Below are positions 1 through 64,000 of a DNA stretch of 64,000 nt, in pieces. The translations under genes and the position numbers were made by a program. The notes below the pieces were generated by a model. That model made no database searches. It had not been told where the DNA came from and saw nothing but the letters and a program-made list of their open reading frames with translations. The DNA is from Cupriavidus pauculus (GTDB taxonomy: Bacteria; Pseudomonadota; Gammaproteobacteria; Burkholderiales; Burkholderiaceae): NCBI RefSeq assembly GCF_002858765.1, contig NZ_PJRP01000001.1:1-64000 (forward strand). Reading direction: 5' to 3'. How positions within the stretch are numbered: the first letter of the stretch is position 1; each line of letters opens with the position of its first letter.

Positions 1-2
1 GC

Positions 3-593
3 ATCACGCGCACCACGCTGCGCCAGCCCGTGTTCTGGGCCGTGGTGCTGGCCTTCACGGCCACCGCCGTGATCGCATCGCTGCTGGGTGCCCACCTGAT
101 TCCGATGCTGACCGAGAAGGGCCTGCCGGTGGGCCAGCAACTGATCGTCGCGGCGCTGATCGGACCGGCCCAAGTGGCGGGCCGCCTGGCCATGGCGCGG
201 CTGCCCATCGATCACCCGGTGCGGCTGTCGATGCCGGTGTATATCGTCATGAGTCTGGGCCTGCTGTGCCTGACGCTCGGCGAGGGCTACTGGCTGATGG
301 TCGCGGCGGTCTGCTATGGCTGCGCCAACGGCGTCAACACCATGCTGCGCGCGATGGCCATGCCCGAATTGATCTCGCGTCATCACTATGCAACGCTGAA
401 CGGGTTAATGATGACCCCCGTGTTGCTGATGCAGGCTGCGGCGCCGTGGATTGGCGCCCTGCTCTGGCGCGTGGCCGGTGGCTACTGGCTGATGCTGTGG
501 GTCATGGTGGCGCTGGCCGTGGGCGCGCTGGGCGCGTTTGCCTTTGCGCTGCACCAGCGCGGCCTGCTGCGGCCTGGCGCCGCGCCGGCCTGA
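3..593 (+). CDS. MFS transporter, C-terminal part (5' truncated by window edge)
   Basis: The frame is open from the first bases of the window and ends in TGA at 591-593, so only the C-terminal half of the gene is present. The roughly 196 residues seen contain about five or six hydrophobic helices and end with a basic tail, as in the last half of a 12-helix major facilitator. The stretch GPAQVAGRL resembles the inter-helix signature of drug or metabolite exporters. It lies 60 bp before a second MFS gene on the same strand. The substrate cannot be told. An internal GTG at 30 is not a credible start. Confidence 0.75.
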   Translation: MTRTTLRQPVFWAVVLAFTATAVIASLLGAHLIPMLTEKGLPVGQQLIVAALIGPAQVAGRLAMARLPIDHPVRLSMPVYIVMSLGLLCLTLGEGYWLMVAAVCYGCANGVNTMLRAMAMPELISRHHYATLNGLMMTPVLLMQAAAPWIGALLWRVAGGYWLMLWVMVALAVGALGAFAFALHQRGLLRPGAAPA

Positions 594-653
594 GCTGCCC
601 TTTTACCTGTACCGTATGTCGTCCGGCTGTTCCGGTCGTTTTCGTTTTTCCTG

Positions 654-1859
654 ATGTCTGATTACTCGATCGAAACCACTTCGCCCCCCGCCTCCGTTCC
701 CGCCCCGTCCCCGTCGGCCGTCTCGCGCGCCACGCGCGGCACCATGGCGCTGTTCTTCGCCAACGGCGCCACGTTTGCCACCTGGGGTGTCCACATTCCC
801 ACCATCAAGGCCCGCTTCGGGCTGTCCGATGCCATGCTGTCGCTGGCCATGCTGGCCGTGGCCGGCGGCGCGATCCTGGTCATGGGGCCGGTGGGCCGCT
901 GGGTGGGCAAGATGGGCAGCGCGCGGGCTTCGATGGTGGGCGGGGTTGCCTTCGCCTGCATGACGCTGCTGATCCTGGCCATGCCCAGCTTTGCGTTACT
1001 GCTGCCCGCGCTGCTGGTGTTCGGCATGGCCAACGCGATGTTCGATGTCGGCATGAACGCGCAGGCTGCCACGGTCGAGGCCAGTCGTAGCACGCGACCC
1101 GTGATGTCGGCGCTGCACGGCATGTTCAGCCTGGGTGGCATGATCGGCGCGGCCTTCGGCGGGCTGATGCTGAGCCTGCAGGTGCCGCCGCTGCTGCATA
1201 CCGCCTTTATCGCGGCCATGACGGCCGCGGTGGCGCTTGGCACGCATCGTGGGCTGCTGGCCGACCATCCGGTGCTGCCCACGGCCGACCACCACAAGGA
1301 CCACGCCACGCGCGGGCTGTGGCTGCTGGGTCTGATGGCGTTCCTGGGGCTGGTGGGCGAAGGGGCGATGTATGACTGGACCACGGTCTACATGCGCGAG
1401 GTGACCGACGCGCCGCTGGCATGGATCAGCTTCGGGTACGCGGCCTTTTCGGGCGGCATGGCCTGCGGCCGCTTTGGCGGTGACCGCCTGCGGGCCCGTT
1501 TCGGCGACGCCCGCACGCTGACCGGCAGCGCCTGGCTGGGCTTTGCCGGTATCGCGCTGGCCATTGCCGTGCCTTGGCCGCTGGCGGCGCTCATCGGATT
1601 CAGCCTGATGGGCCTGGGCGCCGCCAACATGGTGCCGATCTTCTTCGTGGCGGCGTCGCGCCTGCCCGGTGTGACGGCGGCCGAAGCCATCGCGCGCGTG
1701 GCGCGCTTTGCCTACGTCGGCCTGCTGCTGGGCCCCGTGATGATTGGCGGCGTGGCGCACCTGGCCAGCCTGCGCATTGGCATCGCCGTGGTGGCGTTGA
1801 CGATGGGCTACATCGCGCTGTTCGGCGCCCGGTCGGCGCGACGCTACCTGACGACCTGA
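654..1859 (+). CDS. MFS transporter, YbjJ-like
   Basis: A 401-residue integral membrane protein with a soluble Pro/Ser-rich N-terminus (about 25 residues) followed by about 12 transmembrane helices. The first helix reads FFANGATFATWGVHIPTIK, which is typical of the YbjJ/Bsc6-like branch of the major facilitator superfamily, and GRFGGDRLRARFG is the usual cytoplasmic loop after helix 7. It follows another MFS gene after 60 bp, so the two may be cotranscribed. The transported compound is unknown; inner-membrane efflux or uptake is inferred from family only. Confidence 0.85.
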   Translation: MSDYSIETTSPPASVPAPSPSAVSRATRGTMALFFANGATFATWGVHIPTIKARFGLSDAMLSLAMLAVAGGAILVMGPVGRWVGKMGSARASMVGGVAFACMTLLILAMPSFALLLPALLVFGMANAMFDVGMNAQAATVEASRSTRPVMSALHGMFSLGGMIGAAFGGLMLSLQVPPLLHTAFIAAMTAAVALGTHRGLLADHPVLPTADHHKDHATRGLWLLGLMAFLGLVGEGAMYDWTTVYMREVTDAPLAWISFGYAAFSGGMACGRFGGDRLRARFGDARTLTGSAWLGFAGIALAIAVPWPLAALIGFSLMGLGAANMVPIFFVAASRLPGVTAAEAIARVARFAYVGLLLGPVMIGGVAHLASLRIGIAVVALTMGYIALFGARSARRYLTT

Positions 1860-1919
1860 CCGGCGTCCGCGAGTATCGGGCGAAGGTCAGGTGATGGTCA
1901 GGCGTAGATCAGGCGGCGA

Positions 1920-2810
1920 TCAGGCCGCCTTGGGCAGCGGCGCGTGCCCGGTGCCGATGCCGTCGAACACGAAGGTGTCCATGGCCAGCACGCCGTACGT
2001 CACCTCGTCGGCCACACGGGCCACGCTGGCCTCCTTGCCCGTCGTCGCGTCCGAGCCCATGGCTGCACCCAGCGTCACGTAGAACGGCAGCAGGTGCTCG
2101 TCGGTCGGATGGGCGCGGCGCGCGAACGGCGCCTGGGTGCGGTAGTCGGCAATCCGGCTCACGTCGCCGGTGGCCAGCGCATCGTTCAACGCATCGGCCA
2201 TCCAGCCCCGGAAGGCGTCCACATAAGGCTCGGTCTCGGGGCCGTGCTGGGCCTTGCGCGCGCCACCGCCGAACACTTCCTGCAGGTTGTGGGTGAAGCT
2301 GCCCGAACCGATCACCAGCACGCCCTCGGCGCGCAGCGGCGCCAGCGCGCGGCCAATCTCGATCTGGGTGGCCGGGCTCAGGTACGGGTTGAAGGCCAGT
2401 TGCACCACCGGCACATCGGCATCGGGGAAGAAAAAGCGCAGCGGCATCCACGCACCGTGGTCGAGTTGACGGTCCTCGTCTTCCGCCACGAAGCCGGCGC
2501 CCGGAATGGTGGCCGCCTCGATCAGCGATTTCACGCGCGCGGCCAGGTCGGGCGACCCCGGGGCGTCATAACGCAGCGAATACAGTTCGCGCGGAAAGCC
2601 GCCGAAGTCGTGCCAGGCTTCCTGCCGCGTGCGGGTGGTGACCGCCAGCGTGCTGTAGATCCAGTGCGCGGAAATCACCAGCACAGCCTTCGGCTTCAGC
2701 GCGCGCAGGCGCTGGCCCAGCGCGTCGAACGCAACGCCGGTGGGACCGGGATCGATCGCCAGCATCGGCGATCCGTGTGACACATAGAGGGCGGGCAACA
2801 GGGTGGTCAT
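1920..2810 (-). CDS. ygiD: 4,5-DOPA-type extradiol dioxygenase (class III, LigB fold)
   Basis: A 296-residue cytoplasmic protein of the DODA/YgiD family. It opens with LYVSHGSPM and carries VLVISAHWIYST, GSGSFTHNLQEVFGG and HLLPFYVTLGAAMG, which hold the His residues expected to bind the catalytic metal (Zn or Fe) in class III ring-cleavage enzymes. The length matches the family. E. coli YgiD opens the ring of L-DOPA in vitro, but the natural substrate is usually unknown. It is transcribed leftward, alone, and ends 60 bp from the convergent MFS gene. Start ATG is at 2808-2810. Confidence 0.88.
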   Translation of the reverse strand: MTTLLPALYVSHGSPMLAIDPGPTGVAFDALGQRLRALKPKAVLVISAHWIYSTLAVTTRTRQEAWHDFGGFPRELYSLRYDAPGSPDLAARVKSLIEAATIPGAGFVAEDEDRQLDHGAWMPLRFFFPDADVPVVQLAFNPYLSPATQIEIGRALAPLRAEGVLVIGSGSFTHNLQEVFGGGARKAQHGPETEPYVDAFRGWMADALNDALATGDVSRIADYRTQAPFARRAHPTDEHLLPFYVTLGAAMGSDATTGKEASVARVADEVTYGVLAMDTFVFDGIGTGHAPLPKAA

Positions 2811-3054
2811 GGCGTCGGGCGGTTAAGCGAATGTATCCAATGGATGCAGTCTGGCAAAGATGTCACGCCATGACGCATGGCTTTTGCGGACAAGTCCTGC
2901 AAAAAACTTGAAGGTCTGGCGCCCCCCGCGTGCTGGGCGTTGGATACCGCACACACCCCCTTGCGGTTTCCCCAAACACCGACAGCGGCTGTAACACGAA
3001 TCGGCCTATGATGTGTTCCAGAGATGCGACTGACGCATCCGCCGGAGAAAGCCC

Positions 3055-3384
3055 GTGTCCAAGCGTTTCGATCCCCTGCACGCCCTGCCCCACGCGTTGT
3101 GGTGGCAGCCCGGCGTTTACGGCAGCGGCCCGGCCGTGCTGCTCTGGATCACCGCGCGCCTGCCGGCCGAGATGCTGGCGGATGTGTTCGGCACACCCCT
3201 GGCGTCCGCCCTGCTCAACCACGCCGGCGACACCGTGTTCGTCGTCGGCTGGCTGGCCAGCGCCACCTGGCTGTGGTTCACGCGCAAGCGCCCGGCGCCG
3301 GCGCGCGACATCACCCCGCTAGATCTGTCCGCCCCCACCCAGACGCCGCGTACCCCCAACCATCACGGCCACGGCGCCGGATAG
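3055..3384 (+). CDS. Small hypothetical membrane protein
   Basis: A 109-residue protein starting at GTG 3055, preceded by a good ribosome-binding site (GGAGAAA at 3043-3049). It has a hydrophobic segment around residues 25-45 and another around residues 60-78, then a Pro/Thr/His-rich C-terminal tail ending HHGHGAG. I do not recognise the family. The codon pattern is that of a coding gene, with G or C in nearly all third positions. It stands alone between divergent and downstream transporter genes. Confidence 0.6.
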   Translation: MSKRFDPLHALPHALWWQPGVYGSGPAVLLWITARLPAEMLADVFGTPLASALLNHAGDTVFVVGWLASATWLWFTRKRPAPARDITPLDLSAPTQTPRTPNHHGHGAG

Positions 3385-3553
3385 GCCCGTCACGGCCCGG
3401 GAACATGGGTGGCACGTGATGCATCTGCAACCTTGCGCTGAACGTCCGTATGACAATTCGATGTAAGGAATCGCTTAAGATGCTGGCTTGCGTCACCGCC
3501 GGGACACACTGGCGGGGGCATCCACCGGTTCTTTCATCGTTGTAGCCAGCCTC

Positions 3554-4864
3554 ATGTCCGTTACTGCAGCCTCCGCCAACGACCTGTCCAAAGCCACCCG
3601 ACGACGCGCGATCATCGCCGCTACCATCGGCAACGGCCTGGAATGGTTCGATTTCACCGTCTACAGCTTCTTCGCGGTCATCATCGCCAAGCTGTTCTTC
3701 CCCACCGGCAACGACCTGACGTCGTTCCTGCTGACCGTGGCCACCTTCGGCGTGGGCTTCTTCATGCGCCCGGTGGGCGCCATCGTGCTGGGCGTCTACG
3801 CCGACCGCGTGGGCCGCAAGGCTGCGCTGACGCTGACCATCCTGATGATGGCACTGGGTACGGCCATCATCGGCCTGGCCCCCACCTATGCATCCATTGG
3901 CCTGTGGGCACCGGCGCTGATCGTGCTGGCGCGCCTGATCCAGGGCTTTTCGGCCGGTGGTGAAGTGGGCGGCGCCACGGCGTTCCTGATCGAGCATGCG
4001 CCCGACGAGGAGCGCGGCGCCTACGCCAGCTGGCAGCAGGCCAGCCAGGGCATTTCGTTCATGCTGGGTGCCGCCATGGGCGCGCTGGTCACGAATGGCC
4101 TGGACCAGGCCCAGATCGATGCTTGGGGCTGGCGCATTCCGTTCCTGTTCGGCCTGCTGATTGGCCCGGTGGGCATGTACATCCGCTCGCACCTGGAAGA
4201 GCCGCCCGAGTTCGAGCAGCGCCAGGCCGAGCGCCGCGCCAACAACGTAAAGTTCTCGCCGCTGTCGCAGGTGCTGCGCGACCATCCGCGCGAAGTGCTG
4301 GCCGGCCTGGGCGTGACCATCCTGTGGACGGTCTGCACCTATGTGCTGGTGTTCTACATGCCGTCGTACGCCAAGCAGCAGCTGGGCCTGCCGCTGGGCG
4401 CCACGTTCCAATCCACCGCCATCTGCGGCGCCATCATCCTGGTGCTGTGCCCGCTGATGGGCATGCTGTCCGACCGCGTGGGCCGCAAGCGCATGCTGAG
4501 CGTGGTGGCGCTGGCCATCCTGGTGCTGGCCTATCCGCTGTTCCACTGGCTCAACGTGTCGCCGACCACCGCCACGCTGCTGCAAGTGCAGATCGTGCTG
4601 GGCATCCTGCTGGCCGCCTTCACGGGCCCGGCGCCGGCCGTGCTGGCCGAGCAGTTCCCGACCGAAGTGCGATCCACCGGCCTGTCGCTGGCCTACAACT
4701 TCGCCGTGACGATCTTTGGCGGCTTCGCCCCGCTGATCGTGACCTGGCTGATCGAGTCGACCCACAACAAGCTGGCCCCGGCGTACTACGTGATTGCCGC
4801 CGCCGCCATCAGCCTTGTGGCGCTGGTGTTCATGCACGACCGCACGGGCCAGAAGCTGGCCTGA
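3554..4864 (+). CDS. MHS-family proton symporter (ProP/ShiA-like MFS)
   Basis: A 436-residue transporter. The start at ATG 3554 (MSVTAASAND) is preferred over a TTG at 3488 because the family's conserved part begins at about residue 20 with RRRAIIAATIGNGLEWFDF. The metabolite:H+ symporter hallmarks are present: NGLEWFDFTVYSFF, the DRVGRKAALT loop, LIQGFSAGGEVGGATAFLIEHAP and a second DRVGRKRM loop, with about 12 helices. Relatives import proline/betaine, shikimate, citrate or other organic acids; the substrate here is not deducible. A strong hairpin terminator follows at 4886-4912. Confidence 0.9.
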   Translation: MSVTAASANDLSKATRRRAIIAATIGNGLEWFDFTVYSFFAVIIAKLFFPTGNDLTSFLLTVATFGVGFFMRPVGAIVLGVYADRVGRKAALTLTILMMALGTAIIGLAPTYASIGLWAPALIVLARLIQGFSAGGEVGGATAFLIEHAPDEERGAYASWQQASQGISFMLGAAMGALVTNGLDQAQIDAWGWRIPFLFGLLIGPVGMYIRSHLEEPPEFEQRQAERRANNVKFSPLSQVLRDHPREVLAGLGVTILWTVCTYVLVFYMPSYAKQQLGLPLGATFQSTAICGAIILVLCPLMGMLSDRVGRKRMLSVVALAILVLAYPLFHWLNVSPTTATLLQVQIVLGILLAAFTGPAPAVLAEQFPTEVRSTGLSLAYNFAVTIFGGFAPLIVTWLIESTHNKLAPAYYVIAAAAISLVALVFMHDRTGQKLA

Positions 4865-4885
4865 CCAGCCCCTTGCCGCCGCACG

Positions 4886-4912
4886 AAAGCCAACCTTCGG
4901 GTTGGCTTTTTT
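4886..4912 (+). terminator. Rho-independent terminator after the MHS symporter
   Basis: A 10-bp perfect stem AAAGCCAACC / GGTTGGCTTT closes on a TTCG tetraloop and runs into a T tract. It lies 22 bp after the symporter stop codon. Confidence 0.9.
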
Positions 4913-5046
4913 GTGCCCGCGATGATTGCCGCCGTTTGTCAGTTGGATGTCCGGATCTGGCCGGTTTCGGCCTTTACGGCGTGGCGTTCCGGGCGCATGA
5001 TCGCTGCGGCGCCCGTGCGCGCCATAGACCCAAGGAGTGAAGGCGA

Positions 5047-5670
5047 ATGACGACGAAGTCCGTGCCGCAGACCCCGGTACGCTGCGGCTGGTGCGGTGAT
5101 CTGGAGGACTACTGCCACTATCACGACAACGAGTGGGGCTTCCCGGTGGACGACGACCGGCGCCTGTTCGAGAAGCTGTGCCTGGAGGGCTTCCAGGCAG
5201 GCCTGAGCTGGCTGACCATCCTGCGCAAGCGCGAAGCCTTCCGCAAGGCCTTCGCCAATTTCGAGATCGACAAGGTGGCCCGCTTTACCGAGCGCGATGT
5301 GGAACGGCTGCTGGGCGACGCCGGCATCGTGCGCCATCGCGGCAAGATCGAGGCGGCCATCCACAACGCCCGGTGCGCGCAGGAACTGCTGAAGACCGAG
5401 CCGTCGCTGGCCGCCTATTTCTGGAAGTTCGAGCCCGACCCGAAAAGCCGGCCCAAGACGCTGACGCCCGACGTGCTGCGCACGATGGCCATCAGCCCGG
5501 AATCCACGGCGCTGTCGAAAGATCTCAAGAAGCGCGGCTGGAAGTTTGTCGGCCCGACCACGATGTACGCGCTGATGCAGGCCATGGGGCTGGTCAACGA
5601 TCACATGGACGGCTGCTCGACCCGCAGCGCGGTGCTACGGGCCCGCCAGGCCTTCAAGGTGCCCCGGTAG
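5047..5670 (+). CDS. tag: DNA-3-methyladenine glycosylase I
   Basis: A 207-residue base-excision repair enzyme that removes 3-methyladenine from alkylated DNA. Family hallmarks are in order: RCGWCGD near the N-terminus and HDNEWG (zinc-binding Cys and His), LFEKLCLEGFQAGLSW (the glutamate and tryptophan of the base pocket), then FVGPTTMYALMQAMG and HMDGCSTR (C-terminal zinc ligands). Length matches the family with a slightly extended C-terminus. ATG 5047 follows GGAGTGAAGGCGA. It is monocistronic, between the symporter terminator and a convergent CPBP gene. Confidence 0.95.
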   Translation: MTTKSVPQTPVRCGWCGDLEDYCHYHDNEWGFPVDDDRRLFEKLCLEGFQAGLSWLTILRKREAFRKAFANFEIDKVARFTERDVERLLGDAGIVRHRGKIEAAIHNARCAQELLKTEPSLAAYFWKFEPDPKSRPKTLTPDVLRTMAISPESTALSKDLKKRGWKFVGPTTMYALMQAMGLVNDHMDGCSTRSAVLRARQAFKVPR

Positions 5671-5721
5671 GGCCACCACACGCGCCGGGCTTCTGCGGGC
5701 GTCTCCGCACGTTACGGCCTG

Positions 5722-6570
5722 TCACGCGGCATCTGGCGGCGGGCCTTCGGGGTCCGCCCCATCCGCGCCAGCCTGCTGCGCCACCGCCGTCGGCCGCCAC
5801 AACATCCGGCGCAGCACCAGCGCGCCGACCAGACCGGCGACCACGGCCAGGCTCCACGTCCACAGGGAATACTGGGTGTCGGCGTCCGTGCCGGACTCGC
5901 TCATCACGGTGATCGTCGTGTTGATGCCGGCGTGCAGCACGATGCCGGGCCAGAGCGATCCGGTGCGCACGTAGAACGCAGCGGCCAGGATGCCCACCGC
6001 GAAAGCGATCACGAACTGGTAGACGTTCAGGTGCATCAGGCCGAAGACGAACGCCGAGTAGACGATGGCATCGGTCGTCGCATAGCGCTTGAGCATGCCC
6101 CGCAGGATGATGCCGCGGAAGAACATTTCCTCGACCATCGGCGCGATGGCGCAGGACAGCACCCAGTTGCCCAGCCCGCCAGCCATCGACTCGAACATCG
6201 CCACCTCGCTGGCCGACAACGGCAACACCTTTTCGAGCAGCGTCATCATCACGCCGTCTAGCAGGACGATCAGCGGCACCGTCATCAGGATGGGCAGGCC
6301 TAGCAGCCCGATGGTGGCGACGGCGCTCGACCGGCTATCGTGAAATAGCCTGCGATAGGTCAGCCCGCTCTGGTGCAGCAGCACGCTGAAAACAATGCCG
6401 CACGCCAGGATGCGCACCAGCGACGCCGCCGCCGATATCTCCAGGCCGCTACGGACCAGCATCGGCCGCAGCAGCGTTGCCACCATCAACTCCACGAACC
6501 AGGCGACAAAGGTCAGGGCCAGCGCCCACTGCAGCGAGATGGGCTGGATGTCGGACACAGGACGGTTCAT
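5722..6570 (-). CDS. CPBP-family intramembrane metalloprotease
   Basis: About 282 residues, predicted from ATG at 6568-6570 (MNRPVSD); an upstream ATG at 6702 would add 44 unlikely residues. It has around seven or eight hydrophobic helices and the CPBP (CAAX protease and bacteriocin-processing, also called Abi or Rce1-type) motifs: EEMFFRG (EExxxR) and later GLMHLNVYQF and VLHAGINTT (catalytic or metal His). Such proteins are membrane glutamate proteases of mostly unknown substrate. It is transcribed leftward, convergent with tag, and its promoter faces the GTATAC-rich gap. Confidence 0.85.
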   Translation of the reverse strand: MNRPVSDIQPISLQWALALTFVAWFVELMVATLLRPMLVRSGLEISAAASLVRILACGIVFSVLLHQSGLTYRRLFHDSRSSAVATIGLLGLPILMTVPLIVLLDGVMMTLLEKVLPLSASEVAMFESMAGGLGNWVLSCAIAPMVEEMFFRGIILRGMLKRYATTDAIVYSAFVFGLMHLNVYQFVIAFAVGILAAAFYVRTGSLWPGIVLHAGINTTITVMSESGTDADTQYSLWTWSLAVVAGLVGALVLRRMLWRPTAVAQQAGADGADPEGPPPDAA

Positions 6571-6707
6571 CGGGACATTTCGGCACGCAGTGCAGGAAAG
6601 CCGACATTCTAGGATGGAGCTACTGCCGGTCGGGACACGCCGTGGAGGGGTATTGCGCTGGCGCAATGCGGCGGACCATGCCTGCCAGCTCTGCCCGCGC
6701 AATGATC

Positions 6708-6927
6708 CGTATACGTATACCGGTATTGTTTACGTATACATAAATAGTAGTAGTAATGGTTAACACTAGATCTTATCCGTGGATAACCCCGTTTTCCCAT
6801 TTCAGATCAATGGGTTAGAAAACAGATAACCCATTGGGCAACCGTGCTGCGTATACGTGGACGGGAGTGGGTAATCACGGCGTGGCGCGCGGCAGTCGAC
6901 GTATACGTGCCAGGTTGTGCGTATACG
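6708..6927. repeat. Cluster of (C)GTATAC(G) palindromes
   Basis: The 8-bp palindrome CGTATACG occurs in full at 6708-6715, 6850-6857, 6900-6907 and 6920-6927, with one-mismatch versions at 6714-6721 and 6733-6740. Another full copy lies at 14938-14945 upstream of the sox operon. The clustering suggests a transcription-factor operator, but the factor is unknown. Confidence 0.6.
6773..6835. promoter_or_regulatory. Two inverted repeats, operator candidates
   Basis: TTATCC-GT-GGATAA spans 6773-6786. A perfect 9-bp inverted repeat AATGGGTTA / TAACCCATT with a 9-bp spacer spans 6809-6835. No T tract follows, so these look like binding sites rather than terminators. Confidence 0.45.
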
Positions 6928-6983
6928 TCCCACAGCCGCCCCACAGGCGGCCCCCACACCCGCCCACAGGCTTGTTCACGCAG

Positions 6984-6992
6984 TTATCCACA
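6984..6992 (+). promoter_or_regulatory. Perfect DnaA box (TTATCCACA)
   Basis: The 9-mer is identical to the high-affinity E. coli R1 box. It sits 73 bp upstream of the lysE-family start codon. A single box suggests DnaA-responsive transcription or titration rather than an origin. Confidence 0.4.
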
Positions 6993-7065
6993 GGAAGGCG
7001 TGCATATCGGCGCGAATCGGCTCACACTGGCGCCTCGCCAATGCGGAGCCGCCGTAGCACATGCG

Positions 7066-7695
7066 ATGGACAGCACAACCTTGTTTCTCTACCTGATTGC
7101 GGTGGCCGCGGTCATGGTCACTCCCGGGCCAACGATGCTGCTGGCCCTGAGCAACGGCGCCACCCGCCCGATGCGCGTGGCCGCTTGCGGCATCGCGGGC
7201 GCGGCGCTGGCCGACCTGATCCTGATCGGCGCCGTGGGCTGCGGGCTTGGCGCGGTGCTGCAGGCATCCGAGCACCTGTTTACGGCGATCAAGTGGCTGG
7301 GCGCGGCCTACCTGTTCTACCTGGCTGTCTCGATGTGGCGCGCGCCCACGCAGGCGCTGGTTGCAACGTCGGACGCCACCTCGGCCAGCGGCCGCGCGGC
7401 CTTCCTGCGGGCGCTGTTCGTGGCACTGTCGAACCCCAAGACCATCCTGTTCACCTCGGCCTTCGTGCCGCAGTTCGTCCACGCGGACAAGCCGGTGGCC
7501 GTCCAGTACGTGATCCTGGCCGTGATTGCGGCGCTCATGGATATCGTGATGATGGCGATCTACGCGTTCGGCGGCCGCCACGCCGTGCGGACGCTGTCGG
7601 CGCGCGCCGTGCAGTGGATCAACCGGGGCTGTGCCGGCATGCTGGCCTTCCTGGCCGTGGGCCTGAGCCTGTACCGGCGCAGCGACCTACGCTGA
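7066..7695 (+). CDS. LysE/RhtB-family amino-acid exporter
   Basis: A 209-residue inner-membrane exporter. The start is set at ATG 7066 (MDSTTLFLYL), where the family's conserved N-terminus begins; the frame is open further upstream but that part has no family character. It shows VMVTPGPTMLLALSNG, the LysE/RhtB signature, KWLGAAYLFYLAVSMW and SNPKTILFTSAFVPQF, with six hydrophobic segments. The family exports amino acids such as lysine, threonine or homoserine lactones. The gene overlaps the convergent CDF gene by 9 bp at the stop codons. Confidence 0.9.
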   Translation: MDSTTLFLYLIAVAAVMVTPGPTMLLALSNGATRPMRVAACGIAGAALADLILIGAVGCGLGAVLQASEHLFTAIKWLGAAYLFYLAVSMWRAPTQALVATSDATSASGRAAFLRALFVALSNPKTILFTSAFVPQFVHADKPVAVQYVILAVIAALMDIVMMAIYAFGGRHAVRTLSARAVQWINRGCAGMLAFLAVGLSLYRRSDLR

Positions 7696-8637
7696 CTCGG
7701 CCGACACGGGCTGCGTGCGTGGCACCCTGACCGGATCCACGTGCGTCATCACGTTCAGCACGTCGTCACGCTCCATCGCGCGGCGGCGCGCCTCGGTGGC
7801 AATCGCGTGCCCCTGCTCGACGGTCAAGTCGGCCTGGATCTCAAGATGCACGTCGACCAGGATCATGTCCCCCATCTTGCGCGTCTTGAGATCATGCAGA
7901 CCCAGCACGCCGGGCGTTTCCAGCATCGCGTCGCGCAGACTGGACACCACATCGTCGTCGGCAGCGCGGTCCATCAGGTCGTTCATCGCATCCCAGCCAA
8001 ATCGCAGCCCCATGCGTGACACCATCAACCCCACCACGATCGCCGCCACGGGATCGAGCACGTGATACCCAAGCAGGTTGCCGCCGATGCCCAGTGCCAC
8101 CACCAGTGACGACGCGGCATCGGACCGCGCATGCCATGCATTGGCCACCAGCATGCTCGACCTGACCTGCTCCGCCACCCGCAGCATGTAGCGGAACAAC
8201 CCCTCCTTGGCCGCCAACGCGCCCAGCGCCACCCACAACGCCACCGTCTGCACCGGCTGCGCCCCCTCCGGATGCTGGATCTTGCCGATCGCGGCCCACA
8301 GCATGCCCACGCCCACCGCCAAGAGCAGCGCCCCCAGTGCCAGCGAAGCCGCCGTCTCGAATCGCTGATGCCCGTAAGGGTGATCGGTATCGGCCCCCTT
8401 GCGGCTGTGATGGCCGGCAAACAGCACGACGAAATCGGAAACGAGGTCCGACAGCGAATGGAGCGAATCGGCAACCAGCGCCTGAGAACCGGCGATGATG
8501 CCGATGGCGCCCTGGGCAATCGTCAGGCCAATGTTGACGAAAACGCTGACCAGCGTAGACCGGCGCCCAGCCAGGTGGCGGACTTCGGCGTCAAGGGTGT
8601 CGGCGCCAATGGCGGGGGCGTCGTGCGGTTCACGCAT
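7687..8637 (-). CDS. Cation diffusion facilitator (CDF) metal exporter
   Basis: A 316-residue divalent-metal/proton antiporter, started at ATG 8635-8637. A long Arg/Pro-rich upstream extension to 8772 is rejected. It has six membrane helices with the metal-site motifs HSLSDLVSDFVV (helix II) and HARSDAASSLVV (helix V), both of the HxxxD/DxxxD kind, and DTDHPYGHQRFE in the loop. A cytoplasmic ferredoxin-like domain ends with HVDP. The helix-V HxxxD pattern fits Zn, Fe or Mn export; the metal is not certain. It is convergent with the LysE gene. Confidence 0.9.
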   Translation of the reverse strand: MREPHDAPAIGADTLDAEVRHLAGRRSTLVSVFVNIGLTIAQGAIGIIAGSQALVADSLHSLSDLVSDFVVLFAGHHSRKGADTDHPYGHQRFETAASLALGALLLAVGVGMLWAAIGKIQHPEGAQPVQTVALWVALGALAAKEGLFRYMLRVAEQVRSSMLVANAWHARSDAASSLVVALGIGGNLLGYHVLDPVAAIVVGLMVSRMGLRFGWDAMNDLMDRAADDDVVSSLRDAMLETPGVLGLHDLKTRKMGDMILVDVHLEIQADLTVEQGHAIATEARRRAMERDDVLNVMTHVDPVRVPRTQPVSAESA

Positions 8638-8823
8638 GGGGAGAGGTTGATGGCGGGCGATAGGTGGAACGGTAGCATTTCTTGTGGCTCTCGGAGCCGT
8701 CTCGTTTCCCTTCCGGCACGCTGGCCTTACCCAAATGTCGACGCACAAGCGAACGAGATTGCTCGCCGGCAAATCGCCTTCAAGTTATGTCCACGGACAA
8801 TGAAAAACCCCACCCCCGAAAGC

Positions 8824-8863
8824 AAAACAACGCACCACATCTGTCGACGTAGTGCGTTGTTTT
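8824..8863 (-). terminator. Terminator of tRNA-Ala
   Basis: A perfect 12-bp inverted repeat AAAACAACGCAC / GTGCGTTGTTTT encloses a 16-nt loop. It lies 13 bp after the 3' end of the leftward tRNA, and the stem ends in T residues on either strand. Confidence 0.8.
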
Positions 8864-8876
8864 ACAAAGAAAATTC

Positions 8877-8952
8877 TGGTGGACCGAAGGAGGATCGAAC
8901 TCCCGACCTCTGCATTGCGAACGCAGCGCTCTCCCAGCTGAGCTATCGGCCC
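8877..8952 (-). tRNA. tRNA-Ala (anticodon CGC)
   Basis: Read on the minus strand, this 76-nt cloverleaf has acceptor GGGCCGA pairing with TCGGTCC and includes the G3-U70 wobble pair that identifies alanine tRNAs. The D-arm is GCTC/GAGC, and the anticodon stem CTGCG/TGCAG carries the loop TTCGCAA (anticodon CGC, reading GCG). The T-arm is GGGAG TTCGATC CTCCT. The CCA end is encoded. A hairpin terminator follows. Confidence 0.97.
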
Positions 8953-9022
8953 GTCGCGACTGATTGTAGCCGAATCCCGAGCGGCCTTTCAATCGCATCG
9001 ATCCAACACTTTGGCGCCTGTT

Positions 9023-10747
9023 TCAGGCCGCTGCCATGCCTGGATTGCCGTCCAGGCCGCGCACCGTGGGGACGTTAAGTGGGCGGGCGCTGACTTCCTT
9101 GCTGGCGCGCAGCCACTGGGCCATGACGTCCCAGATCGGGGCTCCGCCGGTCTGGCGGGCTTCTTCTGAAACCGGGGCCCAGCCGGCCACCTTGTAGGTC
9201 TTGGCGGCGTCCACCGCCTGGCCGGCCAGGCGCATGTCGGTGATGCGCTTGCCGATCGGCTGGTTGGGGTCGATCGTGTATTGCAGGCCGCCCACGCGCA
9301 CCATGTCGCCGCCCTGCTGGTAGTACGGGTCGGGGTTGAACAGGTTGTCGGCCACGTCTTCCAGGATCGTCTTGATCGTCTCGCCCGTCATCGGCGTCAC
9401 GGTGGTGTACGGGTACGTGATGGCGGTCTGGTCCATCAGGGCTTCCATCGTGATGTTCTCGCCCGGCAGCAGCGTGGTGCCCCAGCGGAAACCTGGCGAA
9501 AATGCGATCTGCGCGTCCTGCACGGCCATCAGGCCATCCAGGATCAACTGGTCAAAGGTGCCGTTAAAGTTGCCGCGCCGGTACAGCAGGCCGCGGTTCA
9601 CGGCCAGCACCTCGCCGAGCTGGCGCTCATAGGGCGCGCGCACCTTCTGGATCAGCGCGTTCATCTTGGGATCGGCCGGGAGGTAGTTGGCGAAGACCGG
9701 CAGCAGCTTGTAGCGGAAGTCCGCCACCTTGCCGTTGCGCACGTCGAAGTCCAGCACGCCCAGGAACTTGCCGTTCGATCCCGCGTTGGTCACCAGCGTG
9801 ACGCCGCCGGCGTTCTTCACCGGCACGGGGGCCGGCACGCCGTCGTGGGTGTGGCCGCCCAGGATGGCATCGAGCCCGCGCACGCGCGACGCCAGTTTCA
9901 GGTCGACATCCATGCCGTTGTGCGACAACAGCACCACCACCCGGGCGCCCTTGCCGCGCACTTCGTCGATCACCTGCTGCAGGTTCTCTTCCTGGATGCC
10001 AAAGGTCCAGTCCGGCACCAGGTAGCGCGGGTTGGCGATGGGTGTGTACGGAAACGCCTGGCCGATGATGGCCACCGGCACACCATTCATCTCGCGAACC
10101 ACGTAAGGATCGAAGACCGGGTCGCCGAAATCGTTGGTCTTCACGTTCTGGGCCAGGAACGACACCTTGCCCTTGAAGTCGTTGTCGACGATCTGCTTCA
10201 CGCGCTCCGCACCAAGCGTCATCTCCCAGTGTGGCGTCATCACGTCGACGCCAAGCTGCAGCGCGGCATCGACCATGTCCTGTCCCTTGGTCCACAGCGC
10301 GGTGGCTGACCCCTGCCAGGTGTCGCCGCCGTCCAGAAGCAGCGCGCCGGGCCGGCCGGCCTTCACGCGCTGGATCAGCGTCGACAGATGGGCAAACCCG
10401 CCCACCTTGCCGTAGCGGCGCGCCGCTACGGTGAAGTCCAGGTACGTGAACGCGTGCGCAGTGGCGCTGCCGGGCGCGATGCCGTACTGACGCAGGAAGG
10501 CGTCGCCCACCAGATGCGGCGGCTTGCCGGCCCACTCGGCCACGCCCAGGTTCACGTTCGGCTCGCGGAAATGCACGGGTCTGAGCTGCGCGTGGCAATC
10601 GGTGAAGTGCAACAGGTGGACATTGCCGAAACGCGGCACGTCATAGAGCCGCGCCGCGGCCTGCGCCGCCTGGACGTCGCCACCGGGAAATGTCATGCCT
10701 CCGGCACCGGCCACGGCCAGCACCTGCAGGAACTCGCGTCGGTTCAT
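9023..10747 (-). CDS. soxB: Thiosulfohydrolase SoxB
   Basis: A 574-residue periplasmic enzyme that hydrolyses sulfate from the sulfur chain carried on the SoxY cysteine. The N-terminus MNRREFLQVLAVAGAGG is a twin-arginine signal. The metallophosphoesterase/5'-nucleotidase fold is clear: HFTDCHAQL, LLLDGGDTWQGSAT, LSHNGMDVD and GGHTHDG supply the di-manganese ligands. The C-terminal 5'-nucleotidase domain follows from about residue 370. It is the last gene of the leftward sox operon, 33 bp after the thioredoxin gene. Length matches characterised SoxB proteins. Confidence 0.96.
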   Translation of the reverse strand: MNRREFLQVLAVAGAGGMTFPGGDVQAAQAAARLYDVPRFGNVHLLHFTDCHAQLRPVHFREPNVNLGVAEWAGKPPHLVGDAFLRQYGIAPGSATAHAFTYLDFTVAARRYGKVGGFAHLSTLIQRVKAGRPGALLLDGGDTWQGSATALWTKGQDMVDAALQLGVDVMTPHWEMTLGAERVKQIVDNDFKGKVSFLAQNVKTNDFGDPVFDPYVVREMNGVPVAIIGQAFPYTPIANPRYLVPDWTFGIQEENLQQVIDEVRGKGARVVVLLSHNGMDVDLKLASRVRGLDAILGGHTHDGVPAPVPVKNAGGVTLVTNAGSNGKFLGVLDFDVRNGKVADFRYKLLPVFANYLPADPKMNALIQKVRAPYERQLGEVLAVNRGLLYRRGNFNGTFDQLILDGLMAVQDAQIAFSPGFRWGTTLLPGENITMEALMDQTAITYPYTTVTPMTGETIKTILEDVADNLFNPDPYYQQGGDMVRVGGLQYTIDPNQPIGKRITDMRLAGQAVDAAKTYKVAGWAPVSEEARQTGGAPIWDVMAQWLRASKEVSARPLNVPTVRGLDGNPGMAAA

Positions 10748-10780
10748 GCTGTTATCCGTTTGATTCGCCGGCGCACCGGC

Positions 10781-11275
10781 TCAGGGCTTGCCGTAGCGTG
10801 CCAGCGCGGCCACGTCGTCGTCGATCATCTCGCCGACTTCCTTCTGCACCACGCGCCCCTTTCCATCGAGCACGTACAGCTCGGGCAGACCCTTGCGGGC
10901 GCCAAAAGCGCGGCGCAGCGCATCGGAATCCATCGCGGCCGGGAATGTGTAGCCGCGCTGCTTCAGGTACGCCACGGCGTCCTGTGGCTGCTTGTCGATG
11001 CTGACGGTCAGCACCTGCAGCTTCGTGCCGCGCGTCTTGTCGTAGAGCGCCTGCAGGCGCGGGTTCTGCAGCGCGCAGAACGGGCACCACGACGCCCAGA
11101 ATTCGATCACCACCGGCTTGCCCGCCCATTGCGAGGCGGGCACGGTGCGGCCGTCGAGCAGCTTTACATCGGGCAGGTGGATGGTGTCACCCACCTCGGC
11201 GGCATGGGCGAGCGAACCGGCCATGCCGAGCACGGCCACCAGCCACGCTATCGCCACGCGCCGTGCCCGCATCAC
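10781..11275 (-). CDS. soxW: Periplasmic thioredoxin-like protein (SoxW/TlpA type)
   Basis: A 164-residue exported protein with a cleavable signal peptide (about residues 1-25, ending AHA). Its thioredoxin/TlpA domain carries the active site EFWASWCPFCALQNP, a CPFC pair, and the cis-proline loop KGLPELYVLDGKG. In sox clusters such proteins keep the SoxY cysteine or SoxA/X cysteines reduced; that role is inferred from position between soxX (7-bp gap) and soxB. The symbol rests on context; it could equally be called a generic TlpA-family reductase. Confidence 0.85.
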   Translation of the reverse strand: MMRARRVAIAWLVAVLGMAGSLAHAAEVGDTIHLPDVKLLDGRTVPASQWAGKPVVIEFWASWCPFCALQNPRLQALYDKTRGTKLQVLTVSIDKQPQDAVAYLKQRGYTFPAAMDSDALRRAFGARKGLPELYVLDGKGRVVQKEVGEMIDDDVAALARYGKP

Positions 11276-11282
11276 GCCACCC

Positions 11283-11945
11283 TTACTGGTTGACCGGCGA
11301 GGCCGGGTCCAGCAGCAGGGCCATCACGTCGCGGATCTGCTGTTCCGTCAGGATGCCCTTGTGGCCAAAGCGCGGCATGTTCGAGCACGCGCTGTACGCG
11401 TTCGAGTCCCAGATCTTGCCCCACGTGTAGCGCACCACGTCCGGCGAATTGCCACGCAGCTTTCCGTAGTTGTAGAGCGACGGGCCGATATTGCCGAACG
11501 AGATCTCTGCCTTGGTCAGCTGGTGGCAGGCGTAGCAGTTGGCGCCGTTGGGCGCGCCCACCTGGTCGGAGAACTGCATGCCGCGGCCGTTCTGGGCGAT
11601 CTTCTCGCCTTCCTTCCAGTCGCCGATGAAGTTGTTGTCGGCCGGGTACTTCACCTGCTTCAGTTCGGCCGCCTCGACCTTCTTCGCCACGGCGGCAGGC
11701 ACGTGCAGGCGGTCCGGGTACTGGCTGCAGGTCTTCTGCGTGGCGTCCTGGTTGATCACGCCCTCGACCGTGGCCGGGCCCTTCGACGTGAACGACGATT
11801 CGATCATCTGGCGCACGTCGGCGTCGGAGACCTTTACCGCCTTGTCGGCTTTTTCGGCCTTGGGGCCCTTGGCGGCGGTCTGCGCGTGCGCGCCGGAGGC
11901 GGCCAGCACCAGCGCGGCCAGTGCCATCGTATGGAGTGTCTTCAT
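11283..11945 (-). CDS. soxX: Sulfur-oxidising cytochrome SoxX
   Basis: A 220-residue c-type cytochrome, the SoxX subunit of the SoxAX complex that joins sulfur substrates oxidatively to SoxY. The start is ATG 11943-11945, giving a signal peptide that ends ASGAHA. A single haem site CYACH and the distal ligand region SNMPRFGHKGILTEQQI (Met) are visible, with the conserved NIGPSLYNYGK. A Lys/Ala-rich stretch follows the signal peptide. It starts 17 bp after the soxA stop, in the same leftward operon. Confidence 0.94.
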   Translation of the reverse strand: MKTLHTMALAALVLAASGAHAQTAAKGPKAEKADKAVKVSDADVRQMIESSFTSKGPATVEGVINQDATQKTCSQYPDRLHVPAAVAKKVEAAELKQVKYPADNNFIGDWKEGEKIAQNGRGMQFSDQVGAPNGANCYACHQLTKAEISFGNIGPSLYNYGKLRGNSPDVVRYTWGKIWDSNAYSACSNMPRFGHKGILTEQQIRDVMALLLDPASPVNQ

Positions 11946-11962
11946 GTTGTTCTGCTCCGTGC

Positions 11963-12817
11963 TCAGCGCTTCATGTTCGGGCCGTCGTACGTGCCACCGT
12001 TGGCGTTCTTCGCCAGGAACATCGTCAGGGCGGTGATTACGTCGGAGCCGTAGGCCGGTTCGGGGAATCTCTGCTGGCGCAGGCAGTCGTACAGGCGGTG
12101 CTGCATGGTGCGGACTTCGCCCTGCGACACGCGGTAGGCCGGCCACGTGGTGTACGCGGCCTGGGCGCCCTTCTGGGTCATCAGGTTCGGCAGGTCCTGC
12201 AGGCGGATGCGCTGGCCGTCCACGGCGTGGCAGGTGGCGCAGGCAAAGTCATACGCGCCGCCACGGTAGAAGAACATCTTCTGGCCCAGGGCGTAGACGC
12301 GCTTTTCCTCGGGATGCGTCAGCTGGACGTTCATCTTCACGCCGCGCGATTCGCCGGTCAGGAAGGCGGCCAGGCGCTCGATGTCCGAAGGCTTGCCCTG
12401 CGACGCGAACGGGTTCTTCGTGGCCTCTTCCTGCGTCAGGCCCTGCAGCGTCACGCGGCAATACGCCAGGCGCTGCTCCAGGTCCATCACCTTGTTGGCG
12501 TCCTTGAAGTAGCGCGGCAGCTCGGCGTAGGCACCCTTGGTCACGCCTGGGCCCTTGCCCAGATCGCATTGTTCCAGCGATGCATTCTTCGGGCCGGCGG
12601 GCTTCTTCCACAGTTCCTCGCCGGCGGCTTCCCACAGTTCGGCGGGATTGCCTTCGGCCAACATCTGGCGGTACTTGGCGATTTCCTCGGCGGTGTTGTC
12701 CTGCGCCAGCGCAGGGCCGGACAGCGTGGCGGTGACGGCGGCAGCCACGGCGCCCAGCGCCACCAGCGCGGGGGCCACGGTGCGGCGCAGACGGCGAATG
12801 TTGCGCACGGTAACCAT
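11963..12817 (-). CDS. soxA: L-cysteine S-thiosulfotransferase subunit SoxA (monohaem form)
   Basis: A 284-residue exported cytochrome, started at ATG 12815-12817 behind GGAGAATCCCCC. The signal peptide ends GPALAQ. Only one CxxCH haem site is present (CATCH, C-terminal half); the N-terminal domain keeps isolated cysteines (LEQCDLG, AYCRVTL) but no CxxCH. This matches the monohaem SoxA class rather than the dihaem class. The catalytic cysteine ligand lies in LYDCLRQQRFPEP. With SoxX it forms the enzyme that makes the first bond between thiosulfate and SoxY. Confidence 0.94.
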   Translation of the reverse strand: MVTVRNIRRLRRTVAPALVALGAVAAAVTATLSGPALAQDNTAEEIAKYRQMLAEGNPAELWEAAGEELWKKPAGPKNASLEQCDLGKGPGVTKGAYAELPRYFKDANKVMDLEQRLAYCRVTLQGLTQEEATKNPFASQGKPSDIERLAAFLTGESRGVKMNVQLTHPEEKRVYALGQKMFFYRGGAYDFACATCHAVDGQRIRLQDLPNLMTQKGAQAAYTTWPAYRVSQGEVRTMQHRLYDCLRQQRFPEPAYGSDVITALTMFLAKNANGGTYDGPNMKR

Positions 12818-12955
12818 TGGGGGATTCTCCTCGCCATCGCGCCGCATGGCTGGCGGACGGACGGCCTTCTTGTGCGGGTCCGGCGGCTCGTTGCCGGACG
12901 GCTTGTCAGTGAACCTGGGCGATTCGCCGCGATCTGCGCCGCGCCGCCCGGTCCA

Positions 12956-13423
12956 TCACGGCTTGATGTAGGCGTAGCCCTCGTCGAACTGCAGGCGCGC
13001 GATTTCCACCACGCCCGCCGGCACCACCTTGGCGTCCATCAGCAGGCTTTGCTCGGAAATCCGCCGCGCGGTCAGCGTGTTGCGGCAGGCGCGGAATTCC
13101 ACGCCCGACGACGTCAGCGCCGCCACCGCGGCCTCGAACGTGTTGCCACGCGCATCCTTGGCGCCTTCCACCAGGAAATCCACGCCATAGCCGAACGCCA
13201 CGACCACGATCTTGGTGTCGGGGGCGCCGTTCAGGTGGTTGCGCAGGTTGGACATGGCCCGCACGGCCTGGTCGATGCCGTCCGACAACTGGTACACCAC
13301 CTTGACGCGGCCCTTGCCCGACGCCGCGGACGTGGGTGCCTGGGCTGGCTGGGCCGCCGCCGCCTTGGCGGACAACCCGATGGCGGCCAGGGCCGCCGTG
13401 GCACGAATGAATGCTCGACGCAT
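12956..13423 (-). CDS. DsrE-like (COG1416 type) periplasmic protein in the sox operon
   Basis: A 155-residue protein with a signal peptide (about residues 1-25, AKAAAAQ) and a DsrE/F-like Rossmann-type domain: KVVYQLSDG, then VVVAFGYGVDFLVEG and VEFRACRNTLTARRIS, with one conserved cysteine in the last motif. DsrE relatives relay sulfur on a cysteine. Here it sits between soxZ (29-bp gap) and soxA, so a role in periplasmic sulfur transfer or oxidation control is inferred. I know no established symbol for it. Confidence 0.85.
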   Translation of the reverse strand: MRRAFIRATAALAAIGLSAKAAAAQPAQAPTSAASGKGRVKVVYQLSDGIDQAVRAMSNLRNHLNGAPDTKIVVVAFGYGVDFLVEGAKDARGNTFEAAVAALTSSGVEFRACRNTLTARRISEQSLLMDAKVVPAGVVEIARLQFDEGYAYIKP

Positions 13424-13452
13424 GCTGCTTCTCCTTCGCCCGTATCAGGCCG

Positions 13453-13764
13453 TCAGGCGATGGTGGCTTCGTCGGTACGCTTGTCGCCGCGGTTGTCGAC
13501 CCAGGTCACGGTGACCTTGTCGCCCTTGGCGCCGCCCTTGAACTTGAAGTTCAGGAACGGGTCCTTCGACACGGCCGCGCCGAACTGGGCGTGGAACACG
13601 TCCTTGCCCTTGTACGAAGCCACCACGGTCTGGATATGCCAGGCCGGAATGGTCTTGCCGGCCGAATCCTTGCGCTGGCCGGTTTCCATGTCGTGCTTCA
13701 TCAGAATCTTGACGTCAACGACGCCGCCGTTTTCGGTGGCGCGAACGCGCATCGGGTCTGCCAT
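13453..13764 (-). CDS. soxZ: Sulfur-carrier partner SoxZ
   Basis: A 103-residue protein that forms the SoxYZ carrier on which thiosulfate is processed. It has the SoxZ fold signature: MRVRATENGGVVDVKILMKHDMETG, HIQTVVASYKGK, the central FHAQFGAAVSKDPFLNFKFK and a terminal VTWVDNRGDKRTDEATI. It lacks a signal peptide, as is normal because it is co-exported with SoxY. It lies 65 bp after soxY. Confidence 0.95.
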   Translation of the reverse strand: MADPMRVRATENGGVVDVKILMKHDMETGQRKDSAGKTIPAWHIQTVVASYKGKDVFHAQFGAAVSKDPFLNFKFKGGAKGDKVTVTWVDNRGDKRTDEATIA

Positions 13765-13829
13765 GTGCTTCTCCTGTCAGCAGTTATCTGGAAATCTGGT
13801 CTCGAACGGTGCAAACGGTCCGGTGGCGC

Positions 13830-14285
13830 TCAGCCGCCGCAACCGCCCAGCGTGACCTTGATTTCCTTCGATGCCACGTACCACTTGCCGCCGGCCTTGA
13901 CCGCGGCGTGCACCACCGACGTCTGGCCCATCTTCACGCGCGTGGTCACGAACGGCTCGGTGCCGGCCGGAATCGTGAAATCGGCCGCCAGCGTGTTCGG
14001 GTTTTTTTCCACCAGGATCGCAATCTGCTCGGTGTCCGGGATGTTGCTGGCCACCGTCACCGGCACCACGGCGCCGTTCTCGGCGATATCCGGCGCGGTG
14101 AAGGTAATGGCGCTGCTCTTCTCTGGGCCGCTGCCACCCAGGGCCTTGATCACGTCAGCCACGCTCTTGCCGTCAAAGGCAGTCTGGTTCCATTCCGCAG
14201 CCTGTGCCTCGCTGATCAGGCCGGTGGCGGCCATCAGCGACAGTACGGCGGTCATGCGCAGTACATCTCGTCGTTTTGCGTTCAT
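13830..14285 (-). CDS. soxY: Sulfur-carrier protein SoxY
   Basis: A 151-residue periplasmic carrier. The start at ATG 14283-14285 gives a twin-arginine signal peptide (AKRRDVLRMTAV). The mature protein is an immunoglobulin-like SoxY domain with PFVTTRVKMGQTS and ends in the swinging-arm motif GGCGG, whose cysteine carries the sulfur intermediates. It is the second gene of the leftward operon, 142 bp after the cytochrome gene. Confidence 0.96.
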   Translation of the reverse strand: MNAKRRDVLRMTAVLSLMAATGLISEAQAAEWNQTAFDGKSVADVIKALGGSGPEKSSAITFTAPDIAENGAVVPVTVASNIPDTEQIAILVEKNPNTLAADFTIPAGTEPFVTTRVKMGQTSVVHAAVKAGGKWYVASKEIKVTLGGCGG

Positions 14286-14427
14286 CTTGCTGTGTTCCCG
14301 TACTACCCGGTTTCCTGTCGACCCCAGCCGTGCCAGTGCGTCGCCGGCCCATGCATGCATTATGCGAATACGTTAAACGAGGCGGGCCGCCGGCACTGCC
14401 AGCCGCCCGCCCAGGCGATAGCCTGGA

Positions 14428-14757
14428 TTACTTGGCCGGTGCGCCGGCCAGAACCCACTCCACCACGGTCTTGATATCGGCGTCGCTGACGGCGGCGTTG
14501 GCCGGCATCGGCACCGGGCCCCAGACGCCCGAACCGCCGTTCTTCACCTTGGCCGACAACTTGGTCAGGGCGTCCTTGTCGCCCTTGTACTTGGCGGCCA
14601 CGTCCTTGAAGGCCGGGCCAACCAGCTTCTTATCTACCTGGTGGCAGCCCATGCAGGCGTTCTTGTTGGCGATGGCCTGGGCCTTGGCGGCGTCGACGGC
14701 GGCGTGCGCGGACGCGGCTGCGGCCAGCAGCGCGGCGGCGATGACAAACTGCTTCAT
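14428..14757 (-). CDS. Class I cytochrome c (c551/c8 type)
   Basis: A 109-residue periplasmic monohaem cytochrome. A signal peptide (residues 1-19, ASAHA) precedes one haem site ACMGCHQVD, and GVWGPVPMPAN holds the distal methionine, as in Pseudomonas c551. It is the first gene of the leftward sox unit and is a plausible electron acceptor for SoxAX on the way to a terminal oxidase; that role is inferred from position. It is not SoxD, which is larger. Confidence 0.9.
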   Translation of the reverse strand: MKQFVIAAALLAAAASAHAAVDAAKAQAIANKNACMGCHQVDKKLVGPAFKDVAAKYKGDKDALTKLSAKVKNGGSGVWGPVPMPANAAVSDADIKTVVEWVLAGAPAK

Positions 14758-14937
14758 GTGTTGTGCTCCAAACTGTATGAGAGCCGTGGGGACGGCAAAT
14801 GCCCGCGCTCGGATTGCTCCACGGCGCGGCGCGCGCTGGCCGCCGTTGGGGCGGGCTTCTCAGGAGCGCCCTGCGGTGATCGTTGAGGGCTCCCGGGCAT
14901 ATGCGGCCAGTCCGCTATTTTGCCTGAAGTCAAGGCA

Positions 14938-14945
14938 CGTATACG
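14938..14945. promoter_or_regulatory. CGTATACG palindrome upstream of the sox operon
   Basis: This full copy of the palindrome clustered at 6708-6927 lies 181 bp upstream of the first sox-operon start codon, in the 286-bp gap before the EamA gene. It may be an operator shared with the LysE/CPBP region. Confidence 0.4.
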
Positions 14946-15043
14946 GATGCGACAGTGATAACCATATGCCCAAAACAGGTGGGAATTGTCGCCTTATTGC
15001 GGGTTAACCCTTGAATTGACTGGCGTTGGATCCACAGGTGCCG

Positions 15044-15937
15044 CTATCGGCGTGCCAGTGCCCTGCCCGCCCAGAGCCGGCTGCCGAACACGTTCAGCAG
15101 CAGCCCGGCCATGACCACCGTGGCGCCGGCCCATTGCGCGGCCGCTAGGTCTTCGCCCAGCAGCAGATGGGCCGACAGCAGCCCCACCACCGGTACCAGC
15201 AGCGTCAGCGGCGCCACCTTGCTGGCCGGGTAGCGCGTCAGCAGGCGGCCCCACATCGTGTAGCCGAAGATCGTGGCGGCAAAGGCCAGGTAGGCGACCG
15301 CGAACACGGCGTTGCCCGAGACATGCGTCAGCGCGTCGGCGATGCGCGCCGGCCCCTCGAACCAGAGCGACAGCAGCGCAAACGGCACGATGGGGATCAG
15401 CGCGCCCCATACCACCAGGCCCAGCAGGTCGACGGGGCCGATCTTCTTGCTGACGATATTGCCCGTGGCCCAGCACAGCGCCGCGCACAGCGTCAGCAGG
15501 AAGCCCACCGCCGTCATGCCACCGGGGCCGTGCGCCGCGGCGCTGCCGATCAGTGCCAGGCCGCCGGCGGCAATCGCCATGCCGGCCAGGTTGTGCCAGC
15601 GCACCGGTTCACCCAGCCACAGGGCGGCGATGGCCACCGTGAAGAACACCTGGGACTGCAGCACCAGCGATGCCAGCCCGGCCGGCATGCCCACGGCCAT
15701 CGCATAGAACAGGAACGCGAACTGGCCCAGGCTGATCGACGCGCCATAGGCCATCAGCATGCGCAGCGGAATGCGTGGGCGCGGGATGAAGAAGATCGCC
15801 GGGAACACCACCAGGCTGAAGCGCAGCGTACCCAGCAGCATGGGGGGCACGCCGGACAGGCCTACCTTGATGACGACAAAATTGACACCCCAGACCACGA
15901 TGATGGCGAGGGCGAGCAGACGGTCTTTGGCTTGCAT
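15044..15937 (-). CDS. EamA-family exporter (drug/metabolite transporter)
   Basis: A 297-residue protein with ten hydrophobic segments arranged as two EamA repeats. The first begins ALAIIVVWGVNFVVIKVGL and the second TLCAALCWATGNIVSKKIG, both characteristic of the 10-TM DMT group (YedA/RhtA-like). The start at ATG 15935-15937 removes an unlikely 21-residue extension. It is transcribed leftward towards the sox operon but separated from it by 286 bp, so it is probably not part of it. The substrate is unknown; amino acids or metabolites are usual. Confidence 0.88.
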   Translation of the reverse strand: MQAKDRLLALAIIVVWGVNFVVIKVGLSGVPPMLLGTLRFSLVVFPAIFFIPRPRIPLRMLMAYGASISLGQFAFLFYAMAVGMPAGLASLVLQSQVFFTVAIAALWLGEPVRWHNLAGMAIAAGGLALIGSAAAHGPGGMTAVGFLLTLCAALCWATGNIVSKKIGPVDLLGLVVWGALIPIVPFALLSLWFEGPARIADALTHVSGNAVFAVAYLAFAATIFGYTMWGRLLTRYPASKVAPLTLLVPVVGLLSAHLLLGEDLAAAQWAGATVVMAGLLLNVFGSRLWAGRALARR

Positions 15938-16086
15938 GATCGTTGAGAGAGAGCCGCGTCCTGGTTGTGGCCAGACAAAGGGGGCATGGACGTTCGGCAC
16001 GGCTAGGGTAGCAGCCCTCGGCGCGCGCGCATTGCACGATCCTGCGGTTTTGTTTGTGGTTTAAACACCACTGCGCCGCACCGCCA

Positions 16087-17355
16087 CTACGCCAGCATGT
16101 CGGCCCAGATGCTGCCGGCCCAGGCCAGCCCGTACTGGCCTTCCAGGGCGCTCGGTCCTGTGGACAGGCCGCCAGACCCCGGCACCGTCAGCATCGTCCG
16201 CTCGGCGGGATCGTAGCGATGGACGCTGGCGATGTGGATGGCCTCCGTCGACGACGTGAAGCTGTAGCAGGTATTGGTATAGAGCGGCACCGGGTCGGGC
16301 GCCCGCCCGGCCAGCAACTGCAGGATGGCGGCGGCGGCCACCTTGCCGTGCTGGTTGGCCATGGTGCCGGACTTAGGCATCAGCGGCGCAATCTGGACGG
16401 CGTCGCCCAGCACATGGACGTCCGGCGACACCCGTGACGCCATCGTCAGAAAGTCCACCTCGCACCAGCGGCCATTGGCGGTGGCCAGTCCGGCCGCCAC
16501 CGCGATGGCGCCGGCCCGCTGCGGCGGCAGCAGGTTCAGCACGTCCACGCGCTCGTCGTCCTGCACGTCGAAGCGGATCGTCCGGGTGGCCGGGTCGGCG
16601 CCCACCGTCTCGTGCTGGGGCCGGTACTCGATCATGCCCGGGTAGCGCGTCTGCCAGACCTGGCGGAACAGCGCACCCTTCGACGTGATGTCGGGATTGG
16701 CATCGAACACCAGCACCTTGCTGCGCGGCTTGTGCTGCTTCAGGTAGTCCGCCACCAGGCAGGCGCGCTCGTACGGGCCCGGCGGGCAGCGGTACGGCGC
16801 CAGCGGAATGGTGATGGCGAAGGTGCCGCCGTCGCGCATGGCGGCCAGTTGCCGGTGCAGGATATCGGTCTGCGGGCCGGCCTTCCAGGCATGGACGATC
16901 TGCTCGCCACCGGGCGCCGCCAGTCCGTCGATGGCGCCGGTCTGCATTTCCACGCCCGGCGACAGCACCAGCCGGTCGTAGGGCAGCGTCGCGCCACCGG
17001 CCAGCCGCACGGTGCGCTTGCCGAGGTCGATGGCCGTGGCCATGTCACGCACATGCTTCACGCCGTGGCGCCTGACCAGGGTGTCGTAGGGTACGGTGAT
17101 GTCGGCCATCTGGCGGTAGCCGGCCACCACCAGGTTCGAGAGCGGGCACGACACGAACGCGGCGTCGGGTTCCACCAGGGTCACGTCCACCGCGCCGTGG
17201 CTCCAGGTACGCAGGTAGCGCGCGGCGGTGGCGCCGCCGTAGCCGCCACCGATGACCACCACCTTCGCCGGTGCGGCGGCGCGTGCCTGGCGCGCGGTGA
17301 GCCCGCCCAGTGCCGTGGCGGCCAGCGCCGCCTTCAGTACGGATCGTCGGTGCAT
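16087..17355 (-). CDS. fccB: Flavocytochrome c sulfide dehydrogenase, flavoprotein subunit
   Basis: A 422-residue periplasmic FAD protein that oxidises sulfide to sulfur/polysulfide. The N-terminus (MHRRSVLKAALAATALGG) is a twin-arginine signal. The FAD site is VVVIGGGYGGATAA, and the two redox cysteines expected in the family are visible in FVSCPLSN and YRCPPGPYERAC. The C-terminal FCSD domain carries TNTCYSF. The gene starts 4 bp after the stop of its cytochrome partner, so the two are translationally coupled. Confidence 0.94.
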   Translation of the reverse strand: MHRRSVLKAALAATALGGLTARQARAAAPAKVVVIGGGYGGATAARYLRTWSHGAVDVTLVEPDAAFVSCPLSNLVVAGYRQMADITVPYDTLVRRHGVKHVRDMATAIDLGKRTVRLAGGATLPYDRLVLSPGVEMQTGAIDGLAAPGGEQIVHAWKAGPQTDILHRQLAAMRDGGTFAITIPLAPYRCPPGPYERACLVADYLKQHKPRSKVLVFDANPDITSKGALFRQVWQTRYPGMIEYRPQHETVGADPATRTIRFDVQDDERVDVLNLLPPQRAGAIAVAAGLATANGRWCEVDFLTMASRVSPDVHVLGDAVQIAPLMPKSGTMANQHGKVAAAAILQLLAGRAPDPVPLYTNTCYSFTSSTEAIHIASVHRYDPAERTMLTVPGSGGLSTGPSALEGQYGLAWAGSIWADMLA

Positions 17356-17359
17356 CGGT

Positions 17360-17788
17360 CTATTTCTGGTCCGCGAACCACGCGGCGATGGCAATGATCT
17401 CGGTGTCGCTGTAGCCCTTGGCGATCTGCGGCATCACGGTGCCGGGGCGCTTGCCGTTCTTGAAGTTGAGCATCAGCTCGACCAGTTCGGCCTGCGGGCG
17501 GCCAGCCAGCCGGGGGACGGGACTATCGGCGGGCGGCCCGCCGTCGGGGCCGTGGCAGACAGCGCACGAGGCCGCCTGGTTGCGGGCCTGCTCGGTACGC
17601 GACCGCTGGACTTCGATCGTCATCTTGCCGGCGTCGGCGGGGCCGGCGGTCATGGGCGCGGAGGGGGCCGAGGGGGCCGATAAAGGCGCCGATGCCGGCG
17701 ACTGTGCCAGCAGCGGCGCGGCACACAGCCCGGCCGCGATACCGGCCATCCAACGCAGGGAGAACGGGAATCGCGGGTGGGTTGTCAT
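17360..17788 (-). CDS. fccA: Cytochrome c subunit of sulfide dehydrogenase
   Basis: A 142-residue exported monohaem cytochrome. The start is ATG 17786-17788 behind CTCCTGAGGAAA; a longer frame to 17986 is Arg-rich and rejected. After a signal peptide and an Ala/Pro/Ser linker it carries SCAVCHGPDGGP (haem) and KRPGTVMPQIAKGYSD (distal Met). It accepts electrons from the FAD of FccB. It lies 19 bp after dolP, which suggests that fccAB extends the yraN-diaA-dolP transcript. Confidence 0.92.
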   Translation of the reverse strand: MTTHPRFPFSLRWMAGIAAGLCAAPLLAQSPASAPLSAPSAPSAPMTAGPADAGKMTIEVQRSRTEQARNQAASCAVCHGPDGGPPADSPVPRLAGRPQAELVELMLNFKNGKRPGTVMPQIAKGYSDTEIIAIAAWFADQK

Positions 17789-17807
17789 GGCAGTTTCCTC
17801 AGGAGAA

Positions 17808-18644
17808 TCAGGGGAGGTTGCGCCCCGGCGGCAACGCCACCGGCGACGATACGGGCGCGGCCACGGGGCTGGTCGTGGCGCCCATCGACGCCGGCGCATC
17901 CGACGTGACCGGTGCGTTCGGCTGGCTGCCCGGCACGGCCTGCACCGGTGCCGGCGTACCCACTGCGTCGCTGCCGGCGTTGCCATTCTGCGACGAGGCG
18001 GCCTGATCCAGGCGTGCGCGCTCGGCTTCGCTCACGTAGTCGAACACCTTGACCACCTTCTGCACGCCGCTGGCGTTGCGGGCCACGTCCGTGGCCTTGT
18101 CGCCTTCGGCATTCGTCACCACGCCCAGCATGTACACCACGCTCTTCTCGGTGGTGATCTTGATCGAGTTGGCCGGCACGCCGTCCGCCGTGACCAGCAG
18201 CGTCTTGACCTTGCTGGTCAGGTAGGTGTCGTTGCTGCGGGTCATGAAGTCAGGCGACGCCGTGATTTCCAGCTCGTTGACCACCTCGCGCGTGTTCGAC
18301 AGCCCGCGCACGTACTGCTCGATCTGCTGCTTGATCTGGGCGTTCGCGGCCTCGCCGGTCAGCAGCACCTTGCGGTTGAACACGGTCGTGTTCACGCGTG
18401 CCTGGGTGTCGCTGTAGCGCTGGCTGAGCGTGCTGTCGATCTCCACCTGCAAGCCGCGGTCGATGGCCTGCGTGCCGGTCGGGCGGCGATCGGTGGCCAT
18501 CACCACGCCAGTGCCCACGGCGCCAGCCAGCACGGGGAAGCAGCCGGCCAGCTGTGTGGCGGACACCAGCAGTGCGGCCACGGTGACAGCGGTACGGGCC
18601 AGGCGGGCGGGAGAGGTCTTCTTTTGGTTGGTCACGTTCGTCAT
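17808..18644 (-). CDS. dolP: BON-domain outer-membrane lipoprotein DolP
   Basis: A 278-residue lipoprotein. The lipobox LAGC is at about residues 32-35 after a basic, hydrophobic leader. Two BON domains follow (about residues 65-135 and 145-215), with VLLTGEAANAQIKQQI and YMLGVVTNAEGDKATDVAR as their repeat-like cores. DolP (YraP) of E. coli binds anionic lipids at the division site and supports the envelope. This copy has an extra roughly 60-residue Pro/Ala/Ser-rich tail. Its promoter region holds the DnaA-box-like row. Confidence 0.9.
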   Translation of the reverse strand: MTNVTNQKKTSPARLARTAVTVAALLVSATQLAGCFPVLAGAVGTGVVMATDRRPTGTQAIDRGLQVEIDSTLSQRYSDTQARVNTTVFNRKVLLTGEAANAQIKQQIEQYVRGLSNTREVVNELEITASPDFMTRSNDTYLTSKVKTLLVTADGVPANSIKITTEKSVVYMLGVVTNAEGDKATDVARNASGVQKVVKVFDYVSEAERARLDQAASSQNGNAGSDAVGTPAPVQAVPGSQPNAPVTSDAPASMGATTSPVAAPVSSPVALPPGRNLP

Positions 18645-18717
18645 GCGATTCTTGGTTTCTGGGTGGATGCCGAAATGATGCGTGAAAGAGGTTGCAGTTT
18701 CAGGTTTTCGCGATGCC

Positions 18718-18792
18718 TGTGGATAAGGCTGTGGAAGACATGGCGATTCCTGTGCATAGGTTGTGGGTAGCGTTGTGGATATCCGGGGATAA
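18718..18792 (-). promoter_or_regulatory. Row of DnaA-box-like 9-mers with near-helical spacing
   Basis: On the plus strand, 9-mers resembling TGTGGATAA (reverse complement of the DnaA box) start at 18718 (perfect), 18730 (TGTGGAAGA), 18751 (TGTGCATAG), 18762 (TGTGGGTAG), 18774 (TGTGGATAT) and 18784 (CGGGGATAA). Steps are 12, 21, 11, 12 and 10 bp. All point the same way and lie 74-148 bp upstream of dolP and just downstream of diaA. Confidence 0.5.
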
Positions 18793-18819
18793 CTTGTCCC
18801 GTTCCGGCCGCCCGAGGCT

Positions 18820-19861
<1,042 letters not shown>

Positions 19862-19876
19862 CGGAAGTTCTCAAGC

Positions 19877-20803
19877 ATGAGTGACTGGACCCAGCTGGCC
19901 GCCGGCCAGACGTACCCTGCCGGCACGCTTTACGTGGTGGCCACGCCCATCGGCAACGTCGCCGACCTGTCGCTGCGCGCGCTGCATGTGCTCGGCCTGG
20001 CCGACGCCATTGCCTGCGAAGACACGCGCAACACCGGCCAACTGCTGACGCGCGTGGGCTTGCAGCGGCCGCTGGTGGCGGTCCACGAACATAACGAGCG
20101 CGAGGCCGCCGTGCGCATTGTCGAACGGCTGTCGGCCGGCGAGCGCATCGCGTACGTATCCGACGCCGGGACGCCCGGCATTTCCGATCCAGGCGCCCGG
20201 CTCGTGGAAGCCGTGCGCGCGGCCGGCCTGAACGTGGTGCCCCTGCCGGGCCCCAGCGCCGCCGTGACGGCCTTGTCCGTGGCGGGCGACATGCTCGAGG
20301 CCGGCGACGGCCGCTTTACCTTTGTCGGCTTCCTGCCCGGCAAGCCCAAGGCCCGCCAGGACGCCATCGCCGGGCTGGCGGCGCTTGATCACGCATGGGT
20401 GTGCTACGAAGCCCCGCACCGCATCGCCGAAACCCTGGCGGCGCTGGCCGCCGGCCTGCCCGGCACGCGCCGGCTGCTGATCGGGCGCGAACTGACCAAG
20501 CTTTTTGAAGAGACCCCGGTGCTGACGGTGGCCGAGGCGCCGGCCTGGCTGGCCGCCGAAGCCACGCGCGGCAAGGGGGAATTCGTGCTGGTGGTGGAAG
20601 GCGCGGGCCGTGCCGAAGGCGGCGACGCCGACACGCCCGACGCAGAGGCCCAGCGCGTGCTGAAGCTCCTGCTGGCGGAGCTGCCGGCCAAAAGGGCGGC
20701 CAAGCTGGCCGCGGCCATCACCGGCGCCAAGACCGACGCGCTGTACAAGCTGGCACTGGCGCAGCGTGCCGACGGAGCGGACGACGGCGCCAGCGACGCC
20801 TGA
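19877..20803 (+). CDS. rsmI: 16S rRNA (cytidine-1402 2'-O) methyltransferase
   Basis: A 308-residue tetrapyrrole-methylase-fold enzyme that methylates C1402 in the ribosomal P site using AdoMet. Motifs: LYVVATPIGNVADLSLRAL, EDTRNTGQLL, YVSDAGTPGISDPG, PLPGPSAAVTALSVAG, FVGFLPGKPKARQ and YEAPHRIAETL. The C-terminal HTH-like tail is present (ELPAKRAAKLAAAITGAKTD). ATG 19877 is used rather than an ATG at 19853. It ends just before a bidirectional terminator. Confidence 0.96.
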   Translation: MSDWTQLAAGQTYPAGTLYVVATPIGNVADLSLRALHVLGLADAIACEDTRNTGQLLTRVGLQRPLVAVHEHNEREAAVRIVERLSAGERIAYVSDAGTPGISDPGARLVEAVRAAGLNVVPLPGPSAAVTALSVAGDMLEAGDGRFTFVGFLPGKPKARQDAIAGLAALDHAWVCYEAPHRIAETLAALAAGLPGTRRLLIGRELTKLFEETPVLTVAEAPAWLAAEATRGKGEFVLVVEGAGRAEGGDADTPDAEAQRVLKLLLAELPAKRAAKLAAAITGAKTDALYKLALAQRADGADDGASDA

Positions 20804-20810
20804 AAAGACA

Positions 20811-20839
20811 AAAGGCACGATCCGGGAGATCGTGCCTTT
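20811..20839. terminator. Bidirectional terminator between rsmI and rlpA
   Basis: A 12-bp perfect stem AAAGGCACGATC / GATCGTGCCTTT with a 5-nt loop starts 7 bp after rsmI. It has A residues on one side and T residues on the other, so it can serve both convergent genes. Confidence 0.88.
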
Positions 20840-20921
20840 TGAGAATTTTCTTACTTGCGAGGGAAGCAGCGGGCGGGAGGACGGGAGCGCGAGAAGCGGG
20901 TTCCGACCGGTGCGCATCGCC

Positions 20922-21689
20922 TTACTTGTGCTTGTGCTTGACGACGGTCTTGCCGGACCTGGCCTTGGCCTTCGATTTCGCCGGCACCGGCGTGTTGGCG
21001 GTGTCGGGCACCTCATCGGCCCCGCTGCCGTCACCGGCTTCCATGCCACCCGCTTCCATGTTCGGACCCAGCGCCGCCACCTCGGTGCGCGACAGCCGGC
21101 GGATTTCCACCTGCGTGGCGCCATGGTCGACAAAGCTCAGGCGCTTGGCCGCCGCGTAGGACAGGTCCAGAATCCGGTTGCCATGGTACGGGCCACGGTC
21201 GTTGATACGGACCACGGCCACCTTGTTGTTGCGCAGATTGCGCACCAGCACCCAGCTATCTAGCGGCAGCGACGGGTGCGCCGCCGTCATGGCGCGCATG
21301 TCGAAGCGTTCGCCGTTGGCCGTCTTGCGGCCATGAAAGCCCTTGCCGTACCACGATGCCATGCCACGCTGCTCGAACGTACCCATGTCAGCGCGCAGGC
21401 CGTCGATCGACGGTTGCGACGGGGCATTGTCGTCCTGCCAGCCGAACAGGTTCCAGTTGCCGCGATCGTCGGCCTTCGCGCCATTGGCGTTGGACTTCGC
21501 CGTCTTCGCAGCCTTCGTGGAAAGCGCGCCGGTGGTGTTCGATGCGTTGTCGGTGTCGCCCCCCGGCGGCGTCGCGCACGCAGCCAGCACCAGCGCCGAT
21601 ACGAGGATCGCGCACTGACGCAGGAAGCGGTTGGACCCGGGCGCGTCCTGGCGCACGGACCCCGGACGAAAAAGGGGCAGACTGGACAT
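20922..21689 (-). CDS. rlpA: RlpA-like lytic transglycosylase lipoprotein
   Basis: A 255-residue lipoprotein started at ATG 21687-21689. The leader ends LVLAACATPP (lipobox, Cys about residue 38). A low-complexity linker precedes a double-psi beta-barrel domain: GMASWYGKGFHGRKTANGERFD, AAHPSLPLDSWVLVRNL and VVRINDRGPYHGNRILDLS, with the catalytic Asp and conserved His. The family cleaves peptidoglycan lacking stem peptides during division. A SPOR domain is absent; the Lys/Ala/Ser-rich tail ends KHKHK. Confidence 0.92.
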   Translation of the reverse strand: MSSLPLFRPGSVRQDAPGSNRFLRQCAILVSALVLAACATPPGGDTDNASNTTGALSTKAAKTAKSNANGAKADDRGNWNLFGWQDDNAPSQPSIDGLRADMGTFEQRGMASWYGKGFHGRKTANGERFDMRAMTAAHPSLPLDSWVLVRNLRNNKVAVVRINDRGPYHGNRILDLSYAAAKRLSFVDHGATQVEIRRLSRTEVAALGPNMEAGGMEAGDGSGADEVPDTANTPVPAKSKAKARSGKTVVKHKHK

Positions 21690-21977
21690 AGGCGCGCAGT
21701 CTAACATCGGTCGTTTGAAGCTAGTGCCTTGATTTTGTTACGAAATCTGTTACAACGCCGTGCAATTCCCCGCAATCCACCGCCTGGCAAGGGATTGCGC
21801 CGGTTACCCCAGCGCAAAATTCGGGTGCGCACCACGACACTTTCAGAGGATTCTCAGGCTCGATTCAAACGTTGCACGGTCGGTCGAGGCCGTTATCGGC
21901 GGCTACAATGGACCACCCTCCGGGCGCCCCTCCCCCCCAAGAAAGCGCCTGCCAGAACAGGCTGATAGAACACAAAA

Positions 21978-22628
21978 ATGAAAGTCCTTCTGATCCCCGT
22001 GACGCCTTTCCAGCAGAACTGTTCGCTGCTGATCGATGAAGCCACGCAGCGCGCCGCCGTCTGTGATCCCGGTGGCGATCTGAACCGCATCACCGAGGCC
22101 CTCAACGAACAGGGCGTGACGCTGGAGAAGATCTTCCTGACCCATGGTCACGTGGATCACTGCGCAGGCGCCGCGGCGCTGGCGCGCCAGTACGGCGTGC
22201 CGATCGAGGGCCCGCAGGAAGACGAGCGGTTCTGGATCCAGCAATTGCCCGAGCAGACACGCCGCTTCGGCTTTGGCCAGGCGGAAGTCTTCGAGCCCGA
22301 CCGCTGGCTGCAGAACGGCGACACGGTTACCTTCGGCAACGAGACGCTCGAGGTCTACCACTGCCCGGGCCATACGCCGGGCCACGTGGTGTTCTTCTCC
22401 CGGGCAAACCGGCTGGCCATCGTGGGCGACGTGCTGTTCGCCGGGTCGATCGGTCGCACCGACTTCCCGCGCGGCAATCACGCCGATCTGGTCCGCTCGA
22501 TCCGCACGCGACTCTGGCCGCTTGGCGACGACGTAACCTTTGTACCCGGCCACGGCCCCGCATCGACGTTCGGCGAGGAGCGCCGCAACAACCCGTTTGT
22601 GGCCGACCACCTGATCGACGTGGCCTGA
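21978..22628 (+). CDS. MBL-fold hydrolase (YcbL/glyoxalase II-like)
   Basis: A 216-residue metallo-beta-lactamase-fold enzyme. The metal motif FLTHGHVDHCAGAAAL is complete, followed by YHCPGHTPGHVVFF, IVGDVLFAGSIGRTDFP and FVPGHGPAST, supplying all expected Zn ligands. It is short like YcbL, a type II glyoxalase lacking the C-terminal helical domain, so S-lactoylglutathione hydrolysis is plausible but unproven. It is followed after 3 bp by the exonuclease-like gene, implying cotranscription. Confidence 0.92.
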   Translation: MKVLLIPVTPFQQNCSLLIDEATQRAAVCDPGGDLNRITEALNEQGVTLEKIFLTHGHVDHCAGAAALARQYGVPIEGPQEDERFWIQQLPEQTRRFGFGQAEVFEPDRWLQNGDTVTFGNETLEVYHCPGHTPGHVVFFSRANRLAIVGDVLFAGSIGRTDFPRGNHADLVRSIRTRLWPLGDDVTFVPGHGPASTFGEERRNNPFVADHLIDVA

Positions 22629-22631
22629 CGC

Positions 22632-23321
22632 ATGGCAAAGAAGCAGCCGCCCGACAAGCGACCGGAGATTTACGTCAGCACCGACGTCGAGGCCGATGGG
22701 CCGATTCCGGGCCCGCATTCGATGCTGTCGTTCGCGTCGGCGGCGATGCTGGCAGACAAGACCATCATCAGCACGTTCTCCGCCAACCTGGAAACGTTGC
22801 CCGGCGCGGCGGGCCATCCGGTGCAGATGCAGTGGTGGAAAACCCAGCCCGACGCCTGGGCGGCCTGCCGGCGCGACCTGGAGTGTCCCGAGGACGTGCT
22901 GCCCCGCTACGTGGAATGGGTCGAGAAGCTGCCGGGCAAGCCGGTCTTCATCGCCTTTCCGGCCGGGTTCGATTTCACCTGGATGTTCTGGTACATGATG
23001 CGCTTTGCCGGCCGCTCGCCGTTCGGCTGGGCCGCGCTGGACATCAAGACGCTGGGCTTCGCGCTGACGGGCCGGCCGTACCGGAAATCGGTGAAGGCTG
23101 CCTTTCCGGAGCACTGGCACGATCCGTTGCCGCACACCCACGTGGCGCTGGACGACGCGCTGGAGCAAGGCGCCCTGTTCTGCAACATGCTCGCAGAACT
23201 GCGCACGCGTGAAGCCCGTCTGGCGACGCTTGCATCACCGTCTGATGCTTTGTCTGGTGCGGATGACAGCGAAAGCGAAGCCTCACATCCACAGGCCGGT
23301 TCGGGCAAATCGGTGCGCTAG
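22632..23321 (+). CDS. 3'-5' exonuclease-fold (DEDD) protein
   Basis: A 229-residue protein with a ribonuclease-H-like exonuclease fold. The first acidic motif is [19 protein letters not shown] (DxE), the second lies around [14 protein letters not shown], and the third is [13 protein letters not shown] (D and nearby H/D). These fit DnaQ-like 3'-5' exonucleases. The target (DNA or RNA) is unknown. It lies 3 bp after the MBL hydrolase. The last 50 residues are Ser/Ala-rich and look disordered. Confidence 0.8.
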
Positions 23322-23472
23322 CCCACAAGCGCCGGCGGCATCGACGGTCGTCAGTGGCGAAAAGGGCACCACATTTGCCCGGCGTCTCCTATATTGGAAG
23401 TGTGCGGTGGCCCGCCGGGGCCACGAGAGCGGCCGACCTCGATGCGCGGCGGCATGCCCAGGAGGTGTGACC

Positions 23473-23703
23473 ATGCGTTTCCATCCAGACCTTCATTTCA
23501 AGGACCTGTCAGGTAGGCTGCATTGGCCGCATCGCTCCCACGCGCGCACCAACGTCGTTTCGCATTTCCATTCCTCAACGGAAGATGCTGAAGTCGCCAA
23601 GGCGCTGATCTATGTGAGCGCGGTCACCGCGATCGTGCTGCTGTTCGTGTTGGCAGGCATCAGTTTCGGTCAGGAGGCCATGCACTGGCTGGGTGTTGAA
23701 TAA
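23473..23703 (+). CDS. Small single-helix membrane protein
   Basis: A 76-residue protein started at ATG 23473 behind a near-perfect ribosome-binding site (AGGAGGT, 23460-23466). The N-terminal 45 residues are rich in His and Arg (WPHRSHARTNVVSHFHSS), followed by one transmembrane helix (ALIYVSAVTAIVLLFVLAGISF). No family is recognised. A terminator follows at 23740-23770. The strong ribosome-binding site suggests high expression. Confidence 0.65.
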   Translation: MRFHPDLHFKDLSGRLHWPHRSHARTNVVSHFHSSTEDAEVAKALIYVSAVTAIVLLFVLAGISFGQEAMHWLGVE

Positions 23704-23739
23704 CGACGACTCGCCTGAAGCGAATCGCCAACTGACCGG

Positions 23740-23770
23740 CCGGCCTCCCTTGGGGAGGCCGGTTCTATTT
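23740..23770 (+). terminator. Rho-independent terminator
   Basis: A 10-bp stem CCGGCCTCCC / GGGAGGCCGG with a TTG loop is followed by TTCTATTTT. It ends the small membrane-protein transcript. Confidence 0.85.
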
Positions 23771-23793
23771 TGTGCGTCGCAACATCACGTGAC

Positions 23794-24153
23794 TCACGCC
23801 AGCAGCGGCGCCACGTTCTCGGGCGGGCGGCCGATTACGGCGCGGCGGTTGCGCACCACCACCGGACGCTGCAGCAGGATCGGGTTGTCGGCAACGGCCG
23901 CCAGCAGTTCGGCGTCGGTCAGGCCGGAATCGGCCAGGTCCAGTTCCTTGTAGGCGGCCTCGCCGTCGCGGATCATCTCGCGCACCGGCACGCCCAGCAT
24001 CATATGCAGCTGGCGCAGCGTTGTCAGCGTAGGCGGCGACTTCAGATATTCGACGACCTCCACGGGTTCGCCCAGCCGCTGCGCCGCCGATTCCACCAAC
24101 GCCAGCGTTTCGCGGGACTTGGAGCAACGGGGGTTATGGTAGATCGTGATCAT
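23794..24153 (-). CDS. ArsC-family reductase (YfgD/Spx-like thioredoxin fold)
   Basis: A 119-residue protein, start ATG 24151-24153. It has the ArsC signature ITIYHNPRCSKSRETL with the catalytic Cys at residue 10, and RPVVVRNRRAVIGRPPE with the conserved basic residues near the C-terminus. It matches the glutaredoxin-dependent arsenate reductase family in length. No arsB, arsR or other ars gene is nearby, so it is more likely a YfgD-type housekeeping homologue than part of an arsenic-resistance operon. Confidence 0.88.
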   Translation of the reverse strand: MITIYHNPRCSKSRETLALVESAAQRLGEPVEVVEYLKSPPTLTTLRQLHMMLGVPVREMIRDGEAAYKELDLADSGLTDAELLAAVADNPILLQRPVVVRNRRAVIGRPPENVAPLLA

Positions 24154-24342
24154 GGCGGCTCCTTCTGCCTGCTGTCGGTGCGGTCGAATATCCCGCACTA
24201 TACAACCGCACCCAACGCGCGCACCATGCTGGCGCGGCAACGTACCGGAAGTGGCGGGCATGCATCGTGCGTGGGCATGACCATCCATCTTCCAGGGCCG
24301 CCGGCACCCCGCCTGGGCTGCCCTGCAATCATTAGAGAAATC

Positions 24343-24930
24343 GTGTCTGCCCTACCCGAATCCATTGCAGTCGCCGCCCGCAAGCCGTTCAACCTGCGCG
24401 ATGCCACCCCCGCCGACGTTCCCGCCATCCACGCCATCTACGCACACCATGTCCAGCATGGCCGCGCGTCATTCGAGGAGGTAGCGCCCACGGCCGACGA
24501 CATGCAGACGCGCTTTGCCGAGGTATTGCGCAAGGGCCTGCCCTACATCGTGGCCGAGCGCGATGGCGAGATCCTGGGGTACGCCTATGCGTCCAGCTAC
24601 CGCGCCCGCAGCGCCTACCGGTTCGCAATCGAGGATTCGATCTACATCGACCACCGCCATACCGGCGAAGGGCTGGGCCGCGCGCTGCTGGCCGAGCTGA
24701 TCGCGCGTTGCGAAACCGGCCCGTGGCGCCAGATGGTGGCCGTGGTGGCGCTCACGTCCGGCGGCGAAGGCGCGGGATCGGTGGCCGTGCACGAGCGGCT
24801 GGGGTTTCGCACCGTTGGCCGGCTGGAATCGGTCGGCCTCAAGCACGGCCAGTGGATCGACACCTTGCTGATGCAGCGCCCGCTCGGCGAGGGCAACGCG
24901 ACGTTGCCGGACCCGGACGCCCTGCGCTAG
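24343..24930 (+). CDS. GNAT acetyltransferase (phosphinothricin N-acetyltransferase-like)
   Basis: A 195-residue N-acetyltransferase started at GTG 24343, with AGAGA just upstream. The family pattern is clear: LRDATPADVPAIHAIYAHHVQHGRASFEE, YAYASSYRARSAYRFAIEDSIYI, then the acetyl-CoA loop HTGEGLGRALLAELIARCE, and SVAVHERLGFRTVGRL. Pat/Bar relatives acetylate phosphinothricin, methionine sulfoximine or sulfone. The natural substrate is unknown. It is divergent from the ArsC-like gene. Confidence 0.87.
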   Translation: MSALPESIAVAARKPFNLRDATPADVPAIHAIYAHHVQHGRASFEEVAPTADDMQTRFAEVLRKGLPYIVAERDGEILGYAYASSYRARSAYRFAIEDSIYIDHRHTGEGLGRALLAELIARCETGPWRQMVAVVALTSGGEGAGSVAVHERLGFRTVGRLESVGLKHGQWIDTLLMQRPLGEGNATLPDPDALR

Positions 24931-24942
24931 CCGCCTGGCGCG

Positions 24943-25566
24943 CTAGGCCAGCAGCACCGGCACCACCGTGGTGCACCACGACTGCAGCTTGTCGAAGGCC
25001 CGCGCTACGTGGTCGGGGCCGCGCGACGTGCTTTCCATGCGCAGGATCTCCACCTGCTTCAGCCCGATCGTCTCCAGCACATAGGTCAGGTACGGGCTGA
25101 AGAAATCGCGTTGGCTCGCGGCATCGTCCGAGAACCGGCCACCGCACGACACCACGGCCAGCACCGGTCGATCGCGCAGCAGGCCCTGCTTGCCTTGCGG
25201 CGTCCGGGCGAAGGTGCGGTCCGTCCGGACGACCAGATCAATCCAGGCTTTCAGCGACGCCGGCACCGTGAAGTTGTGCATCGGCGAGGTGATCAGCACC
25301 ACGTCGGCAGCCTGCAACTCGGCAATCAGCGTCTCGGAGAGGGCCAGCGCGGCGGGATCGGCGTCGGTGCGCCCGGCGGCCACCGCCATGTTGGCGTCGG
25401 TGAAGGCCGCGTCGATGGGGGGCAGCGGCTGGGCGGCCAGGTCGCGTTCGATTACGGTCAGTTCGCCGTGGCTGGCCGCCAGGCGTTCGCGCACGAGCTG
25501 GCCCGCGCGCCGGCTGGTGGAGGCATCGCCACGCGGGCTGACGTTCAGGTGAAGCAGGGTTGCCAT
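24943..25566 (-). CDS. azoR: FMN-dependent NADH-azoreductase / quinone reductase
   Basis: A 207-residue flavodoxin-like flavoprotein. Motifs: LHLNVSPRGDASTSRRAGQLVRE (FMN phosphate loop), DVVLITSPMHNFTVPASLKAWIDLVVR and VVSCGGRFSD. AzoR enzymes reduce azo dyes and quinones with NADH and probably protect against thiol stress. It lies leftward 21 bp after a GNAT gene, within a probable three-gene unit with the AhpD-like gene. Confidence 0.9.
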   Translation of the reverse strand: MATLLHLNVSPRGDASTSRRAGQLVRERLAASHGELTVIERDLAAQPLPPIDAAFTDANMAVAAGRTDADPAALALSETLIAELQAADVVLITSPMHNFTVPASLKAWIDLVVRTDRTFARTPQGKQGLLRDRPVLAVVSCGGRFSDDAASQRDFFSPYLTYVLETIGLKQVEILRMESTSRGPDHVARAFDKLQSWCTTVVPVLLA

Positions 25567-25587
25567 GTCTCGCTCAGGTGAATCGGA

Positions 25588-26037
25588 TCAGTCGATCGGA
25601 AAGTAGAAGCGCAGGGCCCGCGCCAGCAGGCCGTTACGGTAATAGAAGCGGTGCCCCAGCACATTGGTCAGCGGGGTATCGAGCACAAGCTGGGTGCAGC
25701 CCGCCGCTTCGGTTTCGGCCTTGAGCCAGTCCATCAGTTGCCGGCCGTAGCCACCGCTGCGCGCGTTGGCGTCGGTCACCAGGTCGTCCACGTACATATG
25801 GTGGCCGACGATCAGGTTATCCGCGAAGCGATAGCCGGCCAAGGCCACCAGGCTGCCGTCGTCCCACAGCCCGGCAAGGTGGTAGCCGTCGCCGGTCTGG
25901 CGGCGCCAGCGCGTGACCAGTTCGGCGGCATCGGCCAGGTGCGGGCGCAACTGGTGCATCAGCGGAAAGGCGTCGGCCACCTCGGCGGCCGTTTCCAGGT
26001 GGCGAATCAGGATCTGTCCGGCGGTGGTTGCGCTCAT
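25588..26037 (-). CDS. GNAT-family N-acetyltransferase
   Basis: A 149-residue acetyltransferase. It contains VALAGYRFADNL, YVDDLVTDANARSGGYGRQLMDWLKAEAEA-like acetyl-CoA-binding motif A, and VLDTPLTNVLGHRFYYRNGL. The substrate is unknown. Its ATG overlaps the stop of the upstream AhpD-like gene by 4 bp, so translation is coupled, and azoR follows 21 bp later. The unit is likely controlled by the divergent MarR regulator. Confidence 0.85.
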   Translation of the reverse strand: MSATTAGQILIRHLETAAEVADAFPLMHQLRPHLADAAELVTRWRRQTGDGYHLAGLWDDGSLVALAGYRFADNLIVGHHMYVDDLVTDANARSGGYGRQLMDWLKAETEAAGCTQLVLDTPLTNVLGHRFYYRNGLLARALRFYFPID

Positions 26038-26495
26038 GCCTGGCTCCGGTTGGCTTCGGCCGCCGGCGGCGGAAAGTGCAGCCCGACGGCGATGCGGTTC
26101 CAGGCGTTGATCGACGCAATGGTCGCGGCCAGGAACACTAGCTCCTTGTCGTCGAAAGTCGCCTGCGCGCGGGCCAACGCGGCATCGCGCGCAGGCGGAT
26201 CGGTCAGCTGCGTCAGCGCCTCGGCCCAGCCCAGCGCCGCCATTTCCCGTTCGGCATAGATGCCGGCGTCACGCCAGCCGGCCAGCAGATCGAACTTGCG
26301 CGGGTCGATGTCGAGCTTGCGCGCGATGTTCAGATGGAACTGCAGGCAGAAGGCACAGCCGTTGATCTGCGAGACGCGCAGCTTGACCAGTTCGGTCAGC
26401 GCCTTGTCCATGCCGGACGCGGTCACCGCCTTGCTGACGCCCCCCAGCGACGCGTACACATCGGGTGCGGTCTGCGTGAAAGCCTGGAAATCCAT
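26034..26495 (-). CDS. AhpD-like carboxymuconolactone decarboxylase-fold protein
   Basis: A 153-residue protein of the CMD/AhpD superfamily. The redox motif INGCAFCLQFHLNIAR (CxxC plus His) is complete, as in alkylhydroperoxidase AhpD, and AEREMAALGWAEALTQL follows. The CxxC supports thiol peroxidase or peroxidase-reductase activity. It is the first gene of a leftward unit with a GNAT and azoR and faces a MarR gene across 59 bp, so regulation by oxidants or electrophiles is inferred. Confidence 0.88.
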   Translation of the reverse strand: MDFQAFTQTAPDVYASLGGVSKAVTASGMDKALTELVKLRVSQINGCAFCLQFHLNIARKLDIDPRKFDLLAGWRDAGIYAEREMAALGWAEALTQLTDPPARDAALARAQATFDDKELVFLAATIASINAWNRIAVGLHFPPPAAEANRSQA

Positions 26496-26515
26496 GTTGA
26501 ACTCCTTCGGGTAAG

Positions 26516-26553
26516 ATGTCAGAACTCGAAGATTAATGTAAGAGCTCTGACAT
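26516..26553. promoter_or_regulatory. Probable MarR operator between ahpD-like and marR genes
   Basis: A near-perfect 12-bp inverted repeat, ATGTCAGAACTC and GAGCTCTGACAT (one mismatch), spans 26516-26553 and ends 2 bp before the MarR start codon. It occupies almost the whole 59-bp divergent intergenic region, as expected for autoregulation plus control of the opposite unit. Confidence 0.7.
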
Positions 26554-26554
26554 T

Positions 26555-27106
26555 ATGACAAAGACCCTGCCCACGCTAGGGAAAATCAAAGGGAAAGACC
26601 AAGAGAAAGGCCGGGCGAAGCGGGACAGCCAGCCGGCCGATGCCGTGGCGATTCCGGCACCGGGCCAAGGCAAGCGCGGCGAAAGCGGCTATCTGGCGTA
26701 CCTGCTGCGCCAGGCCAGCGCGGCCAACCGACTGCATATGGAACGCGCGCTGGCCGACCTGGGCGTGACGCTGCCGCAGTTCTTCGTGCTGACGATGCTG
26801 GGCGCTTACCCCGGCATCTCGGGCGCCGATGTGGCGCGGCTGGCACTGCTGACGCCCCAGACGGTCAGCGTCATCATGGGCAACCTGGAAAAGATGGGCG
26901 CGATCGTGCGCCAGCCGCATCCGGTGCATGGGCGCATCCAGACCATCGCGCTGTCCGATGCCGGCCGCGCGCTGCTGGCGCAGTGCAAGGTACGTGCTAC
27001 CGACGTCGACAAACAGTTGCGCGCCGGGCTGACGCCCGATGAAGAAGCCGTGGTGCGGCGCTGGCTGGTAACCCTGGCCGTGCCCGGGGAGGGTCTGGCG
27101 GAATAG
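26555..27106 (+). CDS. MarR-family transcriptional regulator
   Basis: A 183-residue winged-helix regulator with an unusually long Lys/Gly-rich N-terminal extension (about 45 residues) before the MarR domain. Domain landmarks: LPQFFVLTMLGAYPGISGADVARLALLTPQTVSVI (recognition helix), NLEKMGAIVRQPHPVHGRIQTIALSDAGRALL (wing). It is divergent from the ahpD-like/GNAT/azoR unit and overlies the operator at 26516-26553, so it probably represses both. The inducer is unknown. Confidence 0.9.
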   Translation: MTKTLPTLGKIKGKDQEKGRAKRDSQPADAVAIPAPGQGKRGESGYLAYLLRQASAANRLHMERALADLGVTLPQFFVLTMLGAYPGISGADVARLALLTPQTVSVIMGNLEKMGAIVRQPHPVHGRIQTIALSDAGRALLAQCKVRATDVDKQLRAGLTPDEEAVVRRWLVTLAVPGEGLAE

Positions 27107-27144
27107 CCAAACCGGCCGAATAGCCAGCCGGCCAGCGCCCCATG

Positions 27145-27177
27145 AAAAAAGGCCCGTCGGCAAACGCCGCGCGGGCC
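27145..27177 (-). terminator. Terminator of the M20/amidohydrolase unit
   Basis: On the minus strand a GGCCCG / CGGGCC stem with inner CGGC / GCCG pairing runs into TTTTTT (27145-27150). It lies 55 bp after the M20 stop codon and 38 bp after the convergent marR stop. Confidence 0.7.
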
Positions 27178-27232
27178 ATCATCACAACAAGGGGGTACTA
27201 CAGGGTTCGGTGTGGTATCCGATGCCGATCAC

Positions 27233-28501
27233 TCAGCCCATCAGGTCGGACAGCGCCAGGGCCACCACCTTGGTGGCGCGGTTCAGGTCGTTCAGGCGCA
27301 GGTTCTCGTCGGAATTGTGGCCACGGGCTTCCATCAGCGTGCGCGGGCCGGCGCCGTACAGCACCGTCGGGATGCCGCGGCTCGTGTAGTGGCGCGCATC
27401 GGTGTAGAGCGGCACGCCCTGCACCGGGATCTCCACGCCGAACACCGATTCGGCACGCGTCTTCAGCGCGCCGATCAGCTTGTCCACGCCGGGCAGTTCC
27501 GACAGCGGCTCGGCCAGGATGATGCGCTCGACCTTCACTTCGATACCCGGGCGATCCTTGGCGGCCTTCTCCACCACGGCGCGCAGTTCGCCTTCGGCGT
27601 CGAATCCGATCTCTTCCGGAATCATGCGGCGGTCCACGCGGAACGTGACCAGGTCGGGCACCACGTTGGTGTTGATGCCGCCCTTGATCAGGCCGACGTT
27701 CAGCGTGGCGGTGTCGATGCCCGGCACCTTGCTCTTGCGCGTGGCCAGTTCGGCGCGCAGGCCGTAGACCGCGTGCAGGATGTGCGTGGCGGCCTCGATC
27801 GCGTCCACGCCGGTGTGCGGCATGGCGGCGTGGCCCTGCTTGCCCTTCACGGTCACTTCCACGTGCAGGCAGCCGTTGTGTGCCGACGTGATGCCGTACG
27901 AGAAGCCGGCCGAGATCGCGTAGTCGGGCTTGGTCAGGCCTTCGTCGAGCAGGAACTTCGGGCCGATGTCGCCGCCGGTTTCCTCGTCGTACGTGAATTG
28001 CAGTTCCACGGTGCCGTTGATCTTCGCGCCCTGCTTCTCGGCTTCCTGCAGCGCCAGCACGGCGTAGGCATAGGTGGCGAAGTCAGACTTCGACACGGCC
28101 ACGCCGCGGCCGTACATGACCGGGCCGTGTTCGCTGTCGGCGATCTCGCCGCCGTACGGGTCCTTCGTCCAGCCCAGGCCCGGGGGCACCACGTCGCCGT
28201 GCGCGTTCATGGCAATGGTGGGGCCGCCGCTGCCGAACGTCTTGCGCACCAGCAGGTTCGTGGCGCTGATCATGCCGGCCGCCTTGACCAGGTCAGCGGG
28301 CACCTTGTGCGCTTCCACCTTGAAACCCAGCCCTTCCAGCAATGCCTTGGCGCGCTTACCGTGGGCCTCGCAGTCGCCAGACGGGTTGTCGGACGGCACC
28401 TTGACCAGCTCGGCCAGGAACGTTTCCTGCTGCGGACGGTGCTGGTCGATGTACTGCGTCAGCGTGGATTCGATGAGGTTCATGTTGTCTCGTGCGGTCA
28501 T
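27233..28501 (-). CDS. M20-family metallopeptidase (ArgE/DapE/ACY1 type)
   Basis: A 422-residue zinc hydrolase. Metal-binding motifs are IAMNAHGDVVPPG, YGRGVAVSKSDF, LQFTYDEETGGDIGPKFLL (catalytic EE) and a late GHNSDENLRL. The dimerisation domain is around GKQGHAAMPHTGVDAIE. Relatives remove acyl groups from amino acids or cleave dipeptides and carnosine. It follows the allantoate-amidohydrolase-like gene by 36 bp in one leftward unit, so both may degrade N-carbamoyl or N-acyl amino compounds. The start could also be ATG 28481-28483. Confidence 0.88.
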   Translation of the reverse strand: MTARDNMNLIESTLTQYIDQHRPQQETFLAELVKVPSDNPSGDCEAHGKRAKALLEGLGFKVEAHKVPADLVKAAGMISATNLLVRKTFGSGGPTIAMNAHGDVVPPGLGWTKDPYGGEIADSEHGPVMYGRGVAVSKSDFATYAYAVLALQEAEKQGAKINGTVELQFTYDEETGGDIGPKFLLDEGLTKPDYAISAGFSYGITSAHNGCLHVEVTVKGKQGHAAMPHTGVDAIEAATHILHAVYGLRAELATRKSKVPGIDTATLNVGLIKGGINTNVVPDLVTFRVDRRMIPEEIGFDAEGELRAVVEKAAKDRPGIEVKVERIILAEPLSELPGVDKLIGALKTRAESVFGVEIPVQGVPLYTDARHYTSRGIPTVLYGAGPRTLMEARGHNSDENLRLNDLNRATKVVALALSDLMG

Positions 28502-28537
28502 CTTGTATCTCTGGAGTGTTCTGGTGGCCGGGTGGGC

Positions 28538-29794
28538 TTACTGGGGACGGTGGAAGTGTTCGACGAAGTCCGCGAACACGCGCGCCGCGGTCTGGGTGTC
28601 TTCGGCCGTCATGGTCTCGGTGGGATGGTGGCTGATGCCGCCGTTGCCGCAGCGAACGAACAGCATGGCCACATCGGCGATGGCGGCGATGGCCATGGCG
28701 TCATGGCCGGCACCGGAGGGCAGGTGACGCACGGGTACGTCCTGGCGCTCCACGGCGGCCGCCCATTGCGACTGCAGCCACGGCGCGCACGGCACGCTGG
28801 CGGCCTCGTGCGTCTTGCGGATCTGCGCACGCACGTTGCGGCGCGCGCAAACACGTTCGATCTCGGCCAGCACGTCGTTGACGGCGGCTTCGCGTTCGGC
28901 ATCGATGCCGGCGCGGATGTCGATGGAAAACGTCGCGCGCCCCGGCACCACGTTGGTGGCGCCGTTCGGCACGTTGAACTGGCCCACCGTGCCCACCAGG
29001 CCCGGCTTGCCGCCGCAGCGCTTCTCGATGAACAGGCCGATCTCCGCACCGGCCATGGCGGCGTCGCGGCGCATGTCCATCGGCACCGTGCCGGCGTGGC
29101 CCGCCAGGCCTTCGAGTTCGACGATGAAGCGCGTGGCGCCCGAGATCGCGGTAACAACGCCCACGGGCAGGCCTTCGTTCAGCAGCACGGGGCCCTGTTC
29201 GATATGCACCTCGATGAAGGCCAGCACCTGGCTGCGGTCATGTTTGGCGGCGGGCAGCTGGTCGGCGTCGAAGCCGGCGGCGCGCATGACTTCACGCATG
29301 GTCTTGCCGGAGTCGTCCACGTTGTCGAGCACGTTGGTATCGAACGTGCCGGCAATGGCGCGGCTGCCCAGCAGCGTGGCCTTGAAGCGCACGCCCTCTT
29401 CCTCGGCAAACCCCACCACTTCCAGCGCAAACGGAAAGCGCTTGCCCTGGCGGTTCCACTCGGCCACGCAGGCAACCGGCAGGATCACGCCCAAGTTCCC
29501 GTCGAAGCGGCCGGCGTCGCGCACGGTGTCGAAGTGCGAGCCGGTCAGCAGTGCGGGGGCATTGGGTTCGGTGCCTTCGTAGCGGCCGATCACGTTGCCG
29601 GCGGCGTCGCGGCGCACGGTCATGCCGGCCGCTTGCATCCATTCGGTCAGCTGCGCGGCCGCGCCGTGGTGAGCGTCGGTCAGGTAGGTGCGGGTGAGCA
29701 GCCCGGGCTGTTCGGTATGAACGGCCAGGCTGTCGGCCCAGGCCATGATGCGGGTGCCGGTGTCAGCGGACAACGGCGTAGGGGTTGCTGCCAT
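28538..29794 (-). CDS. M20/hydantoinase-carbamoylase family amidohydrolase (allantoate amidohydrolase-like)
   Basis: A 418-residue zinc amidase. Motifs: TGSHFDTVRDAGRFDGNLGVI, VGFAEEEGVRFKATLLGSRAI, AFIEVHIEQGPVL, GLAGHAGTVPMDMRRDA and HLPSGAGHDAMAIA, all typical of AllC, beta-ureidopropionase and L-N-carbamoylase enzymes that hydrolyse a C-N amide and release ammonia. The exact substrate is not decidable; no allantoinase or hydantoinase gene is adjacent. It is the first gene of a leftward unit with the M20 peptidase and faces dctA. Confidence 0.88.
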   Translation of the reverse strand: MAATPTPLSADTGTRIMAWADSLAVHTEQPGLLTRTYLTDAHHGAAAQLTEWMQAAGMTVRRDAAGNVIGRYEGTEPNAPALLTGSHFDTVRDAGRFDGNLGVILPVACVAEWNRQGKRFPFALEVVGFAEEEGVRFKATLLGSRAIAGTFDTNVLDNVDDSGKTMREVMRAAGFDADQLPAAKHDRSQVLAFIEVHIEQGPVLLNEGLPVGVVTAISGATRFIVELEGLAGHAGTVPMDMRRDAAMAGAEIGLFIEKRCGGKPGLVGTVGQFNVPNGATNVVPGRATFSIDIRAGIDAEREAAVNDVLAEIERVCARRNVRAQIRKTHEAASVPCAPWLQSQWAAAVERQDVPVRHLPSGAGHDAMAIAAIADVAMLFVRCGNGGISHHPTETMTAEDTQTAARVFADFVEHFHRPQ

Positions 29795-30201
29795 GTGCGT
29801 GTCTCTCCTGCTGCTAGTGCCTGAGCCCGGTTCAAGGGATGCCTGGCAAACCTGCCAGTCCGGGCGGGCGCCCGGGCCGTGCTCTCTATTCTGTGCGATT
29901 CATGTTAGCACAGTGAATTCAAAAATTGCATACAAAAATGATATGCACTATATTGGCCTGCACGCACCGACAATCCGCCGCGGACAATCCGGTCCGGACA
30001 AGTGGATTGCGTGGATTCCGCCTCAACAGGGGGGCTTTCCGCGTGGGGCAAGGCGGGCGGGCAGGTTTGCCGCTGGTCTTTCCGGAAGGTGCATCCAGCC
30101 CGACGTCGGCAGGCATGTGACGGCGGGCCCCCCTGAACCAGATCAGGGCCGGCCGATGGCGAACCGATGCGCCACGGACCAGGTCCGGCACGGAGACAAC
30201 A
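29795..30201. promoter_or_regulatory. 407-bp divergent promoter region with GntR-like site
   Basis: This gap between the amidohydrolase unit and dctA holds an AT-rich core (29905-29960). Within it, TGCATA-N9-TATGCA (29927-29947) is an inverted repeat of the kind bound by GntR/FadR regulators, and a GntR gene lies just downstream of dctA. I see no credible gene in the gap; short frames there are GC-skew artefacts. Confidence 0.5.
29927..29947. promoter_or_regulatory. Inverted repeat TGCATA-N9-TATGCA
   Basis: A 6-bp perfect inverted repeat with a 9-bp AT-rich spacer, 132 bp upstream of the leftward amidohydrolase start and 254 bp upstream of dctA. It is the only clear operator candidate in the region. 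Confidence 0.5.
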
Positions 30202-31602
<1,401 letters not shown>

Positions 31603-31652
31603 AATCGCGCCATCCCAGTCAACGCGCAGGTCCGGCAAGAGACGCGCACACC

Positions 31653-32345
31653 ATGCCCGAGCACATCGATCCAGACATGACCGCCGAGGCGATTGCCGAC
31701 GATATCGTCGCCGCCATCGTCTCGCACCGGCTGCCGCCCGGCACCAAGCTGCGAGAGGAAGCCCTGGCCAGCGTCTACCGCGTCAGCCGCACCAAGGTGC
31801 GCGCGGCGCTGCTGATGCTGTCCAAGGACAAGGTCATCCAGATCGTGCCGGACAAGGGCGCGTTCGTGGCCAAGCCCAGTGCCGAAGAGGCGCGCGAGGT
31901 CTTTGCCGTGCGCCGCATCCTGGAAGCCGCCCTGGCCCGTGAGTTCGTCACCAGGGCGACGCCGGCCGACTACAAGCGCATCGAAAAGCATCTGGTGGCC
32001 GAGCGCAAGTCGCTGGCGGGCAACGACGCGCAGACGCGCACGCGCTTGCTGGGCGATTTCCACATCGTGCTGGCGGAGGTGGCGGGCAACAACGTACTGA
32101 CCGAAATCATGCGCGAGCTGTCGATGCGCAGCGCGGTCATCACCATGCTGTACCAGAGCCGGCGCGATGCCACGTGCTCGTCCGACGAGCACCGGGCGTT
32201 CATCGAGGCCGCCAAGGCAGGCGACACCGACCGGGCCGTGGCGCTGATGGTGGAGCACCTGAATCACGTCGAAAGCGCGCTGCACTTCGAGGAAGTACCG
32301 GCCGCCGCACGCGGCAAGGATCTGGTCACCGCGTTGCTGGCCTGA
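31653..32345 (+). CDS. GntR-family regulator with FCD domain
   Basis: A 230-residue regulator. The N-terminal winged helix reads HRLPPGTKLREEALASVYRVSRTKVRAALLMLSKDKVIQIVPDKGAFV, and the C-terminal FCD ligand-binding domain includes VFAVRRILEAALARE, DFHIVLAEVAGN and SDEHRAFIEAAKAGD, with the Asp/His metal-site residues. FCD regulators sense organic acids. It lies downstream of dctA and near an amidohydrolase unit; the candidate operator is at 29927-29947. Confidence 0.9.
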   Translation: MPEHIDPDMTAEAIADDIVAAIVSHRLPPGTKLREEALASVYRVSRTKVRAALLMLSKDKVIQIVPDKGAFVAKPSAEEAREVFAVRRILEAALAREFVTRATPADYKRIEKHLVAERKSLAGNDAQTRTRLLGDFHIVLAEVAGNNVLTEIMRELSMRSAVITMLYQSRRDATCSSDEHRAFIEAAKAGDTDRAVALMVEHLNHVESALHFEEVPAAARGKDLVTALLA

Positions 32346-32477
32346 GACACGCCGGCACAGTGCAGCAGGGTTGATCGCCATCAAGGACGAGGAAGGGGTG
32401 GGAGGCGCATCATTCCTCTCGCCATGAAGTTGCGGGGGCGCACTTCATGGCTCTCCCCGTCCTTCGCAAGAAGGGCT

Positions 32478-32513
32478 GCCCGCAGACCGCAATGGCTGCG
32501 GGCTTTTTCTTTT
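32478..32513 (+). terminator. Terminator after gntR
   Basis: An 8-bp stem GCCCGCAG / CTGCGGGC with a 10-nt loop is followed by TTTTTCTTTT. It lies 132 bp after the regulator stop, so dctA and gntR may form one transcript ending here. Confidence 0.85.
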
Positions 32514-32598
32514 GGGGCGCCCTTTCTGGTGCCCCTCTGGCTTCCGGCTTCTTCTCGCCTTCCCCAGCTTTCTTCCCTTCCTGCCTGCCCCTCTGCCT

Positions 32599-33546
32599 TC
32601 AGGCCGACTGCCGCTGCGCGGCGTCGGTCCAGCTGCTGCCGCGCTCCGTCCAGTACCCCGGCTTGGCAAAGGCCTGCTTCAGGTGTTCGATGAAGAAGCG
32701 GATCTTGGCCGGCACCGGCCGCTGCTGTGGGTACACGGCCAGGATGTCGTAGTCGGGCAGCGCGAACTCATCAAGCACGGTGATGAGTTCGCCGCTTTCC
32801 AGCTGCGGCAGGATCTCCCAAGTCGAGCGCCATCCCAGCCCCAGGCTTTCGCCCGTCCAGCGGTGCAGCAGTTCGCCGTCGTTGCAGTCGAGATTGCCGT
32901 GCACGCGCACGGTCACGGTCTTGCCGTTCTGCTGGAAGTACCAGCCACGCTGCTGGCCGCCCTGCAGGTTGAACGCCAGGCAGTTGTGCTTTTCCAGGTC
33001 TTCCAGCGTATGTGGCACGCCATGCTTGGCGAAGTAGGCAGGGGTGCCGCACACCACGCGCTTGTTGGTGGCCAGCTTGATTGCCACGAAATTCGGGTCG
33101 ATGGCGCCGCCGATGCGGATGCCCAGGTCATAGCCCTCGCGCACCAGGTCCACCACGCGGTCGGTCAGGTTGAACGAAATCTGGACTTCAGGATTCGCCG
33201 CCAGGAACACCGGCGCGTGCGGCGCCACGTGCTTGCGGCCAAAAGCGGCCGGCGCCGAAACGATCAGGTGCCCGGTGGCCTTGTGCTTGCCTTCGGCGAT
33301 CAGCATCTCGGCGCGATCCAGGTCTGACAGCGCCTTCTTGCACTGCTCCATGAACGCCGCGCCCTGCTCCGTCACCACAATGCGCCGGGTCGACCGATGC
33401 AGCAGCTTCACGCCGATGCGCGCTTCCAGCGCGTTGATGCGCCGGCCGATCATGACCGGCGTCACGTTCTGCGTCAGCGCCGCGGCGGCCATGCTGCCGT
33501 GTTCCACCACGGCGATGAATGCTTCGATTTGTTTGAGTTTGTCCAT
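32599..33546 (-). CDS. LysR-family transcriptional regulator
   Basis: A 315-residue LysR regulator started at ATG 33544-33546 (MDKLKQIEAF). The N-terminal helix-turn-helix is AFIAVVEHGSMAAAALTQNVTPVMIGRRINALEARIGVKLLHRSTRR, and a type-2 periplasmic-binding effector domain follows with GHLIVSAPAAFG and YDLGIRIGG. A 29-residue upstream extension is rejected. The target is not clear; the next leftward gene is across a terminator and the neighbouring upstream gene is an unrelated membrane protein. Confidence 0.9.
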   Translation of the reverse strand: MDKLKQIEAFIAVVEHGSMAAAALTQNVTPVMIGRRINALEARIGVKLLHRSTRRIVVTEQGAAFMEQCKKALSDLDRAEMLIAEGKHKATGHLIVSAPAAFGRKHVAPHAPVFLAANPEVQISFNLTDRVVDLVREGYDLGIRIGGAIDPNFVAIKLATNKRVVCGTPAYFAKHGVPHTLEDLEKHNCLAFNLQGGQQRGWYFQQNGKTVTVRVHGNLDCNDGELLHRWTGESLGLGWRSTWEILPQLESGELITVLDEFALPDYDILAVYPQQRPVPAKIRFFIEHLKQAFAKPGYWTERGSSWTDAAQRQSA

Positions 33547-33678
33547 AACGCCATTTGTCTCCTGCCGCCACATTGTGAGGCATTGACGCCATGGTGCGCA
33601 TCCCCGCAGGACGATGCTGTGCATCCGCCCCACGCTATGGATGGGCGCTGCAGACGGCCCGGGACGGGGCCGTCGGGC

Positions 33679-34347
33679 CTACCGGCCAAGCTTCTCGTTG
33701 ATTTCCGCGGCCTCGCCGAGCACATGGGCCAGGCGCCGCAGCGGCGCGCTGCATTGCAGTTGCGCGAACAGCGCCAGCGCGCCGCCGCCGACCAGCACCG
33801 CGCCGTAGAGCGCCACCAGCGACGGGCCATGGCCCGGGGCCATCACCGCCAGGCCGTCGGCCAGCACGACGGCCGCCGGCGCCAGCGCCAGGATCAGCGC
33901 CAGCGTGCGTGCGCCCCCTTCCCACAGCCGCGCCTGAAGCAGGATGCGGCGTTGCCGCGCACGCAATTGCAGCACCGGAATACGGCCCAGGCGCAGCAGC
34001 AATACGTTCTCGACTTCGCTCTGAGCGTCGACACGACGGGTCAGCCAGCGCAACGGATGACGCAGTGCATCACGGCGGGCCAGCAGGCGCGACAGCCAGG
34101 CGCCCGCGTAGAACACGCCGCTGACAGCCAGCAGCACATGAAACGCCTGCGGCAGCCAGGCCGGCGGCGCCTGCACCAACACCTGATGCCACCAGACCAG
34201 CCCCCCACCCGCCACCAGCGTCGGCACCAGCGCCAGCACGAACCCGGCCCACAGCACCATGGCCAGCCGGCCGTCCGGGGATTTTTCGGCCGGCGCCGTC
34301 TGCAACGCTTCCATCAGTTCATAGGTGCTCGGCAGCCGTGTGTACAT
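33679..34347 (-). CDS. Unrecognised multi-helix membrane protein
   Basis: About 222 residues from ATG 34345-34347; a GTG at 34494 would add 49 residues and cannot be excluded. Four hydrophobic segments are visible: LAMVLWAGFVLALVPTLVAGG, AFHVLLAVSGVFYAGAWL, ALILALAPAAVVLADGLAVM and LYGAVLVGGGALALFAQL. The loop between the second and third is Arg-rich (RVDAQSEVENVLLLRLGRIPVLQLRARQRR). The end is AHVLGEAAEINEKLGR. I know no family for it; it is divergent from gcl. Confidence 0.6.
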   Translation of the reverse strand: MYTRLPSTYELMEALQTAPAEKSPDGRLAMVLWAGFVLALVPTLVAGGGLVWWHQVLVQAPPAWLPQAFHVLLAVSGVFYAGAWLSRLLARRDALRHPLRWLTRRVDAQSEVENVLLLRLGRIPVLQLRARQRRILLQARLWEGGARTLALILALAPAAVVLADGLAVMAPGHGPSLVALYGAVLVGGGALALFAQLQCSAPLRRLAHVLGEAAEINEKLGR

Positions 34348-34553
34348 GGCGGGGCAAGGCAATTCCAAACCCCCTATTTTGACCCGGGCCCCCTTGCCGC
34401 CGATAGGGGAAAACCGTAGCAAATCGCCCCAACCCCACGTATCGGGGGAGTGCCGTCCCGTCCCTTCCGGAGGTATCTCAAAGTTCACATTCACAGGATG
34501 GTTGCTGCGGCATTCCTTACGTCAGGTATCGAATCAACTGATCGCCCTTCTGT

Positions 34554-34562
34554 TTATCCACA
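34554..34562 (+). promoter_or_regulatory. Perfect DnaA box (TTATCCACA) upstream of gcl
   Basis: An exact high-affinity DnaA box lies 72 bp upstream of the gcl start codon. It is one of three exact matches noted in this window, all intergenic. Confidence 0.35.
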
Positions 34563-34634
34563 ACCCGCTGCGGGCATAAAGTCAACGCCAGAACGAAATC
34601 CCACTCATTGTTTTCAAGCGTACTGGAGAGAGAC

Positions 34635-36419
34635 ATGCCGAAGATGAGAGCAGTCGACGCGGCCATTGCCGTGATGGAGAAGGAAGGCATCACCACCGCG
34701 TTCGGCGTGCCCGGCGCCGCCATCAACCCGTTCTACTCGGCCATGCGCAAGGCCGGTTCGATCCGCCACCTGCTGGCGCGCCACGTGGAAGGCGCCTCGC
34801 ACATGGCCGAGGGCTACACCCGCGCCGAACCCGGCAACATCGGCGTCTGCGTCGGTACGTCGGGCCCGGCCGGCACCGACATGATCACGGGCCTGTACTC
34901 GGCCTGGGCTGACTCGATTCCCATCCTCTGCATCACGGGCCAGGCACCGCGCGCCCGCCTGTACAAGGAGGATTTCCAGGCCGTCGATATCGAATCGATC
35001 GCCAAGCCCGTGACCAAGTGGGCCGTTACCGTGCGCGAACCGGCGCTGGTGCCGCAGGTGTTCCAGCAGGCGTTCCACCTGATGCGCTCGGGTCGCCCGG
35101 GTCCGGTGCTGATCGACCTGCCGTTCGACGTGCAGGTGGCCGAGATCGAATTCGATCCGGAAACGTACGAGCCGCTGCAGCCGTACAAGCCGGCCGCCTC
35201 GCGCGCCCAGATCGAGAAGGCCATCAGCATGCTGAACCAGGCCGAGCGTCCGCTGATCGTTTGCGGCGGCGGTGTGATCAACGCCAACGCCGACGCGCTG
35301 CTGGTCGAGTTTGCCGAACTGGTCAACGTGCCGGTCGTGCCGACCCTGATGGGCTGGGGCGTGCTGGCCGACGACCACCCGCTGCAGGCCGGCATGGTGG
35401 GCCTGCAGACGTCGCACCGCTACGGCAACGCCACGCTACTGGCATCGGACTTCGTGATGGGCATCGGCAACCGCTGGGCCAACCGACACACGGGCAGCAT
35501 CGATGTCTACACCCGCGGCCGCAAGTTCGTGCACGTCGACATCGAGCCCACCCAAATCGGCCGTGTGTTCGGCCCGGACCTCGGCATCGTGTCCGACGCC
35601 AAGGCCGCGCTGGAACTGTTCGTGGAAGTGGCCCGCGAAATGAAGATGGCCGGCCGCCTGCCGTGCCGCAAGGCCTGGGTGGCCGACGTGCAGAAGCGCC
35701 GCCGCACCATGAAGCGCAAGAGCGATTTCGACAACGTGCCGGTCAAGCCGCAGCGCGTGTACCGCGAGATGAACCAGTACTTCCCGCGCGACGTGCGCTA
35801 CGTGTCGACGATCGGCCTGTCGCAGATCGCCGCCGCGCAGTTCCTGTCGGTGAACCAGCCGCGCCACTGGATCAACTGCGGCCAGGCCGGCCCGCTGGGC
35901 TGGACCATTCCGGCCGCCATCGGCGTGAAGACCGCGTCGCCGAACTCCGACATCGTGGCCATCTCCGGTGACTACGATTTCCAGTTCATGATCGAGGAAC
36001 TGGCAGTGGCCGCGCAGTTCAAGGTGCCGTACATCCACGTGGTGGTGAACAACTCGTACCTGGGCCTGATCCGTCAGGCGCAGCGCAACTTCGAGATGGA
36101 CTACTGCGTGCAGCTGGCCTTCGACAACATCAACGCGCCCGAACTGGAAGGCTACGGCGTGGACCACGTGAAGGTCGTGGAGGGTCTGGGCTGCAAGGCG
36201 ATCCGCGTGTTCAAGCCCGAGGACATCGCTCCGGCCTTTGCCGAGGCGCGCGACCTGATGGCCGAGTTCTCGGTGCCGGTCGTCGTGGAGGTGATCCTGG
36301 AGCGCGTGACCAACATCGCGATGGGCACCGAGATCGACAACATCAACGAGTTCGAGCCGATCGAAGACCTGGAAGACGCCGAGGAAGCGATCCTGGCCGA
36401 AGAGACCACCACCGCGTAA
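34635..36419 (+). CDS. gcl: Glyoxylate carboligase
   Basis: A 594-residue thiamine-diphosphate enzyme that condenses two glyoxylate molecules to tartronate semialdehyde and CO2. Start ATG 34635 follows TGGAGAG. The N-terminal domain has [14 protein letters not shown], and residue 51 in [13 protein letters not shown] is valine in place of the usual catalytic Glu, the known hallmark of Gcl. The C-terminal ThDP-binding motif is [19 protein letters not shown] with [10 protein letters not shown]. It opens the glyoxylate-to-pyruvate cluster; a GC-rich hairpin lies before hyi. Confidence 0.97.
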
Positions 36420-36466
36420 GTCTCGCCCCGCACCAGCGGCACCAGCAGTACCCCGCAGTACGCCCC

Positions 36467-36505
36467 CCCGCCCCGCTCCACCGGGGCGGGCGGGGCCACC
36501 GTTTT
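36467..36505 (+). terminator. GC-rich hairpin between gcl and hyi
   Basis: A 9-bp stem CCCGCCCCG / CGGGGCGGG is followed at a distance by TTTTT. Because the T tract is 10 bp away it may act as a partial terminator or mRNA-stabilising hairpin that gives gcl more mRNA than hyi. Confidence 0.5.
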
Positions 36506-36530
36506 TCCCAACACCGAGAGAGACATCACA

Positions 36531-37313
36531 ATGCCAAAGCTCGCAGCCAACCTGACGATGCTGTTCAACGAAGTGGGCTTCCTGGATCGCTTCGAGGCCG
36601 CCGCCCGTGCCGGGTTCCGTGGCGTGGAGTTCCTGTTTCCGTACGCGTTCCACGCTGACCAGATCGCCGACCGCCTGAGCCGCTTCCAGCTGGACCTGGT
36701 GCTGCACAACCTGCCCGCCGGCAAGTGGGATGCCGGCGAGCGCGGCATTGCCTGCCACCCCGACCGCGTGAGCGAGTTCCAGGACGGCGTGGGCGAAGCC
36801 ATCAAGTACGCCAAGGTGCTGGGCGTGCGCCAGCTGAACTGCCTGGTGGGCATCCTGCCGCAGAACGTCAAGCGCGAGCAGGCCAACGAGACACTGGTCG
36901 AGAACCTGCGCTTCGCCGCCAACGCGCTGGCGAAGGAACAGATCGACCTGCTGGTCGAGCCGATCAACACGTTCGATATTCCCGGCTTCTTCCTGTCGCG
37001 CACGCAGCAGGCCGTGGACCTGATCGGCCAGGTCAACGCGCCCAATCTCTACGTGCAGTACGACATCTATCACATGCAGCGCATGGAGGGCGAGATCGCC
37101 AACACGATCCGCGCCAACCTGCCGAAGATCCGCCACGTGCAGCTGGCCGACAACCCGGGCCGCAACGAACCGGGCACCGGCGAGCTCAACTACCCGTACC
37201 TGTTCCGCTTCCTCGACGAGATCGGCTACCAGGGCTGGATTGGCTGCGAGTACAAGCCGAAGACGACCACCGAAGCCGGCCTGAGCTGGCGCGCCGCTCA
37301 CGGCGTTCAATAA
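36531..37313 (+). CDS. hyi: Hydroxypyruvate isomerase
   Basis: A 260-residue TIM-barrel enzyme that interconverts tartronate semialdehyde and hydroxypyruvate. Motifs: NLTMLFNEVGFLDRFEAAARAGF, LLVEPINTFDIPGFFLS (catalytic Glu), YDIYHMQRMEG (metal Asp/His) and GWIGCEYKPK (second catalytic Glu). The length is that of E. coli Hyi (258). It follows gcl by 111 bp and precedes glxR by 33 bp. Confidence 0.95.
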   Translation: MPKLAANLTMLFNEVGFLDRFEAAARAGFRGVEFLFPYAFHADQIADRLSRFQLDLVLHNLPAGKWDAGERGIACHPDRVSEFQDGVGEAIKYAKVLGVRQLNCLVGILPQNVKREQANETLVENLRFAANALAKEQIDLLVEPINTFDIPGFFLSRTQQAVDLIGQVNAPNLYVQYDIYHMQRMEGEIANTIRANLPKIRHVQLADNPGRNEPGTGELNYPYLFRFLDEIGYQGWIGCEYKPKTTTEAGLSWRAAHGVQ

Positions 37314-37346
37314 GACACCTCGATTTCAACTTCTGGAGACATCAAC

Positions 37347-38270
37347 ATGGCAAACCAACGCAACGTCGGCTTCATCGGTCTGGGCATCATGGGTGCGCCC
37401 ATGGCGGGCCACCTGCGCGCCGCCGGCCACACGCTGTTCGTGCATGACGTGAACCCGGCCCCGCAGGCCCTGGTCGATGCCGGCGTCACCGTCTGCACCA
37501 GCGCCGAGGAAGTGGCCAAGCGCGCCGACATCGTGATCGTCATGGTGCCGGACACCCCGCACGTGGAAGCCGTGCTGTTCGCCGAAAAGGGTATCGCCGC
37601 CGCCTTCAAGGCCGCCGGCAAGGAAGCCACCTACGGCAAGATCGTGGTCGACATGAGCTCGATCTCGCCCATCGCCACCAAGGACTTCGCCGCGCGCATC
37701 AACAAGCTGGGCGCGTCGTACCTGGACGCCCCCGTGTCGGGCGGCGAAGTGGGCGCCAAGGCCGCGTCGCTGACGATCATGGTCGGTGGCCCGTCGGAAG
37801 CGTTCGACGAAGTGAAGCCGCTGTTCGATCTGATGGGCAAGAACATCACGCTGGTGGGCGGCAACGGCGACGGCCAGACCACCAAGGTGGCCAACCAGAT
37901 CATCGTGGCGCTGAACATCCAGGCCGTGTCCGAAGCCCTGCTGTTCGCCTCGAAGGCCGGCGCCGATCCGGCCAAGGTACGCCAGGCGCTGATGGGCGGC
38001 TTTGCAGCATCGCGGATTCTTGAAGTGCACGGCGAGCGCATGGTCAAGCGTACGTTCGATCCGGGCTTCCGCATCGAACTGCACCAGAAGGACCTGAACC
38101 TGGCCCTGCAGGGTGCCAAGGCGCTGGGCGTGTCGCTGCCGAACACGTCGGCCGCACAGGAACTGTTCAACGCATGCGCCGCCAATGGCTACGGCAAGCT
38201 CGACCACTCGGCGCTGTGCCGCGCGATCGAAATCCTGTCGAATCACGAAATCGCCAAGGCCGCTAAGTAA
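37347..38270 (+). CDS. glxR: 2-hydroxy-3-oxopropionate (tartronate semialdehyde) reductase
   Basis: A 307-residue NAD(P)H-dependent beta-hydroxyacid dehydrogenase that reduces tartronate semialdehyde to D-glycerate. The Rossmann motif is VGFIGLGIMGAPMAGHL; YLDAPVSGGEVGAKAASLTIMVGG is the substrate loop, and NQIIVALNIQAVSEALLFASKAG contains the catalytic-lysine region (TKVANQ). It ends in a strong terminator at 38287-38323, so gcl-hyi-glxR form one transcript. Confidence 0.95.
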   Translation: MANQRNVGFIGLGIMGAPMAGHLRAAGHTLFVHDVNPAPQALVDAGVTVCTSAEEVAKRADIVIVMVPDTPHVEAVLFAEKGIAAAFKAAGKEATYGKIVVDMSSISPIATKDFAARINKLGASYLDAPVSGGEVGAKAASLTIMVGGPSEAFDEVKPLFDLMGKNITLVGGNGDGQTTKVANQIIVALNIQAVSEALLFASKAGADPAKVRQALMGGFAASRILEVHGERMVKRTFDPGFRIELHQKDLNLALQGAKALGVSLPNTSAAQELFNACAANGYGKLDHSALCRAIEILSNHEIAKAAK

Positions 38271-38286
38271 TTGCAATAGCAGCATT

Positions 38287-38323
38287 GCAGTTGCCTTCGC
38301 GTGAAGGCAACTGCATCGTTTTT
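38287..38323 (+). terminator. Strong terminator after glxR
   Basis: A perfect 12-bp stem GCAGTTGCCTTC / GAAGGCAACTGC closes on GCGT and is followed by ATCG and TTTTT. It separates glxR from ttuD. Confidence 0.9.
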
Positions 38324-38345
38324 CCCAAGATTCCTCAGGATTCGC

Positions 38346-39668
38346 ATGTTCGCCACCGACGCCAACGCCGCCCTGCTTTCGACACAGCGGCAGACCGACT
38401 ATCGCAACCCTGCCCAGGCCCGCACGTTGCTACGCGACCTGTTCGATACGGCCGTGGCCGCCGTGAGCGCCAGCCATTGCCTGCCGCCGCACCTGCCGCC
38501 ACCGCCGAAGGGCCGCACCGTGGTGATCGGCGCCGGCAAGGCAGCCGCCTCCATGGCGCAGGCCGTGGACGCGCACTGGCAAGGCGAGCTGTCGGGGCTG
38601 GTGGTGACGCGCTACGACCATGGCGCAGACTGCCACCGCATCGAAGTGGTCGAGGCCGCGCATCCCGTACCCGATGCAGCGGGCCAGCAGGCCGCGCAGC
38701 GCATGGTGGAACTGGTGCAGGGCCTGACTGCCGACGACCTCGTACTTTGCTTAATTTCTGGGGGCGGCTCGGCACTGCTGGCGGCGCCCGCGCCCGGCAT
38801 CACGCTGGCCGACAAGCAGGCCGTGAACAAGGCGCTGTTGCGTAGCGGCGCCAGCATCGGCGAGATGAACTGCGTGCGCAAGCACCTGTCGTCGCTCAAA
38901 GGCGGCCGCCTGGCGTTGGCCTGCGCCCCGGCGCGCGTGGAAACGCTGCTGATTTCCGATATTCCTGGCGACGATCCGACCCTGATCGCCAGCGGCCCCA
39001 CGCTGCCCGACGCCACCACGTGCGCCGACGCGCTCGCGGTCATTGCCAAGTACGACATCGACGTACCGGCCAACGTGCGCGCGCATCTGGAATCTGGCGC
39101 CGGCGAAACGCCCAAGCCCGGCGATGCACGCTTTGAAGGCCACCGCAGCGTCACGCTGGCCAGCGCGCAGCAGTCGCTGGAAGCCGCCGCCGCCCGTGCC
39201 CGCGAACTGGGCCTGACCGCGCACATCCTGTCGGACAGCATCGAGGGCGAGGCCCGCGACGTGGCCGAAGTGCATGCCGCCATCGCGCGCCAGATCGTCG
39301 CGCATGGGCAGCCGTTCCAGAAGCCGTGCGTGATCCTGTCCGGTGGCGAGACCACGGTCACCGTGCGCGGCAACGGCCGTGGCGGGCGCAACGCCGAATT
39401 CCTGCTGTCGCTGGCGGTGGCACTCGACGGCCTGCCCGGCGTGCACGCGATTGCCGGCGACACCGACGGCATCGACGGTTCCGAAGATAACGCCGGTGCG
39501 CTGCTGGGGCCCGACACGCTGACGCGCGCCGCATCACGCGGCCTGTCTGCCCGCGCACACCTGGACAACAACGACGGCTACGGTTTTTTCGCCGGCATAG
39601 ACGATCTGATCGTGACCGGCCCCACCCGTACCAACGTCAACGATTTCCGCGCGATCCTGATCGTTTGA
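38346..39668 (+). CDS. ttuD: Glycerate 2-kinase / hydroxypyruvate reductase (MOFRL family)
   Basis: A 440-residue protein of the GckA/TtuD family, which phosphorylates D-glycerate to 2-phosphoglycerate; older annotation calls it hydroxypyruvate reductase. Motifs: VVIGAGKAAASMAQAV, LCLISGGGSALLAAP, NCVRKHLSSLKGGRLA, LISDIPGDDPTLIASGPT, and the C-terminal MOFRL domain GDTDGIDGSEDNAGAL. Start ATG 38346 is used. It supplies the substrate for enolase just before pyruvate kinase. Confidence 0.92.
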   Translation: MFATDANAALLSTQRQTDYRNPAQARTLLRDLFDTAVAAVSASHCLPPHLPPPPKGRTVVIGAGKAAASMAQAVDAHWQGELSGLVVTRYDHGADCHRIEVVEAAHPVPDAAGQQAAQRMVELVQGLTADDLVLCLISGGGSALLAAPAPGITLADKQAVNKALLRSGASIGEMNCVRKHLSSLKGGRLALACAPARVETLLISDIPGDDPTLIASGPTLPDATTCADALAVIAKYDIDVPANVRAHLESGAGETPKPGDARFEGHRSVTLASAQQSLEAAAARARELGLTAHILSDSIEGEARDVAEVHAAIARQIVAHGQPFQKPCVILSGGETTVTVRGNGRGGRNAEFLLSLAVALDGLPGVHAIAGDTDGIDGSEDNAGALLGPDTLTRAASRGLSARAHLDNNDGYGFFAGIDDLIVTGPTRTNVNDFRAILIV

Positions 39669-39711
39669 GATCGCGAGCTGCAGCATAAAGAGGATGGAGA
39701 AGGAGACTGAC

Positions 39712-41178
39712 ATGAGACGCCAGCGCAAAGCGAAGATCTTGGCCACCTTGGGCCCGGCCAGTTCGGACATCGCCGTGATCCGCCAGCTGTTCGATGCCGG
39801 AGCCGATGTGTTCCGGCTGAACTTCAGCCACGGCACGCACGATGACCACCGGGCCCGCTACGACGCCGTGCGGCAGGTGGAGGCCGAGACGGGCCGCCCC
39901 ATCGCGATCCTGGCCGACCTTCAGGGCCCCAAGCTGCGCATCGGCACGTTTGCCGTCGGCAAAGTGGCCGTGCGCGCCGGCGACACGTTCGTGCTGGACA
40001 GCGACCCCACGCCCGGCGACGGCACGCGCGTCTACCTGCCGCATCCGGAGCTGTTCAAGGCGGCCAACGCGGGCCAGTCGCTACTGATCGACGATGGCAA
40101 AGTGCGTCTGAACATCGAGGCGGTGTCCAGCGGCAGCATCACCACGCGGGTGGCCAACAACGGCACCCTGTCCGATCGCAAGGGCGTGAACGTGCCCGAC
40201 GCGGTGATCCCGATTCCGGCGCTGACCGACAAGGACCGCAAGGACCTGACGTTTGCGCTGGAACTGGGCGCCGACTGGATCGCGCTGTCGTTCGTGCAGC
40301 GGCCGTCGGACATCGCCGAGGCGCGCGAGATCATCGGCACGCGTGCCGGTGTGCTGTCGAAGATCGAAAAGCCGGCTGCGCTGCAGCAGCTTGACGAGAT
40401 CGTGCGCGCGTCCGACGCCGTCATGGTGGCGCGTGGCGACCTGGGCGTGGAACTGCCGCCCGAGCGCGTGCCCGGCGTGCAGAAGCGCATCCTGCGCGTG
40501 TGCCGCCAGCTGGGCAAGCCGGTGGTGATCGCCACGCAGATGCTGGAATCGATGATCGATTCGCCGGTGCCGACGCGCGCCGAGGCGTCGGACGTGGCCA
40601 GCGCCATCTACGACGGCGCCGATGCGGTGATGCTGTCGGCCGAGTCGGCCAACGGCCGCCATCCGGTCCCGGCCGTGTCGATGATGGATCGCATCATCAC
40701 CGAGGTGGAGCGCGATCCGCTCTACCGCAACATGATCGACGCCCAGCACGAGGTGCCGCTTTCCACGCGCCAGGATGCGATCTGCGCCGCGCTGCGCGAA
40801 GTGACGCACATCATCGGCGCCAAGGCCACGGTGACGTACACGTCGTCGGGCGCCACCGCACTGCGCGCCGCACGCGAGCGGCCGTGCGCGCCCATCGTCA
40901 GCATCACGCCCAACCTGGACATCGCGCGCCGGCTGGCCATCACCTGGGGCGTGCATTCGACGGTGAGCCCTGACGTGCAGAGCGTGGACGAGATGGTGGA
41001 AGCCGCGGCCCGCGCCGCGCTGGTGGAAGGCTATGCCGAACCGGGCGACCAGATCACGATCGCGGCCGGCATGCCGTTCGGCCAGGGCGGCACGACCAAC
41101 CTGCTGCGCGTGGCAGAGGTGGGCACCGAAGTGGCCGCTCTGGATCTCAGCAAGGCACCCGCCACGGCTGCCGTCTGA
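39712..41178 (+). CDS. pyk: Pyruvate kinase
   Basis: A 488-residue glycolytic enzyme converting phosphoenolpyruvate to pyruvate. Start ATG 39712 follows AAGGAGACTGAC. Motifs: KILATLGPASSD, DVFRLNFSHGTHDDH, ADLQGPKLRIG, VLSKIEKPAALQQLDEIV, VMVARGDLGVELPPERVP, QMLESMIDSPVPTRAEASDVA. The C-terminal regulatory domain is complete. It lies 43 bp after ttuD, which is unusual and ties it to glycerate catabolism; a second housekeeping copy elsewhere is possible. Confidence 0.96.
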   Translation: MRRQRKAKILATLGPASSDIAVIRQLFDAGADVFRLNFSHGTHDDHRARYDAVRQVEAETGRPIAILADLQGPKLRIGTFAVGKVAVRAGDTFVLDSDPTPGDGTRVYLPHPELFKAANAGQSLLIDDGKVRLNIEAVSSGSITTRVANNGTLSDRKGVNVPDAVIPIPALTDKDRKDLTFALELGADWIALSFVQRPSDIAEAREIIGTRAGVLSKIEKPAALQQLDEIVRASDAVMVARGDLGVELPPERVPGVQKRILRVCRQLGKPVVIATQMLESMIDSPVPTRAEASDVASAIYDGADAVMLSAESANGRHPVPAVSMMDRIITEVERDPLYRNMIDAQHEVPLSTRQDAICAALREVTHIIGAKATVTYTSSGATALRAARERPCAPIVSITPNLDIARRLAITWGVHSTVSPDVQSVDEMVEAAARAALVEGYAEPGDQITIAAGMPFGQGGTTNLLRVAEVGTEVAALDLSKAPATAAV

Positions 41179-41253
41179 CCCCTGCGCGGCACGCGCCGCA
41201 TGGCATGAGACGTTTTCCCTTGCGTCGGGCGGGCTGACCCCCTGCCCGCCCCG

Positions 41254-41296
41254 CCGCCCGCGAAAGTCGGCCCGATTTTCGCGGGCGGCGTCCTTT
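41254..41296 (+). terminator. Terminator after pyruvate kinase
   Basis: A perfect 12-bp stem CCGCCCGCGAAA / TTTCGCGGGCGG with an 11-nt loop is followed by a T-rich tail, TCCTTTTT. It closes the ttuD-pyk transcript. Confidence 0.88.
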
Positions 41297-41390
41297 TTCA
41301 AGGTAACGTTTTTTGCCCTGCCGCTGGCTGCAAGGCCCGGTTGCTATACTCCAGCGGATATTTCCCGTGTCCCCAGATGGAGCCCCCGCC

Positions 41391-42266
41391 ATGCGTCTCG
41401 ATGACGAATCCGAAAGCCAGAATGTGGAAGACCGCCGCGGCGGTGGTGGCGGATTCGGCATCGGCGGCAAATCGATCGGCATCGGCACCGTCATCGTCGC
41501 GCTGGCCGCGTCCTACTTCTTTGGCATCGACCCCAGACTGATCCTGCAGGGCGGCTCGGCGCTGCAGCAGCAACAGCAGCAGGCACCGCAGTCGCAGTCG
41601 CACCGACCGCCGGCTACCGACCAGCTTTCAGTGTTCACGCGAAAGGTGCTGGGCAATACCGAGCGCACCTGGGAACACATCTTCGAGACCGACCTGAACC
41701 GCCGCTATGCGCCGCCGACGCTGGTGATGTTCACTGGCGCCACCCCCACCGCGTGCGGCACGGGGCAGTCGGCGATGGGCCCGTTCTACTGCCCCGCCGA
41801 CCAGAAGGTCTATATCGACCTGTCGTTCTACAACGAACTGCGCCAACGCTTTGGTGCGGGCGGTGACTTTGCCCAGGCATATGTGATCGCGCACGAGATC
41901 GGGCATCACGTACAGAATCTGCTCGGCGTGTCGAACAAGGTGGACGCCGCGCGGCGCCGCATGGGCGAGGCGCAGGCCAACCAGCTTTCCGTGCGCATGG
42001 AACTGCAGGCCGACTGCCTGGCCGGTGTCTGGGCCGCCACAGCGGGCAAGCTCAACCAGCAACTGATAGAGCCAGGCGACATCGAACAGGGCCTGAAGGC
42101 CGCGGCCGCCATCGGCGACGACCGTCTGCAGAAGCAGGCGCAGGGCTATGTGGTGCCCGAGGCGTTCACGCATGGCACCAGCGAACAACGCGTGCGCTGG
42201 TTGCGCCAAGGCCTGACGACCGGCGACATCCGCAAGTGCGACACCTTCGCGCAGCGGCAACTCTGA
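41391..42266 (+). CDS. ypfJ: Neutral zinc metallopeptidase (YpfJ family)
   Basis: A 291-residue membrane-anchored predicted metallopeptidase. Start ATG 41391. A Gly-rich N-terminus (RRGGGGGFGIGG) precedes one transmembrane helix (IGIGTVIVALAASYFFGI) and a Gln-rich linker (QQQQQQ). The domain carries CGTGQSAMGPFYCPADQKVYIDLSF, the zinc site YVIAHEIGHHVQNLLG and the third ligand region MELQADCLAGVWA. The substrate and biological role are unknown. Confidence 0.9.
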   Translation: MRLDDESESQNVEDRRGGGGGFGIGGKSIGIGTVIVALAASYFFGIDPRLILQGGSALQQQQQQAPQSQSHRPPATDQLSVFTRKVLGNTERTWEHIFETDLNRRYAPPTLVMFTGATPTACGTGQSAMGPFYCPADQKVYIDLSFYNELRQRFGAGGDFAQAYVIAHEIGHHVQNLLGVSNKVDAARRRMGEAQANQLSVRMELQADCLAGVWAATAGKLNQQLIEPGDIEQGLKAAAAIGDDRLQKQAQGYVVPEAFTHGTSEQRVRWLRQGLTTGDIRKCDTFAQRQL

Positions 42267-42345
42267 CGGTACATCGGAAAATTCAGAAAAGAACTACGAG
42301 AAGAACGACGGGAAGAAATTGGGGAACGGCAGGCGGGGGAAAAAT

Positions 42346-42446
42346 CACCTGCGCGACGGAGAGAGAAGGAGGAGGTCGGTCGCGCAGGTGGGAGAGAAAC
42401 CGGAAATCAGAATCGGCGGCCCGGAGATGACTCGGGGCCGCCGATT
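42346..42446 (-). terminator. Two hairpins downstream of the KFD-repeat gene
   Basis: A 12-bp perfect inverted repeat CACCTGCGCGAC / GTCGCGCAGGTG (42346-42357, 42379-42390) and an 11-bp one AATCGGCGGCC / GGCCGCCGATT (42411-42421, 42436-42446). The second lies 25 bp beyond the leftward stop at 42472 and is the likely terminator; the first may be a backup for either strand. Confidence 0.6.
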
Positions 42447-42471
42447 TGCGTTCTGGCGGGCAGACAGGTCA

Positions 42472-42810
42472 TCAGACCTTGTAGCCGTACAGATCGCCGT
42501 TGCGTGAGTTGTCCAGCGCGGAGCCGGAGATCTCGCCGCTGAAGCTGTGTGCACCTTCACCGAAGCTGTCGAACTTGCCCTGACGGGTGCCGTCCGTGAA
42601 GCTGTCGAATTTGCGTTGGCCGTCGGAGAAGAAATCGTACTTGCCGATCTTCGAGCCTTCACTGTACGTGTCGAACTTGCCTTGGCGCGCGGCATCGGCA
42701 TACACGTCGAACTTACCGACCTTCTTGGTCGTGGCGGGCGCGGCAAAAGCGGCCGACGCGGCAAACGTGGCGAGCACGAGAGCGCCGCCAAGGATACGTT
42801 TGGCGTTCAT
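42472..42810 (-). CDS. Small secreted protein with tandem KFD repeats
   Basis: A 112-residue exported protein started at ATG 42808-42810 behind GGAGTCCC. The signal peptide ends AASAAFAAP. The mature part consists of about five tandem 11-12-residue repeats: GKFDVYADAAR, GKFDTYSEGSK, GKYDFFSDGQR, KFDSFTDGTRQ and GKFDSFGEGAH, followed by SGSALDNSRNGDLYGYKV. I know no named family. Such short-period repeats often form a beta-solenoid or beta-hairpin stack. It is expressed alone, with hairpins downstream. Confidence 0.75.
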   Translation of the reverse strand: MNAKRILGGALVLATFAASAAFAAPATTKKVGKFDVYADAARQGKFDTYSEGSKIGKYDFFSDGQRKFDSFTDGTRQGKFDSFGEGAHSFSGEISGSALDNSRNGDLYGYKV

Positions 42811-43131
42811 CTGGGACTCCTTCAACTGATTCACAACTTTTTTATGGATACAGCTGACTACTGCCCGGACGCGCTATCTATGTAGCGATGCGAGCACGGA
42901 CTGAAGGTTAGTGGCTTGCACTTCCATGAGAAATACCGCTGCGACGAATGGTGCGTTGCTCGCCGTGAAATGCCGGGTCTGTGGATGAACGGTAGGGGTG
43001 GGCGACCGAACGGTTGCCGGGAGGGCTATTCCGCAGTACGGAACTGTTCACCTACCCTGCGGTACGGGTGCGGACAGGTGAATGGCGCTGCGGACGTCTC
43101 GGTCGCGCAGCGCGCATGGTCCGGCGCGTGC
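42811..43131. other. 321-bp gap without a gene
   Basis: This holds the promoter of the KFD-repeat gene (AT-richer, 42830-42860) and the 3' region of the leftward rnk gene. Small palindromes are present (TTCCG-N5-CGGAA near 43030; TTCACCT / AGGTGAA at about 43046-43083), the latter possibly a weak rnk terminator. No coding frame looks real. Confidence 0.4.
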
Positions 43132-43545
43132 TCAGAGCGTGTACTGGCCGCTGGCCTCGGGCTGGAAGGCGATGCTGACGATGGTCACGCGCTGCGCGCT
43201 GCCATTGGGCAGGCGATAGTCCACGGTCTTGCCGGCGCGAGCGCCCAGCAGAGCCTGGCCAATCGGCGACAACACCGACAGGCGGCCCGCCGCCAGGTCG
43301 GCATCGTCCGGATAAGCCAGTGTCCACTCACGCGGCGCGGCTTCGCCTTCCAGCGTGCAGACGACACGCGAGTTCATCGTCACGACGTCCTTGGGAATGG
43401 CATCGGGCGAGACGATGGCCGCGCGTGCCAGTAGTTCATCTAGCATTTCGTCCAGCTCGGCGGTGCCGGCACGGCTGGCGATGCCCTCCAGGCGCGTCAC
43501 GTCGAGTTCGGTCAGGTAGAGGGTCGGGTTCTTGATCTTTGCCAT
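43132..43545 (-). CDS. rnk: Regulator of nucleoside diphosphate kinase Rnk
   Basis: A 137-residue GreA/GreB-like protein started at ATG 43543-43545. The Rnk N-terminal segment is PTLYLTELDVTRLEGIA, and the GreA C-terminal domain reads VVTMNSRVVCTLEG, REWTLAYPDDADLAAGRLSVLSPIGQALLGARAGKTVDYRLPNG. Rnk binds RNA polymerase near the secondary channel but has a short coiled coil. It is transcribed leftward and alone. Confidence 0.93.
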   Translation of the reverse strand: MAKIKNPTLYLTELDVTRLEGIASRAGTAELDEMLDELLARAAIVSPDAIPKDVVTMNSRVVCTLEGEAAPREWTLAYPDDADLAAGRLSVLSPIGQALLGARAGKTVDYRLPNGSAQRVTIVSIAFQPEASGQYTL

Positions 43546-43987
43546 GGCAGTGCCTCTCGCAAAAGCGGCGGCCACGCGTCGGGATGAGCCCCGGCGCAGG
43601 CGGCAGCCGTTGAAAATCGGTCGGGCCGGCGCGGACAGGCGCCGGCGGCATTACAGCGGATAAGCGTGGTGGCTCGAGCCCGGTTCGGCACCGGACCCTT
43701 GCTGCTCAGGAGTGGGATCGGTCAGGCCGGGAACCGGGCGGGATCAAGCGGGGCGTTGATCCGGCGGGTGGCGGTGATGGGCTGCGCCACCATGCGCGCG
43801 CGCGCCGGTCGCATGGTGCGAACCAGGACAAGGGCGGCGGACGGAAAGTGGCGAAACATCGTAGGAAAATTCTGAAAAAGGCGTCTCTGTTGACGCGAAC
43901 GGCCATGCTAGCACAGCCATCGCGACATGGCCGATGAGAAACATCCCCGCTCTGGCGGGGCTCTCTTCAAGCGAACTGCCAGGCGGT
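43546..43987. other. 442-bp gap without a gene
   Basis: The gap between cadR and rnk, both leftward, carries the cadR terminator (CCCCGC / GCGGGG at 43945-43960, 28 bp after the stop) and presumably the rnk promoter. Open frames of 60-70 codons on either strand show no family character and look like GC-skew artefacts. Confidence 0.4.
43945..43960 (-). terminator. Probable cadR terminator hairpin
   Basis: A 6-bp GC-only stem CCCCGC / GCGGGG with a TCTG loop; on the minus strand it is followed by a modest T-rich stretch (ATGTTTCTC). Confidence 0.5.
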
Positions 43988-44431
43988 TCAGTGTCGCGGA
44001 TGGTCCGGATGGCACTCGCAGCCGGCGCCTTCGGCGGCCTGCTGCAGGTTCTGGAGGATGCCGCACTCGCTGGCCGGATGCGGATTCGGGTTCTCGCAGG
44101 TATGGCGCAGCGTGCGGAGCTGCCCCTCCAGCGCCTCAAGCGCCACCCGCTGGGCGTGAATCTGCTCGATCTGGCGATCCAGCAATGTATTGATATCATC
44201 ACATGCCAGCGACGGGTTGCGCTGGAAGTCGCGCAGCCGGCGCACATCGGCCAGGCTCATTCCCAGCGATCGGCAGTGGCGCACGAAATTCAGCTGCACC
44301 AGATGGCCATCGCCATAGCGGCGGTAGCCGTTGTCTTCACGCTGGGGGGCGTCGAGCAGCCCTTCGCGTTCGTAATACCGGATGGTTTCCACGTCGCAGC
44401 CGCTGTGGCGCGACAGTTCGCCGATGCGCAT
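43988..44431 (-). CDS. cadR: CadR/PbrR-type MerR regulator (Cd/Pb/Zn responsive)
   Basis: A 147-residue MerR regulator. The winged helix reads MRIGELSRHSGCDVETIRYYEREGLL, the dimerisation helix contains the metal Cys in SLACDDINTLLDRQ, and the C-terminal loop has HTCENPNPHPASECGILQNL, matching the Cys-x6/8-Cys metal loop of CadR and PbrR. The last residues CECHPDHPRH add further Cys and His. No cadA or pbrA gene is adjacent; the only divergent partner region runs antisense to speD. Confidence 0.92.
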   Translation of the reverse strand: MRIGELSRHSGCDVETIRYYEREGLLDAPQREDNGYRRYGDGHLVQLNFVRHCRSLGMSLADVRRLRDFQRNPSLACDDINTLLDRQIEQIHAQRVALEALEGQLRTLRHTCENPNPHPASECGILQNLQQAAEGAGCECHPDHPRH

Positions 44432-44451
44432 GGCCAGTTCTCCAAACCAAT

Positions 44452-44470
44452 CCCTGTAGTCATTACAGGG
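44452..44470 (-). promoter_or_regulatory. CadR-type operator upstream of cadR
   Basis: CCCTGTA-N5-TACAGGG is a perfect 7-bp inverted repeat centred 30 bp upstream of the cadR start, close to the known MerR/CadR operator form. It sits between the speD stop and cadR. Confidence 0.75.
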
Positions 44471-44491
44471 TTGGCTGATAGTGTAGCCCTG

Positions 44492-44878
44492 TCAGGTCGG
44501 GCGTGCAGTACCCGGGCCGCGCGCATGGTTTCGCACGTGCCAGTCGGTGGGGGCCAGCGCGCGTACCAGGACATCGACGCCCAGTTCCGGCCGCGCCGTG
44601 CCGCACATGAAGATGTCCACCGCGGCGAAGCCGTACTCGGGCCAGGTGTGGATGCTGATATGCGACTCCCTGAGCAGCAGCACACCCGTGACCCCCAACC
44701 CGGGGCCGAAGTGATGGAGCCGGGCGTCCAGCGGCGTGGCGCCGGCCGCGTGCGCGGCGTCGCGCAGCGCGCGCTCGATCCGCGTGGCGTCAGTCAGCAA
44801 CGTGGCGGCCACGCCCTGCATGTCGAGCAGCAGGTGGTGGCCCAGCACGGGCGGACAGATCGGCGTTGGGGCGTTCAT
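44492..44878 (-). CDS. speD: S-adenosylmethionine decarboxylase proenzyme (class 1B)
   Basis: A 128-residue proenzyme that self-cleaves to form a pyruvoyl group and makes decarboxylated AdoMet, the aminopropyl donor. The cleavage and active-site motif is LLRESHISIHTWPEYGFAAVD (cleavage at Glu-Ser); the catalytic Cys is in FMCGTARPE. Start ATG 44876-44878. It lies 14 bp after the small Ser/Gly-tailed gene and is the last gene of the leftward DUF350-SPFH-DUF4178 unit. Confidence 0.93.
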   Translation of the reverse strand: MNAPTPICPPVLGHHLLLDMQGVAATLLTDATRIERALRDAAHAAGATPLDARLHHFGPGLGVTGVLLLRESHISIHTWPEYGFAAVDIFMCGTARPELGVDVLVRALAPTDWHVRNHARGPGTARPT

Positions 44879-44892
44879 GGCTGGCGCCTCGC

Positions 44893-45057
44893 CTACTTGT
44901 GGCCGCCGCCCGACGACCAGCCGCTGCCGCTGGAACCGCTCCAGCCGCGCGACGACGACGAATAGCCGCCGCGGTCCATGGCGCCCGACGACGCGAGCGT
45001 GTAGAACGTCGCGCCGAACAGCACGATCGAGCCATAAACAAGAAACAGAAAACGCAC
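44893..45057 (-). CDS. 54-residue membrane peptide with Ser/Gly-rich tail
   Basis: A short gene started at GTG 45055-45057 with AAAGGA upstream, and stop TAG at 44893-44895. The peptide has one N-terminal hydrophobic helix (FLFLVYGSIVLFGATFYTLA) and then a low-complexity tail (DRGGYSSSSRGWSGSSGSGW, ending GGGHK). It fits tightly between the DUF4178 gene (12-bp gap) and speD (14-bp gap), which supports it as a real gene. I know no family name. Confidence 0.7.
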   Translation of the reverse strand: MRFLFLVYGSIVLFGATFYTLASSGAMDRGGYSSSSRGWSGSSGSGWSSGGGHK

Positions 45058-45069
45058 CGCCAGTCCTTT

Positions 45070-46596
45070 CTAGTCGTCGTCTGTGCCGGGGTTCGACATG
45101 CTTCCCACCAGCCACAACGGTAGCCACAGCAACAGTGTCCCAACGATCAGGCCGGCGAAATTCGCGCGCCCGAACAGGACGATCGGCAGGTTCAGCAGCC
45201 ACATGATGGCCACGATCCACCAGGCCACCCTTCTGCAGTATCCCAGGTCGCTGCCTGCCGCCACGGGCCGCTTCTTCTCGCGCAGCCGGCTCGCGGCCGC
45301 CAGCGCCTTGTTGTTCCGGAACCACTGCGCCACCTGCGTGCGGCTGACGGTAGTCGACTGGGTCCAGACAATTTCCGTACTCGATGCCTCGCGGGTCAGC
45401 CGCCGCGCCGGTGGTCCGTACTCGGTCAGGTTCGTGACATCGCCGGCCTGCACGCGCCAGTTGAACGTGCCGGCGGCATACAGCACCGTGCTTCTGTACG
45501 CGAAGCCCTTGCGGTACTCCTTGTCGTCGAGCACGGCGACGCTGGCGCCCCCCATCAGGCTGGGCCAGGTATCCAGCACGCGCACGCGATCCCAGCCGGC
45601 ATCCTGCTCCACCAGCCAGATGAACCCGGCCTGCTCGTTGAACAGCAGATACTCGACCCAAGTCGAGGATTCATCGGGATCGTCATCGATGCACTGAAGC
45701 AGCCCAAGCACCGTGTATGGCTTGCCGTCGATCGTGCCGACCTCGCCAGGCGTCAGGCTGGTCTGCAAGGCTTCGATCTCGGCGTGCTTCTCCAGCACGA
45801 TCGCCGTCGACGTCGTGCAATCCACCTCGCTATGGCAACTCGGGCAAACGACGAAATTCGCTACCCCCGGGCGCCAGCCGATCGGGCTGCCGCAGTGGGG
45901 ACAGGCCAGCTGTTCGGCCTTGCCCCGAAAGCGGTCGGCGGTGCGGTCGATGGCGTCGGATTCGCGGAGGAATTGTGCCTGCAGTTGTGCCAGCGTAACC
46001 ATGCCGCCGCGATAGACGGCGGGCGGATAGCCATCGGCGTAATCGAGTGTCAGGAAGTCAGCGGCATTGCGGAAGTCGGCCACATTCGCCGTCCACCCCG
46101 CACCCACCTGGAAAGGCAGCTCGCCCTGCCCACCCGTGCAACGGGCTGTCCGGACGTCGCTGGCCTCGTAGCGATATTTGCCGAAGAAAAGCGGTTCGCC
46201 GGGCCTGAGCGATGCAAATTGCGGCAGCTTGCCCGGCAACGCCTTCGCGGCATCCTCCGTCGCCACACGCCGCGTCAGCATGTACTGGCCCGATGCATCG
46301 GCCAGCCAGCCGTCGCTGCCGTCGTCGAACAGCAGATACCACTCGTTCCACAGCCCGGCGTCGTAGCGCAGCTGGATGCGGCCCACGAGCGTGAAGCCCT
46401 GTCCCTGCCACACGCCGCTGGTATTCATCTGCAGCGGCGTGTAGTCCTCCAGCACGGCCGACATCTTGCCTATGTCGCGCACCTGGTCGGCCTCGCGCAG
46501 CAAGGTGCTGTGGCAGTACTCGCAAACCGCCATGACGGCGGCGGACGAACGAAAGCTGACCTCCGCGCCGCAGCCCGGACAGTTGACCGTTTGCAT
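45070..46596 (-). CDS. DUF4178 double zinc-ribbon membrane protein
   Basis: A 508-residue protein. It starts with a zinc ribbon (CPGC at 6-9, CEYC at 25-28), then a DUF4178 beta-rich domain (about 50-200: LEDYTPLQMNTSGVWQGQGFTLVGRIQLRYD), a second ribbon (CPHC at 232-235, CPSC at 251-254), a second DUF4178-like domain (about 270-410: LGLLQCIDDDPDESSTWVEYLLF), and two C-terminal membrane helices. Biochemical function is unknown. It sits in the SpeD/SpeE cluster, with SPFH 6 bp upstream. Confidence 0.88.
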   Translation of the reverse strand: MQTVNCPGCGAEVSFRSSAAVMAVCEYCHSTLLREADQVRDIGKMSAVLEDYTPLQMNTSGVWQGQGFTLVGRIQLRYDAGLWNEWYLLFDDGSDGWLADASGQYMLTRRVATEDAAKALPGKLPQFASLRPGEPLFFGKYRYEASDVRTARCTGGQGELPFQVGAGWTANVADFRNAADFLTLDYADGYPPAVYRGGMVTLAQLQAQFLRESDAIDRTADRFRGKAEQLACPHCGSPIGWRPGVANFVVCPSCHSEVDCTTSTAIVLEKHAEIEALQTSLTPGEVGTIDGKPYTVLGLLQCIDDDPDESSTWVEYLLFNEQAGFIWLVEQDAGWDRVRVLDTWPSLMGGASVAVLDDKEYRKGFAYRSTVLYAAGTFNWRVQAGDVTNLTEYGPPARRLTREASSTEIVWTQSTTVSRTQVAQWFRNNKALAAASRLREKKRPVAAGSDLGYCRRVAWWIVAIMWLLNLPIVLFGRANFAGLIVGTLLLWLPLWLVGSMSNPGTDDD

Positions 46597-46602
46597 CGGG
46601 AA

Positions 46603-47655
46603 TCAGCCGACCAGCTTCTTCAGGATCTCCGCCTTGGCCGAGTCGAATTCCACCTGCGAGATCAGACCCTTGTCGAGCAGTTCCTTGAGCTTGCCCAGCC
46701 GCGCGGCGGGATCATCGGCCGGGGCGGCTACCGCACCCGCGGCCGCAGCTGCTGGCGCGATCCCCGGTGCGCCCGCGGCGCCCGGCATCCCGGCCACGCC
46801 GCCCACCAGCCCGCCGGCCATGGCCTGCCCCATCACCGCGCCGGCCGCCAGGCCCGCGCCCAGACCCGCCACGCCACCTTCGTTCTGCGCCGCGAGCGGG
46901 ATCGAGCTGGCTACCTGGTACTGGGTGTATTTGGCCATATCGCCCATCATGCCCATCGAGATTCGCGTGTCAATGGCCTTCTGCAGTTCCTCGGGCAGCG
47001 ACACGTTGGTCACCGCGAAGTTGTCCAGTGCCACGCCGTAGCGCGCGAACTCCGGCACCAGCTTTTCGCGGATGGCCTGCGCCATCAGCGTCTGGTTGGC
47101 CGCCATGTCCAGGAACGGGATCGACGACGCGCCCAGCGTGCTGGTCATGGTGGCGATCAGCAGGTTGCGCAACTGCTCTTCCACCTCGTCGCGCGTGTAT
47201 TCGGCGCGCGTGCCGCTGATTTCCGTATAGAACAGCTTCGGGTCGGCAATCTTGTACGAGTACAGGCCGAATGCGCGCAGCCGCACCATGCCGAAGTCCG
47301 CGTCGCGGATCGTGATCGGCTGGGCCGTGCCCCACTTGCGGCCGATCTGCAGGCGCGTGCTGAAGAAGTAGACGTCCGACTTGAACGGCGACTCGAACAG
47401 CTTGTCCCAGTTCTTCAGGTACGTGAGCACCGGCAGCGTCTGGGTGGTCAGCTTGTACATGCCGGGCCCGAACACGTCGGCGATCTTGCCTTCGTTGACG
47501 AAGACCGCCATCTGCGATTCGCGCACGGTCAGGCTGCCGCCGTACTGGATCTCCATGTCCTCCATCGGGTAGCGCCAGGCCAGCACGCCGTCCGTATCCT
47601 CCGTCCATTGGAGGATATCGATGAACTGCTTCTTGATGAATGACCCGATACTCAT
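46603..47655 (-). CDS. SPFH-domain protein with C-terminal SHOCT domain (YdjI-like)
   Basis: A 350-residue protein. The SPFH/band-7-like domain spans about residues 20-250 (VLAWRYPMEDMEIQYGGSLTVRESQMAVF, then GLYSYKIADPKLFYTEISG and ATMTSTLGASSIPFLDMAANQ). A Gly/Ala-rich linker follows, and the last 35 residues form a SHOCT module (LGKLKELLDKGLISQVEFDSAKAEILKKL). Such proteins form membrane-associated scaffolds; Bacillus YdjI is a relative. In this cluster it takes the place that PspA has in similar neighbourhoods. Confidence 0.88.
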   Translation of the reverse strand: MSIGSFIKKQFIDILQWTEDTDGVLAWRYPMEDMEIQYGGSLTVRESQMAVFVNEGKIADVFGPGMYKLTTQTLPVLTYLKNWDKLFESPFKSDVYFFSTRLQIGRKWGTAQPITIRDADFGMVRLRAFGLYSYKIADPKLFYTEISGTRAEYTRDEVEEQLRNLLIATMTSTLGASSIPFLDMAANQTLMAQAIREKLVPEFARYGVALDNFAVTNVSLPEELQKAIDTRISMGMMGDMAKYTQYQVASSIPLAAQNEGGVAGLGAGLAAGAVMGQAMAGGLVGGVAGMPGAAGAPGIAPAAAAAGAVAAPADDPAARLGKLKELLDKGLISQVEFDSAKAEILKKLVG

Positions 47656-47701
47656 TTCAGCACCTCTCGAAGGGGGAATGGTTTGCCGCGCGCGCCAGGC
47701 G

Positions 47702-48088
47702 TCAGGACAGGCAAGCCGCGTTGAGCACGCCGACCGCGACCGACATCGTGCCCATCAGGCCGCCCATGGCGATGTTGTTCGATTCGATGGCCGCGTCCAT
47801 GTCCGGCAGCGCGCGCGCCAGCGCGGCGTAGACCACGGCCTGCACCACCATCGCCCCCAGCGACCACACCAGAAACATCAGGAAGGTGTCGTTGTGCTGG
47901 ATGCTCGATGACAGCGTGAAGCAGAAACCCAGCGTGCTGCCGCCCAGCGACAACGCCGCCGCCACGTTGCCCTGGCGGATCAGCGTGAACTCGTGGAACG
48001 GTGTGATCCTGGTGTAGACTCCGACGAACACGACCAGCAGCACAAGGCTTGCCAGCAGGTGCTCGACGTAGGCATAGATTGGTAGCAT
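47702..48088 (-). CDS. DUF350 inner-membrane protein (YjfL type)
   Basis: A 128-residue protein from ATG 48086-48088 with four membrane helices: HLLASLVLLVVFVGVYTRI, AALSLGGSTLGFCFTLSSSI, FLMFLVWSLGAMVVQAVVYAAL and NNIAMGGLMGTMSVAVGVLNA, the DUF350 pattern. YjfL of E. coli belongs to the yjfIJKLMC operon. It is the first gene of the leftward SPFH-DUF4178-SpeD unit and divergent from the SpeE-like gene. Function unknown. Confidence 0.88.
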   Translation of the reverse strand: MLPIYAYVEHLLASLVLLVVFVGVYTRITPFHEFTLIRQGNVAAALSLGGSTLGFCFTLSSSIQHNDTFLMFLVWSLGAMVVQAVVYAALARALPDMDAAIESNNIAMGGLMGTMSVAVGVLNAACLS

Positions 48089-48189
48089 GTTTCGGGTCGT
48101 TTCTGACGTGTGTTTGGGGTGGTCCCGCCCTGCCGATGCGATGCCGCATGATGATTGCGGCAGAGTATATCCGCAGTCGCATTTTTCCC

Positions 48190-48201
48190 AATACCAGTAT
48201 T
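48190..48201. promoter_or_regulatory. Palindrome AATAC-CA-GTATT in the divergent promoter
   Basis: A perfect 5+2+5 bp inverted repeat in the 172-bp space between the DUF350 and SpeE-like genes. It could be an operator that co-regulates both arms of the polyamine-linked cluster. Confidence 0.4.
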
Positions 48202-48260
48202 CATGACCTTGCCGGACGCTGTTGCGTACCGGCCCATCTCCCGCTGCACGCCGCCGCCCC

Positions 48261-49772
48261 ATGCGCGACCGTACCCTTGTCCTGTCGGTGTTGATCGTAG
48301 CCTCCTGCGGGCTTGGCTACGAACTGATTGCCGGCGCCCTGTCCAGCTATCTGCTGGGCGATTCGATCCTCCAGTTCTCTTCCATCATAGGCTGCTACCT
48401 GTTCGCCATGGGCGTCGGCTCGTGGCTGTCTCGGTATGTGAAGGACGAAGACGTACTGTCGCGTTTTATCGACATCGAGATCCTCGTCGGCCTGCTGGGC
48501 GGCATCTCGGCCGCGCTGCTGTTCGTGGTGTTCGCCTGGCTGTCCGCGCCCTTCCGGACCGCGCTCTATGCACTGATCTTCGTGATAGGGCTGCTTGTGG
48601 GCATGGAGATCCCGCTGGTGATGCGCATCCTCAATGCGCGAAAGGCCCAGTTCAGCGACCTGGTCAGCCGCGTGCTGACGTTCGACTACCTGGGCGCGCT
48701 GGCCGTCTCGCTGGTGTTCCCGCTGGTGCTGGCGCCACGCCTGGGCCTGTCGCGCACGGGCTTCCTGTTCGGCATGCTCAATGTGGCCGTGGCCCTGTTC
48801 ACGCTGCGCATCTTCCGTGACGAGATCCAGGGCTCCACGTTGCGCACGCTGCGCGCCGGCATCGTATTCGCGCTACTGACCGCCGGCTTTGCGGGCTCCA
48901 CGCACCTGACGCGCTGGGCCGAGCGGGGCATGTTCGGCGACGAGATCATCCACAGCGAGACCACGCCCTACCAGCGGCTGGTGATCACGCGCTGGAAGGA
49001 CGACCTGCGCCTGTACATCAACGGCAACCTGCAGTTCTCGTCGCGCGACGAGCATCGCTATCACGAGGCGCTGGTCCACCCGGTGCTACAGGCGTTGCCG
49101 TGGGCGCGCCGCGTGCTGGTGATTGGCGGCGGCGACGGGCTGGCGCTGCGCGAGATCCTCAAGTACCCCGGCATCGAGCACGTGACGCTGGTCGACCTGG
49201 ACCCCGCCATGACCACGCTGTTCTCGCGCAGCGAACCGTTGCGCGCGCTGAACCACGGCTCGCTGACCGACCGGCGCGTGACGGTGGTCAACGCCGACGC
49301 CGCGCAGTGGCTGGAGCAGAGCCAGGACAGTTTCGACGCGATCATCGTCGACCTGCCCGATCCGTCGAACTTTGGCCTCGGCAAGCTGTATTCGGTGCCG
49401 ATGTACCGCCTGCTGTCGCGTCACCTGGCCGAGAAGGGCTACGCGGTCGTGCAATCGACGTCGCCCTACTACGCGCCGCGCTCGTTCTGGGACATCGCCG
49501 CCACGCTGCGCGAAGCCGGCCTGCACACGTGGCCGTACCACACCTACGTGCCGTCGTTCGGCGAATGGGGCTTTATCCTGGCCGCCAAGCGTGCCGACTA
49601 CACGCCCCCTTTGCGCTATGACGTGCCACTGAAATTCCTGGACGCCGACAGCACGAAGCTGATGTTCAGCTTTCCGGCCGACATGGCGCCGCGCGACGGC
49701 CAGGCGAACCGGCTCAACGAACAGACGCTGGTACATGACTTCGAGCAGGACTGGCGCAACGTGATCCGCTAA
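48261..49772 (+). CDS. speE: Membrane-anchored spermidine synthase-like aminopropyltransferase
   Basis: A 503-residue protein. The N-terminal half has about seven membrane helices; from about residue 215 a spermidine-synthase domain follows: ETTPYQRLVITRWKDDLRLYINGNLQFSSRDEHRYHEALVHP, then VLVIGGGDGLALREIL (AdoMet fold), VTLVDLDPAM, and FDAIIVDLPDPSNFGLGKLYS (catalytic Asp). All substrate and decarboxylated-AdoMet residues I can recognise are present, so aminopropyl transfer is likely. The acceptor is unknown. Start ATG 48261 rather than the ATG 39 bp upstream. Confidence 0.9.
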   Translation: MRDRTLVLSVLIVASCGLGYELIAGALSSYLLGDSILQFSSIIGCYLFAMGVGSWLSRYVKDEDVLSRFIDIEILVGLLGGISAALLFVVFAWLSAPFRTALYALIFVIGLLVGMEIPLVMRILNARKAQFSDLVSRVLTFDYLGALAVSLVFPLVLAPRLGLSRTGFLFGMLNVAVALFTLRIFRDEIQGSTLRTLRAGIVFALLTAGFAGSTHLTRWAERGMFGDEIIHSETTPYQRLVITRWKDDLRLYINGNLQFSSRDEHRYHEALVHPVLQALPWARRVLVIGGGDGLALREILKYPGIEHVTLVDLDPAMTTLFSRSEPLRALNHGSLTDRRVTVVNADAAQWLEQSQDSFDAIIVDLPDPSNFGLGKLYSVPMYRLLSRHLAEKGYAVVQSTSPYYAPRSFWDIAATLREAGLHTWPYHTYVPSFGEWGFILAAKRADYTPPLRYDVPLKFLDADSTKLMFSFPADMAPRDGQANRLNEQTLVHDFEQDWRNVIR

Positions 49773-49784
49773 CCGCCAACGGCC

Positions 49785-51455
49785 ATGGATCGACGTCGCT
49801 TCCTGATTGCCGCGGCCGGCACCGCGCTGGCCGGCTGCGAGCGCATCGGCAACGATACCGCGCACTTTCTGGCCGGGCTGGGCCTGCACGAGCCAACGCC
49901 GGTGGTGCTGCGCCCCGGCATGGCCGAAGGGCATGCGCTGCGCGACATGCATCGCTGGGCGGCACCGGTCAGCAAGCAGCGCGTGGACGTGGCGATTCTG
50001 GGCAGCGGCGTTGGCGGCCTGTCGGCGGCTTGGCAGCTGTCGCGCGCCGGCCTGCGCAACTTCGTCATGCTCGACGGCCCCGAGTTCGGCGGCAATGCGT
50101 CTGGCGGCCGCTTCGGAGACATCGGCTTTCCGCGCGGCGCGCACTACCTGCCGCTGCCGTCGGCCGAATCCACCCATGTGCGCGAGATGCTGGCCGACGT
50201 GGGCGTGATCGAGCGCGATCCGTTCGATGCCCGGCCCCGTTTTGACGAACGCGCGCTGGTGCATGCACCGGAAGAACGTCTGTTCTTCGACGGCGCATGG
50301 CAGGACGGCCTGCTGCCCGACAGCGACGCCCACCACGCCGAGCACGCGCGCTTTCTCGCCCAAGTGGACAAATTGCGATCCGCCGTGGGCAACGACGGCC
50401 GCAAGGTGTTCGCCATCCCGCTGGCCCAGTCATCGCGCGACCCCGCCTGGCTGGCCTTGGACGGCCAGACGTTCCGGCAATGGCTGACCGCGCAGGGCTA
50501 CACGGCGCCGACGCTGCACTGGTACGCCGACTACTGCTGTCGCGACGACTATGGCGCGGGCGCCGACGTGGTATCCGCCTGGGCCGGCCTGCACTATTTC
50601 GCCAGTCGGGGCGGACATGCCAGCAATGCGGCCGATGGCGCCGTGCTGACCTGGCCCGATGGGCTGCATGGGCTGGTGACGCGGTTGATGGGCCGTATCG
50701 ATGCCCGCATGGGCGCCGGGCGCCCGTGGCGGCGCGGCGGGATGGCGGTGAAGATCGAGCCTGGCAAGGATGGTGTCAGCGTGCTGTGCGCCGAATGGCC
50801 CGATGGCTTTGGCCAGCCGCCCAGGCTGTCGCGCATCGTGGCGCGCCGCGTGATCTGCGCCATGCCCCTGCACGTGGCGGCGCACCTGATGCCGCTGCAG
50901 CCGCTGGGATTCGATCCCGCTGTTCACCAACAGCACCACGCGCCATGGCTGGTCTCCACGTTCCGACTGCGTGGTTTTCCACAAGAACAGGCCGGCGTGC
51001 CGCTGGCGTGGGACAACGTCGTCCATGGTGCGCGCGGACTTGGCTATGTGGTGGCCACGCACCAGTGGATTCGCCAGGCGCGCCCCGCGCAAACCGCGTT
51101 CACCGCGTACACACCGCTCGACGCCCAAGCTGGCCTGCCCGCCGGCAGCCGCCCCGACGCCGTGCGAAGCTGGCTGGTGGATGCGTCGCCGGCCGCATTG
51201 ATGGAACTGGCCGTCGCCGACCTGCAGGCGGTCTACGGGCGCGAGTTCTGGCGCCACGCCGACGCCGTGGAGATCACCGCGCGCGGCCATGCGATGGCCA
51301 CGCCAACGCCCGGCTTCCTGTCCAATGCCGGCCTGGCCGCCCTGCGCGCGGCGGACGGCCCGGTGCTGTTCGCGCACGCCGACCTATCCGGCCTGTCGGT
51401 GTTCGAGGAAGCGGCATGGTGGGGCACACGCGCCGCATTGAGAATCGTCGGATAG
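49785..51455 (+). CDS. Exported FAD-dependent oxidoreductase lipoprotein (amine-oxidase-like)
   Basis: A 556-residue flavoprotein. The N-terminus combines a twin-arginine motif (DRRRFLI) with a lipobox LAGC (Cys 18), so the folded enzyme is probably exported by Tat and lipidated. The FAD site is VDVAILGSGVGGLSAAWQLSRAG. Later motifs include FGGNASGGRFGDIGFPRGAHYLP and the C-terminal VLFAHADLSGLSVFEEA that closes the flavin site of amine oxidases and desaturases. It lies 12 bp after the SpeE-like gene, suggesting oxidation of a polyamine product. Confidence 0.85.
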   Translation: MDRRRFLIAAAGTALAGCERIGNDTAHFLAGLGLHEPTPVVLRPGMAEGHALRDMHRWAAPVSKQRVDVAILGSGVGGLSAAWQLSRAGLRNFVMLDGPEFGGNASGGRFGDIGFPRGAHYLPLPSAESTHVREMLADVGVIERDPFDARPRFDERALVHAPEERLFFDGAWQDGLLPDSDAHHAEHARFLAQVDKLRSAVGNDGRKVFAIPLAQSSRDPAWLALDGQTFRQWLTAQGYTAPTLHWYADYCCRDDYGAGADVVSAWAGLHYFASRGGHASNAADGAVLTWPDGLHGLVTRLMGRIDARMGAGRPWRRGGMAVKIEPGKDGVSVLCAEWPDGFGQPPRLSRIVARRVICAMPLHVAAHLMPLQPLGFDPAVHQQHHAPWLVSTFRLRGFPQEQAGVPLAWDNVVHGARGLGYVVATHQWIRQARPAQTAFTAYTPLDAQAGLPAGSRPDAVRSWLVDASPAALMELAVADLQAVYGREFWRHADAVEITARGHAMATPTPGFLSNAGLAALRAADGPVLFAHADLSGLSVFEEAAWWGTRAALRIVG

Positions 51456-51547
51456 TGGTTGGCGCGTCGATCGGGCGCCCTGCCGGCCGACGCGCCATCC
51501 TGTAGAATCGACGCCATCGTTTCCTGTCTTGTGCGTCACCCGCCCCC

Positions 51548-51940
51548 GTGCATCCGCTTCGGCTCCTGATGATGATCGTGCTGCTTGCCTTCCTGCCCCT
51601 GCAGGCCTGGGCCGGCATTGGCATGTCTGCGGCAGGCCCCGACATGGTGCAGGCGCCGCACGTGGCCGCCATGGCGCAGGACAACGTGGCGGTGTCCGCC
51701 GACCAGGCCGATCCTTTCCAGCCGTCGGCCACGCCCGCATCGCCCTCATCGTCCGACTCTTCCGTTCCTGCCGATAGCGCAGAGCCGACGCCGCCCGGTG
51801 CCGACTTTGCCGAGCAGCTGCTGCCCGCGCCCTTGCCGCGCGTGGTGACATCGGCCGCGCGTGGCACCGTGCCGCGCTACGCGGCCGCCGCGCTGCCCGA
51901 TCCCGACCTGCCCCTGCTGCCGCGCCCGCCGCGCGGCTGA
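51548..51940 (+). CDS. Small secreted Pro/Ala-rich protein
   Basis: A 130-residue protein from GTG 51548 (or ATG 51569). A signal peptide (LLMMIVLLAFLPLQAWAG) is clear; the rest is a low-complexity Pro/Ala/Ser/Asp chain ending LPDPDLPLLPRPPRG. The leader resembles those of small periplasmic metal-resistance proteins (CzcI-like), but the His/Cys residues of those are absent. It follows the FAD enzyme by 92 bp and may belong to the same transcript. Family not recognised. Confidence 0.5.
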   Translation: MHPLRLLMMIVLLAFLPLQAWAGIGMSAAGPDMVQAPHVAAMAQDNVAVSADQADPFQPSATPASPSSSDSSVPADSAEPTPPGADFAEQLLPAPLPRVVTSAARGTVPRYAAAALPDPDLPLLPRPPRG

Positions 51941-52054
51941 TCCCGATTCGCGCGGCCGACATGTGCCGCGCCTACCCTTGTCGCCTGGCACGCCGGATGG
52001 GTGCCGAGCGCGCCTGCGGCCTGTCCGCGTCCTTACCTGTACTGCCCCACAACC

Positions 52055-52933
52055 ATGAAACGCATTTTCCTGTTCCTGGCGACCAACATCGCCGTCATGC
52101 TCGTACTCAGTATCACGGCCAGCCTGCTGGGCGTGAACCGCTTCCTGACGTCCAACGGGCTGAACCTCGGCATGCTGCTGGCCTTTGCCGCACTGATGGG
52201 CTTTGGCGGTTCGTTCATCTCGCTGTTGATGTCCAAGACCATCGCCAAGTGGTCCACCGGTGCCCAGGTCATCACCCACCCGAGCACCAGCACGGAGCTC
52301 TGGCTGATGCAGACCGTCGAGAAGCTGGCCACGCGCGCCGACCTGCCGATGCCCGAAGTAGCCATCTACGACGGCGAGCCCAACGCCTTTGCCACGGGCG
52401 CGTCGAAGAAGAGCTCGCTGGTGGCCGTGTCCACGGGTCTGCTGCAGTCGATGTCGCATGAGGAGGTGGAGGCCGTGCTGGCGCACGAAGTGGCCCACAT
52501 CGCCAATGGCGACATGGTCACGCTGACGCTTATCCAGGGCGTGGTGAACACGTTCGTGATCTTCATGGCACGCGTCGTCGGCTACTTTGTCGACTCGTGG
52601 CTGCGCCGCAATGACGAGGAATCGAACGGCCCCGGCATCGGCTACATGATCACGGTGGTGGTCTGCGAGATCGTGTTCGGCATCTTGGCCAGCATCATCG
52701 TGGCGGCCTTCTCGCGCCATCGCGAATACCGGGCCGATGCCGGCGCGGCCGGCCTGATGGGCACGCCCGTGCCGATGGTGGGTGCGCTGCGCCGCCTGGG
52801 CGGCCTGGACGCCGACGGCCTGCCGCAAAACATGCAGGCCATGGGCATCTCGGGCGGCAAGTCGTGGATGGCGCTATTCTCGAGCCACCCGCCGATCGAA
52901 TCGCGTATCGCCGCGCTGCAGAACGCCCGCTGA
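52055..52933 (+). CDS. htpX: HtpX zinc metalloprotease
   Basis: A 292-residue inner-membrane M48 protease that degrades misfolded membrane proteins with FtsH. Start ATG 52055. Two N-terminal helices precede the zinc site [13 protein letters not shown] (His144, Glu145, His148), two further helices, and the third ligand region [13 protein letters not shown]. The end [13 protein letters not shown] is typical. Length equals E. coli HtpX (293). Confidence 0.96.
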
Positions 52934-52964
52934 TGCGGGTACGGCCGGCGGCGTGGCAATGTGA

Positions 52965-53996
52965 CTACGCCGCCAGCCCGTCTTCCCCTTCCGCTGCGCC
53001 GTCAGACCGGAACGCGGCGCGGTAGCGTTCCGGTGTGGTCTGCACATGGCGCAGGAACGCCTGCCGCATGACATCGGCGTTGCCGAATCCTGTGGCGTGG
53101 GCGATCGCCTCCAGCCGGCGGTCGCTGCCCTCCAGCAGCCGCCGCACGGCTTCCACGCGCAGCCGCTCCACGTAGCGTGCTGGCGTTTCTCCTACCTGTT
53201 TGGCGAAGACCCGGGCGAAATTGCGGGGGCTCATGGCCGCCCGCTCGGCCAGCACGCCTACCGACAGGTCGCGCCCAAGGTTGTCGGCGATCCACGTCTG
53301 CAGCGCCCGCAGCTCCGGGCTTTGCGCGGCCTGCGCGCGCAGCACGGTGGAAAACTGCGCCTGGCTGCCTGGGCGCCGCAGGAACATCACCAGTTCGCGT
53401 GCCACTTCCAGCGACACCGCATGGCCCAGGTCTTCCTCGACCAGCGCCAGCGCCAGGTCCATGCCAGCTGTGACGCCGGCCGACGTGTAGAAGCGCCCCG
53501 CGCGAATCCAGATCGGATCGGCATCGACGGTCAGTTCCGGATGACGCTGCGCCAGCCGTTCGGCGTGGCGCCAGTGCGTAGTCACGCGCTGGCCGTCGAG
53601 CAGGCCGGTGCGGCACAGCGCGAAGGCGCCCGTGCACACGGCACCCATGCGGCGCACCGTACCGGCCTGTTCGCGCAGCCAGCCCACCAGCCGGGCGTCA
53701 TCTGCCGCGGCGCGCGAGCCGGCGCCGCCGGAGATCAGCAGCGTATCGATGGGCTTGCCGATCCAGCTGGCCATCTGATGGTACGGCGCCTCGGCCAGCA
53801 GCCGCAGCCCACATTCGGTGTGCACGATGGCATCGTCGCTGACGCTGGCCACGTGAATCTCATACGCCGGCTGGTCGCGGCCGCACAGCTTGCTCGCCGT
53901 ACTGAAGACCGCCGTCGGCCCGGTGACATCGAGCTCCTGCGATGGATCTGGCGCGACGATCACCACGACGCGCGGCGGGTCTGAGACGAGATGCAT
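52965..53996 (-). CDS. GlxA-type AraC-family regulator (DJ-1/PfpI + HTH)
   Basis: A 343-residue regulator. The N-terminal DJ-1/PfpI-like domain (about 1-190: VVIVAPDPSQELDVTGPTAVFSTA, RMGAVCTGAFALCRTGLLDGQRVTTHW) is followed by an AraC DNA-binding domain: DLSVGVLAERAAMSPRNFARVFAKQVGETPARYVERLR and AIAHATGFGNADVMRQAFLRH. GlxA-like regulators control arginine, choline, carnitine or glycine-betaine use; the target here is unknown. It is convergent with htpX. Confidence 0.9.
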   Translation of the reverse strand: MHLVSDPPRVVVIVAPDPSQELDVTGPTAVFSTASKLCGRDQPAYEIHVASVSDDAIVHTECGLRLLAEAPYHQMASWIGKPIDTLLISGGAGSRAAADDARLVGWLREQAGTVRRMGAVCTGAFALCRTGLLDGQRVTTHWRHAERLAQRHPELTVDADPIWIRAGRFYTSAGVTAGMDLALALVEEDLGHAVSLEVARELVMFLRRPGSQAQFSTVLRAQAAQSPELRALQTWIADNLGRDLSVGVLAERAAMSPRNFARVFAKQVGETPARYVERLRVEAVRRLLEGSDRRLEAIAHATGFGNADVMRQAFLRHVQTTPERYRAAFRSDGAAEGEDGLAA

Positions 53997-54028
53997 GATG
54001 TGTTGCGTAATAGGTGGTTGGCGCGCTG

Positions 54029-54147
54029 GCCCTCTCCCCCAGCCCTTCTCCCGCGCGCGGGAGAAGGGAGCGAACCCGTCAGGCCGAATCTGCCCGTGGT
54101 GGGTGTCTCCCCTCTCCCGCCCGCGGGAGAGGGGGCGGGGGAGAGGG
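54029..54147. repeat. Nested REP-like palindromic element
   Basis: Two perfect or near-perfect hairpins, CCCTTCTCCCGCG / CGCGGGAGAAGGG (54043-54068) and CCCCTCTCCCGC / GCGGGAGAGGGG (54109-54134), are enclosed by an outer inverted repeat CCCTCTCCCCC / GGGGGAGAGGG (54030-54040, 54137-54147). The arrangement resembles paired REP/BIME elements. It separates the GlxA regulator from the convergent-side MFS gene and may stop transcription in either direction. Confidence 0.7.
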
Positions 54148-54168
54148 CTGGATCCTACCTTGCCACGA

Positions 54169-55374
54169 TCATACTGCCGCAGCCAGCGCCGCCGCCCGTT
54201 CCCGGCGCTGCCACGCCAGCGTTACGACCAGCGCGAAGCCCAGCGCCGGCAGCACCGCCAGGTTCACGCCCTGCCAGCCCCAGACCGTCAGCACCTGACC
54301 CGCAGCCAGCGTAGCGACCGCTGTGAGCACCGCCGCCGAGAACTCGCTGACCGACTGCGTGCGCGCGCGTTCGCTGGGCCGATAGCTGCCGGCCAGCAGC
54401 GTCGTGCCGCCCACCGACATGAAATTCCAGCCCATGCCCAGGCACAGCAACGCCACGTAGAACGCCACGAGCGACGTCGAGCACAACGCCACCACGGCGG
54501 CCAGCGCGGACAGCGCGATACCGGCCACCAGCATCACCGGGTTGCCGAACCGCTGCAGCAGCCACCCCGAGAAGAACGACGGCGCGTACATGCCTACCAG
54601 GTGCCATTCGATGATCTGCGCGCCCTGCCCAATCGTGTGGTTGCAGGCGATGGCCGCGATCGGTGTGGCGGTCATCACGAACATCATCACGGCGTTGCCG
54701 ATGCCGTTGTTGGCAAACGACGCCAAGAATACCGGCTGCCGGACGATCTCGCCCAGCGGGCGTGCGGGCCGGGTATCGGCAGCAGCGGCGGCCAGGGCGG
54801 CCGGGGATTCGCGGTACGCCAGCATCAGCAGCAGCACGGTCAGCGCCCCGAAGACCGCGACCACCGCGTAGGACCCGGCAAACGGCGTCGGCAGCATCAT
54901 GTCGGCGCTCCACGCGGCGATGGCCGGGCCGCAAATGGCGGCAACCACGCCACCGGTCAGTACCACCGAGATCACACGGGGCTTGTCGGCCATCGGGGCG
55001 GCATCGGCGGCAGCCAGCCGGTAGAAGCGCGCAAACGACTGGAATACGCCGACCAGCGCCGTGCCGACGCAGAACAGCCAGAAGTCGTGGCGCCAGATCG
55101 CCGCCACCGAGACCCATCCACCCAGCATGCAGGCCACGCCGCCCAGACAGAAGGCGAAGCGGCGCCCGAATCGCTCGATCACGAATGGCACGCCCAGGGC
55201 CGTGGCCGCGCCGGCCACGGTAATCAGCGCGAACGGCAGCGTGGCCAGCGCCTTGGCTGGGGCCAGCGTGTAGCCAACCAGTCCGGTCAGCGTCAGGTCG
55301 ACGGATATGGCGGACGTGAACAGCGCCTGGCAAAGCGCCAGCACGCGCGCTTGCCGCATCGCAGGGGAAGCCAT
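54169..55374 (-). CDS. MFS transporter
   Basis: A 401-residue major facilitator started at ATG 55372-55374. About 12 helices are present, with the loop motif FVIERFGRRFAFCLGG after helix 2 and a long hydrophilic centre (AAADTRPARPLGEIVRQPVFL). It follows the CYP102-type gene by 136 bp on the same strand, so it might export or import the P450 substrate or product; that is inference from position. Substrate unknown. Confidence 0.88.
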   Translation of the reverse strand: MASPAMRQARVLALCQALFTSAISVDLTLTGLVGYTLAPAKALATLPFALITVAGAATALGVPFVIERFGRRFAFCLGGVACMLGGWVSVAAIWRHDFWLFCVGTALVGVFQSFARFYRLAAADAAPMADKPRVISVVLTGGVVAAICGPAIAAWSADMMLPTPFAGSYAVVAVFGALTVLLLMLAYRESPAALAAAAADTRPARPLGEIVRQPVFLASFANNGIGNAVMMFVMTATPIAAIACNHTIGQGAQIIEWHLVGMYAPSFFSGWLLQRFGNPVMLVAGIALSALAAVVALCSTSLVAFYVALLCLGMGWNFMSVGGTTLLAGSYRPSERARTQSVSEFSAAVLTAVATLAAGQVLTVWGWQGVNLAVLPALGFALVVTLAWQRRERAAALAAAV

Positions 55375-55510
55375 CGGAGTCTCCGAATTCTGGAAAGGGA
55401 TGGTTTCCAGCGTACGGGCCCAGCCAGGCGGCCGACTGACAATGTTCAGCGGAATTCTGCCAAGCGCGGAGGCCGCCTCGGCCCCCCTGCGCGGTTGCAA
55501 GTTGCAGATG

Positions 55511-58500
55511 TCAGTTAAAGACGTCTTGCCGATAGCGACCCTGCGCCACCAGGCCGGCGAACCAGTCCGACGCTGCGTCGGCCGTCATGCCGCCCTGCTC
55601 CGCGCCGATCTCGATCAGCACCTGCCGCACGGCGGGCGCCATGCGACGGCCGTCGCCGCAGACGTAGACCATCGCCCCGGCCTGCAGCTGTACCCAGACC
55701 TGCGCGCTCCGCTGCCAGAGCAAATCCTGCACATAGCGCGGCGTACCCGGCAGCACGGAGTACGCCGTGTGAACCTCGGCGACGCCCGCGTCGGCCCAGC
55801 TTGCGATCTCGTCGTGGAACAGCCAGTCGTGTCTGGGATGGCGACAGCCAAAGTACAACTGCACCGGCGTGACGGGCTGCCCGGCCGCCAACTGGGCGGC
55901 CCGCTCCTCCAGAAAGCCCCGAAACGGCGCGATACCCGTACCAGGGCCGATCAGCAGCATCGGCACCGAGGGATCGGCAGGCGGCGCGAACGGCGGATTC
56001 GGCGTGCGGATCGATGCCGACACGCGCGCGCCCGGCGGCAGCGCCTGCAGCCATGTCGACGCCACGCCCCGGAACTGGCCGCGCCCGGACAGCGCAGGCG
56101 CCCAGACCGTACCCACCAGCAGCGTGGCCACATCGGGCGAGACGAATGGCGACGACGCAATCGAATAGAAGCGCGGCCGTATTGGCACGGTGCAGGCCAG
56201 CAACTGCGGGAGCGTGAGCGCGATGGCCGGGAAGCGGATAAGGACATCGAGCACGTTCAGTCGCCGGGCCGCTACCTGCGTGGCGTAGCCGGTATCGGCA
56301 TCGTCGGCGGCAAGCTGCTCCAGCGACTGCCGCGTGGACGGGCAGCGCGTGGCCTGGGCCAGCGCACGCAGCGTCTGGCGCGACACCACATCCTGTAGCT
56401 CGACGAAGTGCGTCAGCAGTTGCCGCAGCGGCAGCGTTTCTCCGATCGGCAGCCCGCGCCCCGCGCCGTGGGGGGCCGACAGCGTGACCATGGCGTCGGG
56501 GTCGAGGTCGAGCCGCTCGCAGAGCGCCGCCACCAGCGTCGCGTCGTTTTGTGGCCAGACTGCGACATGATCGCCGGTCTGGTAGGTCGCGCCGGGCGGC
56601 AGTTGCAGCCGGATGTCGCTCGTGGAGGTGCGCGGCGCCTCGATGGCGAAGTCCCATAGTCCCGCTGGATCGGCGACCAGTTCGGTATTGGCCAGCACCG
56701 TAAAGGCCTGCGTGCCGGCCGGCAGGGTACCGGCGCGCATGGCATCGACGCTGCGCAACTGCACGTCCACACTGATGCCGCCCGTGCTGGCCCCATCGGC
56801 CTGCAGCGCCTGCCACAACTGCGCCAGCCAGCGCTCCGCCGCCTGGTCGAAATCGGCATTGCCATCGGCTTCGCCGCGCGGCAGCAACGGCACCGCCCCG
56901 GCAGCCGTGAAACAATCGAACACGCGGCGCGGAAAGGCCTGGTACGTCGCCCACTGCGAGTTGCCGCAACCGAGCAGCGCCAGCCGCAAGCCTTCGGCAC
57001 GGTAGCCGCTGGCACCACCGGCATCGAGCATGGCCTCGAACCGGCGGCCGGAATCCGGGGCGCGGCCGTTATAGGTGGCCGCCACCACGACCAGCAGGCC
57101 CGATGTGGGCAAGGCATCCGCCACATCGTCCAGATCGGCCAGCGTGGCATCGAACCCCGCCGCCACGGCGCCGCCATGGATCTGCTCGGCCAGCTCGCGT
57201 GCCGTGCCCAGGCTCGACGCGCACAGCACGGTCATGGCCTGGCCGTTCCCGCGCACCTCGGCCCGCGCGGCATCGGTCACCACCTCGTTGACGGCCTGCA
57301 CGGCGATGCGCTCATGCGGCCGCCGGCGCCGGGCGCGCAGCACGAAGTTGTCGGGCTTGATCGTCAGCGTTTCCTTGAGCCGGAACTGGTAGTCATACGG
57401 ATCATGGAACGCGAAGTTGCGCAGCATCAGGGCCAGCGCCAGCTTGGCCTCGGTCAGCGCGAACTGGCGGCCGATGCAGGCGCGCTCGCCATGGCCGAAC
57501 GGCATGTAGGCGTGCGCCGGCAGCTTTGCTTCGTTCTCGGGCAGAAAGCGGTCAATATCGAACCGCTCCGGGTGCGCCCACACCTTCGGATCGCGATGCA
57601 GCGCCGTCAGCACCACCGAGATACGACGGTTCTGCCGCAGGCGGTAGCGGCCGCCAATCACGACATCGTCGAACGGCGCCACGGCGAAGGCCGGCGCTGT
57701 CGGCCACAAGCGTAGTGTTTCCTTCAAAACGCGGTCCAGCACAGGCAGGCGCGACAGGTCGGCGTAGACCGGCGGGGCGTCGCCGGGCAGCACGGCATCG
57801 ACTTCGGCATAGGCCTGGGCCAGCACCGCCGGGTTGCGCAGCAGTTCGTACAGCGTGAAGGTCAGCAGGCCGCTGGTGGTCTCGTGGCCGGCGATCAGGA
57901 ATGTGATGACCTGGTTGCGGATATTGGCGTCGTCGAGCTGGCGATCGGTATCGGGGTCGCGCGCCTCCAGCATCAGGTTCAGCAGGTCCATGCCCGGCCG
58001 GGGGGCAGCCCGGCGCTGGCGGATCACGTCGTCCACCAGGTTGCGCATATAGGCCACGTCGTCGGCGAACTGGCGGTGCGCGCGGCCCATGAAGCGGTCC
58101 TGGATCGGCAGGCGGGTGAGCTTGCGCATGGCCTCTTCCAGCGCGCCGACCATCGCCACGATAAACGGGTCAAGCTGCTCGCTAGCGAACGACTCGAAGT
58201 CGTAGCCGAAGCCCGAGAGCGCGATGGTGTCGAGCGTCAGCCGCGTCATGTCGTCGGCCACGACGATATCGGCGTCCGGCCCCTTGTGGTCCCACTTGTC
58301 CACCAGCCGGTTGGCCACGCGCAGCATCACGTCGAAGTAGCCCTTCATCGCCCGCTGGCTGAACGCCGGCATCAGGATGCGGTGCGCGCAGCCCCAGTTC
58401 GGCTCGTCGCTGTGGGCGGTGAACAGGCCGTCGCCGGCCATGTCGCGCAGATACGACAGCGGCGGACCGATGATCTTGCGAAAGCGCGCCGGGTCGCACA

Positions 58501-58705
58501 CTTCGGCCGCTAGTGCCACCGACGACACGAACGGCACGCGTCGCCCGGCAAAATCGAGCTCGAAGATGCCGTCGTGATGGCGGCTGCGCGCCAGCAGGTG
58601 CTGGCCGACCTCACCGGGCGTGATCTGGAACAGGTTGCCGACGATGGGCCAGCCCGGATCGCGCGGAATCGGTTCCAGGGCGGCGGCGGGGGTGACGGAT
58701 GACAT
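55511..58705 (-). CDS. Self-sufficient cytochrome P450-CPR fusion (CYP102 type)
   Basis: A 1064-residue soluble monooxygenase. Residues 1-465 form the P450: oxygen-activating helix AGHETTSG (272-279), KETLR (ExxR, E329/R332) and haem loop FGHGERACIGRQ (Cys410). A flavodoxin-like FMN domain follows (about 485-640), then the FAD/NADPH reductase (about 670-1064; RFYSIASSPFVS, GPGTGIAPFRGFL, YVCGDGRRM). Versus P450 BM3, Arg47 has an equivalent Arg55 but Tyr51 is Phe59. Fatty-acid hydroxylation is likely. An MFS gene follows. Confidence 0.95.
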   Translation of the reverse strand: MSSVTPAAALEPIPRDPGWPIVGNLFQITPGEVGQHLLARSRHHDGIFELDFAGRRVPFVSSVALAAEVCDPARFRKIIGPPLSYLRDMAGDGLFTAHSDEPNWGCAHRILMPAFSQRAMKGYFDVMLRVANRLVDKWDHKGPDADIVVADDMTRLTLDTIALSGFGYDFESFASEQLDPFIVAMVGALEEAMRKLTRLPIQDRFMGRAHRQFADDVAYMRNLVDDVIRQRRAAPRPGMDLLNLMLEARDPDTDRQLDDANIRNQVITFLIAGHETTSGLLTFTLYELLRNPAVLAQAYAEVDAVLPGDAPPVYADLSRLPVLDRVLKETLRLWPTAPAFAVAPFDDVVIGGRYRLRQNRRISVVLTALHRDPKVWAHPERFDIDRFLPENEAKLPAHAYMPFGHGERACIGRQFALTEAKLALALMLRNFAFHDPYDYQFRLKETLTIKPDNFVLRARRRRPHERIAVQAVNEVVTDAARAEVRGNGQAMTVLCASSLGTARELAEQIHGGAVAAGFDATLADLDDVADALPTSGLLVVVAATYNGRAPDSGRRFEAMLDAGGASGYRAEGLRLALLGCGNSQWATYQAFPRRVFDCFTAAGAVPLLPRGEADGNADFDQAAERWLAQLWQALQADGASTGGISVDVQLRSVDAMRAGTLPAGTQAFTVLANTELVADPAGLWDFAIEAPRTSTSDIRLQLPPGATYQTGDHVAVWPQNDATLVAALCERLDLDPDAMVTLSAPHGAGRGLPIGETLPLRQLLTHFVELQDVVSRQTLRALAQATRCPSTRQSLEQLAADDADTGYATQVAARRLNVLDVLIRFPAIALTLPQLLACTVPIRPRFYSIASSPFVSPDVATLLVGTVWAPALSGRGQFRGVASTWLQALPPGARVSASIRTPNPPFAPPADPSVPMLLIGPGTGIAPFRGFLEERAAQLAAGQPVTPVQLYFGCRHPRHDWLFHDEIASWADAGVAEVHTAYSVLPGTPRYVQDLLWQRSAQVWVQLQAGAMVYVCGDGRRMAPAVRQVLIEIGAEQGGMTADAASDWFAGLVAQGRYRQDVFN

Positions 58706-58973
58706 GGATTGGGGGCGTTCCTTGTTGAGAACGGAAATGGCTGGGCAGCGCGATGCCAGAGCATGCCTGTCTATCGCGCCATTGTCCCGCCCGGCGTTCG
58801 TCCGTTTGAAATGTTTGTTCGAGTGGGATGCCGCTTCAGAATGATTCTGGCGTCGTTGCGCGGCCTTGCCGTACCACTTGTCCTGTCTGCGGCCGCGCGC
58901 CTAGCCAGAACCGCTTCGCTTCATTACGGCTTCCCGGCCCAAGACCGCTCTCGCGGGTTTTTGAATCGCGCCT

Positions 58974-59378
58974 CTAATCGACCACGCGCCCCCGCATCGC
59001 CTTGATCTGGCCGCGCTGTACCTTGGCATCGAGCCGCCGCACCTTCGACGCCCGGGTGGGCCGCGTGGCGCGCCGGATACGCGGCGGTTCGGCCACGCTG
59101 CGGACCAGCTCGTGCAGGCGACGGATGGCTTCCTCGCGGTTCATTTCCAGGCTGCGGTGCTGCTGCGCCTTGATGACGATCACCCCGTCGCGCGTGATGC
59201 GGTGGTCGTGCAGCGCCAGCAGGCGTTGCTTGTGATCGGCGGCCAGCGAGGATGTGCGCACGTCATAGCGCAGGTGTACCGCATTGGACACCTTGTTGAT
59301 GTTCTGCCCGCCCGCGCCCTGCGCGCGGATTGCGGTGATCTCGTATTCGTGGTGAGGGATGAACAGGTCGTCGGCCAT
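58974..59378 (-). CDS. arfB: Alternative ribosome-rescue factor B
   Basis: A 134-residue peptidyl-tRNA hydrolase that rescues stalled ribosomes. The catalytic GGQ lies in RAQGAGGQNINKVSNAVHLRYD. The basic C-terminal tail (RRATRPTRASKVRRLDAKVQRGQIKAMRGR), which enters the empty mRNA channel, is complete. The start is taken as ATG 59376-59378; ATG 59388-59390 adds four residues. It is leftward, alone, upstream of the flavin-oxidase gene. Confidence 0.95.
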   Translation of the reverse strand: MADDLFIPHHEYEITAIRAQGAGGQNINKVSNAVHLRYDVRTSSLAADHKQRLLALHDHRITRDGVIVIKAQQHRSLEMNREEAIRRLHELVRSVAEPPRIRRATRPTRASKVRRLDAKVQRGQIKAMRGRVVD

Positions 59379-59426
59379 GCGCCGCATCATAGCAACGCAT
59401 GGTCGGGCGGTGTGCGTCAGACCGTG

Positions 59427-60818
59427 TCACGGCGCCGGCTTGATGTTCTGGTTCGAGCAGAACAGGTTCTGCGGATCGTACGTCCGCTTGGCCCGCGCCA
59501 GGCGGTCGAAGTTGTGGCCGTACGCCGCGTTGACACGCGCGGATTCGTCCTCGGTCATGAAATTCACATAGACGCCGCCGGTGGCGTAGGGCGCGGTAGC
59601 GTTGAAGAAATCGCGGGCCCAGCCGATGCAGGCGGTGTCCTCGTCGGTGCGGTCCCAGCGCGAATGCACGTTCATCACGTAGCGCGCGTCGCGATGGTGG
59701 TACGCGGTGGCGTCGGGCGCCACACGGTTGGCCACGCCGCCCACCTGTCCGATAAAGATCTCGGCATGGGCCGACGGGCCGCGCGCCGCGTAATCGGTCA
59801 TCAGGTCGATGGCCGCGTCATCCAGCCGCGTGAAGTTGTGCGACTTCCAGTAGTTGCGCGCGCCCGGCGTGAGCAGCGGATCGAATGCCTGCTGCCACGC
59901 CGCGTAGGGCATCTGCCCCACATGCTCGCCGATGGCCTGGCCGAATCCGCGCAGCGGATCGATCGCCTTGTCCGCCTTCCCCGGGTCGCCGTTATAAAAG
60001 ACCGCCAGCACCACCACGTTGGCACCATGTGCCGACGACGGCAGGAATGGCAACGGCGGCGCCTTGCGCAGGACGACCCACACGTTCATATCGTCGGGCA
60101 TGGCCGATTCTGTAAAAGCGCGGTATTGGCGCAGCACCGACTTGCCTTCCACGGCCGGAAACACGATGAGTCCGGCCGTCACCAGTGGGCCCACGGCATG
60201 CAGCTTGAACTCGAACAGCGTGACCACGCCGAAGTTGCCGCCGCCACCACGCAGGGCCCAGAACAGCTCCGCGTCATGGCTGGCGTCGGCCCAGCATCGC
60301 TGGCCATCGGCCGTCACCACCTCGCAGCCCAGCAGGTTATCGACAGTCATGCCGTACTGGCGCGTCAGCCAGCCGAAGCCGCCACCGAGCGTCAGTCCGG
60401 CCACGCCGGTCGTCGAGTTGATACCAAGCGGCGTGGCCAGTCCAAGGGCCTGGGCCTCGTGGTCAAAATCACCTAGCGTGGCTCCGGGGCTGACCCAGGC
60501 GACGTTGTCGCGCGGATCGATATGGACACTGCGCAACCCTGACAGGTCGACAACCAGCCCGTCATGGCAGATGGCGTTGCCGGCGATGTTGTGACCGCCA
60601 CCGCGCACGGCAATCGGCAATCCATGATCGCGGGCGAAATTGACGGCCTGCATCACGTCGGCCGTGCCCGTGCATTGAACGATGACCGCAGGCCGGCGGT
60701 CGACGGTGGCATTCCAGACGGTGCGCGCCACGTCGTAGCCGGTGTCGTGCGGCAGCAGTACCTTGCCGCGCACGGCCTTGCGCAGCATGTCGATGTGGTC
60801 GGCGGCAAGCGTGGGCAT
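59427..60818 (-). CDS. FAD-linked oxidoreductase (berberine-bridge-enzyme family)
   Basis: A 463-residue protein with a VAO/PCMH FAD domain (IAVRGGGHNIAGNAICHDGLVVDLSGL, containing the covalently flavinylated His) and the C-terminal BBE motif (FDRLARAKRTYDPQNLFCSNQNI). The second attachment cysteine of bicovalent members is absent (GVAGLTLGGGFGWL). No signal peptide is seen. Relatives oxidise sugars or alkaloid-like compounds and form hydrogen peroxide. The substrate is unknown. Confidence 0.9.
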   Translation of the reverse strand: MPTLAADHIDMLRKAVRGKVLLPHDTGYDVARTVWNATVDRRPAVIVQCTGTADVMQAVNFARDHGLPIAVRGGGHNIAGNAICHDGLVVDLSGLRSVHIDPRDNVAWVSPGATLGDFDHEAQALGLATPLGINSTTGVAGLTLGGGFGWLTRQYGMTVDNLLGCEVVTADGQRCWADASHDAELFWALRGGGGNFGVVTLFEFKLHAVGPLVTAGLIVFPAVEGKSVLRQYRAFTESAMPDDMNVWVVLRKAPPLPFLPSSAHGANVVVLAVFYNGDPGKADKAIDPLRGFGQAIGEHVGQMPYAAWQQAFDPLLTPGARNYWKSHNFTRLDDAAIDLMTDYAARGPSAHAEIFIGQVGGVANRVAPDATAYHHRDARYVMNVHSRWDRTDEDTACIGWARDFFNATAPYATGGVYVNFMTEDESARVNAAYGHNFDRLARAKRTYDPQNLFCSNQNIKPAP

Positions 60819-60867
60819 GATGAACCCTCCCCTTTTTCATCGAAGATCTTCTTGGGAAGCGTTATCG

Positions 60868-61176
60868 ATGCAAGGCACGCGCCAGGCCCCGGCGAATGGC
60901 CTAGCGGCAACGGTTGTGGCGATGGTGTGCGTGCTTACGACCAGGCAGTTAGCACAATCTGTTGCACTCTTGAGGCGGCGTTGGCGAGACACCGGCGTGC
61001 ATCGGACACAAAATTTTACTTGGCCCGGATTGCGATCGGGCGGTATGGCACATCTGATGGCGCCGCTGCCATGGCACTTTCTTGATGACTCGCAACAGGT
61101 GCGGTTGCAGACCTTGCTGGCGCCGGCGGTGCTATCCAGTTCGCTGACTGGCTACGTCAGTCGCCGCATTGAATGA
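60868..61176 (+). CDS. Possible small hypothetical protein
   Basis: A 102-residue frame from ATG 60868, with GGGAAGCG about 7 bp upstream, in the 382-bp gap between the flavin oxidase and rtcB. It begins MQGTRQAPANGLAATVVAMV and ends LLAPAVLSSSLTGYVSRRIE. No family is recognised, and codon usage is weaker than in neighbours. It could be a real gene or a chance frame over a promoter. Confidence 0.35.
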   Translation: MQGTRQAPANGLAATVVAMVCVLTTRQLAQSVALLRRRWRDTGVHRTQNFTWPGLRSGGMAHLMAPLPWHFLDDSQQVRLQTLLAPAVLSSSLTGYVSRRIE

Positions 61177-61200
61177 AGCGCGACGACGTTGGCCAGCCGT

Positions 61201-62427
61201 CTACCCCTTCACGCAAACCACCTGCCGCAACGTGTGGACAACTTCCACCAGGCTGCTCTGGGCGGCCATGACGGCGTCGATGTCCTTGTAGGCCATCGGA
61301 ATTTCGTCGATCACTGCCGCGTCCTTGCGGCATTCCACGTGCGCCGTGGCCTTGACCTGGTCCGCTACTGTATAGCGGCGCTTGGCCTCGGTGCGGCTCA
61401 TCGTGCGGCCAGCGCCGTGGCTGCAGGAGCAGAAGCTTTCGGCGTTTCCCAGCCCGCGCACGATGAAGCTCTTCGCGCCCATCGACCCCGGGATGATGCC
61501 GAGTTGTCCCTTCTGTGCCGAGACCGCGCCCTTGCGCGTCACAAGAACTTCGGCGCCAAAGTGGCGCTCCTTCTGTACATAGTTGTGGTGGCAGTTCACC
61601 GCGTGTTCATTCACGGCAAACGGCTTGTTGATCGCCGCCCGCGCCGCGCCAATCACGGCGGCCATCATGACTTCGCGATTACGGTGCGCATATTCCTGCG
61701 CCCAGCCCACGGCCTCGACGTAGTCGTCAAAATGCTCGCTGCCCTCTTGGAAGTACGCCAGGTCACGATCGGGCAGGTTGGCGATGTGCTGTCGCATGTC
61801 TTGCTGCGCCAGTTCGATGAACTGGGTGCCGATGGCGTTGCCTACGCCACGCGATCCGCTGTGGAGCATGAACCAGACCGTGTCGCTTTCGTCGAGGCAG
61901 ACTTCGATGAAGTGATTGCCCGTGCCAAGCGTTCCCAGGTGGACATGACTGTTCGTCTGCGCCAGCTTCGGGTACTTCTCGCAGATGCGCGCAAAGCCCG
62001 GCACCAGCGTCTTCCACACTTCATCCACATGATGGGGTGCCCGCTCACCCCAGGCACCCGGATCACGCCGTCCCGGCGCGCGGCCATGTGGCACCGCGCG
62101 TTCGATGGCGCCGCGCAGTCCGTGCAACGAATCGGGCAGATCCGTGGCCTTGAGCGTGGTGCGCGCAGCCATCATGCCGCAGCCGATATCGACGCCGACT
62201 GCCGCCGGGATGATGGCGCCCTGGGTAGGAATGACCGTGCCAATCGTAGAACCCTTGCCCAGGTGTACGTCCGGCATCACGGCCAGATGGCGAAATACGA
62301 ACGGCATGCGCGCGGTGTTCTGCAGCTGGCGGCGTGCGTCTTCCTCGACGGGCACGCCGACCGTCCACATTTTGACTGGCTTGCCGTTGGTCAGCGTCAT
62401 CAATTGGTAATCGGTCTTTTCACTCAT
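61201..62427 (-). CDS. rtcB: RtcB RNA-splicing ligase
   Basis: A 408-residue GTP- and Mn-dependent ligase that joins 2',3'-cyclic phosphate or 3'-phosphate RNA ends to 5'-OH ends. Motifs: VMPDVHLGKGSTIGTVIP, VGVDIGCGMMAART (metal Asp/Cys), NHFIEVCLD, FMLHSGSRGVGNAIG, VNCHHNYVQKE and the guanylated-His loop CSCSHGAGRTMSR. No rtcA or rtcR is beside it in this window. Start ATG 62425-62427. Confidence 0.95.
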   Translation of the reverse strand: MSEKTDYQLMTLTNGKPVKMWTVGVPVEEDARRQLQNTARMPFVFRHLAVMPDVHLGKGSTIGTVIPTQGAIIPAAVGVDIGCGMMAARTTLKATDLPDSLHGLRGAIERAVPHGRAPGRRDPGAWGERAPHHVDEVWKTLVPGFARICEKYPKLAQTNSHVHLGTLGTGNHFIEVCLDESDTVWFMLHSGSRGVGNAIGTQFIELAQQDMRQHIANLPDRDLAYFQEGSEHFDDYVEAVGWAQEYAHRNREVMMAAVIGAARAAINKPFAVNEHAVNCHHNYVQKERHFGAEVLVTRKGAVSAQKGQLGIIPGSMGAKSFIVRGLGNAESFCSCSHGAGRTMSRTEAKRRYTVADQVKATAHVECRKDAAVIDEIPMAYKDIDAVMAAQSSLVEVVHTLRQVVCVKG

Positions 62428-62591
62428 CTTGCATGCTGTCCGTCTCTCGATGCGCGGTGCACCGATTTTTCTCCATATTGGGCCTTAAAGCTGGCCGGGC
62501 CGTTCCTCGTCTGAGCCTTCCGCCCAATATCGGGCACCCCGAATCCGGTGCTAGAACAGATACTCGGCGCCGACAGATTGAAGGGGATGCC

Positions 62592-62924
62592 ATGAAACGC
62601 CTGCCACTGATGCTTGCCCTCTGGATGGCCCTGCTGCTGGGCGGCTGCTATTACGGCTATCCGCCGCCTGGCCCGGGGCCCACCAGCTACGACCGCTCGT
62701 TCTACGCGGCGGCCGACGCAATGCGCGATCAAGGGGTGGCGATCCAGACGCAGGAACCGACCACCGGCAATATCACCGGCTACTACGGCAGTACCCCCGT
62801 GGCAGCCATGATTCGTCAGCAGTCAGACGGTAGCGTGCGCGTGGAATTCCAGGCGTCCGATTCCCGCGATCCGGGGCTGGTCAACCGCATCACGCAAAGC
62901 TATCAACGGCGGATGGGGCGGTAA
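62592..62924 (+). CDS. Small hypothetical lipoprotein
   Basis: A 110-residue lipoprotein from ATG 62592 with a clear leader and lipobox (LALWMALLLGGCYYGYPPPG, Cys about residue 19). The mature part (YDRSFYAAADAMRDQGVAIQ, NITGYYGSTPVAAMIRQQSDGSVRVEFQ) resembles small envelope proteins of Burkholderiaceae, but no function is known. It is divergent from rtcB. Confidence 0.75.
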   Translation: MKRLPLMLALWMALLLGGCYYGYPPPGPGPTSYDRSFYAAADAMRDQGVAIQTQEPTTGNITGYYGSTPVAAMIRQQSDGSVRVEFQASDSRDPGLVNRITQSYQRRMGR

Positions 62925-63389
62925 CGGGGACGGCCGAATGGGGCAAATCGGTGCCATCCGGTTTGCCCATAATCGCTACCCCTACCCTTGAGGGATTTTG
63001 CCGGCACGCGCATTTTCTTAATATGTCAGCCTCGAACAATGCCACGTCGTGGCTTGCCAGGCGTACTCGAAGAAGTACCCTGCAATAAAAGCATATGAAA
63101 TCTGGTCATCCGGTCGCAGCGATTCCCCGCCTTTTCTTTTCCCCTTTTTCTTCTGCCACGTCACGCCACCGGCAAAAGCCCTTCGGCAACCGATAGGGCT
63201 ACGAATCTCGATCCCCGCAACTGAGGGCATTTGCCTCCGGCCATCACCGGACCAGTAATGCCGTTGTCCGCGCGCCGGTTCAAACCGGTGTGAATGCGCC
63301 GTTATCCAGTTAGATGACTGGCATGACGGGGCATGTGCTTGCGGGCGGCTTCCATTGGCAGCCGTTACCGCGTACCAATCGTTCATAGC
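62925..63389. other. 465-bp gap without a convincing gene
   Basis: This stretch is AT-richer than its surroundings and has runs of T and pyrimidines (about 63120-63160). An open frame of 122 codons on the minus strand (63018-63386) has no family character. It probably contains the acyltransferase promoter. I see no repeat or RNA gene. Confidence 0.45.
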
Positions 63390-64000
63390 ATGTCAGTCCA
63401 AGTATTATCGAATCAACCGGCCAGTCTCGCCGGACAACGGGATCATGTCTGGGCGCTGGACTATCGGCCCGACATCGACGGAATGCGCGCACTGGCCATT
63501 CTGGCGGTGGTCGGATTCCACGCATTTCCGGGCCTGCTTCCCGGCGGTTTTGCCGGTGTGGATATTTTCTTTGTCATATCCGGCTACCTGATCACCCGGC
63601 ACATTCTCAAGGATATCGAGGATGGGCGGTACAGCACCGCCAGGTTCTACGCCAAGCGCGTCAAGCGCATTTTCCCCGCCCTGATTGCCGTACTGGCTGC
63701 ATCGGCCGCCCTGGGCTGGCTCATCCTCACCCCCGAGGAATATGAATCGCTTGGCCGGCATATGATCGCGGGCGCCGGCTTTTTTGCGAATATCCAGAAC
63801 TGGAAGGAATCCGGTTATTTTGATCGCGCGGCCGACACCAAGCCGCTGCTTCATTTGTGGTCATTGGGCGTCGAGGAGCAGTTCTATATTGTCTGGCCGT
63901 TGATCCTGACGGTGCTGTCGCGCAAACGCGGCTGGCTGGGCAAAGGCATGGTCGCCCTGATCGTGCTGTCGCTCGCGTTCAGCATGGTGACGGTCTATCG
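63390..64000 (+). CDS. OafA/YrhL-type acyltransferase (3' truncated by window edge)
   Basis: The frame starts at ATG 63390 and remains open to the window end, giving the first 203 residues. The acyltransferase-3 pattern is present: DYRPDIDGMRALAILAVVGFHAFP, GFAGVDIFFVISGYLIT, FYAKRVKRIFPAL and LLHLWSLGVEEQFYIVWPLI (catalytic His of the RxxxH/FxxxGVExQF type). These membrane enzymes O-acetylate cell-surface sugars. A SGNH tail may follow beyond the window. The target polymer is unknown. Confidence 0.9.
   Translation, partial: MSVQVLSNQPASLAGQRDHVWALDYRPDIDGMRALAILAVVGFHAFPGLLPGGFAGVDIFFVISGYLITRHILKDIEDGRYSTARFYAKRVKRIFPALIAVLAASAALGWLILTPEEYESLGRHMIAGAGFFANIQNWKESGYFDRAADTKPLLHLWSLGVEEQFYIVWPLILTVLSRKRGWLGKGMVALIVLSLAFSMVTVY

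Follow-up and report, generated by a model that had tools for sequence, protein, structure and literature searches.

Described systems and the Cupriavidus locus

In the work of Li et al. from 2019 (Biochem J 476:2579), an MFS-SpdSyn fusion reportedly occurs together with a functional S-adenosylmethionine (AdoMet) decarboxylase and DUF350 in bacteria that are said to contain no spermidine; the fusion reportedly fails to complement an E. coli speE mutant, and an acceptor other than putrescine is said to have been proposed and left unidentified. The 'polyamine-independent role' of an AdoMet decarboxylase accompanied by a membrane SpeE fusion has reportedly been an open question since 2019, and it stayed open because the acceptor was not known. 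The locus analysed here has the same fusion enzyme, the same decarboxylase and DUF350, and our analysis adds a specific putative acceptor.

Related operons are in print in Ravi 2024 (PMC11237479), the covered passages of which describe SpeE fused to seven transmembrane (TM) segments with DUF350 and DUF4178, and a variant in which a band-7 protein with 2TM and SHOCT replaces CesT/Tir-PspA, plus an AdoMet decarboxylase and a polyamine oxidase; polyamine sensing or aminopropylation of other substrates is proposed there. In those passages the band-7 variant belongs to the ATP-grasp group; the Cupriavidus locus, by contrast, encodes the SpeE fusion and lacks an ATP-grasp gene. The word 'lysine' is absent from the main text of that paper, and no lysine-ended tail is mentioned in the passages covered. 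On the same passages, the operon type is already in print and the proposal of a tail-peptide acceptor is the new part. A further likeness is found in P. aeruginosa PA4773-PA4774 (SpeD2-SpeE2), where, in the part of PMC11107197 considered, a class 1b SpeD adjoins an unusual aminopropyltransferase, a 349-aa protein that makes thermospermine; a PA4774-like thermospermine synthase was set aside for our locus by length (349 aa against the 503-aa membrane fusion).

All seven genes described by the original prediction were found in the window (the whole stretch of 64,000 nucleotides of Cupriavidus pauculus that was analysed), with ORFs and families matching the coordinates. The claim that they form one system is supported. 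The gaps between genes are 14, 12, 6, 46 and 12 bp (from coordinates), and the divergent intergenic region of 172 bp (48089..48260) is a putative shared promoter region. The DUF350 (YjfL-like) membrane protein (47702..48088, minus strand; PF03994, 113.3 bits) is the single match to its family in the genome. Beside it lie an SPFH/band-7 protein with a SHOCT end (46603..47655, minus strand; Band_7_1 264.9 and SHOCT 32.3 bits; PF13421, PF01145, PF09851), in which an Ala/Gly-rich stretch is read before SHOCT, and a DUF4178 protein (45070..46596, minus strand; 92.4 bits) with two DUF4178 stretches and, by eye, two C-terminal TM helices. Zinc-ribbon matches, also predicted originally, were seen in the DUF4178 protein, at scores under cut-off. 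The locus has the content of the published band-7 variant (Band-7+SHOCT, AdoMet decarboxylase, polyamine oxidase and DUF350, without PspA-CesT/Tir), and the earlier statement that SPFH replaces PspA is correct and, from the passages covered, already in print (Ravi 2024, PMC11237479). CopL/MerR labels in the annotation were excluded as low-complexity or homologue noise. Gene order was kept in 72/72 relatives whose loci include the tail peptide, and the oxidase lay downstream of SpeE in 80/80 relatives (FAD labels being counted only where the frame ends downstream of SpeE), so the arrangement is not due to chance.

The membrane aminopropyltransferase and its proposed donor supply

Membrane SpeE (48261..49772, plus strand) matched NF002956/PRK03612, the membrane polyamine aminopropyltransferase, over residues 3-501 of 503 (693.2 bits, cut-off 472). 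Its score on TIGR00417, the speE equivalog of housekeeping spermidine synthases, was too low (129.9 bits against a cut-off of 249.55), and a simple spermidine operon was set aside on that score. The N-terminal part shows 7 hydropathy peaks, and the AF2 model (mean pLDDT 88.8) consists of seven long helices followed by the SpeE fold, with the Thermus aminopropyltransferases 1uir/3anx (triamine/agmatine aminopropyltransferases) as best Foldseek matches. The AdoMet/Asp site noted originally is indeed intact: D292, D312, D346, D364 and D367 are invariant in 65 aligned sequences, as are Q258, Y267 and E269, and we take these residues to be the catalytic, active-site positions of an aminopropyltransferase. 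K+R stands at 10.5 for the even loops and at 3.9 for the odd ones, and by predicted topology the SpeE domain probably lies outside the cytoplasm, which would mean that decarboxylated AdoMet must cross the membrane; we know of no transporter for its export.

Membrane SpeE could also make a free small polyamine (spermidine or an unusual one) that the exported oxidase degrades, with the lysine-ended peptide as a structural or regulatory subunit. This would suit the invariant active site, the Thermus structures nearest to SpeE and an oxidase fold resembling spermidine dehydrogenase and putrescine oxidase, but the TIGR00417 score lies far under its cut-off, bacteria with the fusion reportedly have no spermidine and no E. 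coli speE complementation (Li 2019), and lysine ends on unrelated tails, as against the non-lysine tails of ATP-grasp systems, are left unexplained. We consider this reading unlikely. The free polyamine product of the original prediction is probably wrong, given the reported lack of spermidine and a constant lysine tail that suggests a protein acceptor. Free spermidine may be synthesised in Cupriavidus from genes elsewhere in the genome, where further PF01564 matches comprise a 337-aa protein (C12; 101.3 bits, below the curated SpeE cut-offs, with DLTE, by eye, in place of the DxxD of others), a 987-aa frame (C11; 31.9 bits, above the family cut-off) and one match under the family cut-off (C21). 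Membrane SpeE itself is absent from one of two same-genus genomes and from all 8 same-family genomes listed, so the system is dispensable.

The donor would come from SpeD (44492..44878, minus strand), the sole PF02675 match across the genome (119.9 bits; TIGR03330 128.9, cut-off 75.65). When aligned to the T. maritima AdoMet decarboxylase (1tlu), it retains Ser, His and Cys (ESH..H..C), presumably the residues of catalysis and self-cleavage, so that the intact motif reported earlier holds; with these residues and a TIGR03330 score above cut-off it classes as a 1b AdoMet decarboxylase. Neofunctionalised SpeD proteins with ornithine or arginine decarboxylase activity exist, according to the part of PMC10407285 considered; such a role may apply here too, but was set aside on the aminopropyltransferase neighbour and the strong sequence match to AdoMet decarboxylase. 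A class 1 enzyme was present in 25/29 membrane-SpeE genomes searched, and a class 2 enzyme in one more; neither class was found in G037 and G057 (high stated completeness) or in G169 (71%), all with membrane SpeE. For three loci (L072, L083, L084) speD is sited elsewhere in the genome.

A lysine-ended tail beside the enzyme

Between the genes for SpeD and DUF4178 lies a membrane-anchored, Gly/Ser/Trp-rich tail peptide of 54 aa (44893..45057, minus strand) without a Pfam or NCBIfam match, ending ...SGGGHK, whose C-terminal lysine makes it a putative acceptor. The original prediction listed this peptide without interpretation. The C-terminus was His-Lys in 72/72 betaproteobacterial tail peptides (from loci that extend to the peptide), and the codons varied synonymously (CAC 65/CAT 7; AAG 45/AAA 27). 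A stop-start overlap with speD as source of the terminal lysine was ruled out by codon and stop usage, as 18/72 homologues stop at TAA/TAG and no overlap can therefore force the residue.

Further loci were scanned for ORFs with a hydrophobic start and a G/S/N/T tail on the SpeE strand, the last residue being ignored and the thresholds having been fixed after a first look at the loci. Across 26 further diverse loci a Lys-ended ORF was found in 21/26, with every other end residue at no more than 2/26 and the opposite strand at 2/26. Non-blind inspection recovered Lys tails at three missed loci (L140, L141, L142) and, for L127 and L130, a Lys-tailed protein adjoining DUF350 on a separate contig from each genome. 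In a replication set, with the prediction made beforehand and the same rule applied on either strand, 21/23 new loci (L177 duplicating L010) had a Lys-ended tail, other end residues reached at most 3/23, and the two misses were resolved on closer inspection or at another site of the genome. The sample behind the rule is one phylum plus one Gemmatimonadota; actinobacterial DUF4247 operons and one locus with SpeE at a contig edge (G164) lie outside it. The carriers vary, from small TM peptides and lipoproteins to DUF4178 ends (in some relatives, comparison of C-termini shows the DUF4178 protein fused to the tail), so the lysine recurs among unrelated tail proteins.

Over 20 distant loci the Lys tail was present in 18, DUF350 in 17, SpeD in 10, DUF4178 in 5 and SPFH in 2; the tail is as constant as DUF350 and more constant than SpeD, DUF4178 and SPFH. 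The originally predicted co-occurrence beyond close relatives was borne out for DUF350, found in 21/22 membrane-SpeE genomes (among 200 genomes of the Cupriavidus phylum). For SPFH, DUF4178 and the oxidase it is weaker than first stated, as these do not accompany membrane SpeE everywhere; at distant loci the oxidase was seen in L117-L119. Plasmid searches with DUF350 and DUF4178 gave no further phyla.

On these sequence patterns, the 54-aa peptide may be the missing aminopropyl acceptor. The terminal lysine could also be a plain charge or a docking signal: with its lysine held unmodified in the SpeE pocket, the tail would act as sensor or plug of the SPFH/DUF350 membrane complex. A membrane-tethered, Lys-ended tail beside a polyamine-binding enzyme, the resemblance of lysine to amine substrates, and G037, where membrane SpeE and a Lys tail occur with no AdoMet decarboxylase detected, would agree with such occupancy, yet it needs no SpeD, while 26 of the 29 genomes keep an AdoMet decarboxylase of either class, and the SpeE catalytic residues are invariant; we think it distinctly improbable.

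The FAD amine-oxidase-fold enzyme (49785..51455, plus strand) carries a Tat signal and a lipobox, and its export, as originally predicted, is backed by a twin-Arg motif in 54/54 homologues (lipobox in 34/54). Fold and PF01593 score (31.9 bits, cut-off 19.8) agree with a flavin polyamine oxidase, polyamine oxidation being putative; the first AF2/Foldseek match was protoporphyrinogen oxidase, with spermidine dehydrogenase SpdH, putrescine oxidase and MAO also matched. Its export and fold would also allow the lysine amine to be its own substrate (lysyl-oxidase-like aldehyde cross-linking), with SpeE acting elsewhere, e.g. on a lipid head group. However, no oxidase match was found in the Lys-tailed loci L120-L126, L128, L129 and L131-L135 (some contigs being short), and the single match at L136 overlaps the SpeE frame; since Lys tails persist there, the oxidase is unlikely to be what conserves the lysine, and we give this reading very little credence. 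Absent from most distant loci, the oxidase is an accessory.

Proposed route and the ATP-grasp counterpart

We propose, with a probability of about 0.55, that the operon encodes a system for aminopropylating a lysine tail, in which SpeE acts on the C-terminal lysine. SpeD would produce decarboxylated AdoMet in the cytoplasm, and this would pass the membrane perhaps via the 7-TM part of SpeE or DUF350. With this donor, membrane SpeE would aminopropylate the C-terminal lysine of the tail at its side-chain amine. Since that side chain amounts to a putrescine arm carried by a protein, the product, N-epsilon-(3-aminopropyl)lysine, would be a spermidine-like cap tethered at the membrane surface. Transfer would occur on the extracytoplasmic side, where topology prediction places both the tail and the oxidase exported by Tat, and where the SpeE domain probably lies as well. 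Where encoded, the oxidase might trim the tail once capped, or convert it; a membrane platform would be built of DUF350, SPFH and DUF4178, and the purpose is probably membrane-surface stabilisation or stress sensing. The earlier suggestion of a polyamine on an envelope target comes close to this reading, an envelope-attached product being plausible.

No paper joining aminopropylation with a C-terminal lysine was found in open-licence PMC. An unrecognised modification, extracytoplasmic C-terminal lysine aminopropylation on Gly/Ser tails as a protein-bound spermidine mimic, distinct from yet convergent with the ATP-grasp route, is put forward tentatively, at somewhat under even odds; bacteria with it may lack free spermidine. 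With its constant terminal lysine, the neighbouring membrane tail offers a concrete candidate acceptor, and aminopropylation there would tie polyamine chemistry to membrane-surface proteins and add a modification whose logic resembles that of deoxyhypusine and of the polyamine-lysines of silaffins.

The relation to the E. coli yjf neighbourhood drawn originally is upheld, yjfIJKLMC sharing DUF350 (yjf) and PspA/DUF2170 relatives, and the reported absence of an ATP-grasp ligase holds for the whole Cupriavidus genome, in which PF03738 had no match. RefSeq names YjfC/YgiC of E. coli 'peptide--spermidine ligase' (see also Pederick 2023, Biochemistry 62:899). Among the same 200 genomes, membrane SpeE occurred in 22 and PF03738 in 37 with an overlap of 0 (p 0.008, or 0.017 after dropping five genomes whose only frames were long and GspS-like; neither value corrected for phylogeny). 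Tail ends differ beside the two enzyme types: the 24 ATP-grasp partner tails detected in 30 loci end in Gly (17), Ser (6) or Glu (1) and never in Lys, and the HK end of the Cupriavidus peptide is unlike the Gly/Ser ends of yjfIJKLMC and other peptide-spermidine ligase partners. E. coli yjfIJKLMC and ygiBC share a Ser/Gly-tailed membrane protein (YjfM ...HWGG, YgiB ...SMGG), on which an ATP-grasp ligase presumably joins the C-terminal carboxylate to ready-made spermidine, whereas the Cupriavidus locus has an aminopropyltransferase and a C-terminal lysine. The end product in yjf/ygi would likewise be a tethered spermidine-like group. If the proposal is true, it accounts for two unrelated enzymes sharing the DUF350/PspA operon chassis, and bacteria would have two independent routes for capping a membrane tail with a spermidine-like group.

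Gene content and distribution of the operon

The seven genes of the original prediction and their coordinates were borne out by open reading frames and family matches: SpeD, a 54-aa tail peptide, DUF4178, an SPFH/band-7-SHOCT protein and DUF350 on the minus strand, with membrane SpeE (a 7-TM and aminopropyltransferase fusion, NF002956) and an FAD oxidase on the plus strand. The nearest named SpeE homologues were from Cupriavidus (96% identity, uncultured Cupriavidus; 93%, C. metallidurans), and a C. necator relative of the enzyme shares 88% identity. Profile searches of the whole source genome (7.4 Mb in 38 contigs) gave one SpeD, one DUF350, no match anywhere to PF03738 (the YjfC/YgiC ATP-grasp ligase family) and four PF01564 matches, namely the membrane SpeE of the window, a soluble SpeE-like protein whose scores fall under the curated SpeE cut-offs, a frame of 987 aa exceeding the family cut-off and a fourth under it. 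The system is bordered by a CadR/PbrR-like MerR regulator scoring under the equivalog cut-off (43988-44431, minus strand) and by the membrane protease HtpX (52001-52933, plus strand), which looks like a local neighbour since it was matched in only 8 of 100 loci.

Relatives in genome contigs were compared using the best 80 of at least 560, a non-random sample of close betaproteobacterial relatives. All 80 have the oxidase downstream of SpeE, and in every one SpeE ends in arginine (window 49764-49772, plus strand); its C-terminal extension carries the invariant residues F469, F471, D474, N483, Q488 and W498. Contig edges precluded reaching the peptide in L014, L017, L037, L042, L054, L061, L062 and L073; the 72 loci that reach it all have the order DUF350 > SPFH > DUF4178 > peptide, divergent from SpeE, and SpeD follows in 69, the exceptions (L072, L083, L084) having SpeD elsewhere in each genome.

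Membrane SpeE exceeded its cut-off in 22 of 200 genomes of the phylum. DUF350 was present in 21 of these 22, the exception being G169, a genome 71% complete. The system is patchy in distribution: membrane SpeE was missing from one of two same-genus genomes surveyed and was found in none of eight same-family genomes listed. No AdoMet decarboxylase of class 1 or class 2 was found in three membrane-SpeE genomes (G037, G057, G169), and that of G162 is class 2 (eukaryote-type). Separate from their membrane SpeE operons, G082 (C1:3827719-3828891) and G196 (C50:2711-3928) carry SpeD and a soluble SpeE domain apparently in one frame (448 and 451 aa).

Lysine-ended tails beside membrane SpeE

Within the 72 peptide-reaching loci of the best 80, every peptide homologue ends in His-Lys; the last 45 residues are distinct in 68, and the terminal codons vary synonymously (His, CAC 65 and CAT 7; Lys, AAG 45 and AAA 27). 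An ATGA/GTGA overlap with speD was rejected as the cause of the terminal lysine, since the peptide stop is TAA or TAG in 18 of the 72 and no such overlap therefore imposes it. A fixed Lys end was not found in the other operon proteins of the same loci.

For a comparison beyond Betaproteobacteria, 20 loci were fetched from the other 21 that exceeded the SpeE cut-off in the 200-genome survey (G164, with SpeE at a contig edge, was left out), and a first look found a Gly/Ser tail with a Lys end in 18 of the 20. A rule with thresholds set after this look (hydrophobic start and a tail of at least 40% G/S/N/T, the last residue being ignored) was applied to these and to six loci picked from 46 plasmid records with a match, one of them Gemmatimonadota. 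On the SpeE strand a Lys-ended ORF was detected in 21 of the 26 loci, any other end residue in at most two; on the opposite strand Lys-ended ORFs occurred in two. The five misses were inspected non-blind, with lysine expected: in L141 the peptide shares the window's placement on the divergent strand, in L142 and L140 it is between DUF4178 and DUF350, and in L127 and L130 SpeE stands alone and a Lys-tailed protein adjoins DUF350 on another contig of the same genome.

In a replication set of 23 loci from 22 genomes (22 new loci, L177 being the contig of L010 again), for which the prediction was written before examination, the rule on either strand gave a Lys-ended tail in 21 and any other end residue in at most three. 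Regarding the misses, L196 has a peptide ending THK at the usual place, and L178 belongs to a genome in which, approximately 10 kb from SpeE, a tail with the end GGGHK is fused to DUF4178. One stop was counted within the SpeE match of L182 and L191 (G358; G350 contig 15), possibly at the match end, and their tail proteins are still Lys-ended.

The carriers are not one family, comprising small TM peptides, lipoproteins and tails fused to the end of DUF4178. Across the 20 distant loci, DUF350 was present in 17, SpeD in 10, DUF4178 in five, SPFH in two and the oxidase in L117-L119. With SPFH, DUF4178 and oxidase variable, the constant companions of membrane SpeE are a Lys-tipped membrane tail and DUF350. 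A protein adjoining PspA in the L121 SpeE operon (12581-13231, minus strand) matched DUF4178 at 23.5 bits (cut-off 25), which suggests a distant relative.

Contrast with ATP-grasp loci and a proposed tail modification

RefSeq names E. coli YjfC and YgiC peptide--spermidine ligases (see Pederick 2023). The proteins encoded beside them have the ends ...HWGG (YjfM) and ...SMGG (YgiB). When 30 PF03738 loci, from 42 matches listed, were scanned with a slightly looser tail rule, an upstream tail protein was detected in 24, ending in Gly (17), Ser (6) or Glu (1) and never Lys (Fisher p 1e-9 when compared with the first SpeE set and 2e-11 with the replication one, uncorrected for phylogeny). Thus, enzyme type and tail end change together. 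In the same 200 genomes membrane SpeE (22) and PF03738 (37) did not overlap (p 0.008, or 0.017 without five PF03738 genomes holding only long GspS-like frames of ~630-660 aa). PspA and DUF2170, both part of the yjf chassis, are also found in the SpeE operon of L121.

Other tail proteins, ending ...RSSSGFIG, occur at L209 (6223-7209, minus strand) and L210 (stop 4662, plus strand), from genomes (G081, G141) with a long DUF350 and neither membrane SpeE over cut-off nor a PF03738 match. Their neighbours include two proteins that match no Pfam family, and L209 also has a fumarate-reductase-like flavoprotein nearby; these loci possibly represent a third tail-modifying system.

Lysine is the natural protein counterpart of putrescine. 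An aminopropyltransferase acting on the tail lysine would yield a spermidine-like cap, and the ATP-grasp route, joining spermidine to the C-terminal carboxylate, would yield a similar one; from the conservation we infer that membrane SpeE may aminopropylate the tail lysine. Against this count the lack of an AdoMet decarboxylase of either class in G037 and G057, the export of decarboxylated AdoMet that catalysis outside would need, and the coverage of the evidence, one phylum and one Gemmatimonadota.

Predicted topology and relation to described operons

Membrane SpeE has seven hydropathy peaks, and the mean K+R per sequence (10.5 in loops 0, 2, 4 and 6; 3.9 in loops 1, 3 and 5 plus the first 20 residues after TM7) predicts an N-in protein with its catalytic domain outside; the AF2 model shows seven long helices followed by the SpeE fold (mean pLDDT 88.8). 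By rule, 15 of 40 tail proteins sorted carry a lipoprotein signal (a lipobox-like motif was missed in L186 and L207), and K/R exceeds D/E before the TM stretch in 18 of the other 25, whose starts are uncertain. DUF4178 has, by eye, one or three TM stretches when fused to a tail and two when alone; with DUF4178 itself inside, each of these arrangements would leave the tail outside. Oxidase homologues have a twin-Arg motif (54/54) and often a lipobox (34/54), and the modelled oxidase is similar in structure to protoporphyrinogen oxidase, spermidine dehydrogenase and putrescine oxidase.

Li and colleagues (2019, Biochem J 476:2579) reportedly found the decarboxylases active, spermidine absent and the fusion unable to complement an E. 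coli speE mutant, and are said to have concluded that there is an unknown acceptor. A Lys-tipped tail in that role was not found in the open-licence literature searched, and is a directly testable idea. The operon itself is of a known kind. Section 19 of Ravi et al. 2024 (PMC11237479), a paper that cites Li et al. 2019, describes operons with DUF350, DUF4178 and SpeE fused to a 7-TM domain and, under its ATP-grasp group, a variant in which a band-7/SHOCT protein replaces the CesT/Tir-PspA dyad and which also holds AdoMet decarboxylase and polyamine oxidase. Neither the set of genes nor their linkage is therefore novel; compared with the band-7 variant as set out there, the window locus fits, except that the SpeE fusion is present and the ATP-grasp ligase absent.
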